Positions 1 to 64,000 of a stretch of 64,000 bases of DNA are shown here, one piece after another (positions within the stretch are counted from its first letter, which is position 1; each line of letters starts with the position of its first letter). The notes beneath the pieces were generated by a model. It saw only the letters and a program-made list of their open reading frames with translations, was not told the DNA's origin and did not search any database. The translations under genes and the position numbers were made by a program. Origin of the DNA: Desulfuromonadaceae bacterium (GTDB lineage: Bacteria; Desulfobacterota; Desulfuromonadia; Desulfuromonadales; Desulfuromonadaceae); the NCBI GenBank assembly GCA_016936455.1, contig JAFGXV010000047.1, forward strand, positions 20,627-84,626. Direction: 5' to 3'.

Positions 1-1308
1 CGCAAGTTTGAGCTGGCCGAGACAGAACAGGAGCGCCAGACCCTGATCGGGCCCCTGAATGAGATCCTGGCCGGCGCGAAGTTCTTCTGGCTGCAGCGCA
101 GGGCGGGACAACTTCTCGACCTGGTTCAGCCCGAGGGCTGGCGACGCCGGGCTATTGGCGTGATTCTGCCATTAAGCGGGCGCTTTGCTCCCTTTGGTGA
201 ACTGGTTCGTCAGGGACTTGAACTGGCACGGCAGCATTTTCCGCAGCAGGATGTGAGCTGGATTTATGTCGACAGTCGCGGTGATGCCGGTCTGGCACCG
301 CAGCTGGTACGACAGCTGGCCCTTGGTCAGCGGGTTCAGGCGATTATCGGCCCCCTCATCGGCGAGGTGGCCGAGCCAGCGGTTGAGACGGCCCAGCAGC
401 TGCAGGTGCCGATTCTGACCCTGTCGCACTGGCCCGGATTGCCCCAGCGCGGCAGCTGTGTGTTTCGTCATGCGCTGACGGCGGCCCAGCAGGCGGAGGT
501 GCTCGCGGATTATGCCATTGAACAGCTCGGTCTCAACAGCTATGCCATTCTGCAGCCGAAAACCGCCGCCGGCAATGAAGCGGCACGCCTGTTTGCTGCC
601 GCTATTGAACGGCGGGGTGGCGATGTGGAGTATTGGCAGAGCTATGATGCGGAGGATACGGATTTTCGTCGGCCTCTGCTGGCGTTGCGCGGTCTCGATG
701 CCCGCATCGAGCGGACGGATGAGGAAGAGGCTGAAATCGAAGCTGCCCGGGTGGCGCTGCGCGATCAGGGACTGCCGACGGTTGACTTCGAGGGGTTGTT
801 TATTCCGGATTTTGCCGACCGTGTAGCGCTGATCGCGCCGCAACTGGCCTATTACGGAGTTGAAAATGTGCAGTTGCTTGGCACCAGTGGCTGGAATGCA
901 GCGTTGTTGCAGGAGCAGGCCGGTCGCTACGTGCGGAACGCGGTGATCTGCGATGGCTTTTTTATCGACGCGGATGAGCCGGCGGTGCAGCGTTTTGTCC
1001 GCGATTATCAGCAGCGGTATGGCGAGGCACCGACAATTCTGGAAGCGCAGGCCTATGACTGTGCCAGTTTTCTGCTGGCTTTGCTCGGGAACGAGGCCTC
1101 CCGCAGTGGCCAGTCGCTGTGCCAGCTGTTCCCGCGTGCCGTCGGGTTTGACGGTGTCAGTGGCCTGCAGGGATTTGATGGCCGGGGCGAGGCGCAGCGG
1201 ACGTTGTCCCTGCTGCGTGTTACCCGGAGCGGTTTTGAGCTGATCGGTGAATCCATGGTTGCCCCGCTTGAGGCGGCTACGACGGCTCTGCCTGCTTCCC
1301 GGCACTGA
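1..1308 (+). CDS. Periplasmic ligand-binding / penicillin-binding protein activator-like protein, 5' end outside window
   Basis: The frame is open from base 1, so the gene starts upstream of the window. A GTG at 160 is the first internal start-like codon but falls inside the conserved domain and is unlikely to be real. The visible protein has the type I periplasmic-binding fold of the LivJ/LpoA group: an opening strand reading GVILPLSGRFAPFGE, then IIGPLIGEVAEPAVETAQQ, then LGLNSYAILQP. The family either captures amino acids for ABC transport or, as LpoA, activates penicillin-binding proteins. No transporter gene is adjacent, which favours a stand-alone or outer-membrane lipoprotein role, but the N-terminus needed to judge this is missing. 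It ends 8 bp before the YeeE-like gene, so the two may be co-transcribed. Confidence 0.75.
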   Translation, partial: RKFELAETEQERQTLIGPLNEILAGAKFFWLQRRAGQLLDLVQPEGWRRRAIGVILPLSGRFAPFGELVRQGLELARQHFPQQDVSWIYVDSRGDAGLAPQLVRQLALGQRVQAIIGPLIGEVAEPAVETAQQLQVPILTLSHWPGLPQRGSCVFRHALTAAQQAEVLADYAIEQLGLNSYAILQPKTAAGNEAARLFAAAIERRGGDVEYWQSYDAEDTDFRRPLLALRGLDARIERTDEEEAEIEAARVALRDQGLPTVDFEGLFIPDFADRVALIAPQLAYYGVENVQLLGTSGWNAALLQEQAGRYVRNAVICDGFFIDADEPAVQRFVRDYQQRYGEAPTILEAQAYDCASFLLALLGNEASRSGQSLCQLFPRAVGFDGVSGLQGFDGRGEAQRTLSLLRVTRSGFELIGESMVAPLEAATTALPASRH

Positions 1309-1316
1309 GTTTTGCG

Positions 1317-2456
1317 ATGTCAACCGGTCTCGGGATCAGTATGGCGGCGGTTATTCTCGTCAGCTTTCTGTGCAGTCTGGTCGCAGGCTATGTCATGCAC
1401 CGTGCCGATTACTGCCTGGCCGGAATGTTTCGCGATCTGTTTTTGTTCCGGCGCCTGGGTTTGCTGCGTTGCCTGATTGTGCAGGTGGTCGCGACGCTGG
1501 TGCTGCTGGAGATTGCCCGGATCGCCGGTCTCTGGTCCGGGGGCCCCTATGTTTATACCCAGTCGGCCAATCTGAAAGCGGCTGCCGGCGGCCTGGTTTT
1601 TGGCCTGGGGATGGTGTTGTGTGGCAGCTGTGTGGTCGGCTGTCTGTACAAGATGGCGGCGGGCAGCGCGCTCAACCTCTGTGCCTTTCTTTCCATGCTG
1701 GCGGGGGCGGCGTTTTTTGCCGAGCTGGCGCCCTGGTGGGGTGGTCTGGTCAAAAGCTGGCAGCTTTCTTCAGCCAGGACGCTGCCCGCCCTTCTCGCCT
1801 GGCCGACACCCGGTGTCCTGTGGCCGGTGGCTGCGACGGGGGCGCTGTGGCTGGGGTGGAGTCTGCGGCGTAAACCGCTGACTGTCCGGGCCTATGCACG
1901 GGGATTTGTTCAGCCGTGGCGGGCGGCGTTGATCCTGTCGGTGGTTACCCTGGTGTTGTGCCTGGTTGCCGGGGTGCCCCTCGGGATCACATCGACCTAT
2001 GTCAAGCTCGGGTTATGGGTCGAGCAGTGGCTGGCGCCGGAACATGTGGCGCAGTTGCGCTATGCCAATAGCGTTGTTCTGCACTATCGGCCGCCACTGG
2101 CGCCCGAGGCGGCCGGTGCGCTGGCGTCGACACTTGGCCCACAGTTTACCGATGGGCTGAGCCTGTTGCAAATGCCGGTAATTTTTGGCATTGTGGCGGG
2201 GAGCGGCTTCTCGGCCTGGCGCCTTGCCGAGTGGCGCTGGCAGTGGCGGGCTCCGCGCTGGAACTATCTGCTGGTGGTGATTGGCGGGGTTCTGACCGGC
2301 CTCGGTGCGCGGATGGCTTCCGGTTGTAATGTTCATTTTTTACTTGGTGAGTTGCCCCTGCTGACGATCAATGCGTTGCTTTTCCTGGGTGGCCTGTTAC
2401 CCGGCAGTTGGCTGGGCAGCCTGATCCTGAAACGACTGCATGATCGTCTGGGCTGA
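1317..2456 (+). CDS. YeeE/YedE family sulfur/selenium-related membrane transporter
   Basis: An integral membrane protein of 379 residues with about ten hydrophobic helices. It shows the two half-repeats of the YeeE/YedE family, each with a conserved cysteine loop: GLGMVLCGSCVVGCLYK in the first half and GLGARMASGCNVHF in the second. Family members import thiosulfate or other sulfur species, and one branch (YedE/FdhT) is linked to selenium metabolism. The ATG at 1317 lies 8 bp after the previous stop. The next gene encodes a TusA-like sulfur carrier, the usual partner, so the pair probably passes a sulfur (or selenium) atom from transporter to carrier. Whether the substrate is thiosulfate or a selenium compound cannot be decided from sequence. 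Confidence 0.85.
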   Translation: MSTGLGISMAAVILVSFLCSLVAGYVMHRADYCLAGMFRDLFLFRRLGLLRCLIVQVVATLVLLEIARIAGLWSGGPYVYTQSANLKAAAGGLVFGLGMVLCGSCVVGCLYKMAAGSALNLCAFLSMLAGAAFFAELAPWWGGLVKSWQLSSARTLPALLAWPTPGVLWPVAATGALWLGWSLRRKPLTVRAYARGFVQPWRAALILSVVTLVLCLVAGVPLGITSTYVKLGLWVEQWLAPEHVAQLRYANSVVLHYRPPLAPEAAGALASTLGPQFTDGLSLLQMPVIFGIVAGSGFSAWRLAEWRWQWRAPRWNYLLVVIGGVLTGLGARMASGCNVHFLLGELPLLTINALLFLGGLLPGSWLGSLILKRLHDRLG

Positions 2457-2467
2457 GCGGAGGGGAT

Positions 2468-2710
2468 GTGGAGAGACTGGAGTTTGACATCTGTGGACAG
2501 ATCTGTCCTTCAGCTCTGCTGACGGCGTTGCGGGAAGTCAACCGCTACAAACAGGTGCTCCGGGCCGGGACCGCACAATTGCTGGTCTATACCGATGCCC
2601 GTGATGCCACCCATACCATTCCCGAGGCGGTGGAGAATATGGGCTATCAGGTGGTGGTCGAGCCGTGCCCGCAGGGGTATCGACTCTGTATTTATGTCGA
2701 GAGAGCGTAG
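2468..2710 (+). CDS. TusA/YedF-like sulfur carrier protein
   Basis: A protein of 80 residues with the TusA fold, starting VERLEFDICGQICPSALL at a GTG codon with a GGAGGGG Shine-Dalgarno run just upstream. The active cysteine is in ICPSA. Canonical TusA has CPxP, so the second proline is replaced by alanine here while the sulfur-carrying cysteine is kept. A YeeE-type transporter gene ends 11 bp upstream, matching the common YeeE-TusA pairing in which the carrier accepts sulfur at the inner face of the membrane. An ATG 3 bp upstream is in another frame. Homologues named YedF are associated with selenium metabolism, but that role is only a possibility here. Confidence 0.85.
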   Translation: MERLEFDICGQICPSALLTALREVNRYKQVLRAGTAQLLVYTDARDATHTIPEAVENMGYQVVVEPCPQGYRLCIYVERA

Positions 2711-2719
2711 CGGGGTTGC

Positions 2720-5344
2720 ATGACGCCGAAGCTGACGCCAGAATCGCCCGCCGCAGAAGGGCCGCCCCGTACCGAGTTCGAGCAGCGTCTCACGGGCTAT
2801 ATCCGTGCCAAGGTTGACCAGTTGCTGCAGGTGATCGGCACGCTGCCACTGCGTCCGGAAGAACTCGATGACGAGACCCTGATCAGCCTTGATCCCATCG
2901 GGATTCTGGCCGAGAGTTTCACCCAGGTTCTTGAGCATCTGCATGAGATGCACGACGAACTCAATCTGGCGCATGATGAGTCCCGGGCCATTCTGGATTC
3001 CGTCGGTGCCGCCATCCTGGTCCTGGATGGGAACTTTTCCCTCTGTAGCTGTAATGCCTATGCCCTCGACAGCTTTGCTCTGCCGGCCACGGTCAAGGAT
3101 GGCACCACCCGCCTCGATGCGGCGGTGCTGCTGCCTGCGGATCTGCTGGCAAGATTGAAGCAGGCCAGCGAACCCTTCGAGCTGACCGAATTCCTGCTCC
3201 GCAACAAAGCCTACCATCTCTCGGTCATGCCGGTAATGGGGTCGAATCAGGTCCCGCGCCTTTTTGTGCTGATGTTTCATGATGTCACGGAACAGCGCCA
3301 CACGGAGAAAGTGTTGCTGGAGGCCCAGAACCGCCTGTCGACCATTCTCAACAGTATGATTGCCGGGGTATTGCTGATCGATCCGCGGACGCATCGCATC
3401 GTCGAAGCCAATCAGGTGGCGGTGCGCATGATCGGTGAGCGGAGAGATAAAATTATCGGGATGGAAAGCCACCGCTACTTTTGCTCCTACAACGCCGGTC
3501 GGCAGCCGACCCGGGAATTGAAGCAGGTGCTGGAGGCTTCAGAAGGGCTGCTGCTGAGTGTCTATGGCGACGAAATTCCGGTCCTGAGAACCGCTACCCT
3601 GCTTGAGATCGACGACCGCAGCTTTATTCTGGAAAGCTTTATCGACATCGGCAAGCGCAAGCAGGTGGAAGAGGATCTGCGCCTGAGCGAGCAGCGCTAT
3701 CGGGCGCTGTATGCCTCGATGAACGAGGGCCTGATCGTTGGTGAGCTGATCTGCAATGCGCAGGGTCAGGCCATCGATTTCAGGGTGCTGGATGGCAATG
3801 CCGCCGCTGGTCTGCTGCTGGAATGTCCGCCGGACCAGCTAGTGGGTGAGCGGGGCAGCGCATTGTACTGGCAGCAGGATATTCCGTATCTGGATCTGAT
3901 GGCCGCGGTGGTCAGGGATGGTGAGGCACGCGAGTACGAAATCCGCTATGCCCAGCGCGAACTTCACGTATCGCTGTCACGCCCGCAGGCGGGACGTTTT
4001 GCCGCGCTGCTCAGCGATGTGACGGATATGAAAAAAGCCCAGCGTGAGATTGAGCGTCTGGCCTATTTTGATGATCTCACCAGTTTGCCCAACCGCTCAT
4101 TGATCCGTGACCGGCTTGATCATGCCATTGCTCAGGCACAGCGGCAGCGCAATCTGGTGGCGGTACTGATGGTTGATATCGACCAGTTCAAGAAGATCAA
4201 CGACTCCCTCGGCAATGTCAGCGGCGATCAACTGCTGATTCGTGTCGCCGAGCGGTTGCAGGAACGGCTGCGCAGTGGAGACAGCATCGGGCGCATGGGT
4301 GGCGATGAGTTCGTGGTGGTCAGTACCTGTCGCTCCCAGCAGGATATTGTCACCATGGCCGGAAAGATTCTTGATCTGATGGCCGAGCCATTCTGGGTTG
4401 ACGGTCATGAGATTCCCGGTACCGCCAGTCTGGGGATTGCCGTTTATCCCATGGATGGCGATGGCAGTGAATCTCTGCTCAAGAATGCCGATACCGCCAT
4501 GTACCAAGCCAAGGAAAACGGGCGCAATACCTACCAGTTCTATACCCCGGAGATGAACCGGCGCGCCTTCGAGCGGTTGTTTCTCAGCACCGATCTGCAC
4601 CGGGCGTTGGAGCGCAACGAGTTCGAGCTCTACTATCAGCCCCAGATCCGGCTCAGCGATCAGCAGGTGGTGGGCGTCGAGGCGTTGCTGCGCTGGAATC
4701 ACAGCAGTCGCGGTCAGATTTCGCCGGTGCTGTTTATTCCCCTGGCAGAGGAATCAGATCTGATTCTGTCCATTGGCCAGTGGGTGCTCCAGCAGGCGTG
4801 CTGTCAGGCCCGCCAGTGGCACGATGCGGGTTATCGCCAGCTGCGGGTGGCGGTCAATGTTTCGGCGCGTCAGTTTACCAACAGCCTGCCGCTGGTGGTT
4901 GAAGAGGCCCTGAAGACAGCGCAACTGTCGCCGCAGCTGCTGGAGCTCGAATTGACGGAAAGTCTGCTGATGGACAAGCCCCATCAGGTGCGCTCGATTC
5001 TCGAGCGGTTGCAGAAGCTCGGTACGACGACGGCCATCGACGACTTCGGTACGGGCTATTCCTCCCTCAGTTATCTGAAGCATTTTCCCATCAATCGGTT
5101 GAAGATTGACCGTTCCTTTGTCAAAGATCTTTCGCAAGACAGTGATGATGCCATTCTCGTTAACGCCATCGTTGCCCTGGCTCACAGTCTGAAGCTTGAA
5201 GTTGTCGCCGAAGGGGTTGAAACGGATGAACATATCGCGTTCCTGCGCCGTAACCACTGTGATCTCATCCAGGGCTATTACGTCGCCCGGCCCATGAGTG
5301 CGGCGCAGCTGATGAGCTTTTTGCGCGAGGGGACACTGCAGTAG
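2720..5344 (+). CDS. PAS-PAS-PAS-GGDEF-EAL cyclic-di-GMP turnover protein
   Basis: An 874-residue cytosolic protein with no clear membrane segment. Three PAS-like sensor regions (about residues 90-190, 205-310 and 320-435) precede a diguanylate cyclase domain with an intact GGDEF motif near residue 527. An RxxD inhibitory site (RSGD) stands five residues before GGDEF. The C-terminal EAL domain keeps the EAL motif near residue 654, ELTESLL, DDFGTGYSSLSYLK and VVAEGVET, the residues used for metal binding and c-di-GMP hydrolysis. Both activities therefore look possible, with the GGDEF domain likely feedback-controlled. It starts 9 bp after the TusA-like gene and ends 2 bp before a sigma-54 activator, implying one operon. 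Confidence 0.92.
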   Translation: MTPKLTPESPAAEGPPRTEFEQRLTGYIRAKVDQLLQVIGTLPLRPEELDDETLISLDPIGILAESFTQVLEHLHEMHDELNLAHDESRAILDSVGAAILVLDGNFSLCSCNAYALDSFALPATVKDGTTRLDAAVLLPADLLARLKQASEPFELTEFLLRNKAYHLSVMPVMGSNQVPRLFVLMFHDVTEQRHTEKVLLEAQNRLSTILNSMIAGVLLIDPRTHRIVEANQVAVRMIGERRDKIIGMESHRYFCSYNAGRQPTRELKQVLEASEGLLLSVYGDEIPVLRTATLLEIDDRSFILESFIDIGKRKQVEEDLRLSEQRYRALYASMNEGLIVGELICNAQGQAIDFRVLDGNAAAGLLLECPPDQLVGERGSALYWQQDIPYLDLMAAVVRDGEAREYEIRYAQRELHVSLSRPQAGRFAALLSDVTDMKKAQREIERLAYFDDLTSLPNRSLIRDRLDHAIAQAQRQRNLVAVLMVDIDQFKKINDSLGNVSGDQLLIRVAERLQERLRSGDSIGRMGGDEFVVVSTCRSQQDIVTMAGKILDLMAEPFWVDGHEIPGTASLGIAVYPMDGDGSESLLKNADTAMYQAKENGRNTYQFYTPEMNRRAFERLFLSTDLHRALERNEFELYYQPQIRLSDQQVVGVEALLRWNHSSRGQISPVLFIPLAEESDLILSIGQWVLQQACCQARQWHDAGYRQLRVAVNVSARQFTNSLPLVVEEALKTAQLSPQLLELELTESLLMDKPHQVRSILERLQKLGTTTAIDDFGTGYSSLSYLKHFPINRLKIDRSFVKDLSQDSDDAILVNAIVALAHSLKLEVVAEGVETDEHIAFLRRNHCDLIQGYYVARPMSAAQLMSFLREGTLQ

Positions 5345-5346
5345 CC

Positions 5347-6741
5347 ATGGTGGTCGCAGAGACGCTTCTCCCGGCCCTCTCTCCTCAGCTGACGGTGGTG
5401 CGTGGTGCGCACTCCGGCTGGCTGGTGGAACAGGTCGGCGACCTGCTGCAGCCCTTCGTGACGAGTGAACCGGCGCTGCGGGTCTCCCTTGACCGGGCGT
5501 TCTCCACGGCCCAGCCTCCCCTGTCTGAACTCGCGGATGAGGTTGTGAATCACGGGCGCGCGCTCTATTCCGTCAGCGTGCGGCTACAGTGCCCCACCAC
5601 CGGCCAGTTCCGGCTGTTTCAGGTCGATGCCGCGCTGGCCCGTCAGGATGAAACCCGTTCGCTGTGGCGGGTACAGTTTCTGTTTCAGCCCCAGTCTGCC
5701 TCGCAGGCGAGCGTTTCCGCTCCGGCGTTTCATGGTCTGGTCGGCCGCAGTCTGGCCATGCAGGAGGTGGTGCGCAAGATCCGCCTCTATGCTGCCTCCG
5801 ATGCCGCGGTGGTGATCACCGGGGAAACCGGCACCGGTAAGGAACTGGTGGCGCGCGCCCTCCATGGCGAAAGCCGTCGCCGCCATGGTCCCTACGTGGC
5901 TCTCAACTGCAGCGCCATTGCCGAGGAGCTGCTGGAATCGGAACTGTTCGGCCATGAGAAGGGTGCCTTTACCGGGGCGTTGCGTCGCCATCGCGGGCGC
6001 TTCGAGCGCGCCGACGGTGGCAGCCTGTTTCTTGACGAGATTGGCGACATGCCACTGCACACTCAGACCCGCCTGTTGCGGGTGCTGGAGGAACGCAGCG
6101 TCGAACCCCTGGGATCCGAGCGGCTGCATCCGGTGGATGTGCGGGTGATCAGCGCCACCAACGTGGCGCTGGAAGAGGCGGTGGGGCAGGGACGGTTCCG
6201 CAGCGATCTCTATCATCGACTCAGCGTGTTGCGCATTCACCTGCCGCCGCTACGTGAGCGCACGCAAGATATCCCGCTGCTGGTCGAGGTGTTTCTCAAC
6301 CAGCTCGCCGCAAGCTACGGCCGGCGCGTCGAGCGCCTGACGCCCGAAGCCCTGAATCTGCTGCAGTCCTATCTGTGGCCCGGCAATATTCGCGAGCTGC
6401 GCAACGTCATGGAGCGGGTGTTTGTCGAAAATCAGGCTCCGGTCATTGGCGCGCGGGCGTTTTCTGAATGGGTGCGCGAACGGCAGAAGTTTGCACATCC
6501 GCGCTGGGACGAGCAGTTGCCTCAACCGGCGCCGGTGCTGATTCCACCCTATCCTGATCCGGCATCGCAGGCGCAATTACGACAGGCACAACCCGTCGTG
6601 CTGACCCCGGAGCGGATACGGGAAGCCTATCAGGCCTGTCAGGGGAACCTGGCTGCGGCCGCGCGCCGCTTGGGCGTTCATCGTGCCACCCTCTATCGTC
6701 ACCTGAAAAAGATGCGCTTGGAGCGCGACGAACTCAACTGA
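5347..6741 (+). CDS. Sigma-54-dependent transcriptional activator (PAS-like sensor, AAA+, Fis HTH)
   Basis: A 464-residue enhancer-binding protein. The first ~110 residues form an unassigned, PAS-like sensor without a receiver aspartate motif. The AAA+ domain has Walker A GETGTGKE near residue 159, the sigma-54 contact loop GAFTGA at about 206-211, Walker [10 protein letters not shown] and the PGNIRELRN motif. A Fis-type helix-turn-helix closes the protein ([20 protein letters not shown]). The ATG is 2 bp after the preceding stop, so it is translationally linked to the GGDEF-EAL gene. Immediately downstream lie phased GTCGCA repeats and a sigma-54-type promoter in front of clpB, the best local candidate target. 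The signal sensed is unknown. Confidence 0.93.
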
Positions 6742-6756
6742 AGCGCACGAAAAACC

Positions 6757-6804
6757 GTCGCAGGTTTGTCGCACGGATGTCGCAGGCGACGGGTGCGACA
6801 TCCG
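6757..6804. promoter_or_regulatory. Phased GTCGCA repeats, candidate enhancer for the adjacent sigma-54 activator
   Basis: GTCGCA occurs at 6757, 6768 and 6779, spaced exactly 11 bp, about one helical turn. The inverse TGCGAC is at 6794, with a one-mismatch inverse copy (GGCGAC) at 6785. The segment also contains a perfect 11-bp inverted repeat, CGGATGTCGCA (6774-6784) and TGCGACATCCG (6794-6804). No T-tract follows, so a terminator is unlikely. It begins 16 bp after the activator gene and lies 60-110 bp upstream of the sigma-54-type promoter, a usual distance for an upstream activating sequence. Function is inferred from layout only. Confidence 0.6.
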
Positions 6805-6864
6805 TTCCTAACCGTTCTGCCTTCACCTGTCCCTCTAATTATCTGTTTTTGCAGACTTCTCTCG

Positions 6865-6880
6865 CTGGCACAGTCTTTGT
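6865..6880 (+). promoter_or_regulatory. Sigma-54-type (-24/-12) promoter for clpB
   Basis: The bases read CTGGCACAGTCTTTGT. The -24 element TGGCAC matches the RpoN consensus, and the -12 element TTGT differs from TTGC at one base. First G of GG to G of the -12 element is 12 bp, the exact consensus spacing. Transcription would start near 6891, leaving a leader of about 100 nt before clpB. The activator gene directly upstream and the phased repeats support the call. No convincing heat-shock sigma-32 promoter was noticed in this gap. Confidence 0.6.
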
Positions 6881-6991
6881 AGCAATAAAGGGAAAAGCTG
6901 AAATCAGGAGCGTGCAGTTGCCCTGAGGCCAGACTGTGGCAAGCTCATACCAGGCCACCCACGCATGGCGCCGGTTCGAAAGGAGAAGCTG

Positions 6992-9640
<2,649 letters not shown>

Positions 9641-9673
9641 CGTGTGGCATGGTTCGATATGGCTGAATAGCGC

Positions 9674-9708
9674 AACGGGGCACATCTTTTGGGGGTGCCC
9701 CGTTTTTT
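9674..9708 (+). terminator. Rho-independent terminator after clpB
   Basis: AACGGGGCAC (9674-9683) pairs perfectly with GTGCCCCGTT (9695-9704) and runs into six T residues. It closes the clpB transcript 33 bp after the stop codon. Confidence 0.9.
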
Positions 9709-9761
9709 CGTTCCAGCAGCGCGGTTTGAGCGATGGCATGGGCTAAAATCGACCGGCCACA

Positions 9762-10314
9762 TGAACATTAGAGATCTTGAAAGAAAAAGGCGTTTTGTTT
9801 ATCTTCAATTCCGGGTGCGTGGATCAGCGTGCGACAGCGCTCCTGCCGGCGCACCATGTTGCCACAGTCGTTAATCCCTGCTCTGTAGGAACACCTGATT
9901 CATGTCAAGAAGGTCCATGAAAAAGACCTGAATGATGGCTGGGGTAAGGTTCCGTTACCAAATGCCCTTGACCGGAAATATCCGAAAGCACCCTGGGACT
10001 GGCGCTGGCAGTGGGTTTTCCCACAAGCAAACCGCTGGAAAAATAAAATCACCGGCGAAGAGGGGCGACATCATGTACACGAAACGATTTTGCAACGAGC
10101 TGTCCGTGAAGCGGTTTCCCGTGCCGGTGTCGTCAAAAGAGTCGGGTGTCACACCTTTCGCCACTGTTTTGCAACCCATTTGTTGGAAGCTGGGTACGAT
10201 ATTCGTACAATACAGGAATTGCTGGGACATAAAGATGTCAGTACGACCATGATTTACACCCATGTCCTGAACAAGGGAGGAAAAGGGGTGAAGGGCCCGA
10301 TGGACGGTCTTTGA
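9762..10314 (+). pseudogene. Decayed integron integrase (intI) gene
   Basis: From 9889 to 10314 one frame encodes the C-terminal ~140 residues of an integron-type tyrosine recombinase. It includes the IntI-specific insert ([30 protein letters not shown]) and the catalytic boxes [20 protein letters not shown] and YTHVLN. Upstream, the same frame contains a TAG at 9886-9888 inside homologous sequence (TMLPQSLIPAL, stop, [14 protein letters not shown]). Beyond about 9840 the similarity moves to another frame (MNIRDLERKRR, FRVRG), pointing to a frameshift. The N-terminal part, with the first catalytic arginine, is missing. The gene is therefore inactive. The limit at 9762 is approximate. It stands beside an attC-like site and a probable cassette gene. 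Confidence 0.85.
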
Positions 10315-10498
10315 AATGGGTTTATGCAGCTCCGCATAAAACGGGTATGAAATCGTTATGTTTTTTTAACATGCTGATTTCAAATAAATAAATTGAAGAT
10401 CTAGTAAATTAGTAAAGAGATTTATACAGCTGATATCTTCTGTATTTTAAGTTTTATACAGAACTGTCTATTTATAGTTGGGCCAATTGGAGATGAAA

Positions 10499-12034
10499 AT
10501 GGATATCCTAGAATGGATCGATGTCGGTAAGATCTCAGCCGAACGAGACGATCAATTGTCAGAATACTTTTATGATAATGGTGTTCTTACTCGCGTCATA
10601 AATAGCCGCTCCCTATTTCTGGTTCTTGGTCGAAAAGGGGCAGGGAAAACAGCTGTTTTCAAATATTTAAGTGAGAACCCGTCAAAATTCTTGGGGCGGG
10701 ATGACCAGCTAATCTCACTCTCCTTTGAAGATTACAATTGGAATGTCCACTCTTTATTAATAAACCGCGATTCTGCTGAATCCCTTGCATATAAGCAATC
10801 ATGGCGTTTCGTTCTTCTAGTCGAAGTAATCAAAGCGCATGTACAACACCTTGAAGCTTCTGGCGCAGTCATACCTATGTCTTTAGCAAAGGCAAAAAAA
10901 CTCTTACAGAAACTTTTTGATGAACCTATTCCGTCAATATATTCGATCGTTGGCAGGAAACTACTCTCATTATCACGGCTCAGTCTGCCAAAAGGTGGAC
11001 TCGATCTAGAATCTGGCGAGATTGACAGCCTAGAACTTAACGGAGGCGAAGTTTCCTTTGATACAGTTCAGAAAGACACATCGCTCCAGGATCGTCTCTC
11101 CCAAAATATTGAGAACATCATTCGTCTGCTGGAGAACGCAATTTCCCAATGTCAGCCACTTAAGCCCCGAATCTATATAGCTTTTGATCGAGTTGATGAA
11201 GCTTGGGATGACATATCAGTGGAATCCTCAAAGAAGGTCATAGCTGGTCTCATAAGTGCCGCTGACTCAATCAATGCTCAATATAATGCATCAATACGTC
11301 CCATCGTTTTTTTGCGAGAAGACATTTTTGATGTCCTCAGCATAAATGATGCAAACAAACTTAGGGAGGATTGTGGTGCGCTCTTGCACTGGGACCGGGA
11401 TTCCTTGTTTAAACTGGTTCTTCAGCGTATCAATTTCTTCGCGGAACAAAACAAAGTAGAAAAGATCCAAGATTTGGATACCCTTTTCGACAAAAAGGAG
11501 ATGAGGCAGCGAACACGACCATCAAACTACCTTCTTAAGCGAGCAATGATGCGCCCTCGCGACTTAATATGCTTCATGCGTCGTATTATCGACACGATGA
11601 AAGAAAGGGCTGCTGATCCCTTTGCTGAAACAACTGAAACCTTCACAGCTCTTCAAGCCGAGTTGATTTACGACGCTGAACCCGGGTACTCGGAGTGGCT
11701 CAAGCAGGAGCTGTTAGATGAGTGGGCAGTACAGTTCCCTGATATTCGGAAACTGTTTGATGCCATCCAGAATATCGGTTCCACGAACATCACCTGTGAT
11801 CAACTGATAGGTGAGTTTGGCAAAATGGGAACTACACTCCAGCGTGGCGAGGCGCTAAGGCATTTAAGATTTCTTTTCGATAACTCAATTATTGGTTTCA
11901 AGTCTGGGGCGTCCACAATTTGGAAATATAAATGCTTCTACCCTTCTCAAGGATTTGTCGAGACGGATGACTATCGGGTCCATGATGGCATAGTTCGATC
12001 CCTGAACCTGAAAGAGCCACGCGAACGAGAATAG
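10499..12034 (+). CDS. P-loop ATPase (Sll1717-like), probable integron cassette gene
   Basis: A protein of 511 residues with Walker A GRKGAGKT at about 44-51 and a Walker B-like strand IYIAFDRVDEAW near residue 230. The middle part resembles STAND/KAP-like ATPases annotated as the Sll1717 family, and the C-terminal ~120 residues may be a winged helix. No transmembrane segment or nuclease motif is seen. The start is the ATG at 10499, with GGAG 7 bp upstream; a TTG at 10478 and an ATG at 10493 are less well placed. The gene is much more AT-rich than its neighbours and its codon use differs, which suggests transfer. An attC-like site starts 2 bp after the stop, as in integron gene cassettes. Anti-phage function is possible but unproven. 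Confidence 0.75.
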   Translation: MDILEWIDVGKISAERDDQLSEYFYDNGVLTRVINSRSLFLVLGRKGAGKTAVFKYLSENPSKFLGRDDQLISLSFEDYNWNVHSLLINRDSAESLAYKQSWRFVLLVEVIKAHVQHLEASGAVIPMSLAKAKKLLQKLFDEPIPSIYSIVGRKLLSLSRLSLPKGGLDLESGEIDSLELNGGEVSFDTVQKDTSLQDRLSQNIENIIRLLENAISQCQPLKPRIYIAFDRVDEAWDDISVESSKKVIAGLISAADSINAQYNASIRPIVFLREDIFDVLSINDANKLREDCGALLHWDRDSLFKLVLQRINFFAEQNKVEKIQDLDTLFDKKEMRQRTRPSNYLLKRAMMRPRDLICFMRRIIDTMKERAADPFAETTETFTALQAELIYDAEPGYSEWLKQELLDEWAVQFPDIRKLFDAIQNIGSTNITCDQLIGEFGKMGTTLQRGEALRHLRFLFDNSIIGFKSGASTIWKYKCFYPSQGFVETDDYRVHDGIVRSLNLKEPRERE

Positions 12035-12035
12035 A

Positions 12036-12110
12036 GCCCAACAAATGCGTAAACTCGGATTGCTTTTTCCGCTAGCGCTCCAAAAGCAACCGGTTACGCC
12101 AACGTTATAT
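12036..12110 (+). other. attC-like integron recombination site
   Basis: A 75-bp imperfect palindrome begins 2 bp after the ATPase gene. The outer core at the left is GCCCAAC (12036-12042), matching RYYYAAC; at the right it is GTTATAT (12104-12110), one base off GTTRRRY. Inside, GCGTAA (12047-12052) pairs with TTACGC (12094-12099), CGG with CCG, and TTGCTTTT (12060-12067) with AAAAGCAA (12082-12089). Unpaired bases between the stems resemble the extrahelical bases of attC. Size, layout and the nearby intI relic support the call. Confidence 0.65.
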
Positions 12111-12136
12111 TGCATAAAAAATTAATAGATTTATGA

Positions 12137-12271
12137 ATGAGCCATCAACCGGAAGCGCTGAAAGAAAATCTGTCGGGGTTCTGGTCGCGTCGGATTGATG
12201 ACACCAACAGGCTGGTCTATGTGGTAAACGACGAGGCCATCACAATTATTTCATGCCGCTACCACTATTGA
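12137..12271 (+). pseudogene. C-terminal stub of a YoeB-type ribosome-dependent mRNA interferase toxin
   Basis: A 44-residue frame, from an ATG to TGA, reads like the last half of YoeB: PEALKENLSGFWSRRI, NRLVYVV and the ending ISCRYHY. Intact YoeB is about 84 residues, and the N-terminal half and the YefM antitoxin are absent. The attC-like site ends 26 bp upstream, so the missing half was lost during an insertion or deletion here. The residual C-terminal RNase residues (Arg, His, Tyr) alone should not give an active toxin. It is probably a relic of an older cassette or chromosomal toxin-antitoxin pair. Confidence 0.7.
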
Positions 12272-12291
12272 AAAGAACTTGACGTAGAATA

Positions 12292-12324
12292 GTCAGCGCA
12301 TCGTCAGCGCATCGTCAGCGTATG
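12292..12324 (+). repeat. Three short tandem repeats
   Basis: GTCAGCGCATC is repeated at 12292 and 12303, with a diverged third copy GTCAGCGTATG at 12314. Unit length is 11 bp. The block lies between the toxin stub and the rimO terminator; no function is evident. Confidence 0.7.
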
Positions 12325-12345
12325 ACTTTCATGCGGGTGAAAACA

Positions 12346-12380
12346 ACAACGGGGCGTGCCCAAAAGTCACGCCCCGTTGT
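12346..12380 (-). terminator. Terminator of the rimO-side transcript
   Basis: A perfect 13-bp stem, ACAACGGGGCGTG (12346-12358) with CACGCCCCGTTGT (12368-12380), stands just beyond the rimO stop. T-rich stretches lie on both sides, so it may act in both directions. Confidence 0.8.
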
Positions 12381-12398
12381 GTTTGCAAGGGAGACGAA

Positions 12399-13751
12399 TT
12401 ACGCCTGATCAGCAGGATCGACGATTTCGCCGATGAGATCGTATTCCGTGGTGTCGGTGATGCGCAGCGCGACGATGTCACCGACGTTGGCCTGGCCGTC
12501 GGTAATGTAGACCAGGCCGTCGATGTCCGGGGCCTGGCTGATGGCGCGGCCTTGCAGCAGCAGCTCGGTTTCCTCACTGTAGCCTTCCACCAGCACCGGC
12601 AGGCTGGTGTCGAGCAGTTGCCGGTGCTTGCGGAACGACACCCGGCTCTGGGCTTTCATCAGCTTGTCCTGCCGCCGTTTCTTGACGCTCTCGCTGATCT
12701 GGTTGTCCAGCGTGGCGGCCGCAGTGCCCTCCTCGCGCGAGTAGCAGAAGACGCCCACCCGGTCAAAATGGCCTTCTTCGACGAACTGCAGCAATTCGTT
12801 GAACTGCTCCTCGGTTTCACCGGGAAAGCCGACAATGAACGAGGTGCGAAGCGTCAGGTTGGGAATCCGACCGCGCAGCCGCCGGATCAGCTGGTCGATG
12901 CCGGCCCGGTCGATGCGGCGGTTCATCAGTGCCAGCTGCTCGTCGGCCACGTGCTGCAGCGGCAGGTCGAGGTAGGGGCAGATTTTTTTCTCGCTGGCCA
13001 TCAGCTCGATCAGCTCGTCACTGATGCCGTCGGGATAGGCGTAGAGCAGGCGCAGCCAGCGCAGCTCCTCAATCTTGACCAGCTCCTTCAGCAGTGCTTC
13101 CAGGGTGGCCCCATCCTCGCGGTCACGGCCATAGGCGGTGATGTCCTGGGCGATGAGGTTGACCTCCCTGACGCCGCCGGCGACACGGCGCTGCACCTCG
13201 GTGACGATGGAGTCGATGGGCCGGGAGCGCAACGGACCGCGCAGCTTGGGGATGATGCAGTACGAACAGTTGTTGCTGCAGCCCTCGGCGATCTTGATGT
13301 AGGCGCTGTAAAAGGGCGAGGCCTGGACGCGTGGCGTATCGTGATGATAGAGGCTGTCGGGCTCCCCGATGCTGCAGTGTTGGCACCGCTCTCCCTGCCA
13401 GTGATCGATCAGTTCAACGATGCGCGCCGCATCACCGGTGCCCATGAACAGGTCCACCTCCGGCAGCTCGGTAGCCAGTTCCTCGCGGTAACGCTGGGGC
13501 AGGCAGCCGCAGACAATCAGCATGGAGCAGCGGCCTTCCTCCTTGAAACGCGCGGCTTCAAGGATGGTGTCGACGGACTCTTCCTTGGCGTCGTTGATGA
13601 AGGCGCAGGTGTTGATGATGAGGATGTCGGCCTCGTGTTCATCGGTGGTGATGGTGAACCGGTCCGGTGGCAGATGGCCGAGCATCACCTCGGCATCGAC
13701 CAGATTTTTCGGACAGCCGAGGCTGATCAGGCAGACACGCTGGGTTTTCAC
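12399..13751 (-). CDS. rimO: Ribosomal protein S12 methylthiotransferase RimO
   Basis: A 450-residue radical-SAM methylthiotransferase that adds a methylthio group to Asp of ribosomal protein S12. The N-terminal domain carries the cysteines for one 4Fe-4S cluster (C13 in LGCPKN, C49 in TCAF, C83 in GCLPQ). The radical-SAM cluster motif CSNNCSYC covers residues 158-165. A C-terminal TRAM domain (about 375-445) binds RNA or protein. Length and motifs are typical; the opening [16 protein letters not shown] is characteristic of RimO rather than MiaB. The yajQ gene ends 11 bp upstream, so rimO is probably in the thiL-lolA-yajQ-rimO transcription unit. Confidence 0.95.
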
Positions 13752-13762
13752 GATCGGCCCCG

Positions 13763-14248
13763 TTAGGAACGCATGTTGACGAACTGGAGTTCGAGTCCGA
13801 GGTCCTTGCCCTTGAGCAGCTGGATCACCTCCTGCAGATCGTCGATCTTCTTGCCGCTGACGCGCACCTCATCCTCCATGATCTGGGGCTGGACCTTGAG
13901 CTTGCTGTCCTTGATCACCTTGATGATCTCCTTGCCTTTTTCCTTGGAGATGCCCTGCACCAGGTCAATGTGCTGGCGTACCGCGCCCGCGGAGGCCGGT
14001 TCAGCCTTCTGGAAATCGAGGCACTTGGTGGAGACGTTGCGTCGACTCAGCTTGCCCTTGAGAATCTCCACCACGGCCTGGAGCTTGTAGTCGTCGGCGG
14101 CCAGAATGGTGATGCGGTCCTTGCCGAGTTCGATTTCATTGTGGGTGCCTTTGAAGTCGTAGCGCTGGCCGATTTCTTTGCTGGTCTGGTTGACGGCGTT
14201 GTCCACTTCCTGCAGGTCGATTTTCGACACGATGTCAAAACTGGGCAT
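13763..14248 (-). CDS. yajQ: YajQ family nucleotide-binding protein (c-di-GMP effector family)
   Basis: A protein of 161 residues with the full YajQ signature: start [11 protein letters not shown], then QRYDFKGTH and [16 protein letters not shown]. YajQ has two ferredoxin-like folds. Some members bind cyclic di-GMP and act with transcription factors, others bind nucleic acids or GTP. It is cytosolic. The gene lies between lolA and rimO on the same strand with short gaps. Two GGDEF proteins elsewhere in this window could supply c-di-GMP, but a link is speculative. Confidence 0.93.
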
Positions 14249-14288
14249 GATGTTTTCTCTCTTTCTAAAATTCTTCGATTCTTGGGGG

Positions 14289-15041
14289 CTAGTTGGCGCG
14301 GCCGGTCAGGTCGGTGGGCCGCACGATGTCCACCCCTTGCGGAATGGTGAAATGAAAGGTTTCGCTGGCCGGGTGCTGGTTGAGCTGGACATCGCGAAAC
14401 TCGATCGCGGTGGTGGTGCCGTAGGGGGTGGCGACCACCACGCCCAGCAGCGGAAAACGGGGCGCTTGTTCCGCCACGAGCAGCTGTTGGGGGACGACCA
14501 GGGTCAGGTGCTGAATGTAGGCGGAAGGCTGCTTCGGTGTCAAGCGCACCAGAAAGTCGCCTGCGGCTGTCTGCATCGGCGAGTCCCACGCCAGATCGAA
14601 ATGACGCTCCAGATGACCGAGGCTGCGCAGAAACAGCAGCGGGTCGTCGGCCTGCTTCAGATGGTCGGCGATGCTGGAAACCATGACACGGTGGTTGTCC
14701 GGCAGGTAAACCCACAGGGTCACGCCGTCGCTGATCAGGTGCTGCACCTCGGGGACGCTGTAATCCCAGCGGAAGCGGGTCAGTGATTCGTTGTTGCCGT
14801 CCGGGGCAAAACCGACGGTCAGGGTGCCGCGGCCGGTCTGGGTGCGGTTCAGGCTGGCGATGCGGGCCTTCTGGAAAAAGTCGGCGCTGAAGTCATGAAT
14901 ATTTGTCGCCGCTTCGTTCTGGTTGAACGGGGCCTGCAGGCGCTCGACAACGGTGGCCAGCGAGGGCGCCTCGGCCCACAGGGGTGTGGTCAGTGAGCAC
15001 AGTATGAACAGCGCAACAAGCAGATGAAGGATACGGGGCAT
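14289..15041 (-). CDS. lolA: Outer-membrane lipoprotein carrier protein LolA
   Basis: A 250-residue exported protein with an N-terminal signal peptide (hydrophobic residues 5-22, cleavage probably after PLWA). The LolA core follows: [37 protein letters not shown] and [12 protein letters not shown]. LolA ferries lipoproteins across the periplasm from LolCDE to the outer membrane. Length is slightly above the usual ~205-215 residues because of an insert near residues 125-150. It sits between thiL and yajQ on the minus strand. Confidence 0.9.
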
Positions 15042-15081
15042 GAAACAGGCCTTTCAGGGTCAGGGGAATGGTAGCGGTGGG

Positions 15082-16098
15082 TCAGCCGAAAAAATGGTTG
15101 AAACCGCGCGGCGCAACCGGCCGTGTTCGACCGTCGCTGTCAACCAGACAGAGGCCAGCTGACGGTTGCGTGATGGCGCCGATAGCGGTCAGTGGCAAGT
15201 CCAGCTCGCGGGCCAGCTGCTGCAACGCATCGTCGTGCGCAGCCGCAGCGGTGAACAGCAGTTCGTAATCCTCGCCACCCTGCAGCAGGGCGGAAAAATC
15301 CTCCGGCCAACGGGCGGTATGTTCACGGGCGGCCGTGGACCAGGGCAGGCTTGCCTGCTGGACACAGGCGCCGACGGCGGACTGCTCCAGAATATGGCCC
15401 AGATCGGCGAACAGCCCATCGGACAGATCGATCATGGCGGTGGCCAAGCCACGCTGCGCCAGCTGGCGACCCAGCGCCAGCCGCGGTGTTGGCCGATGGT
15501 GGCGCACCGCCAGCTCTGGCGGCGGCGTCTGGCCGCGGCTCAGCTGCAGCAGGGCCAGGGCGCTGTCGCCCAGGGTGCCCGAGACATACAGCCGGTCGCC
15601 GGGACGTGCACCGCTGCGCCGGATCAGCTGATCGCACGGCACGCTGCCCTGCACGGTGACGGAGATGAACAAGCCCTGGCCGGAGCGGCAGGTGTCGCCG
15701 CCGGACAAGATGGCTCCGGCCGCTGCCGTTTCATCGAGAAAGCCACGGCTGAAGTGATCGATTTCTTCCAGCGCCAGGTCAGGGGGCAGGCCGATGCCGA
15801 GAAAGATGGCGAGCGGCGTTCCACCCATGGCGGCGATATCGCTGAAATTGACGGCGGCGCTCTTGCGGCCTAAATCGTAGAGGTTGCACCAGTCGCGGCG
15901 GAAATGCACCCCTTCAATGAGCAGGTCGGTGCTGGTCAGCAGCAGTTCGCCCTCGGGCATGGCGTAGGCGCTGCAATCGTCACCGATTCCCAGAACCAGC
16001 CGTTCATTGCGGGTGTGTTCGAGGTGTTGCTTCAGCCGTTCGATCAGGCCGAATTCACCCAGCTCATTTAATGATTTTTCGACAGGAGTTTTTTTCAT
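15082..16098 (-). CDS. thiL: Thiamine-monophosphate kinase ThiL
   Basis: A 338-residue AIR-synthase-fold kinase that makes thiamine pyrophosphate from thiamine monophosphate, the last step of vitamin B1 synthesis. Visible motifs are GEFGLIERL, GIGDDCSAY (metal and nucleotide binding), TSTDLLIEGVHF, NFSDIAAMGG, ILSGGDT, DLSDGLFADL and GGEDYELLFT. The ATG at 16098 is preferred; an in-frame TTG at 16107 would add three residues, and neither has a strong ribosome site. It heads the minus-strand cluster with lolA, yajQ and rimO. About 245 AT-rich bases separate it from the divergent nfo gene and should hold both promoters. Confidence 0.93.
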   Translation of the reverse strand: MKKTPVEKSLNELGEFGLIERLKQHLEHTRNERLVLGIGDDCSAYAMPEGELLLTSTDLLIEGVHFRRDWCNLYDLGRKSAAVNFSDIAAMGGTPLAIFLGIGLPPDLALEEIDHFSRGFLDETAAAGAILSGGDTCRSGQGLFISVTVQGSVPCDQLIRRSGARPGDRLYVSGTLGDSALALLQLSRGQTPPPELAVRHHRPTPRLALGRQLAQRGLATAMIDLSDGLFADLGHILEQSAVGACVQQASLPWSTAAREHTARWPEDFSALLQGGEDYELLFTAAAAHDDALQQLARELDLPLTAIGAITQPSAGLCLVDSDGRTRPVAPRGFNHFFG

Positions 16099-16344
16099 CG
16101 GCGACAAGATTAGGCAAAGATGCGCAAAAAGTCCAGCGCTGCGCGATGGAGGCTGGTTCGAAGGAAGATTTGGTATTTGAATTGTGCTAGCCTGTGCGGG
16201 AAATGGGTTGCAGTTGCCGTTGTCGTTTCCTCTGTTGTCATGGCAGTAACTATTTGTAAATAAAGCTTTGTATATTTATGTAAAGTGTATTTATAGAGTG
16301 ATAACTGCTGTTTTTGTGAATTTTACACCGGGTTGGAGTAACGC

Positions 16345-17202
16345 ATGGCGAACAACGATAAAAAATGGATTGGTGCCCACGTCAGTGCCTCAGGAGGGGT
16401 CAATAAAGCGCCCTGGAATGCACGTCAGATCGGGGCAAATGCCTTTGCCCTGTTCGTTAAAAACCAGCGGCGCTGGCAGGCTCCGCCGCTGACGATGGTG
16501 CAGATTGAAGGTTTCAGGTCAGGTTGTGTTCAGTATGGGTACCTGCCCGAGCAGATTTTGCCTCATGCGGGTTATCTGATCAATCTGGCTCACCCGGAAT
16601 CAGAGGCGTTGGAAAAGTCGCGCCAGGCTTTTGTCGAAGAGATGCGACGTTGCGCGGCTCTGGGATTGACGCAGCTGAATGTTCATCCAGGCAGCACTCT
16701 GGGCGGGCTGGAAAGCAGAGACGGGCTGGCGCGGGTGGCTGATTCGATTAACTGGGCGCTGGAGCAGGTGCCAGGAGTGACCGTGCTGATCGAGAACACC
16801 GCCGGCCAGGGCGCGTACCTCGGCAGCCGGTTTGAGGAGCTGGCCGACATTATTGCGGGCGTGACCGACCGCGGCCGCGTCGGCATCTGTCTTGATACCT
16901 GTCACCTGTTTGCCGCGGGGTATGATCTGCGTGACCGGGACCGCTTTGAGAACACCTTTGCCGATTTTGAGAAGCTGCTTGGCTTCGGCTGGTTGCGCGC
17001 CATGCACCTGAATGACTCCCTGATGCCGCGGGCTGCCCATGTTGACCGCCACGCTCCCCTCGGGGACGGGAAAATCGGCTGGGAGTGCTTCCGGTGCATC
17101 ATGCGGGATGCGCGTTTTAATGGTATCCCGTTGATTCTGGAGACTCCTGAGCCGGATCGGTGGGCTGAGGAGATCGGACGACTCAGAGCGTGCGAGGTGT
17201 AG
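16345..17202 (+). CDS. nfo: Deoxyribonuclease IV (AP endonuclease, Nfo family)
   Basis: A 285-residue TIM-barrel enzyme that cuts DNA at abasic sites using three metal ions. Motifs in order: [87 protein letters not shown] and ILETPEPD, which supply the His, Glu and Asp metal ligands. The ATG at 16345 has GGAG 9 bp upstream. It is a single gene ended by a bidirectional terminator shared with pckA. The 16099-16344 gap holds no other gene. Confidence 0.95.
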
Positions 17203-17240
17203 AGTCATCAGGGGTGGCTACGTCGAGGTGTTTCGCATAC

Positions 17241-17272
17241 AAAAAGGGCTGCCCGGTGGGGCAGCCCTTTTT
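17241..17272. terminator. Bidirectional terminator between nfo and pckA
   Basis: AAAAAGGGCTGCC (17241-17253) pairs perfectly with GGCAGCCCTTTTT (17260-17272). Both strands show a T-tract, so it can end the two convergent genes. Confidence 0.92.
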
Positions 17273-17294
17273 GTATCGTGTCTGATGAGTGCTG

Positions 17295-18899
17295 TTAGCG
17301 GGCCAGCGGGCCAGCCTGTCGGACCTCTTCGGTGACACCGTCAGCAAACTTCTCGAAGTTCTTGTGGAAGGCCTTGGCCAGTTCCGTGGCCTTGGCATCG
17401 TAGGCAGAAGCATCGTGCCAGGTGTTGCGCGGATTGAGAACCTCGGCCGGAACGTCCGGGCAGGACTGGGGAATGTGCAGGCCGAAGATGGGATCCTGGG
17501 TGTAGGCCACATCGTCCAGTTTGCCTTCGAGGGCCGCATTGAGCATGGCGCGGGTGTAGCGGATCTTCATGCGGGAGCCAACGCCGTAGGGACCACCGCT
17601 CCAGCCGGTGTTGACCAGCCAGCAGGACACCTTGTTCTCGCGGATTTTTTCCTTCAGCAGGTTGCCGTACACCGAGGGGTGCATGGGCATGAAGGGGGCG
17701 CCGAAACAGGCCGAGAAGGTGGTCTGCGGCTCGGTGACGCCTTTTTCGGTGCCGGCCAGCTTGGCGGTGTAGCCGGAGATGAAGTGGTACATGGCCTGCT
17801 CCGGTGTCAGCTTGGAGATGGGCGGCATGACGCCGAAGGCATCGGCCGTCAGCATGATGATGTTTTTCGGAATGCCGGCCTGCAGCTCCGGAACGATATT
17901 CGGGATGTGCGTGATCGGATACGCTGCGCGGGTATTCTCTGTGATACTGGCATCATCGAGGTCGATGTGGCGGGTGGTCGCATCAAGGCCGACGTTTTCG
18001 AGAATGGTGCCGAACTTGCGCGTGCACTGGTAGATCTCCGGCTCGGCTTCGGGGCTGAGATTGATGACCTTGGCATAGCAGCCCCCCTCGAAGTTGAACA
18101 CGCCCTTGTCGGTCCAGCCGTGCTCGTCGTCGCCGATCAGGCGGCGGTTCGGGTCGGCGGACAGGGTGGTTTTGCCGGTGCCGGACAGGCCGAAGAAGAC
18201 AGCCGTATCGCCGTTGACGCCGACGTTGGCGCTACAGTGCATGGGCAGTACGTTGCGATGAGGCAGCAGATAGTTGAGAACCGAGAAAACGCTTTTCTTG
18301 ATTTCACCGCTATAGGCGGCCGCTGCGATCAGAACCACTTTTTTCTCGAAATTGATGACAATGCCGGCTTCGCCCCGGGTGCCATCAATCTTGGGATTTG
18401 CTTTGAAGTCGGGTGCCGCGATGACGGTAAAGCCCGGCACGAAGTTGGCCAGCTCTTCCTTGGTCGGCAGGATGAGCATGTTGCGGGCGAACAGGCTCTG
18501 CCAGGCCAGGGAGGTGATGACGCGCACCGGCAGGCGGTACTCGCTGTCGGCGCCGGCAAAGGCGTCCTGCACGTAAATCTCGCGATTCTGCAGGTAAGCC
18601 ATCATGCGGTCGTAAAGGATGTCGAATTTTTCCGGGCTGAAAGAACGGTTGACGTCCCCCCACCAGATGTCGTTGGCACTTTCACCCTGCTGCACAATGT
18701 AGCGGTCGTTGGGAGAACGGCCGGTGTACTTGGGGTTGTAGACAACGATGGGACCCTGGTGCGAAAGGTGGCCCTCATTGCGACGGATAATCTCCTCGTA
18801 CAGCGCCGGGGTCGACATGTTACGGCAGACGGATTTGGCGTTGATGATGCCGTATTCCGCGAGATCGATTTCGCCACAGGTGGTCGGGGCAGCATTCAT
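17295..18899 (-). CDS. pckA: Phosphoenolpyruvate carboxykinase (ATP)
   Basis: A protein of 534 residues, normal length for the ATP-type enzyme that interconverts oxaloacetate and PEP. It has the kinase loop GLSGTGKTTLS, the oxaloacetate-region motif SVCRNM, the metal-site run DDEHGW and the FEGGCYAK motif. In bacteria oxidising acetate it supplies PEP for gluconeogenesis; this fits the neighbouring pentose-phosphate genes (tkt, gnd-zwf-pgl). The ATG at 18899 is preceded by AGGAGAA, a good ribosome site. A palindromic operator candidate is ~40 bp upstream. Confidence 0.95.
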   Translation of the reverse strand: MNAAPTTCGEIDLAEYGIINAKSVCRNMSTPALYEEIIRRNEGHLSHQGPIVVYNPKYTGRSPNDRYIVQQGESANDIWWGDVNRSFSPEKFDILYDRMMAYLQNREIYVQDAFAGADSEYRLPVRVITSLAWQSLFARNMLILPTKEELANFVPGFTVIAAPDFKANPKIDGTRGEAGIVINFEKKVVLIAAAAYSGEIKKSVFSVLNYLLPHRNVLPMHCSANVGVNGDTAVFFGLSGTGKTTLSADPNRRLIGDDEHGWTDKGVFNFEGGCYAKVINLSPEAEPEIYQCTRKFGTILENVGLDATTRHIDLDDASITENTRAAYPITHIPNIVPELQAGIPKNIIMLTADAFGVMPPISKLTPEQAMYHFISGYTAKLAGTEKGVTEPQTTFSACFGAPFMPMHPSVYGNLLKEKIRENKVSCWLVNTGWSGGPYGVGSRMKIRYTRAMLNAALEGKLDDVAYTQDPIFGLHIPQSCPDVPAEVLNPRNTWHDASAYDAKATELAKAFHKNFEKFADGVTEEVRQAGPLAR

Positions 18900-18938
18900 G
18901 TTCGTTTTCTCCTGACAGTATTTAGAACAGCAGTGTTG

Positions 18939-18960
18939 ATGTGATCGTCATCGATCACAT
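18939..18960. promoter_or_regulatory. Palindromic operator candidate upstream of pckA
   Basis: ATGTGATCG and CGATCACAT form a perfect 9-bp inverted repeat around TCAT, 40-61 bp before the pckA start. The half-site TGTGA recalls CRP-type sites but the spacer is 10 bp, not 6, so the regulator is unknown. The rest of 18961-19173 is AT-rich and shows no gene. Confidence 0.45.
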
Positions 18961-19173
18961 GTCGGATAAAAAGAGTTTTACCGATATTGAAGTTTCTTTA
19001 CATAGCCCCAGAAGCCTCGTCAGTCAAGAAAAACTGATTATTTTTATCCCGGATGAATGAAAAAATGAGCACAGACGCCCTTGTTTCGGAGCCAGGAGAG
19101 AAAAGGGTGAAATTCTGTGAAATGTGAGAATGTCAGGCCGCCGGGTTCAGCCAAAATAAAATTTTGTTCAACA

Positions 19174-19215
19174 AAGAATCCCCTGTTTTCACAACAATGG
19201 AAACAGGGGATTCTT
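19174..19215 (-). terminator. Terminator of the Mrp/ApbC gene
   Basis: AAGAATCCCCTGTTT (19174-19188) pairs perfectly over 15 bp with AAACAGGGGATTCTT (19201-19215). A T-rich run follows on the minus strand. Confidence 0.85.
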
Positions 19216-19239
19216 ATTCATGGGTTCAGGATGCGGAGG

Positions 19240-20136
19240 TTACGCCTCGTCTGTAAGAGCTTCTGTCCCCGCTACCGGATTGATGCAGCGCAGGGTCAGT
19301 TCCTGGGCCACATCCATCAGTGCCCGCGCAGTAGGCGAATCGGCGTTGCCAACGACAACAGGAACACCGCTGTCGCCCGCTTCAACCATGCGCGGGTCGA
19401 CGGGGACGGCACCGAGGAAGGGAACCGTCATTTCGGCGGCCATGGCTCGACCGCCACCCTTTTTGAAGATGTCGATGACCTCATTGCATTTCGGGCAGAC
19501 AAAGCCACTCATGTTTTCGACGATGCCAAACACCGGCAGCTGCAGCTGCCGACAGAAGGTGACGGATTTGCGCACATCGACCAGGGCGACCTTTTGCGGG
19601 GTCGTCACCAGAACGGCGCCGGAATTTTTATTGCCGATCAGCTGGGCAATGGTCAGGGGTTCGTCGCCGGTTCCCGGTGGACAGTCAACCACCAGATAGT
19701 CCAGGTCGCCCCAGCTGACGTCCTTGATGAACTGCTGGATGACGCCGGCCTTGACCGGTCCGCGCCAGATCAGAGCGTCATCCTGATTCTGGATCAGAAA
19801 GCCGATCGAGATGACTTTGATGCCCTGGTGGTCGATGGGCACCATGTTGCCCTCTTCCACTTCCGGTCGCCGGCCTTCAAGCCCGAGCAGGGTCGGAACG
19901 CTGGGTCCGTGCAGGTCGATATCCATCAGGCCCACCTTGGCGCCCTGCTGTGACAGCGCCATCGCCAGGTTGACCGCTGTCGAACTTTTGCCAACGCCGC
20001 CCTTGCCCGACATCACCAGGATTTTATGTTTGATGCGCGACAGATTGTCGTCCAGCCGTTGCTTGTCACACGCCTTCTTGTCGCTATCGGAACAGCTGCC
20101 ATTCTTCGAGCAGCCGCTGCACTGTGATTCTGCCAT
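19240..20136 (-). CDS. mrp: Mrp/ApbC-family Fe-S cluster carrier ATPase
   Basis: A 298-residue P-loop scaffold protein of the Mrp/Nbp35 group, which carries and delivers 4Fe-4S clusters. The deviant Walker A GKGGVGKS lies at about residues 44-51. The family motifs DIDLHGPS, DYLVVDCPPGTGDEPLT and ENMSGFVCPKC follow; the last holds the CxxC that bridges a cluster in the dimer. An extra cysteine-rich N-terminus (C6, C9, C15, C23) resembles that of Nbp35. The start is the ATG at 20136 with GGAGGG directly upstream; an ATG at 20148 lacks a ribosome site. It is monocistronic. Suitable clients nearby include NuoB, NuoI and the minus-strand ferredoxin. Confidence 0.92.
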   Translation of the reverse strand: MAESQCSGCSKNGSCSDSDKKACDKQRLDDNLSRIKHKILVMSGKGGVGKSSTAVNLAMALSQQGAKVGLMDIDLHGPSVPTLLGLEGRRPEVEEGNMVPIDHQGIKVISIGFLIQNQDDALIWRGPVKAGVIQQFIKDVSWGDLDYLVVDCPPGTGDEPLTIAQLIGNKNSGAVLVTTPQKVALVDVRKSVTFCRQLQLPVFGIVENMSGFVCPKCNEVIDIFKKGGGRAMAAEMTVPFLGAVPVDPRMVEAGDSGVPVVVGNADSPTARALMDVAQELTLRCINPVAGTEALTDEA

Positions 20137-20321
20137 GATTCCCTCCATGATTGAATTTCAGGGCCATACTTGCCACGCAGGGGAGACTAATCTGCCGGGG
20201 CCGCGGTTGTCAAATAGGTTTCTGCTTCTTTTTTCGCTGTAAAAGTGATTTCACCAGATTAGCTCAATGTTTGATGGAGATAAAAAAACACTACATGTTT
20301 TTATAACTCCGTTTGTTTTTC

Positions 20322-20350
20322 TTGCCACCATACATAAAACTTGCTAGCTT
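20322..20350 (+). promoter_or_regulatory. Sigma-70-type promoter candidate for the outer-membrane barrel gene
   Basis: TTGCCA (20322-20327) and TAGCTT (20345-20350) are separated by 17 bp. The start site would be near 20357, giving a leader of about 75 nt. The -10 match is weak. Confidence 0.35.
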
Positions 20351-20430
20351 CGCTCAATTCTGCCGCCCTGCCTGCCACGCAATCGGCTGCGGAAGCTTAC
20401 TTTTTCTTTTTAACAAGGAGGTTAGGACAG

Positions 20431-21813
20431 ATGAAAGCTGTAAAAATTCTGGCCGTGATGGTGCTGACACTGGCACTGACGGCTCCGGCCTATGCCGTCA
20501 TCGATTTCTTCGGTACAGCCAAGGTCAAGCCGACGTATTACAAGAACTTTGATTTTGATGACAGTGCCAGCGATATGTTTATGATTAATGAGGCTGGTGC
20601 TGTAAAAGGCGAGCATATTCGCGCCGAGCTGCGTTTAGGTTGGAAAGCTTCTGGAGACAATTGGTCTGTTAAAATGATTTCCGAGGCGGATGTTGTCATG
20701 CAGAAGGATACCGCAGACCGCACGTATTACACGACGGCTCAAAAGAATGACAATCCGAACACCGGTGGCGAGTTTGGTATTGAGCGAGTAGAACTGCTCT
20801 ATAAATTTAACCCTGCTCTGGAACTGGAGACTGGTTGGGATATCCGTGCTCTGGACATCAAAACTGGCGGCTTGCTATACGGTGATGACCATCCGTTCAT
20901 TGGGTTTCGCGGAAAGGTGGCAGAGGGCACCAGCTATGAGGTTCTTTACCTCCCTATTCAAAATTTGAGCTCTATCACAACGGATCCATTCGAGAGTGAT
21001 GAGATCAACGACTGGCGCGTTTACTCGCTGAAACTGAATCAGCAGGTTGGCCCTTTCAATATCAGCCCATTTTACGCTTACAGTGATAATGATCAGAGAC
21101 AGGCTAAAGTTCATTACTACGGCGCAGAAATGACAGGCAAAGTTGGTAAAATCAAGCCTTCCTGTGAAGTCGTTTTTGCTGATGGCGAATTTGATAGCGG
21201 TGTTGATATTTCATCGTGGGCATTTTTTGCCGGGGCAGAGATGGAAGTTGCCAAGGCGTTTACTCCTTATGTCGCGGTTCGTTACACCCAAGGCGACGAT
21301 GATGCCGCTGATAATGATGTTGAGGGCTGGGTTGGCATCACGGATATCGGCCGTTTTACTCCGTTAATGGGTATGGACGGTGGCATTCTGAGTGAAGACT
21401 TGGGCCAGAGCTATGGTGCAACGCTTTATTCCTATGCTCCGGAGCGCGAATTCACAACCAATCGCTATGGTGGAATCAGCAATGGCGGTTCTGGTGATAA
21501 CCCTGGACAAATTATTGCGGCAGTTGGTGCTAAGGGTGACCTGTCGTCTATGATCGACAAGCTGAGCTACAAGACCCAGGTCTTCTTTATCTGGTACGAT
21601 GAGACCGATAATTTGGTCAATGTTAAGAACCCTGGCAGTAATGTTGATGATTATGCAGGAACAACGTTTGACCTTCAGCTCACCTACGCACTTTCGAAGA
21701 ACTTTGGAATTGACTATATCTTCGGCGTTTTTGTCCCGGGTGACGGTATTGAAGATACCGAAGGTGATGATGTTGCTATGACCAACTGCTTGACCCTGTC
21801 CTGGACCTACTAA
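20431..21813 (+). CDS. Outer-membrane beta-barrel porin-like protein
   Basis: A 460-residue exported protein. The signal peptide is clear (MKAVKILAV..., cleavage after APAYA). The mature part is rich in alternating polar and aromatic residues, as in membrane beta strands (for example LRLGWKASGDNWSVKM, VYSLKLNQQVGPF). The last strand ends with tyrosine (LTLSWTY), the usual C-terminal aromatic of outer-membrane barrels. An acidic, glycine-rich stretch (GDDDAADNDVEG) may be an external loop. It is related to porin or alginate-export-like barrels, but the substrate is unknown. The ATG at 20431 has AAGGAGG upstream; an in-frame codon at 20341 is not supported. A strong terminator follows. Confidence 0.75.
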   Translation: MKAVKILAVMVLTLALTAPAYAVIDFFGTAKVKPTYYKNFDFDDSASDMFMINEAGAVKGEHIRAELRLGWKASGDNWSVKMISEADVVMQKDTADRTYYTTAQKNDNPNTGGEFGIERVELLYKFNPALELETGWDIRALDIKTGGLLYGDDHPFIGFRGKVAEGTSYEVLYLPIQNLSSITTDPFESDEINDWRVYSLKLNQQVGPFNISPFYAYSDNDQRQAKVHYYGAEMTGKVGKIKPSCEVVFADGEFDSGVDISSWAFFAGAEMEVAKAFTPYVAVRYTQGDDDAADNDVEGWVGITDIGRFTPLMGMDGGILSEDLGQSYGATLYSYAPEREFTTNRYGGISNGGSGDNPGQIIAAVGAKGDLSSMIDKLSYKTQVFFIWYDETDNLVNVKNPGSNVDDYAGTTFDLQLTYALSKNFGIDYIFGVFVPGDGIEDTEGDDVAMTNCLTLSWTY

Positions 21814-21841
21814 TCCGGGACAAGTTGGGCGCACCCAGTAA

Positions 21842-21880
21842 GAAAAAAACCCCGGCACTTGCTGCGCCGGGGTTTTTTTC
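21842..21880 (+). terminator. Terminator after the porin-like gene
   Basis: GAAAAAAACCCCGGC (21842-21856) pairs perfectly with GCCGGGGTTTTTTTC (21866-21880), a strong rho-independent hairpin. Confidence 0.92.
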
Positions 21881-21944
21881 TTAGGATGAATGCCGGATAA
21901 CAGGTTCATGCTCGGATACCAAACATGATAAGGGAGGGAACACC

Positions 21945-23444
21945 ATGCGCAGTCGACTGTTAAGCGCACTGATGCTGCTGGTCCTGCTGTCGTCGGTCGC
22001 GGTTGCGGCCACCTGGCCGCAGCTGGAAAAGAAACTGCAGGACTGGTCGGGCGATAAGGAAATTGTCATTGCCGGGGAACAGGACCCGCTGGCGGACGAG
22101 GCGCTGATGCCACTCGTCGAACTGTTGCTGGAGAGCGGCTATGTCGTGTTGACCGATCCGTCAGCTGGAGCTAAAGGATTGATCCTGGAAAAAAGGGCGA
22201 CGGCCCAGGGGACGACGCTGGTGCTGAAACGCGCCGCTGATGGCGGAATGCTGGCCCTGCAGCGTCTTAGTGAACAACCTCCGGCGGTTGCCGTGTCCCG
22301 TCCTCAACCCGTCCCGCTGGCCGTGTCTCGTCCTGCTGTGGCACCGGCCGTGGTGGCTCCGGCCCCCGCTGCGATCAGCGTGCCGTTGGTGGCGCCTTCG
22401 CAGCGTATTGACCAGGTGCGGCTGCAGGCGGCTGTGGTGGCGGGCAGCGACGTCCTGTTTGAGCTGGATGGCCATCCGCTCCGGATCGCGGTCTGGCCGG
22501 GTCGCAACCCGGAGTCGTTTGAGCTGTTTCTGCTGTACGACAAGACCCTCGAACGCTATCGCTGTGATGGGCGGGAGCTGAAACATGTCAGCAGCTTTGT
22601 GCCGCCGTCATTTGTTTCTGCTGGCCTGTCTCTGGACGTGGCGGACATGAATCAGGATGGGACGCCGGAACTTGCCGTGGTCTGGACCGAGGACTATCGG
22701 GGCGTTGCGGATGGAACCGATTCCCATCTGCATAGCTGGCTGTTGGGCACAGGGTCGGAGCAGCTGGCGGTTTTAAGCGGGGACCTCGAAGGCTATCTTC
22801 ACTTTGTCGGTCACAGCCTCAAGTTGCAACGGCGCAGTGAATTTTCTCTGTTTGCGCCGGAGCTGTTTGAGGTGGAGCTCGCCGGGGACAATGCTCGTGT
22901 CCGTCCGCAGCCCGAGACGGAAAACCGCTGGCTGATGAATTATGTGGTGTGGCCCGATGCGTCACAGCGACTGGTTTGGAACGCGGATCAGCGTCTGATG
23001 CTGGAGGATGCCCAAAGCCGCCAGCGCCGGGCCGGTACGACGTTGCTGCTCGATTTTGGCAAGTATCAGGGATCTCCGGTTCATGTGCGGTTGGAAACGC
23101 CGGAGTACCGCAGCGGTTTTTCGGCTGCGGACAAGGTGATGTCGAAACCGCACTTCATCGTGCGGCGCTTGCAGCAGGTGGGCGCCGATGTGTTTACCCT
23201 GGTGCGGGGGCGGACTCCTGGTTTGCCCTTGGTGGGCCGCGCCTCGGGCAAGGATCAGCTGGTTCAGATTGAGTCGGTCGATGGCGGCTTGCAGGCACGT
23301 TACCCCTTTGCCGCAGTGGAGGCTTTTATGCTCGATTTCGGTATTCTAACAGCAGACGGGACTCTGACGGCGGTTGCCTTGATGAACGAAAAGGAAGACG
23401 GTCAGGGGGCCGCTTATCTCTGCCTGCAGAAGGCTCAGCATTGA
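21945..23444 (+). CDS. Exported protein of unknown function with a VCBS/FG-GAP-like repeat
   Basis: A 499-residue protein that I cannot assign to a named family. It has a signal peptide (residues 1-22, ending SSVAVAA), an N-terminal domain of ~100 residues, a proline/alanine/valine-rich linker (about residues 105-145) and a larger C-terminal domain. One segment near residue 232, VADMNQDGTPELAVVW, has the DxNxDGxxE calcium-binding pattern of VCBS/FG-GAP beta-propeller repeats. This suggests a periplasmic or surface protein. The ATG at 21945 has AAGGGAGGG upstream. It sits between two terminators, so it is transcribed alone. Confidence 0.7.
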   Translation: MRSRLLSALMLLVLLSSVAVAATWPQLEKKLQDWSGDKEIVIAGEQDPLADEALMPLVELLLESGYVVLTDPSAGAKGLILEKRATAQGTTLVLKRAADGGMLALQRLSEQPPAVAVSRPQPVPLAVSRPAVAPAVVAPAPAAISVPLVAPSQRIDQVRLQAAVVAGSDVLFELDGHPLRIAVWPGRNPESFELFLLYDKTLERYRCDGRELKHVSSFVPPSFVSAGLSLDVADMNQDGTPELAVVWTEDYRGVADGTDSHLHSWLLGTGSEQLAVLSGDLEGYLHFVGHSLKLQRRSEFSLFAPELFEVELAGDNARVRPQPETENRWLMNYVVWPDASQRLVWNADQRLMLEDAQSRQRRAGTTLLLDFGKYQGSPVHVRLETPEYRSGFSAADKVMSKPHFIVRRLQQVGADVFTLVRGRTPGLPLVGRASGKDQLVQIESVDGGLQARYPFAAVEAFMLDFGILTADGTLTAVALMNEKEDGQGAAYLCLQKAQH

Positions 23445-23466
23445 GCAGCCTGTGAGTCATGACAGG

Positions 23467-23509
23467 AAAAACGGCCGGAGCAGGGTTGCTGCTCCGGCCG
23501 TTTTTTTTT
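23467..23509. terminator. Terminator between the exported protein and tkt
   Basis: ACGGCCGGAGCA (23471-23482) pairs with TGCTCCGGCCGT (23490-23501), flanked by A and T runs on either side. It can serve both convergent genes. Confidence 0.92.
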
Positions 23510-23528
23510 GTGCCAGTGGTGTGAAGGA

Positions 23529-25517
23529 TTAGCCCAACAGCTGCTGGGCCTGGGCCACCACGTTTTCCGTGGTAAAGCCGAAGTGTTTCATTAGCTGGCC
23601 ACCCGGTGCGCTGGCACCGAAGCCGGTCATGCCGACCACTGCGCCGTCGAGACCGACGTAGTGTTCCCAGCCAAAGGTAGAGGCGGCTTCGATGGCCAGG
23701 CGTTTGCGGCAGCCACTCGGCAGAACCTGCTCTCTGTAGGCGGCGTCCTGCTGTTCAAACAGTTCCCAGCTGGGCATGGAGACGACGCGCACGCCGAAAC
23801 CCTGCTGCTGCAGCTGTTCGCGGGCGGCCAGGGCGTGATGGACTTCGGAGCCGCTGGCCAGCAGGATCAGGCTCAGTTCACCCTGCTCCTCAGCCAGCAC
23901 ATAGGCACCCTTCTGGACTGCCTCGGCCGCGGTGTACTGGTTGCGGTCGAGAGTCGGCAGGTTCTGGCGGGTCAGCACCAGTGCCGTGGGGCCGCGGCGG
24001 TTGAGCAGTGCGGCTTTCCATGCCTGCGCGGTTTCATTGGCGTCACAGGGGCGGATGACGGTCAGGTTGGGGACGCTGCGCAGCCCGGCCACTTGCTCGA
24101 TGGGCTGGTGGGTCGGACCGTCTTCACCGACGCCGATGGAGTCGTGGGTGAAAACATAGACGGGCGCGATCCCCATCAGGGCTGCCATGCGCATGGGCGG
24201 GCGCATGTAGTCGGAGAAGATCATGAAGGTGGCGCCGAAGGGCAACAGGCCTTTGGTGTGGCACAGGCCATTGAGGATGGAACCCATGGCATGTTCACGA
24301 ATGCCGAAGTGGATATTGCGTCCGGCCTGACAGGCGCTGAATTCACTTTCACCCTTGAGGTGGGTGTTGTTGGACGGTGCCAGGTCGGCGCTGCCGCCGA
24401 GCATCAGAGGCAGCCCTTTAGCCAGCGCATTCAGAACCTGGCCACTGGATGAGCGGGTCGCCAGCGAGCCACCGGCTTCGAAGGCTGGCAGCAGGGCTTC
24501 AAGCTGCTCAGCCGTTGGCAGCGCGCCGTCGCACCAGTTTTTCAGGGCACTGTTGCTGGCGGCCTTGGTGTCGCAGGAGGCCTGCCACTGTTTTTCCAGC
24601 TCGGCTCCACGTTGCTTCAGGGTGGACATGTGGGCATAGACGCTGTCGGGAACGACAAAGCTCTGCTGCGGATCAAATCCCAGCGCCTGCTTGGTCAAGG
24701 CCAGTTCATCCTTGCCCAGCGGTGCACCGTGGGCCGCTTCGCTGCCCTGCTTGTTTGGCGAGCCCTGGCCGATATAGGTGCGGGTAATGATCAGTGACGG
24801 CCGCGGGTCGCGCTTGGCGCGCTCAATGGCGGCGTCTACTTCGGCCAGATCCTCGCCGATCACCCGTTCAACGTGCCAGCCGTAGGCGAGGTAGCGTGTG
24901 GCCACCTCTTCGCTGAAGGCCAGGTTGGTGTCTCCCTCGATGCTGATCTTGTTGTCGAGGTAGAGATAGATGAGATTGCCCAGCTTCAGGTGGCCGGCCA
25001 GGGATGCGGCTTCGGAGGCCACGCCTTCCATGATGTCGCCATCGGAACAGAGGGCATAAACACGGTAGTCGAACAGCTCTTTGTCCAGGGTGTCAGCCAG
25101 GTAGCGGGCGCCCATGGCCATGCCGGTGCCGACGGCAATGCCCTGGCCGAGGGGGCCGGTTGTGGTTTCAACCCCCGGCGTGTGGCCGAATTCGGGGTGG
25201 CCGGGTGTTCTGCTGCCGAACTGACGGAAATTTTTCAGATCGTCGAGGCTGACGCCGTAGTCGCACAGATGCAACATGCTGTACAGCAGCATGGAGGCGT
25301 GACCACAGGACAGGATGAAGCGGTCGCGGCCGGCCCAGTCGGGATTGGCCGGGTTGTGGCGCATGTGGCGGGCGTAGAGCAGATAGGCCAGCGGTGCGCC
25401 TTCCATGGGGGTGCCGGGGTGGCCGGAATTCGCTTGCTCGACGGCGTCGGCCGAAAGCAGGCGGATGGTATCAATGGTTTTTTTGCTGATCGCGGAGTCG
25501 ATCTCGACAGCGTGCAT
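23529..25517 (-). CDS. tkt: Transketolase
   Basis: A 662-residue thiamine-pyrophosphate enzyme moving two-carbon ketol units between sugar phosphates in the pentose-phosphate pathway. The N-terminal domain has NSGHPGTPM, the TPP-binding run [26 protein letters not shown] in slightly varied form ([20 protein letters not shown]) and the loop AAHGAPLG. The central domain has [12 protein letters not shown] and [20 protein letters not shown]. Length is typical of bacterial homodimeric enzymes. The ATG at 25517 has AAGGAGAA upstream. It links functionally to gnd-zwf-pgl farther right. Confidence 0.96.
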
Positions 25518-25626
25518 GGGGGATTCTCCTTGTTGAGGACGAATGCAGCGGATGTGCAGATAAAATGAAAATCGAGCTATTCAAGCAGGAATAGGATTTT
25601 TTTGCAACGGGTGAGTCACCCGCAAT

Positions 25627-25656
25627 GAAAAGCGCCGGTCCCAGGGAACCGGCGCT
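25627..25656 (-). terminator. Terminator of the aminotransferase gene
   Basis: AGCGCCGGT (25631-25639) pairs with ACCGGCGCT (25648-25656). A TTTTC run follows on the minus strand, 23 bp past the aminotransferase stop. Confidence 0.75.
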
Positions 25657-25678
25657 GTGCTGTATCGGACTTCAGTTT

Positions 25679-26983
25679 TTAGGAATTGAGGTATTCCGTA
25701 ATGTTTGCAGCAATGTTGGCAAAGATCTTGGTAAATTCCTGTTCGTTGCGTTCGAGCAGCGTGATGCGGAATCCCAACTCCGGTGTCGAGAACGAACTCA
25801 GGGGCACAACGCAGATGCCGGTGGACGCCAGCAGGTAGTAGACAAAGCGCTTGTCCAGCGACGTACCGGGGGTGGACACCAGGCCCTCGACCAGGGCGCG
25901 GACTTCCTTGTTTTCAATCGGCAGGGTCTGCTTGCTGGTCAGCTTGCCCTTTTCAAATGCAACGCTCATGTAGAAGGCCCCGTTGGTGCGGTTGACTTTG
26001 ATGCCGGGTACGCCTTTCAGCAGCTCGTAGGCGATGTTGGAGAACTTCTCGTAGCGGCTGGTGCGCTCCTTCAGGTAGACCGGGTACTGCGGGTGGGTCA
26101 TGATGAGGGGAATCGCTTTTTGCGGCAGCGTGGTTGAGCAGACCTCGACCATTTTGGAGTCGAAGATCGACTGGATGTAGCGTTTGAACACCGGATCTTT
26201 TTCCCGGTTGTAGACTTCGATCCAGCCACAGCGCGAACCTGGCCACGGCAGCTCCTTGCTGATGCCCTTCATGGCAATGGCCGGAACGTCACCGATAAGA
26301 TCGGAGATCGGTTTGGTCGACTCGCCGTTGTAGATAATGTTGTGGTAGATCTCGTCGCAGATGATGAACAGATCATATTCTTTAGCGATTTTGATCATCT
26401 CCACCAGGATGCGCTCCGGGTAGACGGCACCGGTGGGGTTGTCGGGATTGATGATCAGCAGGCCACAGATGGCCGGATTGTATTTGACCGACAGACGCAG
26501 ATCGTCGAGATCGGGATACCAGTTGTTCGACGGGTCCAGCCGGTAAGAAACCGGAGCCTGGCCGGCGTGGGCGGCTTCACCCGAAGAATGGGTAGAGTAG
26601 GTCGGTGAAGGTCCGATGACACGGGCTTCCCGCTTGAGCAGGCCGTAGACCTTCTGGATGGCATCGCCCAGACCGTTAAAAAAGATGATGTCCTCCGGCG
26701 TGATCTGCGCCTTGCCGCGCTTGTTGGTCAGATCCGCCAGGAACTTGCGGGTCTCCAGAATGCCCTTGGTGGCGCAGTAGCCATAGGAACAATCTTTCAT
26801 GGCCAGGTCGGCGACAATTTTTTTCATCCATTCCGGGATCTTTTCGCCCTTGGCAATGGGGTCGCCAATGTTTTCCATATTGGTTTTAATGCCCAGTTGC
26901 CCGAGCTTTTCAGCAATTTCAACAATGGCGCGGATCTCGTACGTCAGTTCTCCGGCTCCGATGTGAACGATGTTGTTTCGCAT
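25679..26983 (-). CDS. Pyridoxal-phosphate aminotransferase, class I/II
   Basis: A 434-residue fold-type I aminotransferase. The pattern includes YGYCATKGILETRKFLADL, the cofactor motif NPDNPTGAV, CDEIYHNIIY and the lysine region KGISKELPWPGSRCGW, where the Schiff-base lysine follows Ser. The C-terminal substrate arginine is in GFRITLLE. The group contains alanine, aspartate and related aminotransferases; the unusual opening VHIGAGELTYEIRAIVEIAEKL suggests a distinct subfamily, so the substrate is left open. It stands alone between two hairpins. The ATG at 26983 has GAAGGAAC 11-12 bp upstream. Confidence 0.85.
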   Translation of the reverse strand: MRNNIVHIGAGELTYEIRAIVEIAEKLGQLGIKTNMENIGDPIAKGEKIPEWMKKIVADLAMKDCSYGYCATKGILETRKFLADLTNKRGKAQITPEDIIFFNGLGDAIQKVYGLLKREARVIGPSPTYSTHSSGEAAHAGQAPVSYRLDPSNNWYPDLDDLRLSVKYNPAICGLLIINPDNPTGAVYPERILVEMIKIAKEYDLFIICDEIYHNIIYNGESTKPISDLIGDVPAIAMKGISKELPWPGSRCGWIEVYNREKDPVFKRYIQSIFDSKMVEVCSTTLPQKAIPLIMTHPQYPVYLKERTSRYEKFSNIAYELLKGVPGIKVNRTNGAFYMSVAFEKGKLTSKQTLPIENKEVRALVEGLVSTPGTSLDKRFVYYLLASTGICVVPLSSFSTPELGFRITLLERNEQEFTKIFANIAANITEYLNS

Positions 26984-27060
26984 GAGTGTGGTGTTCCTTC
27001 TTCAGTTAAAGAATCAGTCTTGATAAGCGTACTGACTGGCTGTGGATTCAGCTTGAAACG

Positions 27061-27086
27061 AAAAAGGCCACGGTGTTCCGTGGCCT
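27061..27086 (-). terminator. Terminator-like hairpin upstream of the aminotransferase gene
   Basis: AGGCCACGG (27065-27073) pairs with CCGTGGCCT (27078-27086) and on the minus strand is followed at once by TTTTTC. It lies 78 bp before the aminotransferase start, in the transcribed direction. It may attenuate that gene or end a short minus-strand transcript. Between 27157 and 27440 no convincing gene was found; one minus-strand frame is open from about 27290 through this hairpin without a good start codon. Confidence 0.6.
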
Positions 27087-27440
27087 CCTGTTTTTGTATC
27101 ATCATCTCTTGATCGGTTACAGAAGGCCGGGCGATAGGTAAACGGCTGCCGCGCACGCTCGCGATGCGTTGATCGAGCTTGCCTTCAAAGCTGCTGCGGA
27201 GACGAAAGTAATCTTCATTGTCATGTTGTGACCATATTCCTTGAGCCCAGGAACCGAGACCAAAGGATCTGATTGCGCTAAAATTTGTGCTCTATCGCGT
27301 TTCGCACGTGGTTAACATGCTGTTTTGCAAATGTCAAACAGAAATGGGATGGGCTGGCGGCTGTGGCATGAAAAGCGCTCAAGGTCAGTATTTTGTTTGT
27401 GTGGGATAACGTGTAAATCAGCGGCCGAAGATATGTCGTA

Positions 27441-27461
27441 GATTGAATACTGTATACAATC
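27441..27461. promoter_or_regulatory. Palindromic operator candidate upstream of the nuo promoter
   Basis: GATTGAATAC and GTATACAATC form a 10-bp inverted repeat around one T, with a single mismatch. The core resembles TTGTATACAA-like sites of GntR-family regulators. It is 100 bp upstream of the nuo -35 element and no repressor gene is nearby. Confidence 0.4.
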
Positions 27462-27560
27462 TGAAATTTTTATGTAAACAGCGTTTTGCTTGTAAATGAT
27501 GTTATTTCAGCTTGTTGCGGTGGGGGTTGGTGGCAGTGTGGCGGGTGTCCTAATAAATTC

Positions 27561-27589
27561 TTGACAAGGACAGGGCGTTCCGATAGAAA
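27561..27589 (+). promoter_or_regulatory. Sigma-70-type promoter of the nuo operon
   Basis: A consensus -35 TTGACA (27561-27566), a 17-bp spacer and the -10 TAGAAA (27584-27589). Transcription would begin near 27596, giving a leader of about 110 nt before nuoA. Confidence 0.65.
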
Positions 27590-27708
27590 ATACAGGATTT
27601 TTTGCGTGCATTTACCATGTGTGCGTAAAAAGCCGTACATATCTTATGTTTTAGCAGGTGTCATCCCGTGGGGGTGGCACACAATGCCCTGCAGGGAGGC
27701 AAAGCGGT

Positions 27709-28098
27709 ATGGCCGAACAGTATTTGGTCGATTATGTGTATGTGTTGGTGTTTCTGGTTGTGGGGATTGCCTGCGGCCTGGGCCCGCTGGTCATCTCCAG
27801 ATTGATCGCACCGCGGATTCTCTATCGCAAGACTCTTGATCCTTACGAGTGTGGTATGGATCCTTACGGGTCGGCCTGGAATATCCGTTTCGACATCGCT
27901 TACTATCTGTATGCGTTGATCTTTCTGGCGTTTGACGTTGACGTTCTGTATCTGTTCCCGGTGGCAACGGCCTTTGACAAGGTTTCAGCAGTGCGGGGCA
28001 TTTCGGAGCTGGTTATCTTTGTTGGTATTTTGTCCCTGGCGATCATCTATGCCTGGGTCAAGGGAGTTTTCACGTGGCCGAGAAGAAGAGTTTGCTAA
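27709..28098 (+). CDS. nuoA: NADH-quinone oxidoreductase subunit A
   Basis: A 129-residue membrane subunit with three helices. The conserved loop between helices 1 and 2 reads [17 protein letters not shown] and [19 protein letters not shown], the NuoA signature near the quinone site. The start is the ATG at 27709 after GGGAGG; an upstream in-frame codon at 27658 has no support. It opens the nuo operon and its end overlaps the nuoB start by 25 bp, indicating translational coupling. Confidence 0.94.
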
Positions 28099-28679
28099 GA
28101 GTTCACTCCTACTCAAAGGAGTGTCAGGAGCGTTACGTCAAAGGGCCTAGCGAGAGCACGCGGGTTTCTGATCCGGGTGCGATGGTGCAGATGGAGCTGG
28201 CGGACAAGATTCTCAATGTCTGTCGCGCAAACTCCCTGTGGCCGATGACCTTTGGTCTGGCGTGCTGTGCGATCGAGATGATGTGTTCCGGTATGGCGCG
28301 GTTTGATATCTCGCGTTACGGTGCGGAGGTTTTCCGCCCCTCTCCGCGTCAGTCTGACCTGATGATCGTCGCCGGGACCGTGAACAAGAAAATGGCACCG
28401 GCTGTTGTGACGCTGTATGAGCAGATGCCGGCACCCCGCTACGTTATCGCTCTGGGGAACTGCGCCATCTCCGGCGGTCCGTTCGCCGTTGAGGCGAATT
28501 ATGACGTGGTACTGGGCGTCGATCAGCTGATTCCGGTGGATATCTATGTCCCCGGCTGCCCGCCCCGTCCGGAGGCATTGATCGAAGGGATTCTGCAGCT
28601 GCAGGAGAAAATTGCCGGTACCCGTCATCCGTTCCCGCAGAACAAGATGCCTAAGAGCGCATTGCCGAAGGGAGCCTGA
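28074..28679 (+). CDS. nuoB: NADH-quinone oxidoreductase subunit B
   Basis: A 201-residue peripheral subunit carrying the terminal 4Fe-4S cluster N2. The four ligands are visible: the adjacent pair in GLACCAIEM, one in GNCAISGG and one in VPGCPPRPE. It hands electrons to quinone. The start is a GTG at 28074 inside the end of nuoA; the N-terminal extension of ~35 residues ([18 protein letters not shown]) is somewhat unusual. Confidence 0.95.
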
Positions 28680-28684
28680 TTGCT

Positions 28685-29206
28685 ATGAACGTCAAGCAGA
28701 TTGAAAAAAAATGGCAGGGTCTCGGCGCCAAGGTTGAGGCTGTCGCGTACGCGCAGACTGGCTATGACTACGATGTGACCCTGACTCCGGAGTCGCTGCA
28801 TGGCTTCGCCGAAGTGATGCTCGCTGAAGGCTTTTATCTTGTTGACCTGATGGCGGTCCACGTGAAGCCTGCGATTGAGGTGGTTTATCAGTTTGCCCAT
28901 TTCGGCGGCCAGCGCTGCCGGGTGATGGGGCGGACCTTTGTCGATGCTCAGGGGGCGCTGCCGACCATTTCCGATGTCTTCCAGGGCGCAAACTGGCACG
29001 AGCGTGAAGCGCGTGATTTCCACGGTGTGGTCTTTGCGGGTCACCCCAACCTTCAGCCGCTCATCCTGGCGGAAGAGGATGTGGATCTCAAGCCGCTGCT
29101 GAAGGATGAGAAAGTGCTGAAGGACGTTGCTGCAATCCGTCGCCAGGTGCCCGAAGCGGAAGCCCCGGCCGCCGAAAAAGCCGCCAAACCCGAAGCCGCT
29201 AATTAG
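28685..29206 (+). CDS. nuoC: NADH-quinone oxidoreductase subunit C
   Basis: A 173-residue subunit of the 30-kDa family that helps NuoD form the quinone site. Family motifs: LMAVHVKPAIEVVYQF, LPTISDVFQGANWHEREARDF and the ending region LKDEKVLKDVAAIRRQ. The last ~15 residues are alanine- and glutamate-rich. It is separate from NuoD, not fused. The ATG is 5 bp after nuoB. Confidence 0.92.
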   Translation: MNVKQIEKKWQGLGAKVEAVAYAQTGYDYDVTLTPESLHGFAEVMLAEGFYLVDLMAVHVKPAIEVVYQFAHFGGQRCRVMGRTFVDAQGALPTISDVFQGANWHEREARDFHGVVFAGHPNLQPLILAEEDVDLKPLLKDEKVLKDVAAIRRQVPEAEAPAAEKAAKPEAAN

Positions 29207-29218
29207 TACGGAGCTGAG

Positions 29219-30352
29219 TTGACTGCCATGATGAATGTAGATGTATTACAAGACGAAAGACATCATCGCTTCGTCCTGAACATGGGCCCGCAACATCCCA
29301 GTACCCACGGGGTTTTGCGTGTGCTGCTGGAGATGGAGGGCGAGTACGCCCTTGAGCTGCAGCCTGTTCTCGGATATGGCCACCGGTGTCATGAAAAAAT
29401 CGCCGAATACAAACCGGCGAAAAACTTTATGCCGAATACGGCGCGCATGGACTACCTCGGAGCGCTGATTTATAATCACGGCTATGCCATGCTGCTTGAG
29501 CGCGCCTGCGGTATCGAAGTGCCACGCCGTGCCGAGTATATCCGTGTCATTGTCGACGAGCTGAACCGCATCCAGAGCCACTTGCTGTGGCTGGGTGCCT
29601 ACCTGCTTGACCTCGGGGCCTTTACGCCGATCATGTACTCCTTCGATGATCGCGAGGAAATTCTCGATATTCTCGAAGATATTACCGGCTCCCGCCTGAC
29701 CTATTGCTACATGCGTGTAGGCGGTGTGTGCAAAGACATCGACGACAAGTTCGTCAGCCGGACCCGCGCCTTTATCGATCGCCTGCGCAGCCGCTACTCG
29801 ATCTATGAGGAACTGGTGAACGGCAACGTGATCCTGCAGAAGCGTCTGATCGATGTCGGGGATTACACCCCTGAGATCTGCGCCCGCTATGGTGTAACGG
29901 GTCCTTTGCTGCGTGGCACCGGGGTTGAGTACGATCTGCGCAAGGCCGAGTCCTACTCGGTCTATTCGGAGTTTGATTTCGAGATTCCGACGGAACAGCG
30001 TGGCGATTCCTGGGCGTCCTATAATGTCCGCTACCGTGAGATCGAGCAGAGTCTGCGAATCATCGAGCAGGCACTGGACAAGCTGCCTGAGGGCGACTTT
30101 ATCGCACCGAAGGTGCCCAAGAAGCTGAAGATCCCTGCAGGTGATTACAACAGCTCCGTTGAGGCGCCGCGTGGCGAGCTGTCGTACTATCTGGTTTCTG
30201 ACGGCAGTGACATGCCTTACCGTCTGAAAATCCGGACCCCGTCGTACTGTAATCTGAGCGTGCTGCCGGAAATGTGCAAAGGCATGATGATCGCCGATGT
30301 CGTTGCCTGCATGGGAGCACTTGACCTTGTTATCCCTGAGATTGACAGGTAG
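29219..30352 (+). CDS. nuoD: NADH-quinone oxidoreductase subunit D
   Basis: A 377-residue 49-kDa subunit, related to the large subunit of NiFe hydrogenases and part of the quinone-binding cavity. It has NMGPQHPSTHGVLRVLLEMEG in two recognisable parts, HRCHEKIAEYK, RIQSHLLWLGAYLLDLGAF and the ending GALDLVIPEIDR. The nickel-binding cysteines of hydrogenases are absent, as expected. The start shown is a TTG with GGAG five bases upstream; the ATG at 29228 is an alternative. NuoE, F and G would normally follow here but nuoH does. Confidence 0.93.
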   Translation: MTAMMNVDVLQDERHHRFVLNMGPQHPSTHGVLRVLLEMEGEYALELQPVLGYGHRCHEKIAEYKPAKNFMPNTARMDYLGALIYNHGYAMLLERACGIEVPRRAEYIRVIVDELNRIQSHLLWLGAYLLDLGAFTPIMYSFDDREEILDILEDITGSRLTYCYMRVGGVCKDIDDKFVSRTRAFIDRLRSRYSIYEELVNGNVILQKRLIDVGDYTPEICARYGVTGPLLRGTGVEYDLRKAESYSVYSEFDFEIPTEQRGDSWASYNVRYREIEQSLRIIEQALDKLPEGDFIAPKVPKKLKIPAGDYNSSVEAPRGELSYYLVSDGSDMPYRLKIRTPSYCNLSVLPEMCKGMMIADVVACMGALDLVIPEIDR

Positions 30353-30357
30353 TGAAT

Positions 30358-31338
30358 ATGGAAACCTTGAATAGTATCACACCCGAATTAATCCGCATTG
30401 TCATGGCGGTTGTTGGTGGCGTGGTGATCGTTTTCGGCAATGCCCTGGTCATGGGCTACCTGGAGCGTAAACTCGCCGGCCATTTCCAGCGGCGCCCCGG
30501 CCCGATGGAAGTTGGTTTCCACGGGATTCTGCAGCTGCTGATCGACGGCGTCAAGCTGATGGGCAAGCAGTTGGTGGTTCCCGCCCAGGCGGACAAAAAA
30601 CTGTTCATGCTGGCACCGATGCTGTCTTTTGTCCCCGTTTTTCTGCCGCTGCTGGTGATTCCGTTCAGCGACAAGATGCAGGCCTTTGACCTGGATGTCG
30701 GCCTGCTGTTCATTCTGGCTGTTGCCGCCATCAACGTGCTGGCGATTCTGGTCGGCGGCTGGGGTTCGAACAACAAGTACTCCCTGTTCGGTGCCTTCCG
30801 CTCCGTCGCCCAGAACGTTGCTTACGAGATTCCGATGCTGATTTCGCTGTTGGCCATTGTTTTCATGACCAACACCTTCAGCTTGAAAGGGATTGTTGAG
30901 GCGCAGAATATCTGGTTTGTCGTGCTGCAGCCGGTGGCCTTCCTGATCTACCTGGTCTGTATGGTGGCCGAGACCAACCGCGCGCCGTTCGACCTGCCGG
31001 AAGCGGAGAGTGAACTGACCGCCGGTTTCCACACGGAGTACAGCGGCATGGGCTTCAGCTTGTTCATGATGGCGGAATACACCAACATGTTCATTTGCTG
31101 CAGCATCGCCACGGTCTTTTTCCTCGGCGGCACGTCAGGAATTCCCCTGCCCTATTTTGAGTACACCGGTGCGATCTGGTTCGTGGCCAAGGTCTACTTG
31201 CTGATGTTCTTCCTGGTATGGATCCGCTGGACCTATCCGCGTACTCGTTTTGATCAGCTGATGAACCTGTGCTGGAAGTACCTGATTCCGTTCTCCCTGG
31301 TTAATCTCCTAATTACTGTTGTGGTAGTGAAGCTATGA
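30358..31338 (+). CDS. nuoH: NADH-quinone oxidoreductase subunit H
   Basis: A 326-residue membrane subunit with eight or nine helices that links the quinone site to the proton-pumping arm. Motifs: YLERKLAGHFQRRPGPMEVG, AEANRAPFDLPEAESEL in the form AETNRAPFDLPEAE, and FHTEYSGMGF, whose acidic residues line the quinone chamber. The ATG at 30358 is 8 bp after an AGG; a GTG at 30352 overlaps the nuoD stop and is also possible. Its end overlaps nuoI by 4 bp. Confidence 0.94.
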   Translation: METLNSITPELIRIVMAVVGGVVIVFGNALVMGYLERKLAGHFQRRPGPMEVGFHGILQLLIDGVKLMGKQLVVPAQADKKLFMLAPMLSFVPVFLPLLVIPFSDKMQAFDLDVGLLFILAVAAINVLAILVGGWGSNNKYSLFGAFRSVAQNVAYEIPMLISLLAIVFMTNTFSLKGIVEAQNIWFVVLQPVAFLIYLVCMVAETNRAPFDLPEAESELTAGFHTEYSGMGFSLFMMAEYTNMFICCSIATVFFLGGTSGIPLPYFEYTGAIWFVAKVYLLMFFLVWIRWTYPRTRFDQLMNLCWKYLIPFSLVNLLITVVVVKL

Positions 31339-31775
31339 AAGCCTATTTTACTGAACTGTTTACGGGATTTTGGAGCCTGATCGTCGGTCTCAAGGTGACG
31401 CTCAAGGCATTGTTTTCACCCATTGTCACCACGCAGTATCCCCGGGAAAAGATTGAGATTACACCGAATTATCGGGGGCATATCGATCTGCTCAAGGACC
31501 CGGAGACCGGAACCCACAAGTGCATCACCTGCGGTTCCTGTATGCGCGAGTGCCCGTCGGACTGCATCGTGATCGATGGTGAAAAGCGCGAAGGCGTCAA
31601 GGGCAAGGTGCTGACCGTCTTTACACTGGATTTCACCAAATGCAGCCTGTGCGGAGCCTGTGTCGAAACCTGCCCGACTGGCGCCATTGACTACTCCAAT
31701 GAGTATGAACTGGCCGGACGAGCGCGCAGTGATTTTTATTACGATTTGATCAAGAGGATGGAGGAACGGCAATGA
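31335..31775 (+). CDS. nuoI: NADH-quinone oxidoreductase subunit I
   Basis: A 146-residue ferredoxin-like subunit with two 4Fe-4S motifs, CITCGSCMRECP and CSLCGACVETCP, which form clusters N6a and N6b between the electron-input module and NuoB. The N-terminal amphipathic part anchors it to the membrane arm. It overlaps nuoH and nuoJ by 4 bp each (ATGA). In complexes without NuoEFG this subunit is the likely entry point for ferredoxin electrons. Confidence 0.95.
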   Translation: MKAYFTELFTGFWSLIVGLKVTLKALFSPIVTTQYPREKIEITPNYRGHIDLLKDPETGTHKCITCGSCMRECPSDCIVIDGEKREGVKGKVLTVFTLDFTKCSLCGACVETCPTGAIDYSNEYELAGRARSDFYYDLIKRMEERQ

Positions 31776-32296
31776 TCGTTTATCGTTATATCGCCGAGGC
31801 CCTCTTTTATGCCTTCATGATTCTCACATTCATGGGCGGTTACATGGCCGTACGCTCCCGGATGCTGATGCATGCTGTGCTGGGTCTGGCGGTCTCGTTA
31901 TTGGGTGTGGCAGGGCTGTACTTCCATCTCGGAAGTCCGTTTTTGGCCACCATGCAGATCCTGATTTACGTTGGTGCGGTCTGTATCATGATCGTGCTTG
32001 GTGTCATGCTCGGTAATACGCCGGATCAGTTGGCCGCCAAGAATTTCAAGGGTCGCAATCTGGTGCTGGCGCTTGGAGCCTGCACGGCCGCCTTTATGAC
32101 TCTGTTTGTGACGTTGAGCCAGACCCGGTTTGCACCGGCAGCTGAGCGGGTTGGTGACATGTCCATCCGCTTCATCGGTGAAAATCTGCTGTTCCAGTAC
32201 TGTCTGGCCTTCGAATTGATTTCCGTCATTCTGTTGACAGCGATTATCGGTGCCATCATTCTGGCGCGCGATGGCCGGGAGGAGACAGCGAAATGA
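31772..32296 (+). CDS. nuoJ: NADH-quinone oxidoreductase subunit J
   Basis: A 174-residue membrane subunit with five helices. The family segment VRSRMLMHAVLGLAVSLLGVAG leads to the gating helix ILIYVGAVCIMIVLGVML. It overlaps nuoI and nuoK by 4 bp, so the three are translated together. Confidence 0.93.
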   Translation: MIVYRYIAEALFYAFMILTFMGGYMAVRSRMLMHAVLGLAVSLLGVAGLYFHLGSPFLATMQILIYVGAVCIMIVLGVMLGNTPDQLAAKNFKGRNLVLALGACTAAFMTLFVTLSQTRFAPAAERVGDMSIRFIGENLLFQYCLAFELISVILLTAIIGAIILARDGREETAK

Positions 32297-32610
32297 TTAT
32301 CAGCGATAACCTGAATACCTATTTGATTATCGCAGCAATCCTGCTGGTAATCGGTCTTTACGGCATGCTGCAGCATCGCTCCTTGATCGGCATGTTGATT
32401 TCAAGTGAGTTTATCCTCAACGGTGCCGGACTCAACTTCATGGCGTTCAATCGCTTTGTGGCGCCGAACCCGGCAGTCGGTCAGATTTATACCCTGTTTA
32501 TCATGGGTATTGCGGCGGCTGAGGCGGCGATCGTGGTCAGTATCATCATTGCCGTTTACCGTAAGTACCGCAATGAGGATCCGGCTGAGGTTCAGGATCT
32601 GAAACTCTGA
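32293..32610 (+). CDS. nuoK: NADH-quinone oxidoreductase subunit K
   Basis: A 105-residue subunit with three helices and the MnhC/MrpC-like pattern: GMLQHRSLIGMLISSEFILNGAGLNF and GIAAAEAAIVVSIIIAVYRK. The glutamates in helices 2 and 3 belong to the proton-transfer chain. An 85-bp gap follows, longer than the other gaps in this part of the operon. Confidence 0.94.
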   Translation: MIISDNLNTYLIIAAILLVIGLYGMLQHRSLIGMLISSEFILNGAGLNFMAFNRFVAPNPAVGQIYTLFIMGIAAAEAAIVVSIIIAVYRKYRNEDPAEVQDLKL

Positions 32611-32695
32611 TCCTGTACGGCTGATGGTTATGTTATCTGTAACGGCTGTTTCGATCCCTTGAGGATCGGGACCACCACCTGAGAAAGCACTTGTA

Positions 32696-34189
32696 ATGAA
32701 CACGATAATCACGAGCAAGATTGTTCTGACCATGCTGATCCCGATGGTCACGGGAGTGCTGGTCATGTTTTCGGGGAAGAAGCCGAATCTGCGTGACAGC
32801 TGGTCGACGCTCGGTGCGATCCTCACTTTTGCATCGGTGCTGCAGTTTCTGCCGACCATACTGGATGGTACCCAGCTCCAATATACGCTGTTCGAGCTGT
32901 ATCCGGGTATCACGGTCAAGCTGAACCTGGATGGCCTGGGCGTGGTCTTTGCCCTCGTTGCCTCGTTCCTGTGGATTCTGGCCAGTCTTTACTGCGTCGG
33001 CTACATGCGCGGACTCAACGAGCATGCTCAGACCCGTTTTTATGTCTGCTATGCCGTCTCCGTTGGCGCAGCCATGGGTGCCGCGTTTGCCGGCAACCTG
33101 TTTACCCTGTACCTGTTCTACGAGATCGTTTCGATCTTTACCTATCCTCTGGTCATGCACCATCAGGATGAAGAGGGGTATGCCGGTGCCAAGAAGTACA
33201 TTGTCTACCTGATGTTCACCTCCAAGGCGTTTTTGCTGCCGGCGATGGTGATTATCTACGTCCTGGCGGGAACCCTCGACTTCCAGACCGCAGGCATCGC
33301 GCAGGGCATTTTCCCGGCTGAGGCGGATCGCTTTGTCGTTGGCATCGCCTACCTGCTGTGCCTGTTCGGCTTTGCCAAGTCCGGTATCATGCCGCTGCAT
33401 AACTGGCTGCCGGACGCGATGGTTGCACCGACTCCGGTCAGTGCGTTGCTCCATGCGGTCGTCGTTGTTAAGGTCGGTGTCTTCTCGACCTGCCGCGTCA
33501 TGCTGTCGATCTTCGGCACCAACATCCTGCATGAAACCGGACTGGGGATTTTTACCGCCTACTTCGTGTCGGTGACGATTCTGACCGCCTCGATCATAGC
33601 TCTGACCAAGACCAATCTCAAGGCGCGACTGGCCTACTCGACGGTCAGCCAGCTGTCCTATATCATCCTCGGTGTGGCCATGTTGACACCGAACTCGATT
33701 ACGGGTGGTCTGATTCACATTGCCAACCACGCTTTTGCAAAGATCACGCTGTTCTTCGCGGCCGGTTGTATCTTCGTTGCCAGCGGCAAGAAGGATATCG
33801 GCGAGATGGGTGGCCTGGGCTACCGCATGCCCTTTACCCTGATTGCCTTCGCTGTGGCCTCGCTGGGCATGATCGGCGCTCCACCCGTGGGTGGCTTTGT
33901 CACCAAGTGGTATCTGGCACTGGGCACCATGGACATCCACAACTGGATCCTGCTGTGCGTGCTGCTGGCCAGTAGCTTGCTCAATGCCGGGTATTTTGTG
34001 CCCATCTTCCTGCAGGCTTTCTTCGGCAAGCCGTTGCCGGAAGACGAAGGTGTGACCGGAAGTCTGGAAAACAAGCCGCTGATTATGTTCATGGTGGTGC
34101 CGCTGGTCATTACCGCGACGCTGTCGGTACTGGTCGGTATTTATCCGGATCTGTTCCTGAACCTCATTAACCTGATGGTGAAGTCATGA
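32696..34189 (+). CDS. Extra antiporter-like (MrpD/NuoM-type) membrane subunit
   Basis: A 497-residue protein with about 14 helices of the proton-conducting NuoL/M/N-MrpD family (Proton_antipo_M). Typical segments: FTLYLFYEIVSIFTYPLVMHHQDEEG, AKSGIMPLHNWLPDAMVAPTPVSALLHAVVVVKVG, and ARLAYSTVSQLSYIILG. It has the key glutamate in helix 5, lysine in helix 7 and histidines in the discontinuous helix. It resembles MrpD more than NuoL, and NuoL, M and N equivalents follow, so the complex would hold four such channels instead of three. It overlaps the next gene by 4 bp. Confidence 0.85.
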   Translation: MNTIITSKIVLTMLIPMVTGVLVMFSGKKPNLRDSWSTLGAILTFASVLQFLPTILDGTQLQYTLFELYPGITVKLNLDGLGVVFALVASFLWILASLYCVGYMRGLNEHAQTRFYVCYAVSVGAAMGAAFAGNLFTLYLFYEIVSIFTYPLVMHHQDEEGYAGAKKYIVYLMFTSKAFLLPAMVIIYVLAGTLDFQTAGIAQGIFPAEADRFVVGIAYLLCLFGFAKSGIMPLHNWLPDAMVAPTPVSALLHAVVVVKVGVFSTCRVMLSIFGTNILHETGLGIFTAYFVSVTILTASIIALTKTNLKARLAYSTVSQLSYIILGVAMLTPNSITGGLIHIANHAFAKITLFFAAGCIFVASGKKDIGEMGGLGYRMPFTLIAFAVASLGMIGAPPVGGFVTKWYLALGTMDIHNWILLCVLLASSLLNAGYFVPIFLQAFFGKPLPEDEGVTGSLENKPLIMFMVVPLVITATLSVLVGIYPDLFLNLINLMVKS

Positions 34190-34434
34190 TCGTTCAAGTC
34201 ATTACTTATTTGCGTGAGAGATCGGCCATGATGAAGTGGATTTTCCTCTCTTATCTGGCTTTCGCTCTCGTCTTCGATTTCTTTGCAGACCGGCATCATG
34301 CCCATTTCTGGGGGGATCATGTGATCGGCTTCTGGGCGATCTTTGGCCTCCTGGGTTGTCTGCTGATGATTGTTTTCTGTAAAGGGCTGTCGCACGTATG
34401 GCTGGAGAGGGATACGGATTATTATGACAAGTAG
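34186..34434 (+). CDS. Small two-helix membrane protein within the nuo operon
   Basis: An 82-residue protein with two hydrophobic segments (about residues 17-32 and 45-65) and a hydrophilic, acidic C-terminus (WLERDTDYYDK). A short HH-containing loop (DRHHAHFWGDHVIGFW) joins the helices. I do not recognise a family. ATGA overlap with the gene before and an 11-bp overlap with the one after show it is co-translated with them, so it may be an accessory subunit of the complex. An internal ATG at 34228 is an alternative start. Confidence 0.7.
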   Translation: MIVQVITYLRERSAMMKWIFLSYLAFALVFDFFADRHHAHFWGDHVIGFWAIFGLLGCLLMIVFCKGLSHVWLERDTDYYDK

Positions 34435-36190
34435 TATTTTTATGCACCCGGCGGCGCTTTTCCTTGTCGGCGCGCTGCTGCTTCCCCTGTTCCGGAAGTT
34501 CAATGCCCAGAAGATCTGGTTGGTGGTTGTCCCTCTGCTGGCGTTTCTGCAGATCAAATACCTGCCTGCTTCTTTTGGCTGCGTCGAGTGGCTGGGTTTC
34601 AAGATGCAGTTTGGTCGTGTTGACCAGTTGACGATGGTCTTTCTCCACGTCTTTACCCTGATGGCGCTGATCGGCAGTATCTTCGGTCTGCACGTCAAGG
34701 AAAGCGGCCAGCATGTTGCTGCCTGGCTGTATGTGGCCGGCTCCCTCGGGACGACGCTGGCGGGCGATTACCTGACTCTTTTCATCTTCTGGGAGCTGAT
34801 GGCGTTTGCCTCGGTGTTCCTGGTCTGGTACCGCAAGAAGAAGCGCTCCATTGAGGCCGGTTTCCGCTACCTGCTGGTGCATACCTTCGGTGGTCTGGTG
34901 TTGCTCGGTGGTATCTTTCTGCGCTATCAGGCAACGCATGATCTCAGTTTTGAGCTGATTTCGCCGGATACGGCGACACTGGCCGAGTACCTGATCATGA
35001 TCGGTTTCATGCTCAATGCGGCGGTTCCGCCGATTCATGCCTGGTTGCCGGACGCTTATCCCGAGGCGACGGTTACAGGTGCGGTTTTCATGTGCGCCTT
35101 CACCACCAAGACAGCCGTCTACGTGCTGGCTCGCGGGTTTGCCGGTTTTGAAGCCCTGGCCATCATGGGTGCCATCATGACCCTGTATGGCGTTGGCTAC
35201 GCGGTTATCGAGAATGATGCGCGGCGCATTCTGGCTTATCACATCGTCAGCCAGGTCGGCTACATGGTCTGCGGCGTCGGTATTGGTACTGAAATGGCGA
35301 TCAACGGTGCCTGCGCTCACGCCTACGCGCACATTCTCTACAAGGCCCTGCTGTTCATGGGTGTCGGCAGCGTTCTGGAGATGACGGGTCGCTCCAAGCT
35401 CAGTGAGCTGGGCGGTTTGTACAAATACATGCCGTTCTCCATGATCTTCACTGTGATCGGCGGCATCGCGATCTCCGGTTTCCCGTTGACCAGCGGTTTC
35501 ATCAGTAAGTCGATGATTATCGCCGCAGCCGGTAATAATCACCAGCTGATCCTGATGTGCATGCTGTCTCTGGCAGCTGTCGGTACCTTCCTGTCGGTCG
35601 GTATCAAGCTGCCTTACTTCATCTGGTTCGGTCCCAAGGATTCCGGTCTCAAGCCGAAGGAAGCCTACTGGAATATGCAGGTCGGTATGTTCATGGCCGC
35701 CTTTATGTGTATTTTCCTCGGTGTCTATCCAGACTACCTGTACAATATGCTGCCCTACGCGGTGCACTACCATCCGTATAACAGCTACCACCTGACAGAG
35801 ACCTTCCACCTGCTGGGCTTTACGGGTCTGGGTTTCTACATCATGGTGAAGTACCTCAAGCCCCACGATGTTTCCAATCTGGATCTCGACTGGTTCTACC
35901 GCCGCGGTGCAGGCTGGTTCATGTGGGTTGCGCGTAACCCCATCAATGCTGTCAATGAGTTTGTCAGCAATGTTTACCAGACAGTCGGTCTGCGTTTCAC
36001 CATGGCGGCCGCACGTGCCTTGTCCTGGTTTGACTGGGAAGGCATCGACTGGGCGCTGGACGGCAGCGCCAAGGGGATCGTGCAGGGGGGTGAGCAGGTC
36101 CGCCAGTTCCAGACCGGTAAACTGCAGCAATACATCGGTGCAGCGGTTGCTCTGCTGTTCCTGGTGCTCATCGTCGTGGTGTTGATTTAA
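34424..36190 (+). CDS. nuoL: NADH-quinone oxidoreductase subunit L-like protein
   Basis: A 588-residue protein of the NuoL/MrpA antiporter-like family with ~15 helices. Core motifs: GDYLTLFIFWELMAFASVFLVWY, VPPIHAWLPDAYPEATVTG and RILAYHIVSQVGYMVCG. Its long C-terminal tail, with a final hydrophobic helix after RQFQTGKLQQYIG, matches the lateral helix end of NuoL, which supports the name. The start is the ATG at 34424, inside the preceding small gene; an in-frame GTG at 34370 is less likely. Confidence 0.8.
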   Translation: MTSSIFMHPAALFLVGALLLPLFRKFNAQKIWLVVVPLLAFLQIKYLPASFGCVEWLGFKMQFGRVDQLTMVFLHVFTLMALIGSIFGLHVKESGQHVAAWLYVAGSLGTTLAGDYLTLFIFWELMAFASVFLVWYRKKKRSIEAGFRYLLVHTFGGLVLLGGIFLRYQATHDLSFELISPDTATLAEYLIMIGFMLNAAVPPIHAWLPDAYPEATVTGAVFMCAFTTKTAVYVLARGFAGFEALAIMGAIMTLYGVGYAVIENDARRILAYHIVSQVGYMVCGVGIGTEMAINGACAHAYAHILYKALLFMGVGSVLEMTGRSKLSELGGLYKYMPFSMIFTVIGGIAISGFPLTSGFISKSMIIAAAGNNHQLILMCMLSLAAVGTFLSVGIKLPYFIWFGPKDSGLKPKEAYWNMQVGMFMAAFMCIFLGVYPDYLYNMLPYAVHYHPYNSYHLTETFHLLGFTGLGFYIMVKYLKPHDVSNLDLDWFYRRGAGWFMWVARNPINAVNEFVSNVYQTVGLRFTMAAARALSWFDWEGIDWALDGSAKGIVQGGEQVRQFQTGKLQQYIGAAVALLFLVLIVVVLI

Positions 36191-36236
36191 TTTATCGTTG
36201 CGATCTGGCAATATTCTCATACGACAGTAGGAAGTC

Positions 36237-37871
36237 ATGGAAAAGTATCTAATCCTGAACACACTGAACTACCCGATTTTGTCGATGCTGCTGCTGGTGC
36301 CGCTGATCGGGGCCGTTGTCGCCATGTTCCTGCGTGGCGATACCCTGCAGAAGTTCTGGGCTCTGGCCGTAACGACTGTCACGGCTGTGATCTCCATTCC
36401 CCTGTGGAACTGTTTTGACCGTTCCACAGCCAAATACCAGTTCGTTGAACTGCGCCACTGGTTCCCGGCGCTGAATCTGGATTACGTCGTCGGCGTTGAC
36501 GGCATCAGCGTACTGCTGGTTCTGCTGACCACCTTTGTCATGCCGCTGTGTATCCTGTGCTCCTGGACCTACATCCAGAAGCGGATCAAGGAATTCATGA
36601 TCGTGACCCTGCTGATGGAAACCGCCATGCTCGGTGTCTTCGTCAGCCTGAACACGGTCCTGTTCTACATCTTCTGGGAAGGCATGCTGGTTCCCATGTA
36701 CCTGATCATTGCGATCTGGGGTGGTGACCGCAAGGACTACGCGTCCATCAAGTTCTTCCTCTACACCTTTGCCGGAAGTATCTTCCTGCTGGTGTCGATT
36801 GTTGCCCTGTATATCCATACCGGGACCTTCTTTATTCCCGAACTGATGGATCATACCTATGGCTTCGCGTTCCAGATGTGGGTATTCCTGGCTTGCGCTC
36901 TGGGTTTCGCCATCAAGATGCCGATGTTTCCGTTCCACACCTGGCTGCCGGCTGCGCACGTTCAGGCGCCGACGGCGGGATCGGTTATCCTGGCCAGTAT
37001 TCTGCTGAAGATGGGTGGTTACGGATTCCTGCGTTTCTGCCTGCCGATTGCCCCGGCTGCAACCTTCTACTGCATGCCGTACCTGATCATCATGTCGTTG
37101 GTCAGCATTATCGTCGGTGGTTATCTGGCTCTGGGTCAGTCGGACATCAAGAAACTGATTGCCTACTCATCCGTCGGTCACATGGGTTTTGTCACCTTGG
37201 GGATTTTCCTGCTCAATGATGCTGGGATCAAAGGGGCCATGCTGCAGATGATCAACCATGGTGTGACGACAGGGGCGCTGTTTATCCTGATCGGTCTGAT
37301 CTACGAGCGCACCCACAGCCGTGAGCTGTCGGTGAATAACAAGCTTGGGATGATCATGCCGATCTACGTCACCTTCCTCGGTATTTTCTCGCTGTCCTCG
37401 CTGGCCTTCCCTGGAACCAACAGTTTTGTCGGTGAGTTCCTGGTGCTGTTCGGCGCATTTGAAAAGTATCCTCTGGTGGGTGCCATGGCTATTCCCGGTG
37501 CCATTCTGGCAGCGGCCTACATGCTGCGCATGCTGCAGAAAATGGTATGGGATGATTCCGATGGTCATGGTCATCACCATGATGACGACCACGGCCATGG
37601 CGATCATGGCGACGCACACGGCCATGACAGCCATGTCCTGGCGGACTGTAATTTCCGTGAGATTCTTCAGCTGGCGTTTCTGACGATCTTTGTGTTCTGG
37701 ATCGGTCTTCATCCCACGCCGCTGCTGGATATGATGGATACAAGTATTGCTCACCTGATTCATCAGGTGGATGCCGGCAGTGTGGTTCACGATGCTGTCC
37801 AGCATCATGGTGAGCATCATGCTCTGCTGAATCAGGCTGGTGCCTGGGTCAAGAGTATCGTTAGCTTCTAA
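36237..37871 (+). CDS. nuoM: NADH-quinone oxidoreductase subunit M with a His/Asp-rich loop
   Basis: A 544-residue channel subunit. It has VDGISVLLVLLTTFVMPL, FYIFWEGMLVPMYLIIAIWGG, PFHTWLPAAHVQAPTAGSV and KKLIAYSSVGHMGFVTLG, the classic NuoM pattern. Near residues 441-466, between the last helices, is a loop of repeated HGH and DD units (positions 37559-37635) not normally present in NuoM. It could bind divalent metal or simply extend the loop. The family core is intact. The ATG has GGAAG 5-8 bp upstream. Confidence 0.93.
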   Translation: MEKYLILNTLNYPILSMLLLVPLIGAVVAMFLRGDTLQKFWALAVTTVTAVISIPLWNCFDRSTAKYQFVELRHWFPALNLDYVVGVDGISVLLVLLTTFVMPLCILCSWTYIQKRIKEFMIVTLLMETAMLGVFVSLNTVLFYIFWEGMLVPMYLIIAIWGGDRKDYASIKFFLYTFAGSIFLLVSIVALYIHTGTFFIPELMDHTYGFAFQMWVFLACALGFAIKMPMFPFHTWLPAAHVQAPTAGSVILASILLKMGGYGFLRFCLPIAPAATFYCMPYLIIMSLVSIIVGGYLALGQSDIKKLIAYSSVGHMGFVTLGIFLLNDAGIKGAMLQMINHGVTTGALFILIGLIYERTHSRELSVNNKLGMIMPIYVTFLGIFSLSSLAFPGTNSFVGEFLVLFGAFEKYPLVGAMAIPGAILAAAYMLRMLQKMVWDDSDGHGHHHDDDHGHGDHGDAHGHDSHVLADCNFREILQLAFLTIFVFWIGLHPTPLLDMMDTSIAHLIHQVDAGSVVHDAVQHHGEHHALLNQAGAWVKSIVSF

Positions 37872-37890
37872 CTAAAGAATCGGATCAATT

Positions 37891-39309
37891 ATGCTGAACA
37901 CAGTTTTTATGCCCGAGTTGGCACTGATGTTAATGGTCCTGGTTTTGTTTTTCATGACCTTGGGCAAGTTCCGTACGGGAACCATTCAGGGTGTCAGCCT
38001 TGTACTGAGCGCTGTTACCATTGTGGCGGCAGTCGCCAGCTTTAAAGCACAGGGAAGCCTGTTCTTTGACGTGTACCAGGTTGATACACTGTCGCAATTG
38101 TTTAAACTGATCATCCTGAGCGGCCTGTTCCTGATCTTCTATCTGGGCCGTGGCCTGACTGGCATTACCGCCAAGCTTCATGCCGAGTACAACATGTTTC
38201 TCAGCATCAGTGCCCTGGGTCTGGTGTTCCTGAGCAGTTCCGTTGAACTGTTGACGATTCTGCTGAGCTTGGAAATTTCTTCTTACGCTCTGTATGTCGT
38301 CATTCCTTTCCGCAATGGCCAGGGTCGCATGCATGTTGAAGCCGCGATTAAATATGTTCTTTTTGGTGCGGCATCGACGGGTCTGACTTTGTATGGCATG
38401 AGCTACATCTTTGGTCTGGCACATACAACGTACTTGAATGAACTGGCTAAAATCGTTCCGGCACTGGTGGCAACGCAGCCGCTGGCCATTATCGCCATGA
38501 TTCTGGTGCTGGTTTGCTTCTTCTACAAGTTGGCTATGTTTCCCATGCATTTCTGGACCCCGGACGTTTATCAAGGGGCCGCAAATGAAACGACCAGTTT
38601 CGTAGCGACCCTGCCGAAAGCAGGTGCGGTGCTGCTGCTGCTGCGACTGGTGTCCGTTGCTGGAGCTGATATTACTCAGGTCACCTGGGTACTGGCGACC
38701 ATTGCCGTCTTCTCCATGACCCTGGGAAATATGTCGGCGCTGGTTCAGACCGATCTCAAGCGCCTGCTGGCTTATTCCAGTATCGCGCATGCCGGTTACG
38801 TGATGCTCGGCATCCTGACTGCGGATGAACTCGGCATGGCCGCTGCCGTGTTTTACGTTATCGGTTACCTGTTGATGAATCTCGGCTGTTTTTACGTGAT
38901 CTATAACATTTCTCCCGAAGGCCAGAACGTGACCTTTGACGACCTGAAGGGCTTGTCAAAACGTGCGCCGCTGCTGGCGTTGACCCTTCTGGTGTCCGCG
39001 TTCGGCATGGCCGGTATCCCGCCGACCATCGGTTTTATTGGTAAGTTCATCATCTTCACAGGCGCGATCCACAAAGGTTTCTATGCACTGGTGATTATCG
39101 CCGTGATTAACGCTGCGGTGGCCGCTTTCTATTATCTGAAGATGGCACGTGCTGCGTATACCAGCAGTGAAGATGATGTGGCGCCGATCGCTCTGCCGAT
39201 TACCACGAAAGCCTTGGGCGTTTTCTTCATTCTGGCTATTATCCTCATCGGTTCACTGCCTCAGAGTTTTCTGGCTGTGGCGAAAGAGGCTGTTGCTGGT
39301 CTGCTGTAA
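37891..39309 (+). CDS. nuoN: NADH-quinone oxidoreductase subunit N
   Basis: A 472-residue antiporter-like subunit. NuoN features: TILLSLEISSYALYVVIPFR, KYVLFGAASTGLTLYGMSYIFG, FPMHFWTPDVYQGAANETTSFV and KRLLAYSSIAHAGYVMLG. It completes the operon and is followed 22 bp later by a strong terminator. No nuoE, F or G gene lies between 27561 and this point. Confidence 0.94.
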   Translation: MLNTVFMPELALMLMVLVLFFMTLGKFRTGTIQGVSLVLSAVTIVAAVASFKAQGSLFFDVYQVDTLSQLFKLIILSGLFLIFYLGRGLTGITAKLHAEYNMFLSISALGLVFLSSSVELLTILLSLEISSYALYVVIPFRNGQGRMHVEAAIKYVLFGAASTGLTLYGMSYIFGLAHTTYLNELAKIVPALVATQPLAIIAMILVLVCFFYKLAMFPMHFWTPDVYQGAANETTSFVATLPKAGAVLLLLRLVSVAGADITQVTWVLATIAVFSMTLGNMSALVQTDLKRLLAYSSIAHAGYVMLGILTADELGMAAAVFYVIGYLLMNLGCFYVIYNISPEGQNVTFDDLKGLSKRAPLLALTLLVSAFGMAGIPPTIGFIGKFIIFTGAIHKGFYALVIIAVINAAVAAFYYLKMARAAYTSSEDDVAPIALPITTKALGVFFILAIILIGSLPQSFLAVAKEAVAGLL

Positions 39310-39331
39310 AAAACGACACATACAGTTGATT

Positions 39332-39363
39332 AAAAGCTCCCGCAAAGCGGGAGCTTTTTTTTT
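39332..39363 (+). terminator. Terminator of the nuo operon
   Basis: AAAAGCTCCCGC (39332-39343) pairs with GCGGGAGCTTTT over an AAA loop and runs into nine T residues. Confidence 0.93.
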
Positions 39364-39447
39364 ATCATCTGGTGATTGATACGCTGTGCGCGTGCGGTTC
39401 GAGTAAACTCTGGTAAGGTAGTTGAAACGAGTCGAGGAGGTGATTGT

Positions 39448-40356
39448 ATGCAGCTTGGGATGGTCGGATTGGGCCGTATGGGTCTTGGTATGGTGCGTCG
39501 GCTGGTGGAACGCGGTCATGAAGTTGTGGTGTGGAACCGGAGTGCTGATAAGGTTTCCGAGGCCGCGCGCTATGGTGCCACAGTCAGTTCAGATCTGCAC
39601 GACATGATTGAGAAGTTGACGCCGCCAAGGGTGGTGTGGCTGATGCTTCCGGAATCCGTGGTGGATGATTACCTCGACAAAATCGCTCCCTGGCTCGAAG
39701 CAGGTGACTGTCTCGTAGATGGGGGAAACAGCCATTACAAAAAAGATATTCAACGTTTCGACAGGCTCAAGCAGCAGGGTTTGCGGTATGTTGATGCCGG
39801 AGTCAGTGGCGGAATCTGGGGGCTGGATGTTGGCTATTGCCTGATGGTCGGTGGCGAAAAAGAGGTTTACGAGAAGTTGGAACCGATATTCATTGATCTC
39901 GCACCGCCTCAGGGCTGTTTATACTGCGGGCCCGCTGGAGCAGGACATTTTACCAAGATGATTCATAATGGAATCGAATACGGCATGATGCAGGCCTACA
40001 GCGAAGGGTTTGCGTTAATCCATGCGTCCCCCTATGCCGAGCAGCTGAACTTTGCCGAGTTGGCAAGATTGTGGAATCAAGGTAGCGTTGTGCGCTCCTG
40101 GTTGCTGGAGCTGCTTGAAAGGGCCTTTGTCCAGGATCCCCGGCTTGAACAGCTCTCGGGGTATGTCGACGATTCCGGGGAGGGGCGCTGGACGGTTGAG
40201 CAGGCCATTGAAACGGCGGTTGCAACGCCGGTTATTGCCGCGGCGCTGTTCCAGCGCTTCCAGTCTCGAACTGAAAATTCATTTAATGATCGTGTCCTGG
40301 CCGCGCTTCGCCAGCAATTTGGGGGCCACGCAGTAAGGTCGGGACTAAAAGAATAA
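39448..40356 (+). CDS. gnd: 6-phosphogluconate dehydrogenase, short (GntZ-like) type
   Basis: A 302-residue enzyme converting 6-phosphogluconate to ribulose 5-phosphate and CO2. It has the dinucleotide motif GLGRMGLGM, the substrate loop GGNSHYKKD, DAGVSGGIWG and the catalytic helix GAGHFTKMIHNGIEYGMMQ with the active lysine. The ~300-residue length marks the short, often NAD-using, group rather than the 470-residue E. coli form. The ATG at 39448 has GAGGAGG 7 bp upstream; codons upstream of it are not used. First gene of gnd-zwf-pgl. Confidence 0.94.
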   Translation: MQLGMVGLGRMGLGMVRRLVERGHEVVVWNRSADKVSEAARYGATVSSDLHDMIEKLTPPRVVWLMLPESVVDDYLDKIAPWLEAGDCLVDGGNSHYKKDIQRFDRLKQQGLRYVDAGVSGGIWGLDVGYCLMVGGEKEVYEKLEPIFIDLAPPQGCLYCGPAGAGHFTKMIHNGIEYGMMQAYSEGFALIHASPYAEQLNFAELARLWNQGSVVRSWLLELLERAFVQDPRLEQLSGYVDDSGEGRWTVEQAIETAVATPVIAAALFQRFQSRTENSFNDRVLAALRQQFGGHAVRSGLKE

Positions 40357-40369
40357 ACAAGAGGGTGCC

Positions 40370-41920
40370 ATGAATGAAACGGCTCGAGACACAGCAAACA
40401 ACAGGGGGGGTGACCGCGCATCGTTGCAGGGCGTCTGTCGACTGTTTGATCCGGATCTGCTGCAATCCTGTAGCCTGGTGATCCTTGGTGCCTCCGGTGA
40501 TCTGACGGCCCGCAAGCTCATTCCGGCGCTGTTTCATCTCTTTCTCCAGCAGGCATTGCCCGATCCGTTTTTGATTGTCGGTTGTGGTCGTTCGGATTTA
40601 AGCCGGGAAGATTTCTGCCGCCAACTGCGAATCTTTGCCAGCGAACAGGTTTTTTACACTGTCCAGGCCTGGGATTCGTTCTGCCGAATTCTGCATTACC
40701 AGCGCCTTGACTATGAAAAGCCGGAGGATTGGAAGGCCCTGAAGTGGTGGCTGGATGAACAGCGATGTGCGGCGGGCATCGGAGAGAACCACCTGTTTTA
40801 TCTGGCTCTTCCGCCCAGCCAGCACGCTGAGGTCAGTCGTCAGCTCAAAGAGGTCGGGCTGAGTTCCGAACAGCCGGGGCGTTTCTGGACCCGCCTCGTG
40901 GTCGAAAAACCTTTTGGCCATGACCTGGCCAGTGCCGTTGCGCTGGATGAGCAGCTGCATCGCAGCTTTCAGGAACACCAGATCTTTCGCATTGATCATT
41001 ATCTGGCTAAGGAAACGGTGCAGAACATCCTGATGATGCGGTTTGCCAACGCGATTTTTGAGCCGGTGTGGAATCGCAGCCATATCGATTATGTCGGCAT
41101 CATCGCCATGGAAGATCTGGGCGTTGAGCATCGTTCCGGCTATTACGAGCAGGCCGGTGTGCTGCGCGACATGTTCCAGAATCACATGATGCAGATGCTG
41201 TCTCTGGTGGCCATGGAGCCCCCCAGCCGTTTTGAACCGGATCGCGTGCAGGATGAAAAGGCCAAACTGTTCCGCAGCCTGCGGCCGTTTAATCCGAAAA
41301 CGGCGACGCAAAACCTGATTCTCGGACAATACACCGCAGCAACCGTTGGCGGTCGCGGCGTGGTCGGATATCGCGAAGAACCTGGCGTCCATGCAGAGTC
41401 GTGCGTCGCCACCTATGCCCTGATGCGGCTGTTCGTGGACAACTGGCGCTGGAGCGGGGTGCCGTTCTATCTGTTATCAGGCAAACGTCTGGCGCGCAAG
41501 GAGACGAAAATCGTCATTCAGTTCAAGGATGTTCCCCATTCCATGTTTCGCCATCTGGTGGATGAGGCGGTCCCGGCGAATCGACTGGAACTGGGGATTT
41601 ACCCTGAAGAGCGCATCGCTTTGCGGATCGAAACCAAAAGTCCCGGCGGCGCCGTGTGTCTGCAACCGGCCGATCTGACGTTTGACTATGGCGATCGCTG
41701 GCAGGGGATGCGCCTGGATGCCTACGAAAAGGTGCTGCTCGACTGTCTGCAGGGCGAACGCATGATGTTCTGGCGCCAGGATGGCGTTGAGCTCTCGTGG
41801 CAGTATCTGCAGCCCGTCCTTGGCCGCTGTGGTGAGCAGGCGGTTTATCCCTATCCGGCCGGCAGTCTGGGGCCGGAGCAGGGCCGTGACTGGACTCGTC
41901 AGATTCTGGAACTCTACTAG
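40370..41920 (+). CDS. zwf: Glucose-6-phosphate 1-dehydrogenase
   Basis: A 516-residue enzyme that starts the oxidative pentose-phosphate pathway by making 6-phosphogluconolactone and NADPH. It has the nucleotide motif ILGASGDLTARKLIPALF, the substrate and catalytic motif RIDHYLAKE (Gly of RIDHYLGKE replaced by Ala), and EKPFGHD. It follows gnd by 13 bp and precedes pgl by 1 bp, so the whole oxidative branch is one operon. Confidence 0.95.
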   Translation: MNETARDTANNRGGDRASLQGVCRLFDPDLLQSCSLVILGASGDLTARKLIPALFHLFLQQALPDPFLIVGCGRSDLSREDFCRQLRIFASEQVFYTVQAWDSFCRILHYQRLDYEKPEDWKALKWWLDEQRCAAGIGENHLFYLALPPSQHAEVSRQLKEVGLSSEQPGRFWTRLVVEKPFGHDLASAVALDEQLHRSFQEHQIFRIDHYLAKETVQNILMMRFANAIFEPVWNRSHIDYVGIIAMEDLGVEHRSGYYEQAGVLRDMFQNHMMQMLSLVAMEPPSRFEPDRVQDEKAKLFRSLRPFNPKTATQNLILGQYTAATVGGRGVVGYREEPGVHAESCVATYALMRLFVDNWRWSGVPFYLLSGKRLARKETKIVIQFKDVPHSMFRHLVDEAVPANRLELGIYPEERIALRIETKSPGGAVCLQPADLTFDYGDRWQGMRLDAYEKVLLDCLQGERMMFWRQDGVELSWQYLQPVLGRCGEQAVYPYPAGSLGPEQGRDWTRQILELY

Positions 41921-41921
41921 C

Positions 41922-42644
41922 GTGGAACGCTTCATCTTCCCCACCTATGCCGAACTTATCCAAGCGCTGGCCGCAGAGCTGGTGGATCAGGCCCAGCAGG
42001 AGGTTCGCGCGAAAGGCTTTGTAACGATCGCCTTGAGTGGTGGGTCGACACCGCAGGGACTCTATCGTTTGCTGGCCACGCCTTTCTGGCGCGCACAGAT
42101 ACCCTGGTCCCGGTGCTGGATTGTATTTGGCGATGAACGGGCCGTCGGTCCCCACCACCCGGACAGCAATTACGCGGCGGCATGGAATACGTTATTGCAG
42201 CATATTGACGTCCCTGCCCATCAACTGATGCGTATCCATGGCGAGCTGGGGGCCGTTGCGGCCGCGTCAGACTATAGAGAACGCTTGCATGATCACCTGC
42301 CCGGACAGGGTGCGTATGATTATCCGCAGTTGGATATTGTTTTACTCGGCATGGGAGAAGACGGGCATGTCGCCTCCCTGTTTCCCTGTGGTGACGAGTT
42401 GCAGTCCTTGGAAACCGTGGTGGCGGTCGATGCGCCCGCCGATGCCAGCCCCCCCGTTGCGCGGGTCAGCCTGACCCTGCCAGTCTTTAACCAGGCGCGT
42501 TTTCTCGTGATTCTGGCCAGCGGCCAGCGCAAGATGGATTTGCAGGATAAAATTCAATCTCAGAGGAAAGAATGCCGTGATCTTCCGGCGGCACGACTGC
42601 GACCACAGGGTGCCGCGGCCTGGTATCTTTCCCGGATGGCCTGA
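41922..42644 (+). CDS. pgl: 6-phosphogluconolactonase
   Basis: A 240-residue lactonase of the DevB/SOL family that hydrolyses 6-phosphogluconolactone. Motifs: ALSGGSTPQGLYRLL, FGDERAVGPHHPDSN and LLGMGEDGHVASLFP. It begins at a GTG one base after the zwf stop, a coupled arrangement; the frame is also open upstream inside zwf. It ends 30 bp from the convergent dctM gene, with no clear terminator between. Confidence 0.93.
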   Translation: MERFIFPTYAELIQALAAELVDQAQQEVRAKGFVTIALSGGSTPQGLYRLLATPFWRAQIPWSRCWIVFGDERAVGPHHPDSNYAAAWNTLLQHIDVPAHQLMRIHGELGAVAAASDYRERLHDHLPGQGAYDYPQLDIVLLGMGEDGHVASLFPCGDELQSLETVVAVDAPADASPPVARVSLTLPVFNQARFLVILASGQRKMDLQDKIQSQRKECRDLPAARLRPQGAAAWYLSRMA

Positions 42645-42673
42645 AATTCGCCAGCGGGTGAGAAATTTCCGTT

Positions 42674-43963
42674 TCAGCTGAATCCGAACAGCTTCGGGAA
42701 CAGGACCAGGATGCCCAGTACCAGCATTTGCAGCAGAATAAAGGGTATGGCTCCGCGGTAGATGTCGGTGGTGCGAACCTCGGGTGGCGCCACTCCTTTG
42801 AGATAAAAAAGACTGAAACCAAAGGGCGGTGTCAGAAATGAGGTTTGCAGGTTCATGGCGACCAGGATGGCGTACCACAGCGGATCGATCTGAAGTCTGT
42901 AGGCGATGGGGGCCAGAATCGGGACGATAATGTAGGCAATTTCGACGAAGTCGATAAAGAAGCCCAGAACCATGATGGCGCTCATGGAAAAAATGATGAA
43001 ACCCCATTTTTCACCTGGAAGCTGCATCATCAGATCCTCGACCAGATAGTCCCCCCCTGTATAGGTAAAGACCATGGAGAAAGCGGTGGCACCGACCAGG
43101 ATGGCAAAAACCATCGCCGTGACCTTGACGGTTTCGACCGCGCTGTCCCAGACCATGCACAGCGAAGCGCGGCGGTAAAACGCGGCAAGAACGATCGCGC
43201 CGACACCGCCGACGGCGGAGGACTCCGTGGGTGTGGCAACCCCGGAGATGATGGAGCCCAGCACGACGATGATCAGAATCAGGGGGGGCAGGATGGCTTT
43301 GAGGGCGACGAAAATCTGCTTGCGCCGTGTTTGCTGGTTATGGTGCAGCCGGATTGGCGGCGCAAGATCCTTGTTGAAGAACGTCACCACGAGAATATAG
43401 AGCACGTACACCAAAACCAGAGTCAGTCCGGGCCAGAAGGCCGCTCTGAACAGATCGCCGACCGGCTGCTGGAAGACATCGCCAAGGATAATCAGGATGA
43501 TGGAGGGCGGAATGATCTGGCCCAGGGTTCCTGCGGCACAGATGGTTCCGGTGGCCAGTTGTTTGTTGTAGTTGTATTTGAGCATGACGGGCAGGGAAAT
43601 AACGCCCATGGCCACGACGCTGGCCCCGACGACGCCGGTTGAGGCGGCAAGCAGGGCGCCAACCAGAACCGTCGAAATCGCAATACCACCGCGGATTTCA
43701 CCAAACAGCGAACCCATCGATTCGAGCAAGCTCTCCGCCAGTTTCGATTTCTGCAGGATGATGCCCATGAAAATAAACAGCGGGATCGCCATCAGGATGG
43801 TGTTGTTCATGATCGACCAGATGCGGTGGGGCATCATGGCAAAGATAGCGGGTCCTTCGGCATAGAGGCCAAAAAAGACAGCGACTCCACCAAAGGTGAA
43901 GGCGACGGGAAAGCCTACCAGAAGCAGAATGAGGGCGACGATGAACATGACAATGCCGATCAT
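42674..43963 (-). CDS. dctM: TRAP transporter large permease (DctM)
   Basis: A 429-residue inner-membrane protein with about 12 helices, the Na+-driven transport subunit of a TRAP system. Motifs: VGFPVAFTFGG, AIPLFIFMGIILQKS, ASTGVVGASVVAMGVISLPVML, GTICAAGTLGQIIPPSIILIILG and the late TPPFGFSLFYLKG. It is the last gene of the dctP-dctQ-dctM row. The start is the ATG at 43963. Confidence 0.94.
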   Translation of the reverse strand: MIGIVMFIVALILLLVGFPVAFTFGGVAVFFGLYAEGPAIFAMMPHRIWSIMNNTILMAIPLFIFMGIILQKSKLAESLLESMGSLFGEIRGGIAISTVLVGALLAASTGVVGASVVAMGVISLPVMLKYNYNKQLATGTICAAGTLGQIIPPSIILIILGDVFQQPVGDLFRAAFWPGLTLVLVYVLYILVVTFFNKDLAPPIRLHHNQQTRRKQIFVALKAILPPLILIIVVLGSIISGVATPTESSAVGGVGAIVLAAFYRRASLCMVWDSAVETVKVTAMVFAILVGATAFSMVFTYTGGDYLVEDLMMQLPGEKWGFIIFSMSAIMVLGFFIDFVEIAYIIVPILAPIAYRLQIDPLWYAILVAMNLQTSFLTPPFGFSLFYLKGVAPPEVRTTDIYRGAIPFILLQMLVLGILVLFPKLFGFS

Positions 43964-44043
43964 GGCAATGGATTCCTTCTTGTTTTAGAGCCGTGGCGTG
44001 CCGTTTGCGACATGGCAAGGGCAGCCGTCGTTGACGTCCCTGG

Positions 44044-44583
44044 TCAGAGAATGTTGTCGTCGTGAGAGGGGGGACGGGGCGTTTCCGTTCCGCGAAAAAT
44101 AGTGATCTGGCGCAGGATGAAACCAATCGTGGACAGACATAGAAAAACAAAAGAGACCGGGATGACCGCTTTGATTAGCCAGCGATGGGTTAAGCCGCCG
44201 GGGTCGCCACTGATTTCATGAAGCGTATAGGCTTCGTGGACAAACCAGAATGATCCTTTGATCACCAGAAAGCTGAGGGGGAAAATCAGCAGAACCGCAC
44301 CGGCGATATTGATCAGCGCCTTGGTTCGGGAAGACAGGTGATCGTAAAGGATGTCGACGCGCACATGACCGTCTTCTTTCAGGGCGTAGGCCACGCCGAA
44401 CAGAAAGACAATGGAAAACAGGTGCCACTCCATTTCCTGCAGGGCAATCGAGCCGGTACGGAAAAAATAGCGCATGATTGCATCATAAAACACATTGACC
44501 AGCATCAGGATCAGCAGCGCGGTCGATATGGCCCCGATCCAGTCGGTGAAACGGTCAATTTTCTGTTCAATCTTGGTCAGCAT
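44044..44583 (-). CDS. dctQ: TRAP transporter small permease (DctQ)
   Basis: A 179-residue protein with four helices, the small membrane partner of DctM. Family positions: helix 1 WIGAISTALLILMLVNVFYDAIMRYFF, then ALQEMEWHLFSIVFLFGVAYALKEDGHVRVDIL. The ATG at 44583 (MLTKIEQKID) is preferred; the open frame extends 21 codons further but without a ribosome site. It lies between dctP and dctM. Confidence 0.92.
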   Translation of the reverse strand: MLTKIEQKIDRFTDWIGAISTALLILMLVNVFYDAIMRYFFRTGSIALQEMEWHLFSIVFLFGVAYALKEDGHVRVDILYDHLSSRTKALINIAGAVLLIFPLSFLVIKGSFWFVHEAYTLHEISGDPGGLTHRWLIKAVIPVSFVFLCLSTIGFILRQITIFRGTETPRPPSHDDNIL

Positions 44584-44645
44584 AGCAGTGGCAGGTCTCT
44601 CTTGAAAGAGCGGCGCCGGACGACAGGTCCGGCGCCGACAGAACA

Positions 44646-45737
44646 TCAGTCTTCGAGGTTGTCTTTAAGATAGGCGTAGTCAGAAATTTCCGTCCATTTG
44701 CGGACTTTTTTCATGTAGGCCGCCTGCGAATCGTGAACTTCTTTAAAAATGGCATTGCTGGCACACGACTCCTCAACCAGTTCTTTGTTGGCCTGCTTCA
44801 TGGCGGCAATGATTTCTTTGGGGAAGGTGCGAACCTTGACGTTCGGATAATCTTTTTCAATAGAGGCCCAATTGACCGCACTTTCGTGATAGGAGCGAGC
44901 GTACATGTCGTAGGCGGCCAGTTCCATGGCAACGGTCAGAATCTTCTGCAGGTGGGGTGGCAGGGCATCAAATTTCTTCTGGTTGACCAGAAACTGCAAC
45001 TCTGTGGCCGGCTCGTGCCAGCCGGTGTAATAGTAGGGGGCAATTTTCTGGAAGCCCATATTCATGTCAAGCGACGGTCCGACCCATTCCAGTGCGTCAA
45101 TGGTTCCCCGGTCGAGAGCCGTATAGAGTTCGCCCGGTGCGATGTTGGTCACCACGACTCCCAGCTTGGAAAGAACTTCTCCGGCAAAGCCCGGAATCCG
45201 CATTTTGAGGCCCTTCAGGTCATCCAGGGTGTTGATCTCCTTGCGGAACCAGCCGCCCATCTGGTTGCCGGTGTTGCCGCCGGGGAAAGAATAGACGCCA
45301 TGCTGGTCGTAAACCTTTTTCATCAGCTCCATGCCGCCGCCATAGTAGAACCAGGCATACTGTTCCGGTGCGATCATACCGAAGGGCATGGTGGTAAACA
45401 GTAACGCATTGGGGTCTTTGCCTTTCCAGTAATAGGACGCGGAATGGCCCATTTCGTACTGACCCATCTTGACCATGTCGAGAATGCCGAAGGCTGATTT
45501 ATGCTTGTTGGCCGAGTCGATGCGAATCTCCATTTCGCCATTGGACATTTCTTTAACCATATCAGCCATTTTTATAACGGCATCTCCAAAGATTGGAAAG
45601 CCGCTACCCCAGGTCTGTGCCAGTTTCCAGCGGTACGTCGGTGCAGCGAAGGCCGGGGCGACGAGTCCAGCAGCAAGCACAGCCGCCAAGGTAAAAAGAG
45701 CGATAAATAAGCGTTGGGAACCGAGCCGTCCTTTCAT
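44646..45737 (-). CDS. dctP: TRAP transporter substrate-binding protein (DctP family, TakP-like)
   Basis: A 363-residue periplasmic protein. The signal peptide is residues 1-32, ending VAPAFAA. The mature part follows the TRAP binding-protein pattern: RWKLAQTWGSGFPIFGD, then LKGLKMRIPGFAGEVLSKLGV with the ligand-binding arginine, and EWVGPSLDMNMGFQKIAPYYYTGWHEP. This last segment resembles TakP-type binding proteins for alpha-keto acids, so pyruvate or other 2-oxo acids are possible substrates. The ATG at 45737 has GGAGGA 5-10 bp upstream. Confidence 0.92.
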   Translation of the reverse strand: MKGRLGSQRLFIALFTLAAVLAAGLVAPAFAAPTYRWKLAQTWGSGFPIFGDAVIKMADMVKEMSNGEMEIRIDSANKHKSAFGILDMVKMGQYEMGHSASYYWKGKDPNALLFTTMPFGMIAPEQYAWFYYGGGMELMKKVYDQHGVYSFPGGNTGNQMGGWFRKEINTLDDLKGLKMRIPGFAGEVLSKLGVVVTNIAPGELYTALDRGTIDALEWVGPSLDMNMGFQKIAPYYYTGWHEPATELQFLVNQKKFDALPPHLQKILTVAMELAAYDMYARSYHESAVNWASIEKDYPNVKVRTFPKEIIAAMKQANKELVEESCASNAIFKEVHDSQAAYMKKVRKWTEISDYAYLKDNLED

Positions 45738-45830
45738 GTTTTCCTCCTGCGTGTTGTGATCGGCTTCGCCCGATTTCAACTGTCATCGCGACGGGATGGG
45801 CCGATCAAGCCTTGTTCAATATGAATAAAC

Positions 45831-45847
45831 ATAAAACAAGGTTTTAT
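45831..45847. promoter_or_regulatory. Short palindrome upstream of dctP
   Basis: ATAAAAC and GTTTTAT form a perfect 7-bp inverted repeat around AAG in an AT-rich stretch, about 95-110 bp before dctP. It may be an operator in the dctP promoter region; no sensor gene for the transporter is seen nearby. Confidence 0.3.
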
Positions 45848-45898
45848 TGTTATACGAAAAAATAGCGTTGGGCAAGAAAAAGTGTTGCGCCCGTTTTT

Positions 45899-47221
45899 TT
45901 AGCGCGTCGACGGAATTTTTTGTCCCAGTGGCAGTTCTTTGAACCGTCCACCATAAACAATGGGATCGCCACGATAGCCGAGCTGCTTCAGGTCCAGATA
46001 GTCGTTGTTGCCTTGCAGGGCTACTGTCGATTGACCGATCTGCTGCAGGAAGCTGACATCTGTTGGCTGGTGAGCCAGCTTCTTGAAATCGACATGGCGG
46101 CTGTCCTGATGGCAGCGGTCGCAGGTTTTTTCACCGCGCAGGCTGTCGTGGCACTGAATGCAGCTCAACGCCATCTTGGCCGGCATCACCTCATGTTCCA
46201 GCCGCCAGTACATCCAGGTTTCCTGCCAGTGCCACTGGCCGCTGTAGGGCAGCCCGGCACTGGCCATGCCATCGATAAAGGCCATTTGCCAGTCGTAATG
46301 TTTCCAGTAGGCCGTGGTGTCCTCGGCATTGCGTGGAAACAGATGCGGGATCAACAGGGTGTGATAGAGCGGGTCAAAGGCTTGCACCCCCTTCATGATC
46401 TTGAACGGGGTGATGCGGGCGGCCGGGTCACGGATGGAGCCCAGCGGGCGGGTGAGCAATACCGGTCCCTGATCCAGAGGGACCGCATCACCCAACAGCA
46501 CCCGTGCCATGTTGCCGTTGAACCAGTCGTAGCTGGGTTTGACGGCGCGCTGCCAGCGGAATTCGCCCTTCATCGGATGATAGTCCGGAAGAGGCGTGCC
46601 GGTGCCCAGATCCATCATGGCCGGTTTGCGCTGCTTGTCGCCGGCCTTGGACCAGTCCCACCAGGTCTTGGTTGGTGCGCACTTGGCGTACACCGGTGAA
46701 TGGCAGGTGTTGCAGGCCAGGGTGCGACTGTGGCGGTTCAGGTGGTGATCGAGCAGGCTGTTGCCGAGATGGGGCGCCTCGGAATGGCACTGCTCGCAAC
46801 GCACAACACCTTCGGCCGCGGCCACGGAAGAACTGCGCCCGGCAATGCGGTGCTGGCGCGTGGTATGGCAGGTGCGGCAGCTGAAATCGAGGCTGCCCAT
46901 GTGCACATCGCAGTTGGGATCTGGCCGAGCCAGATTGCCGCCCATGTCCGCATGCTTGATGGCGTCGCCGCCACCGCCATTGAAATGGCAGCTGCCACAA
47001 CTCACCCGGCTGCTGTGGCCGACCTTCTCGGCAATGGGTTTGAGGTCGAGGTCCTTGTCCGGCCAGCCCGCCGAGGTCGGCGTTTTTTTATAGTGGCCGG
47101 TGGTGTCGTGACAGACCAGGCAGTCCATGCGCCCGGTGTCAGTAAAATCAAAAGTGCTGTCTTTCCAGCCGTATCCTGCGTGACAACTTGTGCAACGAGA
47201 CTCGTTGCTGATGGGGCTCAC
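45899..47221 (-). CDS. Multiheme cytochrome c, tetrathionate reductase (OTR) family: part after the in-frame UGA
   Basis: A 440-codon frame that continues directly, in phase, from the 5' part at 47222-48001; only a UGA (47224-47222) divides them. It holds eight CxxCH heme sites: CTSCH, CLVCH, CGSCH, CRTCH, CEQCH, CNTCH, CIQCH and CDRCH. The pattern ESRCTSCHAGYGW, DCLVCHDTTGHYKK and VSCGSCHF is that of octaheme tetrathionate reductase-type cytochromes. This part has no signal peptide and no ribosome site at its GTG, so it could not be exported or receive hemes on its own. It must be read through the UGA or be dead. No frameshift or further stop is present. Confidence 0.8.
   Translation of the reverse strand: MSPISNESRCTSCHAGYGWKDSTFDFTDTGRMDCLVCHDTTGHYKKTPTSAGWPDKDLDLKPIAEKVGHSSRVSCGSCHFNGGGGDAIKHADMGGNLARPDPNCDVHMGSLDFSCRTCHTTRQHRIAGRSSSVAAAEGVVRCEQCHSEAPHLGNSLLDHHLNRHSRTLACNTCHSPVYAKCAPTKTWWDWSKAGDKQRKPAMMDLGTGTPLPDYHPMKGEFRWQRAVKPSYDWFNGNMARVLLGDAVPLDQGPVLLTRPLGSIRDPAARITPFKIMKGVQAFDPLYHTLLIPHLFPRNAEDTTAYWKHYDWQMAFIDGMASAGLPYSGQWHWQETWMYWRLEHEVMPAKMALSCIQCHDSLRGEKTCDRCHQDSRHVDFKKLAHQPTDVSFLQQIGQSTVALQGNNDYLDLKQLGYRGDPIVYGGRFKELPLGQKIPSTR
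47192..47221 (-). promoter_or_regulatory. Candidate bacterial SECIS element after the UGA codon
   Basis: On the minus strand, 13 nt after the UGA, GCAACGA pairs perfectly with TCGTTGC (47192-47208) around a GUC loop. The loop lies 21-23 nt after the UGA. In E. coli fdhF the SECIS loop (GGUC) stands ~19-22 nt after the UGA on a short stem, so spacing and loop bases agree. The hairpin lies within codons for SNESRCTSCH. It could also be chance pairing, which an alignment would test. Confidence 0.55.
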
Positions 47222-48001
47222 TCAGTAGTTGTTGAGGGCCGTCGTCCCCTTGCCGTGCAGCACCTCCCGGCTGCGGTCTTGCGTGTAGGGGGAGGGGCCG
47301 CGCCATAGCCAATGGGCGGTCTGCAGCATGTCGTGAGCCTGCGCCTCATGACAGCGCAGGCATTCCGCCGTCACCTGCAGCGCGTCGGGGTGCTCCGGCA
47401 GCTTGACCAGCTTGGCGTGATCCGGCACCTGTTTCAGGTGACAGTCGGTGCACACCTGGGGGCCGCTGCGCTGTTGTTTGTGGCAGCCGATACAGCGCTG
47501 GTGGTAAGCGGCTTTCAGCCCCGGGCGTTCGGGAACGCGTTCATCAAAGGCCTGTTGATGACAGGCCGAGCAGCGCACGGTTTCCGGATGCGGGCTATAA
47601 GCAACGTCCTGCTCCGGCCGCAGGTGATGGCAGACGCTGCAGTCGCCGGCTTGCGCCGCGTGCTGACCGTGATTGAAGCGCACGCCTGTGTAATGATCCT
47701 CGACCGCGCTGATCAGCGGGCTGTTGAGGTAGAAGTAGGTGGTTTTGACCGCTTTGACCGTCAGCCCCAGATCATGCAGATGCTCGCGGCGTCGCAGCGG
47801 CCCCTCGCGGCGGATGGCTTCGATCAGGGGAACCGTTTGGCGGGCGCGCTCCAGCGCCTGCTGTTGCCCCGGGGCCAGCCAGTCGGTGGGAGCCCCGGCC
47901 CCCGCTGCGCGGACCGGTTCGGGCTGAGGGTCGAGCAGGGCAACGGCGAGAAGCAGGGCAACGAAAACGCAGCGCTGAAACGCTTGAGAGGTTTTTCTCA
48001 T
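47222..48001 (-). CDS. Multiheme cytochrome c, tetrathionate reductase (OTR) family: signal peptide, c3-like module and start of core
   Basis: This 259-codon frame begins with a signal peptide (hydrophobic residues 11-22, cleavage near VRAAG). After ~85 residues comes a four-heme module (CSVCH, CSACH, CIGCH, CTDCH) with spaced histidines such as FNHGQH, like class III cytochromes c. A fifth site, CLRCHEAQAHDMLQTAHW, is the first heme of the OTR core. The frame ends HGKGTTALNNY then UGA, where OTR proteins, as I recall, read NNFC, and the core continues without a break. Together with the 3' part the protein would have 700 residues and 13 CxxCH sites. It overlaps the NrfD-type gene by 4 bp. Reduction of tetrathionate, nitrite or another oxidant in the periplasm is the likely role. 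Confidence 0.85.
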   Translation of the reverse strand: MRKTSQAFQRCVFVALLLAVALLDPQPEPVRAAGAGAPTDWLAPGQQQALERARQTVPLIEAIRREGPLRRREHLHDLGLTVKAVKTTYFYLNSPLISAVEDHYTGVRFNHGQHAAQAGDCSVCHHLRPEQDVAYSPHPETVRCSACHQQAFDERVPERPGLKAAYHQRCIGCHKQQRSGPQVCTDCHLKQVPDHAKLVKLPEHPDALQVTAECLRCHEAQAHDMLQTAHWLWRGPSPYTQDRSREVLHGKGTTALNNY

Positions 48002-49203
48002 GGCGTTTTCTCCTTTTTTTCGGCCAGCACCGGCAGCCAGGTGACGGCCAGCCGGTAGCAGAACATCAGGGCGGCGACAAAACCGCAGGTGATGAGAATT
48101 TCACCCAATGCTGGGCTGTAGGGGGTCGTCGACAGCGGAGGGGTAAAGGCGACGATGAACACGTTGATGCGGTTGAGTACGACCCCGCCGACAATCAGCA
48201 GCGCAGCGATAAAGAGCGTGCGCCGTGAACGCCGGACCTTGGCGCGCAGCAGCATCAGAAACGGCAGCACCACCCCGAGCCCCATTTCAGCGAGAAAGGC
48301 GTTGCTCTGAGTTGTGCCGTCGAGCAGGCTGGTCCAGCTGCCGCGCCACAGCAGATCGCCGACCTTGAGGGCCAGATAGAGGCCGAGGAGGACGATGGTA
48401 AAGCGCGACAACGGTGTCAGCACCTCCATCTCGTCATCCGTGCCCAGGGAACTGCTGGCCAGGGTGGCTTCAACAATCACCATGGGAAAGCCCGCGGCGA
48501 TGGCCGAGAGCAGAAACAGCAGCGGCAGCAGCGGCGTGTACCACAGCGGGTGGACCTTGGTGGGGGCAATCAGCATCAGCGAGCCGAGGCTGGACTGGTG
48601 CATGCAGGACAGCACCACGCCGGCAACAATGAAAATCCACAGGATCGGTCGCAACCGCCGGTTGATGGCGGCGACGAGCTTCTGCAGCGGGTGGCCCGGC
48701 CTCGCGTCGCGCAGCCCCTCGTCGACCACGGGCACGAATTCGATATACAGCACATGGAGGTAGACCAGCACGCACATCGCCACTTCAAACAGTACGGAGT
48801 GGTGATTCTGGAAGAAAATGGGCTTCCAGATGGCCCAGGAGCGACCGATGTCCACCAGCAGGCCGAGGACGACGAAGCTGTAGCCGAGCATGGCCGTCAG
48901 CAGGGCCGGGCGCACCACGGTTTCATAGCGGTGACGGCCCCAGATGTGGGCCAGCGCCGCGGTGGTGAAGCCGCCGGCGGCCAGGGCGACGCCCGTGGCG
49001 ACATCGATGGCCACCCACAGCCCCCAGGGGCGGGCGTTGCTCAGATTGGACACCGCACCGATGCCGCCGGTGAAACGAACCACCAGCGTTACGGCGGCCG
49101 CCGCCATGAAAGCCAGCATCACCAATACGCCGGGCGTCCACAGGGGGCGGCGCAGGGCAACAGGTGGATGGGAGTGAGAGTGGGAATGAGGATGACCGCT
49201 CAT
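47998..49203 (-). CDS. NrfD/HybB-type quinol-interacting membrane subunit
   Basis: A 401-residue protein with about ten helices and a histidine-rich N-terminus (HPHSHSHSHPP). It belongs to the NrfD/PsrC/HybB group: NARPWGLWVAIDVATGVALAAGGFTTAAL, then ARPGHPLQKL and CMHQSSLGSLMLIAP with the conserved histidine and glutamine. Such subunits oxidise quinol and pass electrons to a ferredoxin-type partner. It is joined by ATGA overlaps to the ferredoxin gene before and the cytochrome gene after, implying a three-part membrane complex. Confidence 0.93.
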   Translation of the reverse strand: MSGHPHSHSHSHPPVALRRPLWTPGVLVMLAFMAAAAVTLVVRFTGGIGAVSNLSNARPWGLWVAIDVATGVALAAGGFTTAALAHIWGRHRYETVVRPALLTAMLGYSFVVLGLLVDIGRSWAIWKPIFFQNHHSVLFEVAMCVLVYLHVLYIEFVPVVDEGLRDARPGHPLQKLVAAINRRLRPILWIFIVAGVVLSCMHQSSLGSLMLIAPTKVHPLWYTPLLPLLFLLSAIAAGFPMVIVEATLASSSLGTDDEMEVLTPLSRFTIVLLGLYLALKVGDLLWRGSWTSLLDGTTQSNAFLAEMGLGVVLPFLMLLRAKVRRSRRTLFIAALLIVGGVVLNRINVFIVAFTPPLSTTPYSPALGEILITCGFVAALMFCYRLAVTWLPVLAEKKEKTP

Positions 49204-50129
49204 ACGTCACCTCCCGCGTGGCCCGCCGAATTTTCCGGCTGCTGGAGCTGTTTGCGCCGGTTAAAGAAGAACAGGCCCGACAGCAGGGTGAAGAGCAGCG
49301 CCGGCGACCACAGATAACTGAACAGGCTATGTTGCAGGGTTTCCGTCAGCTTGGGCAGCGGCTTGTTCGGTAGCGGAATGAAACCGAGCTTGCTGAAGGG
49401 AACAGCTGACAGATAGAGCCAGGAAGTGCCGCCGACCTCATTTTCGCCGTAGATCTGCTGGATGTAGCGGCCGGGATGCTCCTTCAGCCGTCGCCGCGCC
49501 AGTTTCAGCAGGGCGCTGCGCTTGCCGAAGGTGATGGCTTCGGTGGGACAGATGGTGGCGCAGGCGGGCGGCAGCTGTTTTTCTCGCAGTCGCTGCTCGC
49601 AAAAGGTACATTTCATCACCCGCGGTGTCAGCGGGTCGTGATATTCGTAGGCCGGAATTTCGAAGGGACAGGCCACCATGCAGTAGCGGCAGCCGATACA
49701 TTTGTTTACATCATAGTGCACGGCGCCGTGAGCGGTTTTGCTCAGGGCGCCGGTGATGCAGGCCGAGGCACAGGCTGGATCCTGGCAGTGCATGCACTGC
49801 ACCTTTACATAATCGGCCACCAGCTGCCCCTCCGGATTCACGCGGCCACTGTGATAGCGATTAATTACGGTGAAGCGTGCCGCATCGGGCCGCCGTTGGT
49901 TATCCAGCACCGTCAGATCCTCAAACGACTTCATCGGCAGGGGAAGATCATGCTCTTGCTGACAGGCCTGCTCGCATTTACGACAGCCGATGCAGCGTGT
50001 CAGGTCGACCAGGGCTGCGTAGCTATCCGCCGGGGCGCGCGACTGCCAAGCGGCCGCACTGTTGGGGCGCAAGGCGACGGCCCCGATTGCTCCCCCCAGC
50101 GACATCTTCAGAAAAGAGCGCCGTCTCAT
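49200..50129 (-). CDS. Periplasmic four-cluster ferredoxin subunit (HybA/DsrO-like) with Tat signal and C-terminal anchor
   Basis: A 309-residue protein. The N-terminus RRRSFLKMSLGGAIGAVAL is a twin-arginine export signal. Four Fe-S motifs follow: CIGCRKCEQACQQEH, CMHCQDPACASAC, CIGCRYCMVACPFEIP and CTFCEQRLREKQLPPAC...CP. A C-terminal hydrophobic stretch (LFSYLWSPALLFTLLSGLFF) anchors it to the membrane. It should carry electrons between the NrfD-type subunit and the multiheme cytochrome. First gene of the minus-strand operon; a Fur-like palindrome lies about 55 bp upstream. Confidence 0.94.
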   Translation of the reverse strand: MRRRSFLKMSLGGAIGAVALRPNSAAAWQSRAPADSYAALVDLTRCIGCRKCEQACQQEHDLPLPMKSFEDLTVLDNQRRPDAARFTVINRYHSGRVNPEGQLVADYVKVQCMHCQDPACASACITGALSKTAHGAVHYDVNKCIGCRYCMVACPFEIPAYEYHDPLTPRVMKCTFCEQRLREKQLPPACATICPTEAITFGKRSALLKLARRRLKEHPGRYIQQIYGENEVGGTSWLYLSAVPFSKLGFIPLPNKPLPKLTETLQHSLFSYLWSPALLFTLLSGLFFFNRRKQLQQPENSAGHAGGDV

Positions 50130-50181
50130 CGTACCTCCGTGGTTGCGGGTGGCCGCAACGCCTTCATGTCATCACATAATC

Positions 50182-50200
50182 GAGAACGAGTCTCATTCTC
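50182..50200. promoter_or_regulatory. Fur-box-like palindrome upstream of the cytochrome operon
   Basis: GAGAACGAG and CTCATTCTC form a 9-1-9 inverted repeat with one mismatch; on the minus strand 14 of 19 bases match the Fur consensus by eye. It is 53-71 bp before the ferredoxin gene, where a repressor would block the promoter. Iron control would make sense for a heme- and Fe-S-rich complex. The rest of 50201-50483 is AT-rich and shows no gene. Confidence 0.45.
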
Positions 50201-50483
50201 ATAAACAATGCAAGAAGAACAGTGTTTTGTCAAGGTGGGGTGTGTCTCGGGGCGCGGTGTTTTAGAACGGTTGTCAGCAATATCAGGAAACGGTGTAATT
50301 CCTTTTCCGAAATACAAGATAAAAAAATGAACATATACATAATCCTGAAATTTAAGATCTTGCTGTATGATTTGTTTTTTGTGGTGAGACGTAAGGGACG
50401 GATTGTTGGGCGGAGGGTTGATGCCCGCAAGCGAAGTGCTGCGAGGCTGTTATTTCGTGCCGAGCCCGTGCTTAGGTTGAACT

Positions 50484-52085
50484 TTATCCTGCACTGAACG
50501 GTTGATTGAAGCAGACGACTTGGTTGCGTCCTTGGTTCTTTGCGGCATACAGGGCTTGGTCAGCTTGGCTGAGCAGTGTCTGGGCTTCATCTGCCTGACC
50601 TGGAATGGTCGTGGCGACACCAACGGAGATCGTCATGTTCCGGTCTGTGATGGAAAATTCGTGTTTGATGTGCAGGGCCTGAACCGTTTTTCGCAGCTTT
50701 TCAGCCAGAGTCGTTGCCGCATCTGATGGCGTATCGGGGAGAAGGCAGATGAATTCTTCACCGCCGTAGCGAGCGACCAGATCGCGTGGCCGCAATACCA
50801 GATCCTTCAGCACGGATGAAATGATCTGAAGAATCTTATCCCCGGCGGGGTGGCCATAGTTGTCATTGAAGTTTTTGAAAAAATCGATGTCGATCATCAG
50901 CAGTGACAGCGGTCGCTGCTCGCGTTGGCCGGCCTGCCACTCCTGCTGATAGCAGGCATTGAACTTGCGGCGATTGGCGAGCTCGGTCAGTGGGTCTTTC
51001 TCGCTGAGTTCCATCAACGCCCGTTGGGCTTTTTCCCGTACCCGGATTTCATTCGTCAGCTGCTGGTTGAGAATTTCCAATTGTTGCGTTCGCTGGGCCA
51101 CTTTGTGCTGAAGGTGTTGCTGGAACGCTTCAATTTTGGAGAGAAATACTCCGGTTCCAAAGTAGAGCACCAGCAGCGTGATGACAATAACAAGTGCCGC
51201 AACTGTTAGAACGCGATGATGCGTTGACAGCATGTTGCGGTACTCGGCGGTAATATCGAGCACGGGCAGGATGCTGCCGAGCTGTACTCCCGCGAAGTTT
51301 TTCAGGATGATCGGAGAAAATTTGAGCAGACAGCGCGTATCGAAATGCAATGAAGTGCAATTCTGAGCGTTGACGAGCTTAGAGAGCTCATTGTGGTCCT
51401 CAAAAAGTTTGCCGGAATGCTCGACCAGTGTCACCTCGTCAAAGGCAGGCCCGGTTTGATTTTCAATCAGAGTGCAGTGCTGGTTTTCCAGGAAAATACC
51501 ACTCTCTACGTTGAAAATCTGGCTGGCCATGTTGAGGGCGCGCAAGGGGCGAATGACGAAAACAACGGCACCAATGAACCGTTGATCAACAAAGACCGGC
51601 TGGCTGATGCGGTAGGCGAGACCACGATAGGCAATGCTCAGGCCACCAAGCGGCTGCCGCGATTCCAGCGCTTTGGCCACAAAGGGAAACTGGCGGACAT
51701 CGTCCCCAAATCTGTCGGGTCTGAGGCTGCGCAACAGAACCGTGCCATCGGCTTGAAGAAAATTGAGCGATTCGAAGTAGGGGTCTTGTCGCTTGAGGCG
51801 CTCGACTATCGGGGCGATCCGTTGATGCAGCGCAGGGCGGTTGCCGGCGGCGAACGCCTCGATAATATCAGGGTGCATTTCGACGAAACGGGCCGAGAGA
51901 TTGGCGTAGCGGTTGTTGACTTCGGAGATTTCCAGTTCAATGCCGTTGCGCAGATTCTGTTCAACCTGCGAAAGCGTTTTGGCGTGGTAACAGTCGTTGT
52001 GGCGGGTGTAGAGGAATGCCAGAGCAGAAGAGAGGATCAGCTCGAGGACAAGAACCAGCAGAATGATTTTAAGCCGGATCGTCAT
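50484..52085 (-). CDS. Membrane-bound diguanylate cyclase with periplasmic sensor
   Basis: A 533-residue protein: helix 1 at about residues 5-25, a periplasmic region of ~260 residues (probably a dCache-like sensor), helix 2 at about 293-316 and a short coiled coil. A GGDEF-type domain follows (KDPLTELANRRKFN, IDIDFFKNFNDNYGHPAGD, ARYGGEEFICLL). The active motif is GGEEF and an RxxD inhibitory site (RPRD) lies five residues before it, so the enzyme should make c-di-GMP and be feedback-controlled. It follows a response regulator gene by 3 bp on the same strand. Confidence 0.93.
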   Translation of the reverse strand: MTIRLKIILLVLVLELILSSALAFLYTRHNDCYHAKTLSQVEQNLRNGIELEISEVNNRYANLSARFVEMHPDIIEAFAAGNRPALHQRIAPIVERLKRQDPYFESLNFLQADGTVLLRSLRPDRFGDDVRQFPFVAKALESRQPLGGLSIAYRGLAYRISQPVFVDQRFIGAVVFVIRPLRALNMASQIFNVESGIFLENQHCTLIENQTGPAFDEVTLVEHSGKLFEDHNELSKLVNAQNCTSLHFDTRCLLKFSPIILKNFAGVQLGSILPVLDITAEYRNMLSTHHRVLTVAALVIVITLLVLYFGTGVFLSKIEAFQQHLQHKVAQRTQQLEILNQQLTNEIRVREKAQRALMELSEKDPLTELANRRKFNACYQQEWQAGQREQRPLSLLMIDIDFFKNFNDNYGHPAGDKILQIISSVLKDLVLRPRDLVARYGGEEFICLLPDTPSDAATTLAEKLRKTVQALHIKHEFSITDRNMTISVGVATTIPGQADEAQTLLSQADQALYAAKNQGRNQVVCFNQPFSAG

Positions 52086-52088
52086 GGT

Positions 52089-52724
52089 TTATCCGTTCAG
52101 AAGATCGAATAAGACTCCCGTGGTTACCGCGTCCTGGCGGTTGTTGACATTCAGTTTTCGGTAGATGTTTTTGATGTGGGTCTGCACCGTAGACATGCTC
52201 ACGAGATGATCTTCGGCAATCTGGCTATAGGTTTTTCCTGCACGGAGTTGCGCCAGAACCTGTTGCTCCTTTTTCGTTAGAACCTGGCGTTGTGGGCCGA
52301 TAGCCTGAAAATAGTTGGACAGTCGCCTTGCCATGTGCGGGCTGATCAGTCCACCTCCGTTGGCGACCAGTGCCAGCCCGCGCAGGAGGTCTTCGTCTGA
52401 GGCTTTTTGGCTGAGATAGCCAACGGCTCCCACGGCAAAGGCATCGAGCAGTTCCTTGCAGCTGTCTGAGGTGCTGTAGACGATGTAATCGCTGCCGGGA
52501 TGGGCCTGCTTGGCTGTTTCGATAAAGTGCAGGCCGTTCATCCCGGGCAGGTCAACATCGACCAGGTAGAGATTGGCCGCATTGAACCGGGCCTCTCTCA
52601 GGGCCTCCTCTGCGCAGCAGAAGTTGCCAATCAGCTCGAAATTTTCTGCAGTGGATAAAACCTGTTCCAGATGACGGGAGATATCCTGATTCTGTTCTAG
52701 ATAGGCGACGGTAAATATCTTCAT
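52089..52724 (-). CDS. NarL/LuxR-family response regulator
   Basis: A 211-residue two-domain regulator. The receiver has the phospho-acceptor Asp56 (LVDVDLPGMNG), the Thr/Ser switch (YSTSDS) and Lys in LSQKAS. The HTH region reads LTKKEQQVLAQLRAGKTYSQIAEDHLVSMSTVQTHIKNIYRKL, cut here at known LuxR-type positions. There is no histidine kinase gene beside it; the only partner is the diguanylate cyclase downstream. The promoter must lie in 52725-52860. Confidence 0.92.
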   Translation of the reverse strand: MKIFTVAYLEQNQDISRHLEQVLSTAENFELIGNFCCAEEALREARFNAANLYLVDVDLPGMNGLHFIETAKQAHPGSDYIVYSTSDSCKELLDAFAVGAVGYLSQKASDEDLLRGLALVANGGGLISPHMARRLSNYFQAIGPQRQVLTKKEQQVLAQLRAGKTYSQIAEDHLVSMSTVQTHIKNIYRKLNVNNRQDAVTTGVLFDLLNG

Positions 52725-52865
52725 AGGGGAGATTATAAATGTTTTTTATAATTAGGGAATGTGGTTTTTAACGGTATTTTTATCTGTACTGTCCGTTTTT
52801 AAGCGGTTCTGCCTGCTGCGGGGAGGGTTGGGCCGTGGCGTGGTTGCGCTAAGCTAATGAAATGA

Positions 52866-53003
52866 AATAAAAGTTATGTCGGAGGAGCCGGTGAAATCGA
52901 ACTGTCGGCATTCGCAAAAAAGCTGTCGGAGGATGACGCGATAGTAATTGATGTCGACGTTGTCTTTGCTAGTACAACCCAGATCGTGACGGTTGTTGAG
53001 TGA
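52866..53003 (+). pseudogene. Possible transposase remnant followed by a structured segment
   Basis: The 52725-53164 gap has no intact gene. From 52866 to 53003 one frame is open and reads ELSAFAKKLSEDDAIVID, resembling the AF.R.L.xDDxVVIEATGN region of IS110-type transposases, then stops at TGA. Right after it, ACGGTTG (52989-52995) and CAACCGT (53046-53052) enclose two hairpins, GAGGC/GCCCTC and GGAAG/CTTCC, like a three-way junction. The similarity is short and the origin uncertain. Confidence 0.3.
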
Positions 53004-53164
53004 GACGAGGCTGTAGCCCTCCCGTCAGGAAGGCGTGGAGACTTCCAACCGTAACAAGCCGAAATTGTGAAAGAATATTTCCATAGACTAACCCCTCCAT
53101 TCTGATACTCTGACAGAAACTCGTTTTTACGTCCTGCCTGCGTTCTTTTTCATGAGGGAACCCC

Positions 53165-56100
53165 ATGTCGATTCGTGTTGCCTGTCATCATGTCACCCGC
53201 TATCTCTTTGACCGCCCGGTCAACCTGTCGCCCCATATCCTGCGCCTGCGCCCGGCCCCGCACTGCCGTACGCCCATTCTCGCGTATTCCATGACCATCA
53301 AGCCGGAAAAGCACTTTATCAACTGGCAGCAGGATGCGTTCGGCAACTATCTGGCGCGGCTGGTGTTCCCGGAAAAAAGCCGTGAGCTGAGCATCGATAT
53401 CGAAGTCATTGCCGACATGACGTCCTACAATCCGTTCGACTTTTTTGTCGAGGAATATGCTGAAAATTATCCTTTCAGCTATTCGGAACAGGAACAGCAG
53501 GAACTGGCGCCCTATCTGAAATGCAGCGAAGCCGGACCCCTGTTGCAAAAATGGCTGGACGACGTGGACCGCAGTGAGAAAAACACCGTCGACTTTGTGG
53601 TGGACCTCAATCGGCGGCTGCAGCAACAGATTAACTATTCAGTGCGCATGGAGCCGGGCGTGCAGAGCTGTGAAACAACTCTGGAGCGGAAAATCGGCTC
53701 CTGCCGCGACACGGCCTGGTTGCTGGTGGAGATTCTGCGTCATCTCGGGCTGGCGGCGCGCTTTGTCAGTGGCTATCTGGTCCAGTTAACGGCCGATGAA
53801 AAATCCCTCGACGGTCCGTCCGGGCCGGAAGCCGACTTCACCGATTTGCATGCCTGGACCGAGGTCTATGTGCCCGGTGCCGGCTGGGTCGGTCTTGATC
53901 CCACCTCGGGGCTGCTGGCCGGTGAAGGGCACATCCCGCTGGCCTGCACCCCGACACCGGCCAGTGCCGCGCCGCTCACCGGCGCCACCGACCCGTGCGA
54001 GGTGACGTTTGAGCACCGTAACAGCGTGCAGCGCATCCATGAAGATCCACGCGTCACCAAGCCCTACAGTGATGAGCAATGGCAGTGCATTGATGCGCTC
54101 GGTCAGCTGGTGGATGAGGAGTTGGTGGAAGGTGATGTGCGTCTGACCATGGGCGGTGAGCCGACCTTTGTCTCCATCGACAACATGGATGGCGCCGAGT
54201 GGAACAGTCGTGCTGATGGCCCGCACAAACGGCAACTCGCTTACGATCTGACCCTGCGTCTGCGCGAGGCCTTTGCCCAGGGCGGCCTGCTCCATTTCGG
54301 CCAGGGCAAGTGGTATCCGGGCGAGCCACTGCCGCGCTGGGCTTACAGCTGCTTCTGGCGCAAGGATGGCGTGGCCCTGTGGCAGAACCCGGCGCTGCTG
54401 GCCGACATCCAGCACGACTACGGCGTGACTTCGGCCCTGGCGGAACAGTTTTCGCGTGAGCTGACCCGCCGCCTCGGTCTGCGCGAGGCTTACCTGACTC
54501 CCGGCTATGAAGATACCCTGTACTGGCTGTGGAAAGAGGGCAGCATGCCCGACAACATTGACCCGACCAAGGCCGACCTCAAAGACGATCGCGAGCGCCG
54601 TGCCCTGGCCAAGGTGCTGTCCCATGGCCTCGACACACCGGTGGGTTTTGCCCTGCCGTTGCAGTGGGATCGTTTCGCCGAGCGCTGGAAGAGTGGGCCG
54701 TGGGATTTCCGCCGCGAACGCATGTTTCTGATCCCCGGCGACTCAGGCATGGGCCTGCGTCTGCCACTGGACAGCCTGCCGTGGATCGCGCCGGACAAAA
54801 AAGAGATCGACAGTCCGCCGAGTTTATTTGATAACCTGCCGCAGCTGCCGGATCGCGCCAGCCTTGATGCGGCGAGCACGCTCGACAAACAGCCCGTCGA
54901 GATGCCCGAACCGAACTATGTCGATGTGCCCCATACCGCACTGTGCGTCGAAGCTCGCGAGGGGCGGCTGTACATCTTCATGCCACCGCTGACTACGCTG
55001 GAATCCTATGTTATCCTGCTGGCCGCCATTGAGGCCTGTGCCGGACACCTGAAGCTGCCCGTGGTCATTGAAGGCTACGAGCCGCCGCGCGACTGGCGGC
55101 TGGAGCGGTTCAACGTCACGCCTGACCCCGGCGTCATCGAAGTCAATATCCATCCGTCGGCCAACTGGCAGGAACTGGTCGAACGCACCACGGTGCTTTA
55201 CGAACAGGCGCGCCTCAGTCGCCTGGGCACGGAAAAGTTCATGCTCGACGGCCGTCACACCGGCACCGGAGGTGGCAACCATATCACCCTCGGCGGACCG
55301 ACCCCGGCCGATAGCCCGATGCTGCGCCGACCTGACGTGCTGCGTAGCCTGATCACCTTCTGGCAGCACCATCCGGGCTTATCCTATCTGTTTTCCGGGG
55401 TGTTCATCGGGCCGACCAGTCAGGCGCCGCGCATTGATGAGGCGCGCGACGATGCCCTGTACGAATTGGAGATCGCCTTTTCCCGCATCCCCAAAGGGGA
55501 AGTGGTGGCACCGTGGCTGGTGGACCGGTTGCTGCGCAATCTGCTCATCGACGTTACCGGCAACACCCACCGCACCGAGTTCTGTATTGACAAGCTTTAT
55601 TCGCCGGACAGCCCGACGGGACGCCTCGGCATTCTTGAGATGCGCGGTTTTGAGATGCCGCCCCATGCGCGCATGAGCCTGGTGCAAAACCTGCTGATCC
55701 GTACGTTGCTGGCACGATTCTGGAAAGAGCCCTATCACCATGACCTGATCCGTTGGGGCACCAGCCTCCATGACCGCTATTTGCTGCCGTGGTTTGTCCG
55801 TCAGGATCTCAAAGAGGTGGTGGCCGATCTCAATCGCTCCGGCTATCCGTTTCAGCTGGAATGGTTTGATCCGTTCTTCGAATTCCGCTTTCCGCGGTAT
55901 GGCACGGTACAGATTGATGCCGTGGAGCTTGAATTGCGCTTTGCCATCGAACCCTGGCATGTGCTGGGCGAGGAGGTGTCCAGCCAGGGGACCTCGCGTT
56001 TTGTCGACTCGTCGACGGAACGGCTGCAGGTGCATGCCCGCCACCTGACCGAAGGGCGTCACGTCCTTGCGTGCAACGGTCGCCGCCTGCCGCTGGTCAA

Positions 56101-56497
56101 TACCGGTCGACAGGGGGAATTCGTTGCCGGGGTGCGCTACCGCGCCTGGCAGCCGCCGTCAGCGCTGCATCCGACGATTGCCCCGCACAGCCCCCTGGTT
56201 TTCGATATTATCGATACCTGGAATGGCCGCTCCATCGGTGGTTGTACCTACCATGTGTCGCACCCTGGGGGGCGCAATTACGATGTGTTTCCGGTCAATG
56301 CCATCACCGCCGAATCGCGGCGGCGCGACCTGTTTAACATCACCGAACACACATCGGGACCATTGCAGCCTCACCCTCAGCTGGAGACGTTGGGCAGGTT
56401 CATGCCCCACGCTCAAGTGCCGGCACCTTTGGCTCCGGCCGGCGAAGAGCCCAATGAAGAGTTCCCCTGTACGCTTGATTTACGTCGTCAACCCTGA
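53165..56497 (+). CDS. Transglutaminase-like protease/ligase with DUF2126 domain
   Basis: A 1110-residue cytosolic protein. The N-terminal ~290 residues are a transglutaminase-type domain with the triad visible as Cys180 in GSCRDTAW, His in LHAWTEVYVPGAGW and Asp in GLDPTSGL. The remaining ~800 residues are DUF2126, with conserved motifs FTMGGEPTFVS in the form LTMGGEPTFVS, GKWYPGE, TGTGGGNHITLGG and LGILEMRGFEMPPH. The family occurs with circularly permuted ATP-grasp and alpha-E proteins and is predicted to make or process peptides; no substrate is known. It is the first gene of a five-gene cluster. Confidence 0.9.
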   Translation: MSIRVACHHVTRYLFDRPVNLSPHILRLRPAPHCRTPILAYSMTIKPEKHFINWQQDAFGNYLARLVFPEKSRELSIDIEVIADMTSYNPFDFFVEEYAENYPFSYSEQEQQELAPYLKCSEAGPLLQKWLDDVDRSEKNTVDFVVDLNRRLQQQINYSVRMEPGVQSCETTLERKIGSCRDTAWLLVEILRHLGLAARFVSGYLVQLTADEKSLDGPSGPEADFTDLHAWTEVYVPGAGWVGLDPTSGLLAGEGHIPLACTPTPASAAPLTGATDPCEVTFEHRNSVQRIHEDPRVTKPYSDEQWQCIDALGQLVDEELVEGDVRLTMGGEPTFVSIDNMDGAEWNSRADGPHKRQLAYDLTLRLREAFAQGGLLHFGQGKWYPGEPLPRWAYSCFWRKDGVALWQNPALLADIQHDYGVTSALAEQFSRELTRRLGLREAYLTPGYEDTLYWLWKEGSMPDNIDPTKADLKDDRERRALAKVLSHGLDTPVGFALPLQWDRFAERWKSGPWDFRRERMFLIPGDSGMGLRLPLDSLPWIAPDKKEIDSPPSLFDNLPQLPDRASLDAASTLDKQPVEMPEPNYVDVPHTALCVEAREGRLYIFMPPLTTLESYVILLAAIEACAGHLKLPVVIEGYEPPRDWRLERFNVTPDPGVIEVNIHPSANWQELVERTTVLYEQARLSRLGTEKFMLDGRHTGTGGGNHITLGGPTPADSPMLRRPDVLRSLITFWQHHPGLSYLFSGVFIGPTSQAPRIDEARDDALYELEIAFSRIPKGEVVAPWLVDRLLRNLLIDVTGNTHRTEFCIDKLYSPDSPTGRLGILEMRGFEMPPHARMSLVQNLLIRTLLARFWKEPYHHDLIRWGTSLHDRYLLPWFVRQDLKEVVADLNRSGYPFQLEWFDPFFEFRFPRYGTVQIDAVELELRFAIEPWHVLGEEVSSQGTSRFVDSSTERLQVHARHLTEGRHVLACNGRRLPLVNTGRQGEFVAGVRYRAWQPPSALHPTIAPHSPLVFDIIDTWNGRSIGGCTYHVSHPGGRNYDVFPVNAITAESRRRDLFNITEHTSGPLQPHPQLETLGRFMPHAQVPAPLAPAGEEPNEEFPCTLDLRRQP

Positions 56498-56518
56498 CCG
56501 AGGCGCAAAAGATAATCC

Positions 56519-59074
56519 GTGAAGCAAGCATCGCTCCCGCTTAATGTTCAATACGAGGCCTGGACGGCCGGCCAATTTACCGGTCTGACGGATCGAGAAT
56601 CTGTTGTGCCGCAACACTGGCAGCAACTGCTGGAATTTCTTGTCCGTTTTGGCGAAAACCGCCTCGCCAGGCGCTGCCGCGACGCCGAGCGGTTGCTCAA
56701 GGAAAACGGCGCAATTCATAATATCTTTAATTCGCCGGAGTCCCCCCGCTCCTGGCAGTTCGATCCGATTCCGGTCATCTTCGGCTCAACGGAGTGGTCA
56801 CAGCTTGAGCGCGGGCTTTTGCAGCGCGCCGAGCTGCTCAACGCCGTCCTGCGCGACCTGTATGGCCCGCGCACCCTCATCCGCGATGGTCTGCTGCCAG
56901 CGGACCTGGTGTTCGCCCATCGCCATTTTCTTCCGGCCTGTGATGGCCAGATGCAGCAGGACTTTCCGCTGAGTTTCTACACGCCGAATCTGGCCAAGGG
57001 TGGCGATGGCCAGTACTGGGTGCTGGCGGATGCTACCTTGCCATCGCTGGGCGCCGGCTATGCCCTGGAAAGCCGGCTGATCATGTCGCGCAGTTTTCCC
57101 CAGCTGTTCGAGCCGTTTCAGGTGCATCGTCTGGCCATGTATTTTCTGGCCCTGCGCACCCATCTGTCGCGCCTGTCGCCGCAGCAGGAGCGGGAACCGT
57201 CCATTGTTCTGCTGACGCCGGGACCCGACCATCCTTCCTTTTTCGAGCATGCCTATCTTGCCTCCTATCTTGGCTTTCCGCTGGTGCAGGGCGGCGATCT
57301 GGTGGTGCGCGACGATCGCGTATGGCTCAAATCTGTTGACGGGCTGCGTCAGGTCGATGTCATTCTGCGGCGGGTGGTTGATGAGCTGTGTGATCCGCTG
57401 GAACTGCGTGGCGATTCCTGGTGCGGTATCCCCGGCCTGCTCGAAGCCGTGCGTTGCGGCCAGGTGGCGGTGGCGAATCCCATCGGTTGCCAGGTGCTGG
57501 AAAATCCCGCGCTGATGGCTTTTCTGCCTGGGATCTGTCAGCACTTGCGCGATGAAGAGCTGCTCCTGCCGTCGGTGGCAACCTGGTGGTGTGGCCAGCC
57601 GTATGAATGCAATTACGTGCTCGACCACCTCGACGAATTGATCATCCGTCCGATCTATCCGTTGCCGGGGCTGCCGCCATCGAAGCCGGGGCAGCTCAGC
57701 GCGGCGCAGCGCCAGCAGTGGCGTCAGATCATTCTCGACAAGCCTCAGCTGTTTGTCGGACAGCAGCTGGTAGAGCTGGCGACCTTTCCGACCTATGAAA
57801 AGGACGCCATCGTTGCACGCCCCGGGATCACCACCTTTTATCTGAGCGCCCAGGACAGCCAGTACGTCATGATGCCGGGAGGGCTGACGCGGGTCCATGA
57901 AGATGACAGCAGCCTGTTGGCCAATAATAACGGTGGCCTCATCAAAGATACCTGGGTGCTGACGCAGGAGCGTGACAAACAGGTCAACCTGTGGTTGCAG
58001 GCGCGGCCCAATCAGCTGTTGAAGCCGGTGTTCATGCCGTTGCCGAGCCGCTGCGCCGAGAATCTGTTCTGGGCCGGGCGTTACGCCGAACGGACGGAAC
58101 AGACGGCGCGCCTGGTGCGCTCCATTCTGACCAAGCTTTACGAGGTCAACGAGTTCCGCGATCCTGATGATCGACAGAGCCTTGATCATCTGCTGCGTGC
58201 CCTGACGGAGGTGACGCTGACCACTCCCGGTTTTATCGGCGAGGGGGCGGATAAGCTGCTGGCGGACCCACGGGGCGAGCTGCATTCGCTGGTGTGCGAG
58301 GACCAGCGGATCGGCAGTCTGCGCGCATCACTGGTCAGTCTGGGTCAGGCAGCTTATGCTGTGCGCGATCTGTTGCCGGAAGATGGCTGGCGCATTGTTG
58401 ATCAGCTGCGTCAGAACTGGCGGCCGCGTGTGACCAAGGCGCAGATCGGCAGCGGGAAAATGGTGTCGAATGTCAACCAGCTTATTGTGCAGCTGGCGGC
58501 ACTCAGTGGTCTGACCAACGAAAACATGTCGCGCGAGACGGCCTGGATGATGCTGTATATCGGCCGACGGCTGGAGCGGGCACTGACCCTGATTGCGCTG
58601 CTCCAGGCCACTCTGGTGCCCTGTCAGCGCGATTCCAGCGAGGCCCAGATCCGTGAAGCCGTGCTGTCGACCTGCAACAGTCTGATGGTGTTCCGTCGTC
58701 GTTATCGCTCATTCATGCAGCTGTCGCTGATTCTGGAACTGCTCATTTTTGATGAATACTATCCGCGCTCTCTGGCTTACCAGCTGCGTCAGCTGCGCAA
58801 GCATATCGCCCGCCTGCCGCACAAGAAACTCGGCCCGCACGCGCGCAGCGATCAGCAGCTGATTGATGAGGCGCTGGACGAGTTGCGTCACACCACGCAC
58901 AAGAAGCTGGCGGTACGGACGGAAGGGGAGGATGAGTACCCGTTGCTGCGCTCCTTTCTGGCGTCTCAGCAGCAGCGCTTGGATCTGCTGTCGCATACGT
59001 TGATGCAGCTGTATTTCAGCCCCAGCGTGCCGTTGCAGCAGCTGCGCCAGGTGCCGCAGGAGGAGCGCTCATGA
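56519..59074 (+). CDS. Circularly permuted ATP-grasp plus alpha-E domain fusion protein
   Basis: An 851-residue fusion. Residues ~1-500 are the permuted ATP-grasp region (DUF404/DUF407: LNAVLRDLYGPRTLIRDGLLP, VLADATLPSLGAGYALESRLI, RPGITTFYLSAQDSQYVMMPGGLTRV). The rest is an all-helical alpha-E domain (RCAENLFWAGRYAERTEQTARLVRSIL). ATP-grasp proteins of this type are predicted peptide-bond ligases. It starts at GTG 21 bp after the DUF2126 gene and overlaps the next gene by 4 bp. The cluster also has the same two domains as separate genes at 60028-62462. Confidence 0.9.
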   Translation: MKQASLPLNVQYEAWTAGQFTGLTDRESVVPQHWQQLLEFLVRFGENRLARRCRDAERLLKENGAIHNIFNSPESPRSWQFDPIPVIFGSTEWSQLERGLLQRAELLNAVLRDLYGPRTLIRDGLLPADLVFAHRHFLPACDGQMQQDFPLSFYTPNLAKGGDGQYWVLADATLPSLGAGYALESRLIMSRSFPQLFEPFQVHRLAMYFLALRTHLSRLSPQQEREPSIVLLTPGPDHPSFFEHAYLASYLGFPLVQGGDLVVRDDRVWLKSVDGLRQVDVILRRVVDELCDPLELRGDSWCGIPGLLEAVRCGQVAVANPIGCQVLENPALMAFLPGICQHLRDEELLLPSVATWWCGQPYECNYVLDHLDELIIRPIYPLPGLPPSKPGQLSAAQRQQWRQIILDKPQLFVGQQLVELATFPTYEKDAIVARPGITTFYLSAQDSQYVMMPGGLTRVHEDDSSLLANNNGGLIKDTWVLTQERDKQVNLWLQARPNQLLKPVFMPLPSRCAENLFWAGRYAERTEQTARLVRSILTKLYEVNEFRDPDDRQSLDHLLRALTEVTLTTPGFIGEGADKLLADPRGELHSLVCEDQRIGSLRASLVSLGQAAYAVRDLLPEDGWRIVDQLRQNWRPRVTKAQIGSGKMVSNVNQLIVQLAALSGLTNENMSRETAWMMLYIGRRLERALTLIALLQATLVPCQRDSSEAQIREAVLSTCNSLMVFRRRYRSFMQLSLILELLIFDEYYPRSLAYQLRQLRKHIARLPHKKLGPHARSDQQLIDEALDELRHTTHKKLAVRTEGEDEYPLLRSFLASQQQRLDLLSHTLMQLYFSPSVPLQQLRQVPQEERS

Positions 59075-59967
59075 ATTTCCGTGTGCGCCATATTACCCGC
59101 TACAGCTACAGCGATCCGGTGCAACTGTGCCGGAACGAGGCGTTTCTGCTGCCGCGGGACACCGCCCACCAGGTTTGTCTCGACAGCCGGTTGACCATTG
59201 ATCCCTCGTCGTCGGACGTCCATGAGCGGCGCGACTTTTTTGGCAATCGCGTCAGTCATTTTGCAATTCAGTCCCCTCATGACTATCTGTCGATTACCGC
59301 CCAGAGCGATGTCAGCGTTGAGGTTGATCCGGCGGATTACCAGCGCGGTCATGAGCTCAGCTGGGAGCAGGTGCGACTGAAGTTGCAGAGCGCCCGGGAC
59401 AGGCAGGAAAGCTCTCCCTACCTGTACGATTCGCCGCTGATTTCCTGCCGCGCCGAGCTGGCTCATTACGCCGTCGCTTCCTTTGCGGCAGGCTGCTCTA
59501 TCGTTGAAGCGGTGGACGATTTGATGCGGCGGATCTACCAAGAGTTCAGCTATCGCCCCGGCATGACTTCCGTTGCCACGCCACTGGCCGAGGTGCTGGA
59601 AAAACGGCACGGCGTCTGTCAGGATTTTGCCCATGTGGCCATAGGCTGCCTGCGCTCCATTGGTCTTGCCGCGCGCTATGTCAGCGGCTATATTGAAACG
59701 ATCCCGCCGCCGGGCCAGGAAAAGCTGGTGGGGGCCGATGCGTCACATGCCTGGTTTTCAGTCTATGTGCCCACCATCGGCTGGCTCGATTTTGACCCGA
59801 CTAACAACCAGCGTCCCCATCAGCAGCATATTACCGTGGCCTGGGGACGCGATTTTTCCGATGTGTCCCCGCTAAAAGGAGTCGCACTGGGGGGTGGTCA
59901 TCACGAGGTGTCTGTCTCGGTCGATGTCACCCGCTTGCCGGACAACGGCGTCCGCTCCCGTCCCTGA
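59071..59967 (+). CDS. Transglutaminase-like cysteine protein (short form)
   Basis: A 298-residue protein with an N-terminal beta domain (FRVRHITRYSYSDPVQLCRNEAFLLPR) and a transglutaminase core: Cys in HGVCQDFAHVAIGCLR, His in ADASHAWFSVYVPTIGWLDFDPTNNQ with the Asp. It is a second, stand-alone version of the domain found in the first gene of the cluster. The role of such proteins is amide-bond cleavage or transfer on a peptide, an inference from the fold. ATGA overlap with the gene before. Confidence 0.92.
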   Translation: MNFRVRHITRYSYSDPVQLCRNEAFLLPRDTAHQVCLDSRLTIDPSSSDVHERRDFFGNRVSHFAIQSPHDYLSITAQSDVSVEVDPADYQRGHELSWEQVRLKLQSARDRQESSPYLYDSPLISCRAELAHYAVASFAAGCSIVEAVDDLMRRIYQEFSYRPGMTSVATPLAEVLEKRHGVCQDFAHVAIGCLRSIGLAARYVSGYIETIPPPGQEKLVGADASHAWFSVYVPTIGWLDFDPTNNQRPHQQHITVAWGRDFSDVSPLKGVALGGGHHEVSVSVDVTRLPDNGVRSRP

Positions 59968-60027
59968 TCCCTTTTTTCGCTCAGGACCTTGTGTTTGTGC
60001 GAAGTTTTTTTAGGAAAGGAGCACTAT

Positions 60028-61518
60028 ATGAAATTTGATCGGTATGACACCGAAGGGTTCTACGACGAACTGTTCACCCCGGACGGTCACCCGCGTCCCG
60101 GCGCCGAACTGGTGGTCCGGCGCATCAACAACCTGCCGGAGCAGGAACTCCAGCGGCGGCAGCTCGCCGCGGAAAAGGCCCTGCTCAATCTGGGGATTAC
60201 CTTCAACGTCTACAGCAATGAGGCGCAGACCGAGAAGATCTTCCCGTTTGACATCGTGCCGCGCATTGTCCAGGCCAACGAGTGGACCCGTCTGGAGGAG
60301 GGGCTGAGACAGCGCATACAGGCGCTGAATGCCTTTATTCACGATGTCTACAACAAGCAGCAGATCATCAAGGATGGCATCATTCCGGCCGATCTGGTGT
60401 TTTCCGCTGACGGCTACCGCAAACCCTGCATCGGGCTCAATCCGATCCATGGCGTGTGGTGCCATATCACCGGCACCGATCTGGTGCGCGCCGCCGATGG
60501 CGAGTTCTATGTGCTGGAAGACAATCTGCGCTGCCCGTCCGGTGTGTCCTATGTGCTCGAAAACCGCCTGATCATGAAACGCACTTTCCCCATGGTGTTC
60601 GACTCGTGCAGTGTCCAGCCGGTGACCGATTACCCCAGCCGCCTGCTCGACATGCTGCAGGAGATGGCGCCGCACGGGCTGCGCAGTCCGACCGTCGCCG
60701 TATGGACGCCGGGTATCTACAATTCGGCCTATTTCGAGCACAGCTTCCTGGCGCAGCAGATGGGGGTACAGCTGGTGGAAGGCAACGACCTGATCGTCCG
60801 TCGCGGTGAGGTGATGATGCGCACCACCAAGGGACTGGAGCGGGTGGATGTGATTTACCGCCGCATCGACGATGATTTCATGGATCCCAAGGTGTTCCGG
60901 GCCGACTCCATGCTCGGCGTGCCCGGACTGATGGAGGCCTTCAGCAAGGGCAACGTCGCTCTGGCCAATGCGCCCGGCACCGGGGTGGCCGATGACAAGG
61001 CGGTCTACGCCTATGTGCCGGAGATTATCCGCTACTATCTGAACGAAGACCCCATTATCAACAATGTTCCCACCTATGCCTGCTGGCGTGAGGAAGACCG
61101 GGCCTACGTGCTCGAGCATCTCGATGAGCTGGTGGTCAAGGCGGTCAATGAGTCCGGCGGTTACGGCATGCTGATCGGTCCCCATGCCACCCAGGCCGAG
61201 CGCGAGGAATTCCGGCGCCGGATTCAGGCCAAGCCGCGCACCTATATCGCCCAGCCGACCCTGGCGCTGTCCCGGGTGCCGGTGCTGGTGGACGATCACT
61301 TTGAAGGTCGCCATGTGGATCTGCGACCCTACATCCTCTATGGCAAGGATTCCATCTATGTGCTGCCCGGCGGCTTGACGCGGGTGGCGCTGAAAAAGGG
61401 CTCGCTGGTGGTCAACTCGTCCCAGGGCGGTGGCAGCAAGGATACCTGGGTCCTGAACAGCCAAGGCGGGCCTTCGCCGGAATCCACCCTTGCCGGTAAG
61501 GAGGGACTGTCATGCTGA
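60028..61518 (+). CDS. Circularly permuted ATP-grasp protein (DUF404/DUF407)
   Basis: A 496-residue predicted peptide ligase. Motifs: [97 protein letters not shown] and [32 protein letters not shown], quoted in family blocks. The start is the ATG at 60028 with AGGAAAGGAG upstream; an in-frame codon at 59989 is not supported. It overlaps the alpha-E gene by 7 bp. Confidence 0.9.
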
Positions 61519-62462
61519 GCCGTGTTGCCAATGCCATTTACTGGCTGAACCGCTATATCGAACGCGCCGAAAATGTGGCCCGTTTTATTGATGCCAACTA
61601 CCACCTGACGCTGGATATTCCCGAAAGTGCCGACGACCAGTGGCAGCCGCTGATCAACACCACCGGTGACCACGAACTGTTCAAGGACCTCTACGGCGAA
61701 GCAACACGGGAAAACGCCATCGAATTTTTGGCCTTTGACCGCAACAATTTCAATTCGATCTACTCCTGTGTACGCGCCGCACGCGAAAATGCCCGCTCCA
61801 TCCGCGAGTACATCAGCTCGGAGATGTGGGAACAGCTCAATACCTTCTATCTGATGATGAATACGGCGGCACGTGAATCGTCCTTGGATCTGCCGCATCA
61901 GTTCTTCGTCGACATCATGAATGCCAGCCATACCTTCATCGGTATCACCGAGTCCACCATGACCCATGGGGAGGGGTGGAATTTCGGACGCCTGGGCCGG
62001 ATGCTGGAGCGGGCGGACAAGACCTCGCGCATCGTCGACGTCAAATACTTCATTCTGCTGCCGTCAGTGGATTACGTCGGCAGCCCGTACGACAACATCC
62101 TGTGGGCGGCGCTGCTGCGTTCCGCCAGCGCCTTTGAAATGTATCGCAAGCGCTTCGGGCGTATTGATCCGCAGAACATTATCGACTTTCTGCTGCTCAA
62201 TCGGGACTTCCCCCGCTCCATCCATTTCTGCTTGGCCACGGCCATGAAAGCCATGAATCTGATTACCGGCAGTGAACAGGGCACCTATGCCAACAAGGCC
62301 GAGCAGGAACTCGGGCGTCTGATGGCGGAATTCCAGTATGCGTCGCTGGATGAAATTTTTGACCGCGGGCTGCATGAGTATCTGGATAACACCCAGCTGC
62401 GGATCAACGAGGTGGGCAATGCCATTCACAAGGTGTTCTTCAACATGGATGTGGACACCTGA
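61512..62462 (+). CDS. Alpha-E domain protein (DUF403)
   Basis: A 316-residue all-helical protein. It opens [27 protein letters not shown], the alpha-E signature, and has NAREN-like [20 protein letters not shown] near the middle. Alpha-E proteins accompany permuted ATP-grasp enzymes and transglutaminases and may act in the same peptide pathway; the activity is unknown. Last gene of the cluster, followed by a terminator. Confidence 0.9.
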
Positions 62463-62497
62463 ACGTCACAGAGGACCGAAAACCAGTAATTCACACG

Positions 62498-62524
62498 CCC
62501 CTCCCTTCCCGGGAGGGGTTTTTT
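62498..62524 (+). terminator. Terminator of the ATP-grasp/alpha-E cluster
   Basis: CCCCTCCC (62498-62505) pairs with GGGAGGGG (62511-62518), followed by six T residues. Confidence 0.9.
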
Positions 62525-62539
62525 ATGCCGAAAAGTCTC

Positions 62540-63373
62540 TCAGCCCAACGTTGCCAGGCCCTGATCAATTTTTTCCAGCGCGGCCAGAGCGCCGCATGAA
62601 AAAGAAAGGTGTGGCGCCGCAATCTGGGCCTCCCAGGGATTGATGCGCAGCACCGTTGTCTTGTCACGCTGACCGAGGCGTTCGCTGCGTCGGCGAATGG
62701 TGGGGATGGTGGAACCGGCGCCGATTTCGATCACCACCATTCGATCGTCGGAGTGGCGGGCGAGAAAGTCATTGAATCCCTCTTCCTGTGCCACACTGCG
62801 GTGAGGCAGCCAGGCGTAGTCGTTAAACATCAGGATGTTGGGACGGGCCACGCGCCGGCAGCGTGGACAAAGGGGTACGTCCCGGGTGCGCAGGCTGCTT
62901 TCATCGATGACGAATTTCGCCCGGTTGGGCCAGATGGCTTCATGACAGCAGGCGGGGCATTGCAGGAAATGGATCGAGCCGTGGATCTCCCACATCTGGT
63001 CTTCACCAAAGCCTGCTTTTTGGAACTGACCGTCGACATTCGATGTCACGACAAAGGTATCGAGGGCATAGCGTTTGCTCCAGTTGCGCAGCAGGCCGAA
63101 TCCTTGGTGGGGAACCGTGCGTCGATAAAGTTCGGTGCGGTGACCGTAAAAACCCCAGCCGAAGTGCGGGTCCTCTTCGAAGTGGGCGGGATTGGCGGCC
63201 TGCACAAAGCTCAGGCCCCGTCGTTCATACAGGGGGTAGGCCTTCCAGAAGCCGCTGTTGCCGCGGAAGTCCGGCAGGCCCGAGTCAACGCCCATGCCCG
63301 CACCCGCGGTAATCACGAGACATCCCGCCGAGCGGATGGCGGTGGCGGCTTTTATGGCGGGATCGCTTGGCAT
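62540..63373 (-). CDS. Sir2-family NAD-dependent protein deacetylase
   Basis: A 277-residue sirtuin. Motifs: ITAGAGMGVDSGLPDFRG (NAD binding), VVTSNVDGQFQKAG, the catalytic His in WEIHGSIHFLQC, and two zinc pairs, CPAC and CPRC. The start is the ATG at 63373 with GAGGA 8-12 bp upstream. The frame is also open farther upstream, but that stretch crosses a terminator and a tRNA fragment and cannot be coding. Its target is unknown; the neighbours on the left belong to another transcript. Confidence 0.92.
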   Translation of the reverse strand: MPSDPAIKAATAIRSAGCLVITAGAGMGVDSGLPDFRGNSGFWKAYPLYERRGLSFVQAANPAHFEEDPHFGWGFYGHRTELYRRTVPHQGFGLLRNWSKRYALDTFVVTSNVDGQFQKAGFGEDQMWEIHGSIHFLQCPACCHEAIWPNRAKFVIDESSLRTRDVPLCPRCRRVARPNILMFNDYAWLPHRSVAQEEGFNDFLARHSDDRMVVIEIGAGSTIPTIRRRSERLGQRDKTTVLRINPWEAQIAAPHLSFSCGALAALEKIDQGLATLG

Positions 63374-63421
63374 TTGTTCGTCCTCTGTTTTGCATGACTG
63401 CGCTACCGCGCTTGGTGGAAA

Positions 63422-63454
63422 ATAAAAAAGCCCAGTCTCAAAAGACCGGGCTTT
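63422..63454 (-). terminator. Terminator after the tRNA-Gly remnant
   Basis: AAAGCCCAGTCT (63427-63438) pairs over 12 positions, with one G-U, with AGACCGGGCTTT (63443-63454). The minus strand shows TTTTTATTTT after it, so it ends minus-strand transcripts coming from the tRNA position. Confidence 0.8.
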
Positions 63455-63463
63455 GATATTTTT

Positions 63464-63513
63464 TGGAGCGGGAAACGAGATTCGAACTCGCGACTTCAAC
63501 CTTGGCAAGATTG
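63464..63513 (-). tRNA. 3' part of a tRNA-Gly(GCC) gene, probable attachment site of an integrated element
   Basis: Read on the minus strand, this holds a complete anticodon arm (CAATC, loop TTGCCAA, GGTTG; anticodon GCC at 63504-63506). The variable region, a T arm with GTTCGAATC, the acceptor strand TTCCCGC and an encoded CCA follow. The 5' part is missing: upstream bases do not form a D arm of normal length. A tRNA 3' end cut off like this, next to its own terminator, is the usual mark of a tyrosine-recombinase att site. The element would lie to the right. A weak GCAGGAA at 63551-63557 could be a diverged acceptor, but then 19 extra bases intervene. Confidence 0.75.
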
Positions 63514-63520
63514 ACACCGG

Positions 63521-63591
63521 GAGATCAATATTTATCCTTTCACCACTACAATTCCTGCATTTACGGCAGGTTAAGCGTCAAAATTGATCTC
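63521..63591. repeat. Nested inverted repeats beside the tRNA-Gly fragment
   Basis: GAGATCAAT (63521-63529) and ATTGATCTC (63583-63591) are perfect 9-bp inverted arms; inside them CCTGC and GCAGG form a second pair. They begin 8 bp past the tRNA fragment, where recombination-protein arm sites are expected. The remaining 63592-63744 shows no gene. Confidence 0.55.
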
Positions 63592-63744
63592 TCTATTCCA
63601 GTTGAGACCTTTCAATCTACATCCAATCCCGCTTTTTTCTTCTGTGAACCTGTCACAGTATTTCAAAACGCAAAAGTCATTTTTTGACTTCAACCTGGAT
63701 GAGATATTGTCAAGATTGTAGAGCTAAAGCGGTCCAGAGTAAAG

Positions 63745-64000
63745 TCAATCCGAAAAAACTTCTGAATATTTTTGTTGGATCTCCAGAATCTCCTGCTCTG
63801 TCAATTTGATGAATTCCCGCTCTCTGGCTCTTTTTGAAAGTTTCCCCTGATGTTGCGACAAAATGCGAATAAGCAGGTCAACCAGGTTGTCCGGCGTGTC
63901 GATGTAGTTTTTAATAAACAGATTGAGACGATCATATTTCGTCAGGTAGTCCACTTCCAGCGGCAGCGTGATGTTGACGGTCTCTTCGACGCAGGAAAAG
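63745..64000 (-). CDS. C-terminal end of a Fic family protein, 5' end outside window
   Basis: An 85-residue C-terminal piece, open to the right edge of the window. It reads LPLEVDYLTKYDRLNLFIKNYIDTP, then LVDLLIRILSQHQGKLSKRAREREF and LTEQEILEIQQKY, matching the tail of long Fic/DOC proteins, a winged-helix-like end after the catalytic domain. Fic enzymes add AMP or similar groups to target proteins. The catalytic HPFx motif is beyond the window. An ATG at 63954 is internal. If the tRNA fragment is an att site, this gene lies within the integrated element. Confidence 0.7.
   Translation of the reverse strand, partial: FSCVEETVNITLPLEVDYLTKYDRLNLFIKNYIDTPDNLVDLLIRILSQHQGKLSKRAREREFIKLTEQEILEIQQKYSEVFSD

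Follow-up and report, generated by a model that had tools for sequence, protein, structure and literature searches.

An in-frame UGA predicted to encode selenocysteine in an octaheme tetrathionate reductase-family cytochrome with 13 heme motifs

The window, by which we mean the whole 64,000-nucleotide stretch of DNA analyzed here, carries on its minus strand a cytochrome gene whose reading frame is interrupted once, raising the question of whether the interrupting UGA ends a protein or encodes selenocysteine (Sec). Our preferred answer, with a probability of about 0.88, is that the gene encodes an octaheme tetrathionate reductase (OTR)-family cytochrome with 13 heme motifs, in which the UGA is read as Sec, likely by way of a 17-nucleotide hairpin, and that this Sec would act at the catalytic heme. 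Sec at codon 260 is predicted from sequence with high confidence, while we infer the substrate and the catalytic role.

Reading frame and protein architecture

The earlier note on this DNA had described two abutting frames of the same phase parted by a single UGA, and its coordinates hold. Translation of the frame from 48001 to 45899 (minus strand) gives 700 residues with exactly one internal stop, the TGA at 47224-47222, which is codon 260. The division of hemes proposed there, five before the UGA and eight after it, is borne out by a count of 13 CXXCH motifs, with the first five at residues 121, 144, 170, 184, and 214 and the remaining eight at residues 270, 294, 335, 375, 402, 430, 614, and 627. 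When the UGA is read through, query residues 207-620 align with the Shewanella oneidensis OTR (PDB 1SP3) across the junction (E 3e-113), and the whole cytochrome scores 483.9 bits against the family profile TIGR04315, above the cut-off of 375, so the joined protein matches OTR on both sides of the UGA, as had been claimed.

The protein is an OTR-family (TIGR04315) cytochrome with a c3-like N-terminal domain, and it may have tetrathionate reductase activity. Approximately residues 1-33 (47902..48001, minus strand) resemble an export signal by eye, and an AlphaFold model of the cytochrome (mean pLDDT 79.8) places a hydrophobic helix at residues 2-22, followed by a low-confidence linker at residues 24-36. 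The N-terminal part matches c3-type domains, and the four heme motifs at residues 121-188 (47430..47641, minus) form a c3-like tetraheme domain. The OTR core follows at residues 206-619 (46145..47386, minus) and contains eight CXXCH motifs, while the 13th motif, residues 627-631 (46109..46123, minus), lies outside the part aligned with 1SP3. The eight core motifs and the fold of 1SP3, features of the OTR family, are thus both present, and 1SP3 is also the best PDB match of the model (TM 0.83 by target length). Counted along the alignment, residue 260 (47222..47224, minus), the predicted Sec, corresponds to Cys64 of 1SP3, Asp346 to Asp150, and Lys349 to Lys153. Cys64, Asp150, and Lys153 of 1SP3 were reportedly found by Mowat and colleagues in 2004 to line the pocket of catalytic heme 2.

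Codon 260 in relatives and the selenocysteine machinery

Loci of relatives were taken from a named-genome scan (68 loci) and from searches that covered 136 genomes belonging to the order and 395 genomes drawn from the phylum. In the phylum search, which returned 87 rows, all 31 rows with TGA were read but only 39 of the 56 without it, and from the order search we read one row in addition to those supplied with loci. The position could be aligned in 164 loci, and removal of eight identical cores left 156 distinct loci. Among these, 63 have UGA at codon 260, 91 have a Cys codon there, one has Phe, and one has Thr, counts in which UGA is over-represented because the TGA rows were read fully and the others in part. 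The TGA falls exactly at codon 260 in 31 of 31 TGA rows of the phylum search and in all eight TGA rows of the order search with E < 1e-30. Pairs of UGA and Cys in related genomes, which the earlier note had proposed as a check, are therefore found, with the same UGA in other assemblies, including six other genomes of the host's own family (order search) and the named carriers Desulfocicer vacuolatum DSM 3385 (L028) and Desulfamplus magnetovallimortis (L043).

The claim that the UGA stands in place of a Cys codon is supported, with one qualification. 1SP3 has NNFC at this site and most homologues have Cys, but Leu, Ala, Thr, or Phe occurs in some. Among the best 120 of 1240 database matches, the position could be aligned in 58 proteins, with 49 Cys (the query UGA counted as Cys), seven Leu, one Ala, and one Thr. 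Located by motif in 121 proteins, drawn from the same best 120 of 1240 matches, it is Cys in 103, Leu in 11, and Ala in one, with six unmatched, three of which are N-terminally cut fragments. The adjoining Asn257 and Asn258 are invariant in the 58 aligned proteins (again among the best 120 of 1240 matches). A thiol or selenol is thus not required in every family member. Full-length relatives with Leu at this position include P0106, P0110, P0112, P0113, P0116, P0118, and P0120, and these proteins may have another substrate or may have lost activity.

An interrupted frame could also come from a nonsense mutation or a sequencing error in an otherwise normal Cys-type OTR gene, in other words a fresh pseudogene, given that UGA is one base away from a Cys codon and that the host assembly is fragmented and 79% complete. 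One relative gives this explanation some substance. The unextended OTR gene L119 (G074:C33:14000-18000) has UGA at codon 260 with neither of the hairpins described below and keeps Pro268; its genome, G074, has selB and also holds Cys copies, so L119 may be a decaying or misread paralogue, and it is possibly no more than decay or a sequence error. For the present gene, a fresh pseudogene is already contradicted by the recurrence of the UGA in relatives, the six other genomes of the same family and 63 of the 156 distinct loci, and by hairpin codons that do not change. The dN/dS ratio is also similarly low on both sides of the UGA, near 0.1 against L090 (0.109 before and 0.091 after) and between 0.11 and 0.28 on either side against L093, L091, and L028. 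We regard a fresh pseudogene as extremely improbable, and the recurring UGA and the low dN/dS on both sides argue against chance or damage confined to this gene.

The UGA might instead be a true stop, with two proteins made and the second started at the GTG next to it. Such a GTG directly follows the UGA here and in L093 (G039), and a public Desulfuromonas thiophila OTR record, P0105, begins at this GTG; from residue 6 on, it is identical to the part of L093 after the UGA. A second protein of this kind would begin inside the 1SP3-like core and would carry eight heme motifs without an export signal, the Cys forms of the family are single chains, and in most relatives that share the type A hairpin described below, ATC or ATT follows the UGA. 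Two separate proteins are therefore very improbable, and P0105, which lacks everything before the UGA because the record begins right after it, is at least one public record from which part of the protein is missing.

Reading the UGA as Sec also calls for the decoding machinery, and the search for selA, selB, selC, and selD suggested in the earlier note recovered selA, selB, selD, and tRNA-Sec from the host genome, all within 8 kb (contig C10:55520-63459). The tRNA-Sec scores 68 bits, above its cut-off, and ARAGORN agrees. The host selD (L120, G000:C10:52000-66000) itself contains a single in-frame UGA (SAG-U-AAKLG) with an 8-bp stem after it, and from its sequence is likely a second selenoprotein. 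Formate dehydrogenase alpha (TIGR01591) had been considered as the second Sec control and gave two partial matches below the cut-off with no internal stop; selD was used in its place. In the window itself, a selD-like stretch at 15316-16023 (minus) scores 72.9 bits, below the selD cut-off, and is probably another member of the same fold.

The presence of selB was compared across the named-genome set, of which 48 of 66 entered and L076 was left out. A selB above the cut-off was found in 22 of 26 UGA genomes (fragments in G146 and G160, none in G144 and G159) and in 8 of 21 other genomes (20 Cys and one Phe, with a fragment in G164). Within the phylum, the corresponding values are 34 of 37 UGA genomes and 41 of 43 Cys genomes (43 of 54 Cys genomes being compared), and this comparison was dropped as evidence because selB is nearly universal there. 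Overall, the interpretation of the gene as a selenoprotein, first put forward in the earlier note, is supported.

Two hairpins after the UGA and the history of the predicted selenocysteine

Just after the UGA, at nucleotides 17-33 counted from its U, the transcript can form a SECIS-like stem-loop with a 7-bp stem, GCAACGA-GUC-UCGUUGC (47192..47208, minus), the last three bases of which are the codon for the first Cys of heme motif 6. We take this hairpin to agree with the loop and distance rules of known SECIS elements. Its consensus, GCAACGAGKCUCGUUGC (type A), occurs in 33 of the 63 UGA genes, 30 with the N-terminal extension and three without (L144, L160, and L166). A second hairpin, CUGGUGC-AGKU-GCACCAG at nucleotides 21-38 (type B), occurs in 29 of 63, including one variant (L051), and presumably looks like the apical portion of the E. 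coli fdhF SECIS. One or the other is present in 62 of 63 UGA genes compared to none of 91 Cys genes, and stems of at least 7 bp are present in 62 of 63 compared to two of 91. Neither pattern has a match elsewhere in the 64-kb window, and Rfam, searched with 46900-47500 and with seven relatives, returned only matches below the gathering score and no SECIS family. In two genomes a UGA gene of type B coexists with a Cys copy (L136 with L179 in G364, and L139 with L180 in G507), and G315 contains one UGA-type OTR of each hairpin kind (L138 and L160).

The stem of a single gene is weak evidence. Under synonymous recoding, 3-8% of draws reach the same stem length in the type A genes and L051 that were sampled, and 18-31% do so in two full type B genes. 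Across 29 type A genes, codons 265-270 are free of synonymous variation and rank at the top of 240 six-codon windows, for which the median in this set is 48% identical synonymous codons, and no such peak at the hairpin codons was found in 57 Cys loci. The type A stem pairs are invariant across 33 genes, so covariation is absent for this type, while the type B stem shows one two-sided change (C-G to U-A), plus a few G-U changes or breaks.

Each kind of hairpin is paired with residues of its own in the protein. Pro268 is found in 76 of 91 Cys genes compared to one of 63 UGA genes, the exception being the hairpin-less L119. All 33 type A genes have Glu267 together with Ala268 (25) or Ser268 (8), Trp267 and Cys268 are found in the 28 full type B genes, and the type B variant L051 has Gly267 and Cys268. 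These counts are not independent events, since the loci are related. Each hairpin would then be an RNA solution fitted to its own protein context, with its cost paid at the residue two before heme motif 6, and the two kinds together show that a need for RNA structure within a coding region can fix protein residues.

A quick tree was built from 154 of 156 cores, with residues 258-272 masked and the short cores L050 and L095 omitted. Sec versus Cys requires seven changes on this tree, compared to at least 39 in 200 label shuffles. The 28 extended type A genes it includes cluster together (SH-aLRT 99), nested in a grade of extended Cys genes, while the three unextended type A genes are placed elsewhere, among Cys genes, and a single clade of all 31 type A genes is rejected (p-AU 1.3e-50). 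Type B requires at least two changes. Sec may have arisen repeatedly, or it may be ancient and have disappeared repeatedly, and the change counts fit both. A broader proposal, for which we judge the case evenly balanced, is that Sec entered the OTR catalytic pocket more than once through two unrelated hairpins, each matched to residue 267 (Glu in one case, Trp in the other) and each imposing a particular substitution for Pro268 next to the CXXCH motif, and that the outcome is a widespread selenium-dependent respiratory reductase of sulfur compounds in anaerobes, hidden in databases as truncated genes.

Partner genes, proposed mechanism, and known systems

Upstream of the cytochrome gene lie two genes that overlap in series. 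The first, for an NrfD/HmcC-like membrane subunit (47998..49203, minus), shares four bases with the cytochrome gene, and the second encodes an HmcB-like 4Fe-4S (FeS) subunit (49200..50129, minus) whose N-terminus, MRRRSFLKMS, looks by eye like a twin-arginine signal. An NrfD-like gene adjoins 45 of 45 distinct extended loci, whether Cys or Sec, and an FeS gene (at least 45% identity) stands beside 33 of the 45, with the other flanks mostly too short to reach it. Of the unextended loci, 69 have more than 3.5 kb, and among these weak matches (26-29% identity) appear only at L069 and L141. Downstream, at 42674-45779, are genes for a TRAP transporter (DctP, DctQ, and DctM), which were dropped as partners because, within the flanks available, they were absent from all 113 other distinct loci searched, many with flanks of just 1.5 kb. 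Just upstream of the FeS, NrfD-like, and OTR genes and on the same strand, 50484-52724 encodes two possible regulators, a GGDEF protein that has a dCache sensor and a response regulator of the LuxR type. The stretch 53165-56497 encodes a protein of 1110 residues that combines a transglutaminase-like core with a putative amidoligase domain (DUF2126).

In the mechanism that we propose, the hairpin in the mRNA would recruit SelB with Sec-tRNA during translation, and the full-length chain would be exported and receive its hemes in the periplasm. Electrons would pass from the quinol/quinone pool to the NrfD-like subunit, then by way of the 4Fe-4S subunit and the c3-like domain into the OTR core and on to the substrate. 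Sec260, positioned like Cys64 of Shewanella OTR, would adjoin the catalytic heme and could serve as a nucleophile or redox partner on a substrate with S-S or S-O bonds, such as tetrathionate, faster than a thiol.

The enzyme probably acts on oxidized sulfur compounds. An octaheme protein from Beggiatoaceae, a possible member of the OTR family, is reported to have reached up to 93 μmol/min/mg with tetrathionate compared to 1.3 with nitrite (PMC6449678), and tetrathionate is for this reason our best guess of the substrate. An inserted Sec could have a job other than catalysis on a sulfur substrate, for example as a heme ligand, in redox protection, or in the reduction of nitrite, hydroxylamine, selenium, or another oxyanion. 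The Leu or Ala at the Sec position of some full-length relatives would fit such a role, and reduction of nitrite and hydroxylamine by an octaheme cytochrome from Shewanella is named in the title of a report. We nonetheless think a role of this kind unlikely, although it carries appreciable weight, given the much faster reaction of the Beggiatoaceae protein with tetrathionate and the fact that 154 of 156 distinct loci have Cys or Sec here, beside the invariant asparagines. If the preferred reading is true, a respiratory multiheme enzyme of anaerobic bacteria would use selenium at its likely catalytic site.

Several known systems resemble this one in part. The neighboring genes match HmcB (347.5 bits) and HmcC (289.3 bits) of the Hmc complex known from sulfate reducers, but both fall below the equivalog cut-offs (420 and 550, respectively), and the cytochrome is an OTR that reaches 52 of the 400 bits set for HmcA, so that all three Hmc components fail their equivalog cut-offs. 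ExtKL, like the present protein, is a multiheme c-type cytochrome with one Sec, as given in a table of a 2026 review (PMC13188914), but it belongs to another family, NF040886, which is absent among the six NCBIfam matches of the present protein. The table also lists a tetrathionate reductase family octaheme c-type cytochrome, WP_331457571.1, as a "GenBank annotated" selenoprotein (PMC13188914). That protein likewise belongs to TIGR04315, has one Sec, and is known from the listing, which comes without a motif. Among the matches listed in open-licence literature, we found no study of OTR-family selenoproteins beyond this entry, so the family is already listed as a selenoprotein by annotation and is otherwise apparently unstudied. 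What appears to be new is the position of the Sec, its breadth, the two kinds of hairpin, the change of Pro268 beside the heme motif, and the extended form with its conserved NrfD-like partner.

The closest known system is the Shewanella oneidensis OTR itself, which the present protein resembles in core alignment, family score, and best fold match, and from which it differs by Sec in place of Cys64, the c3-like N-terminal domain, the 13th CXXCH motif, and the NrfD-like and FeS partner genes. If the prediction is true, Sec and Cys versions of one fold exist, the Cys form of which has been crystallized, and the chemistry of a Sec beside a heme becomes directly testable.
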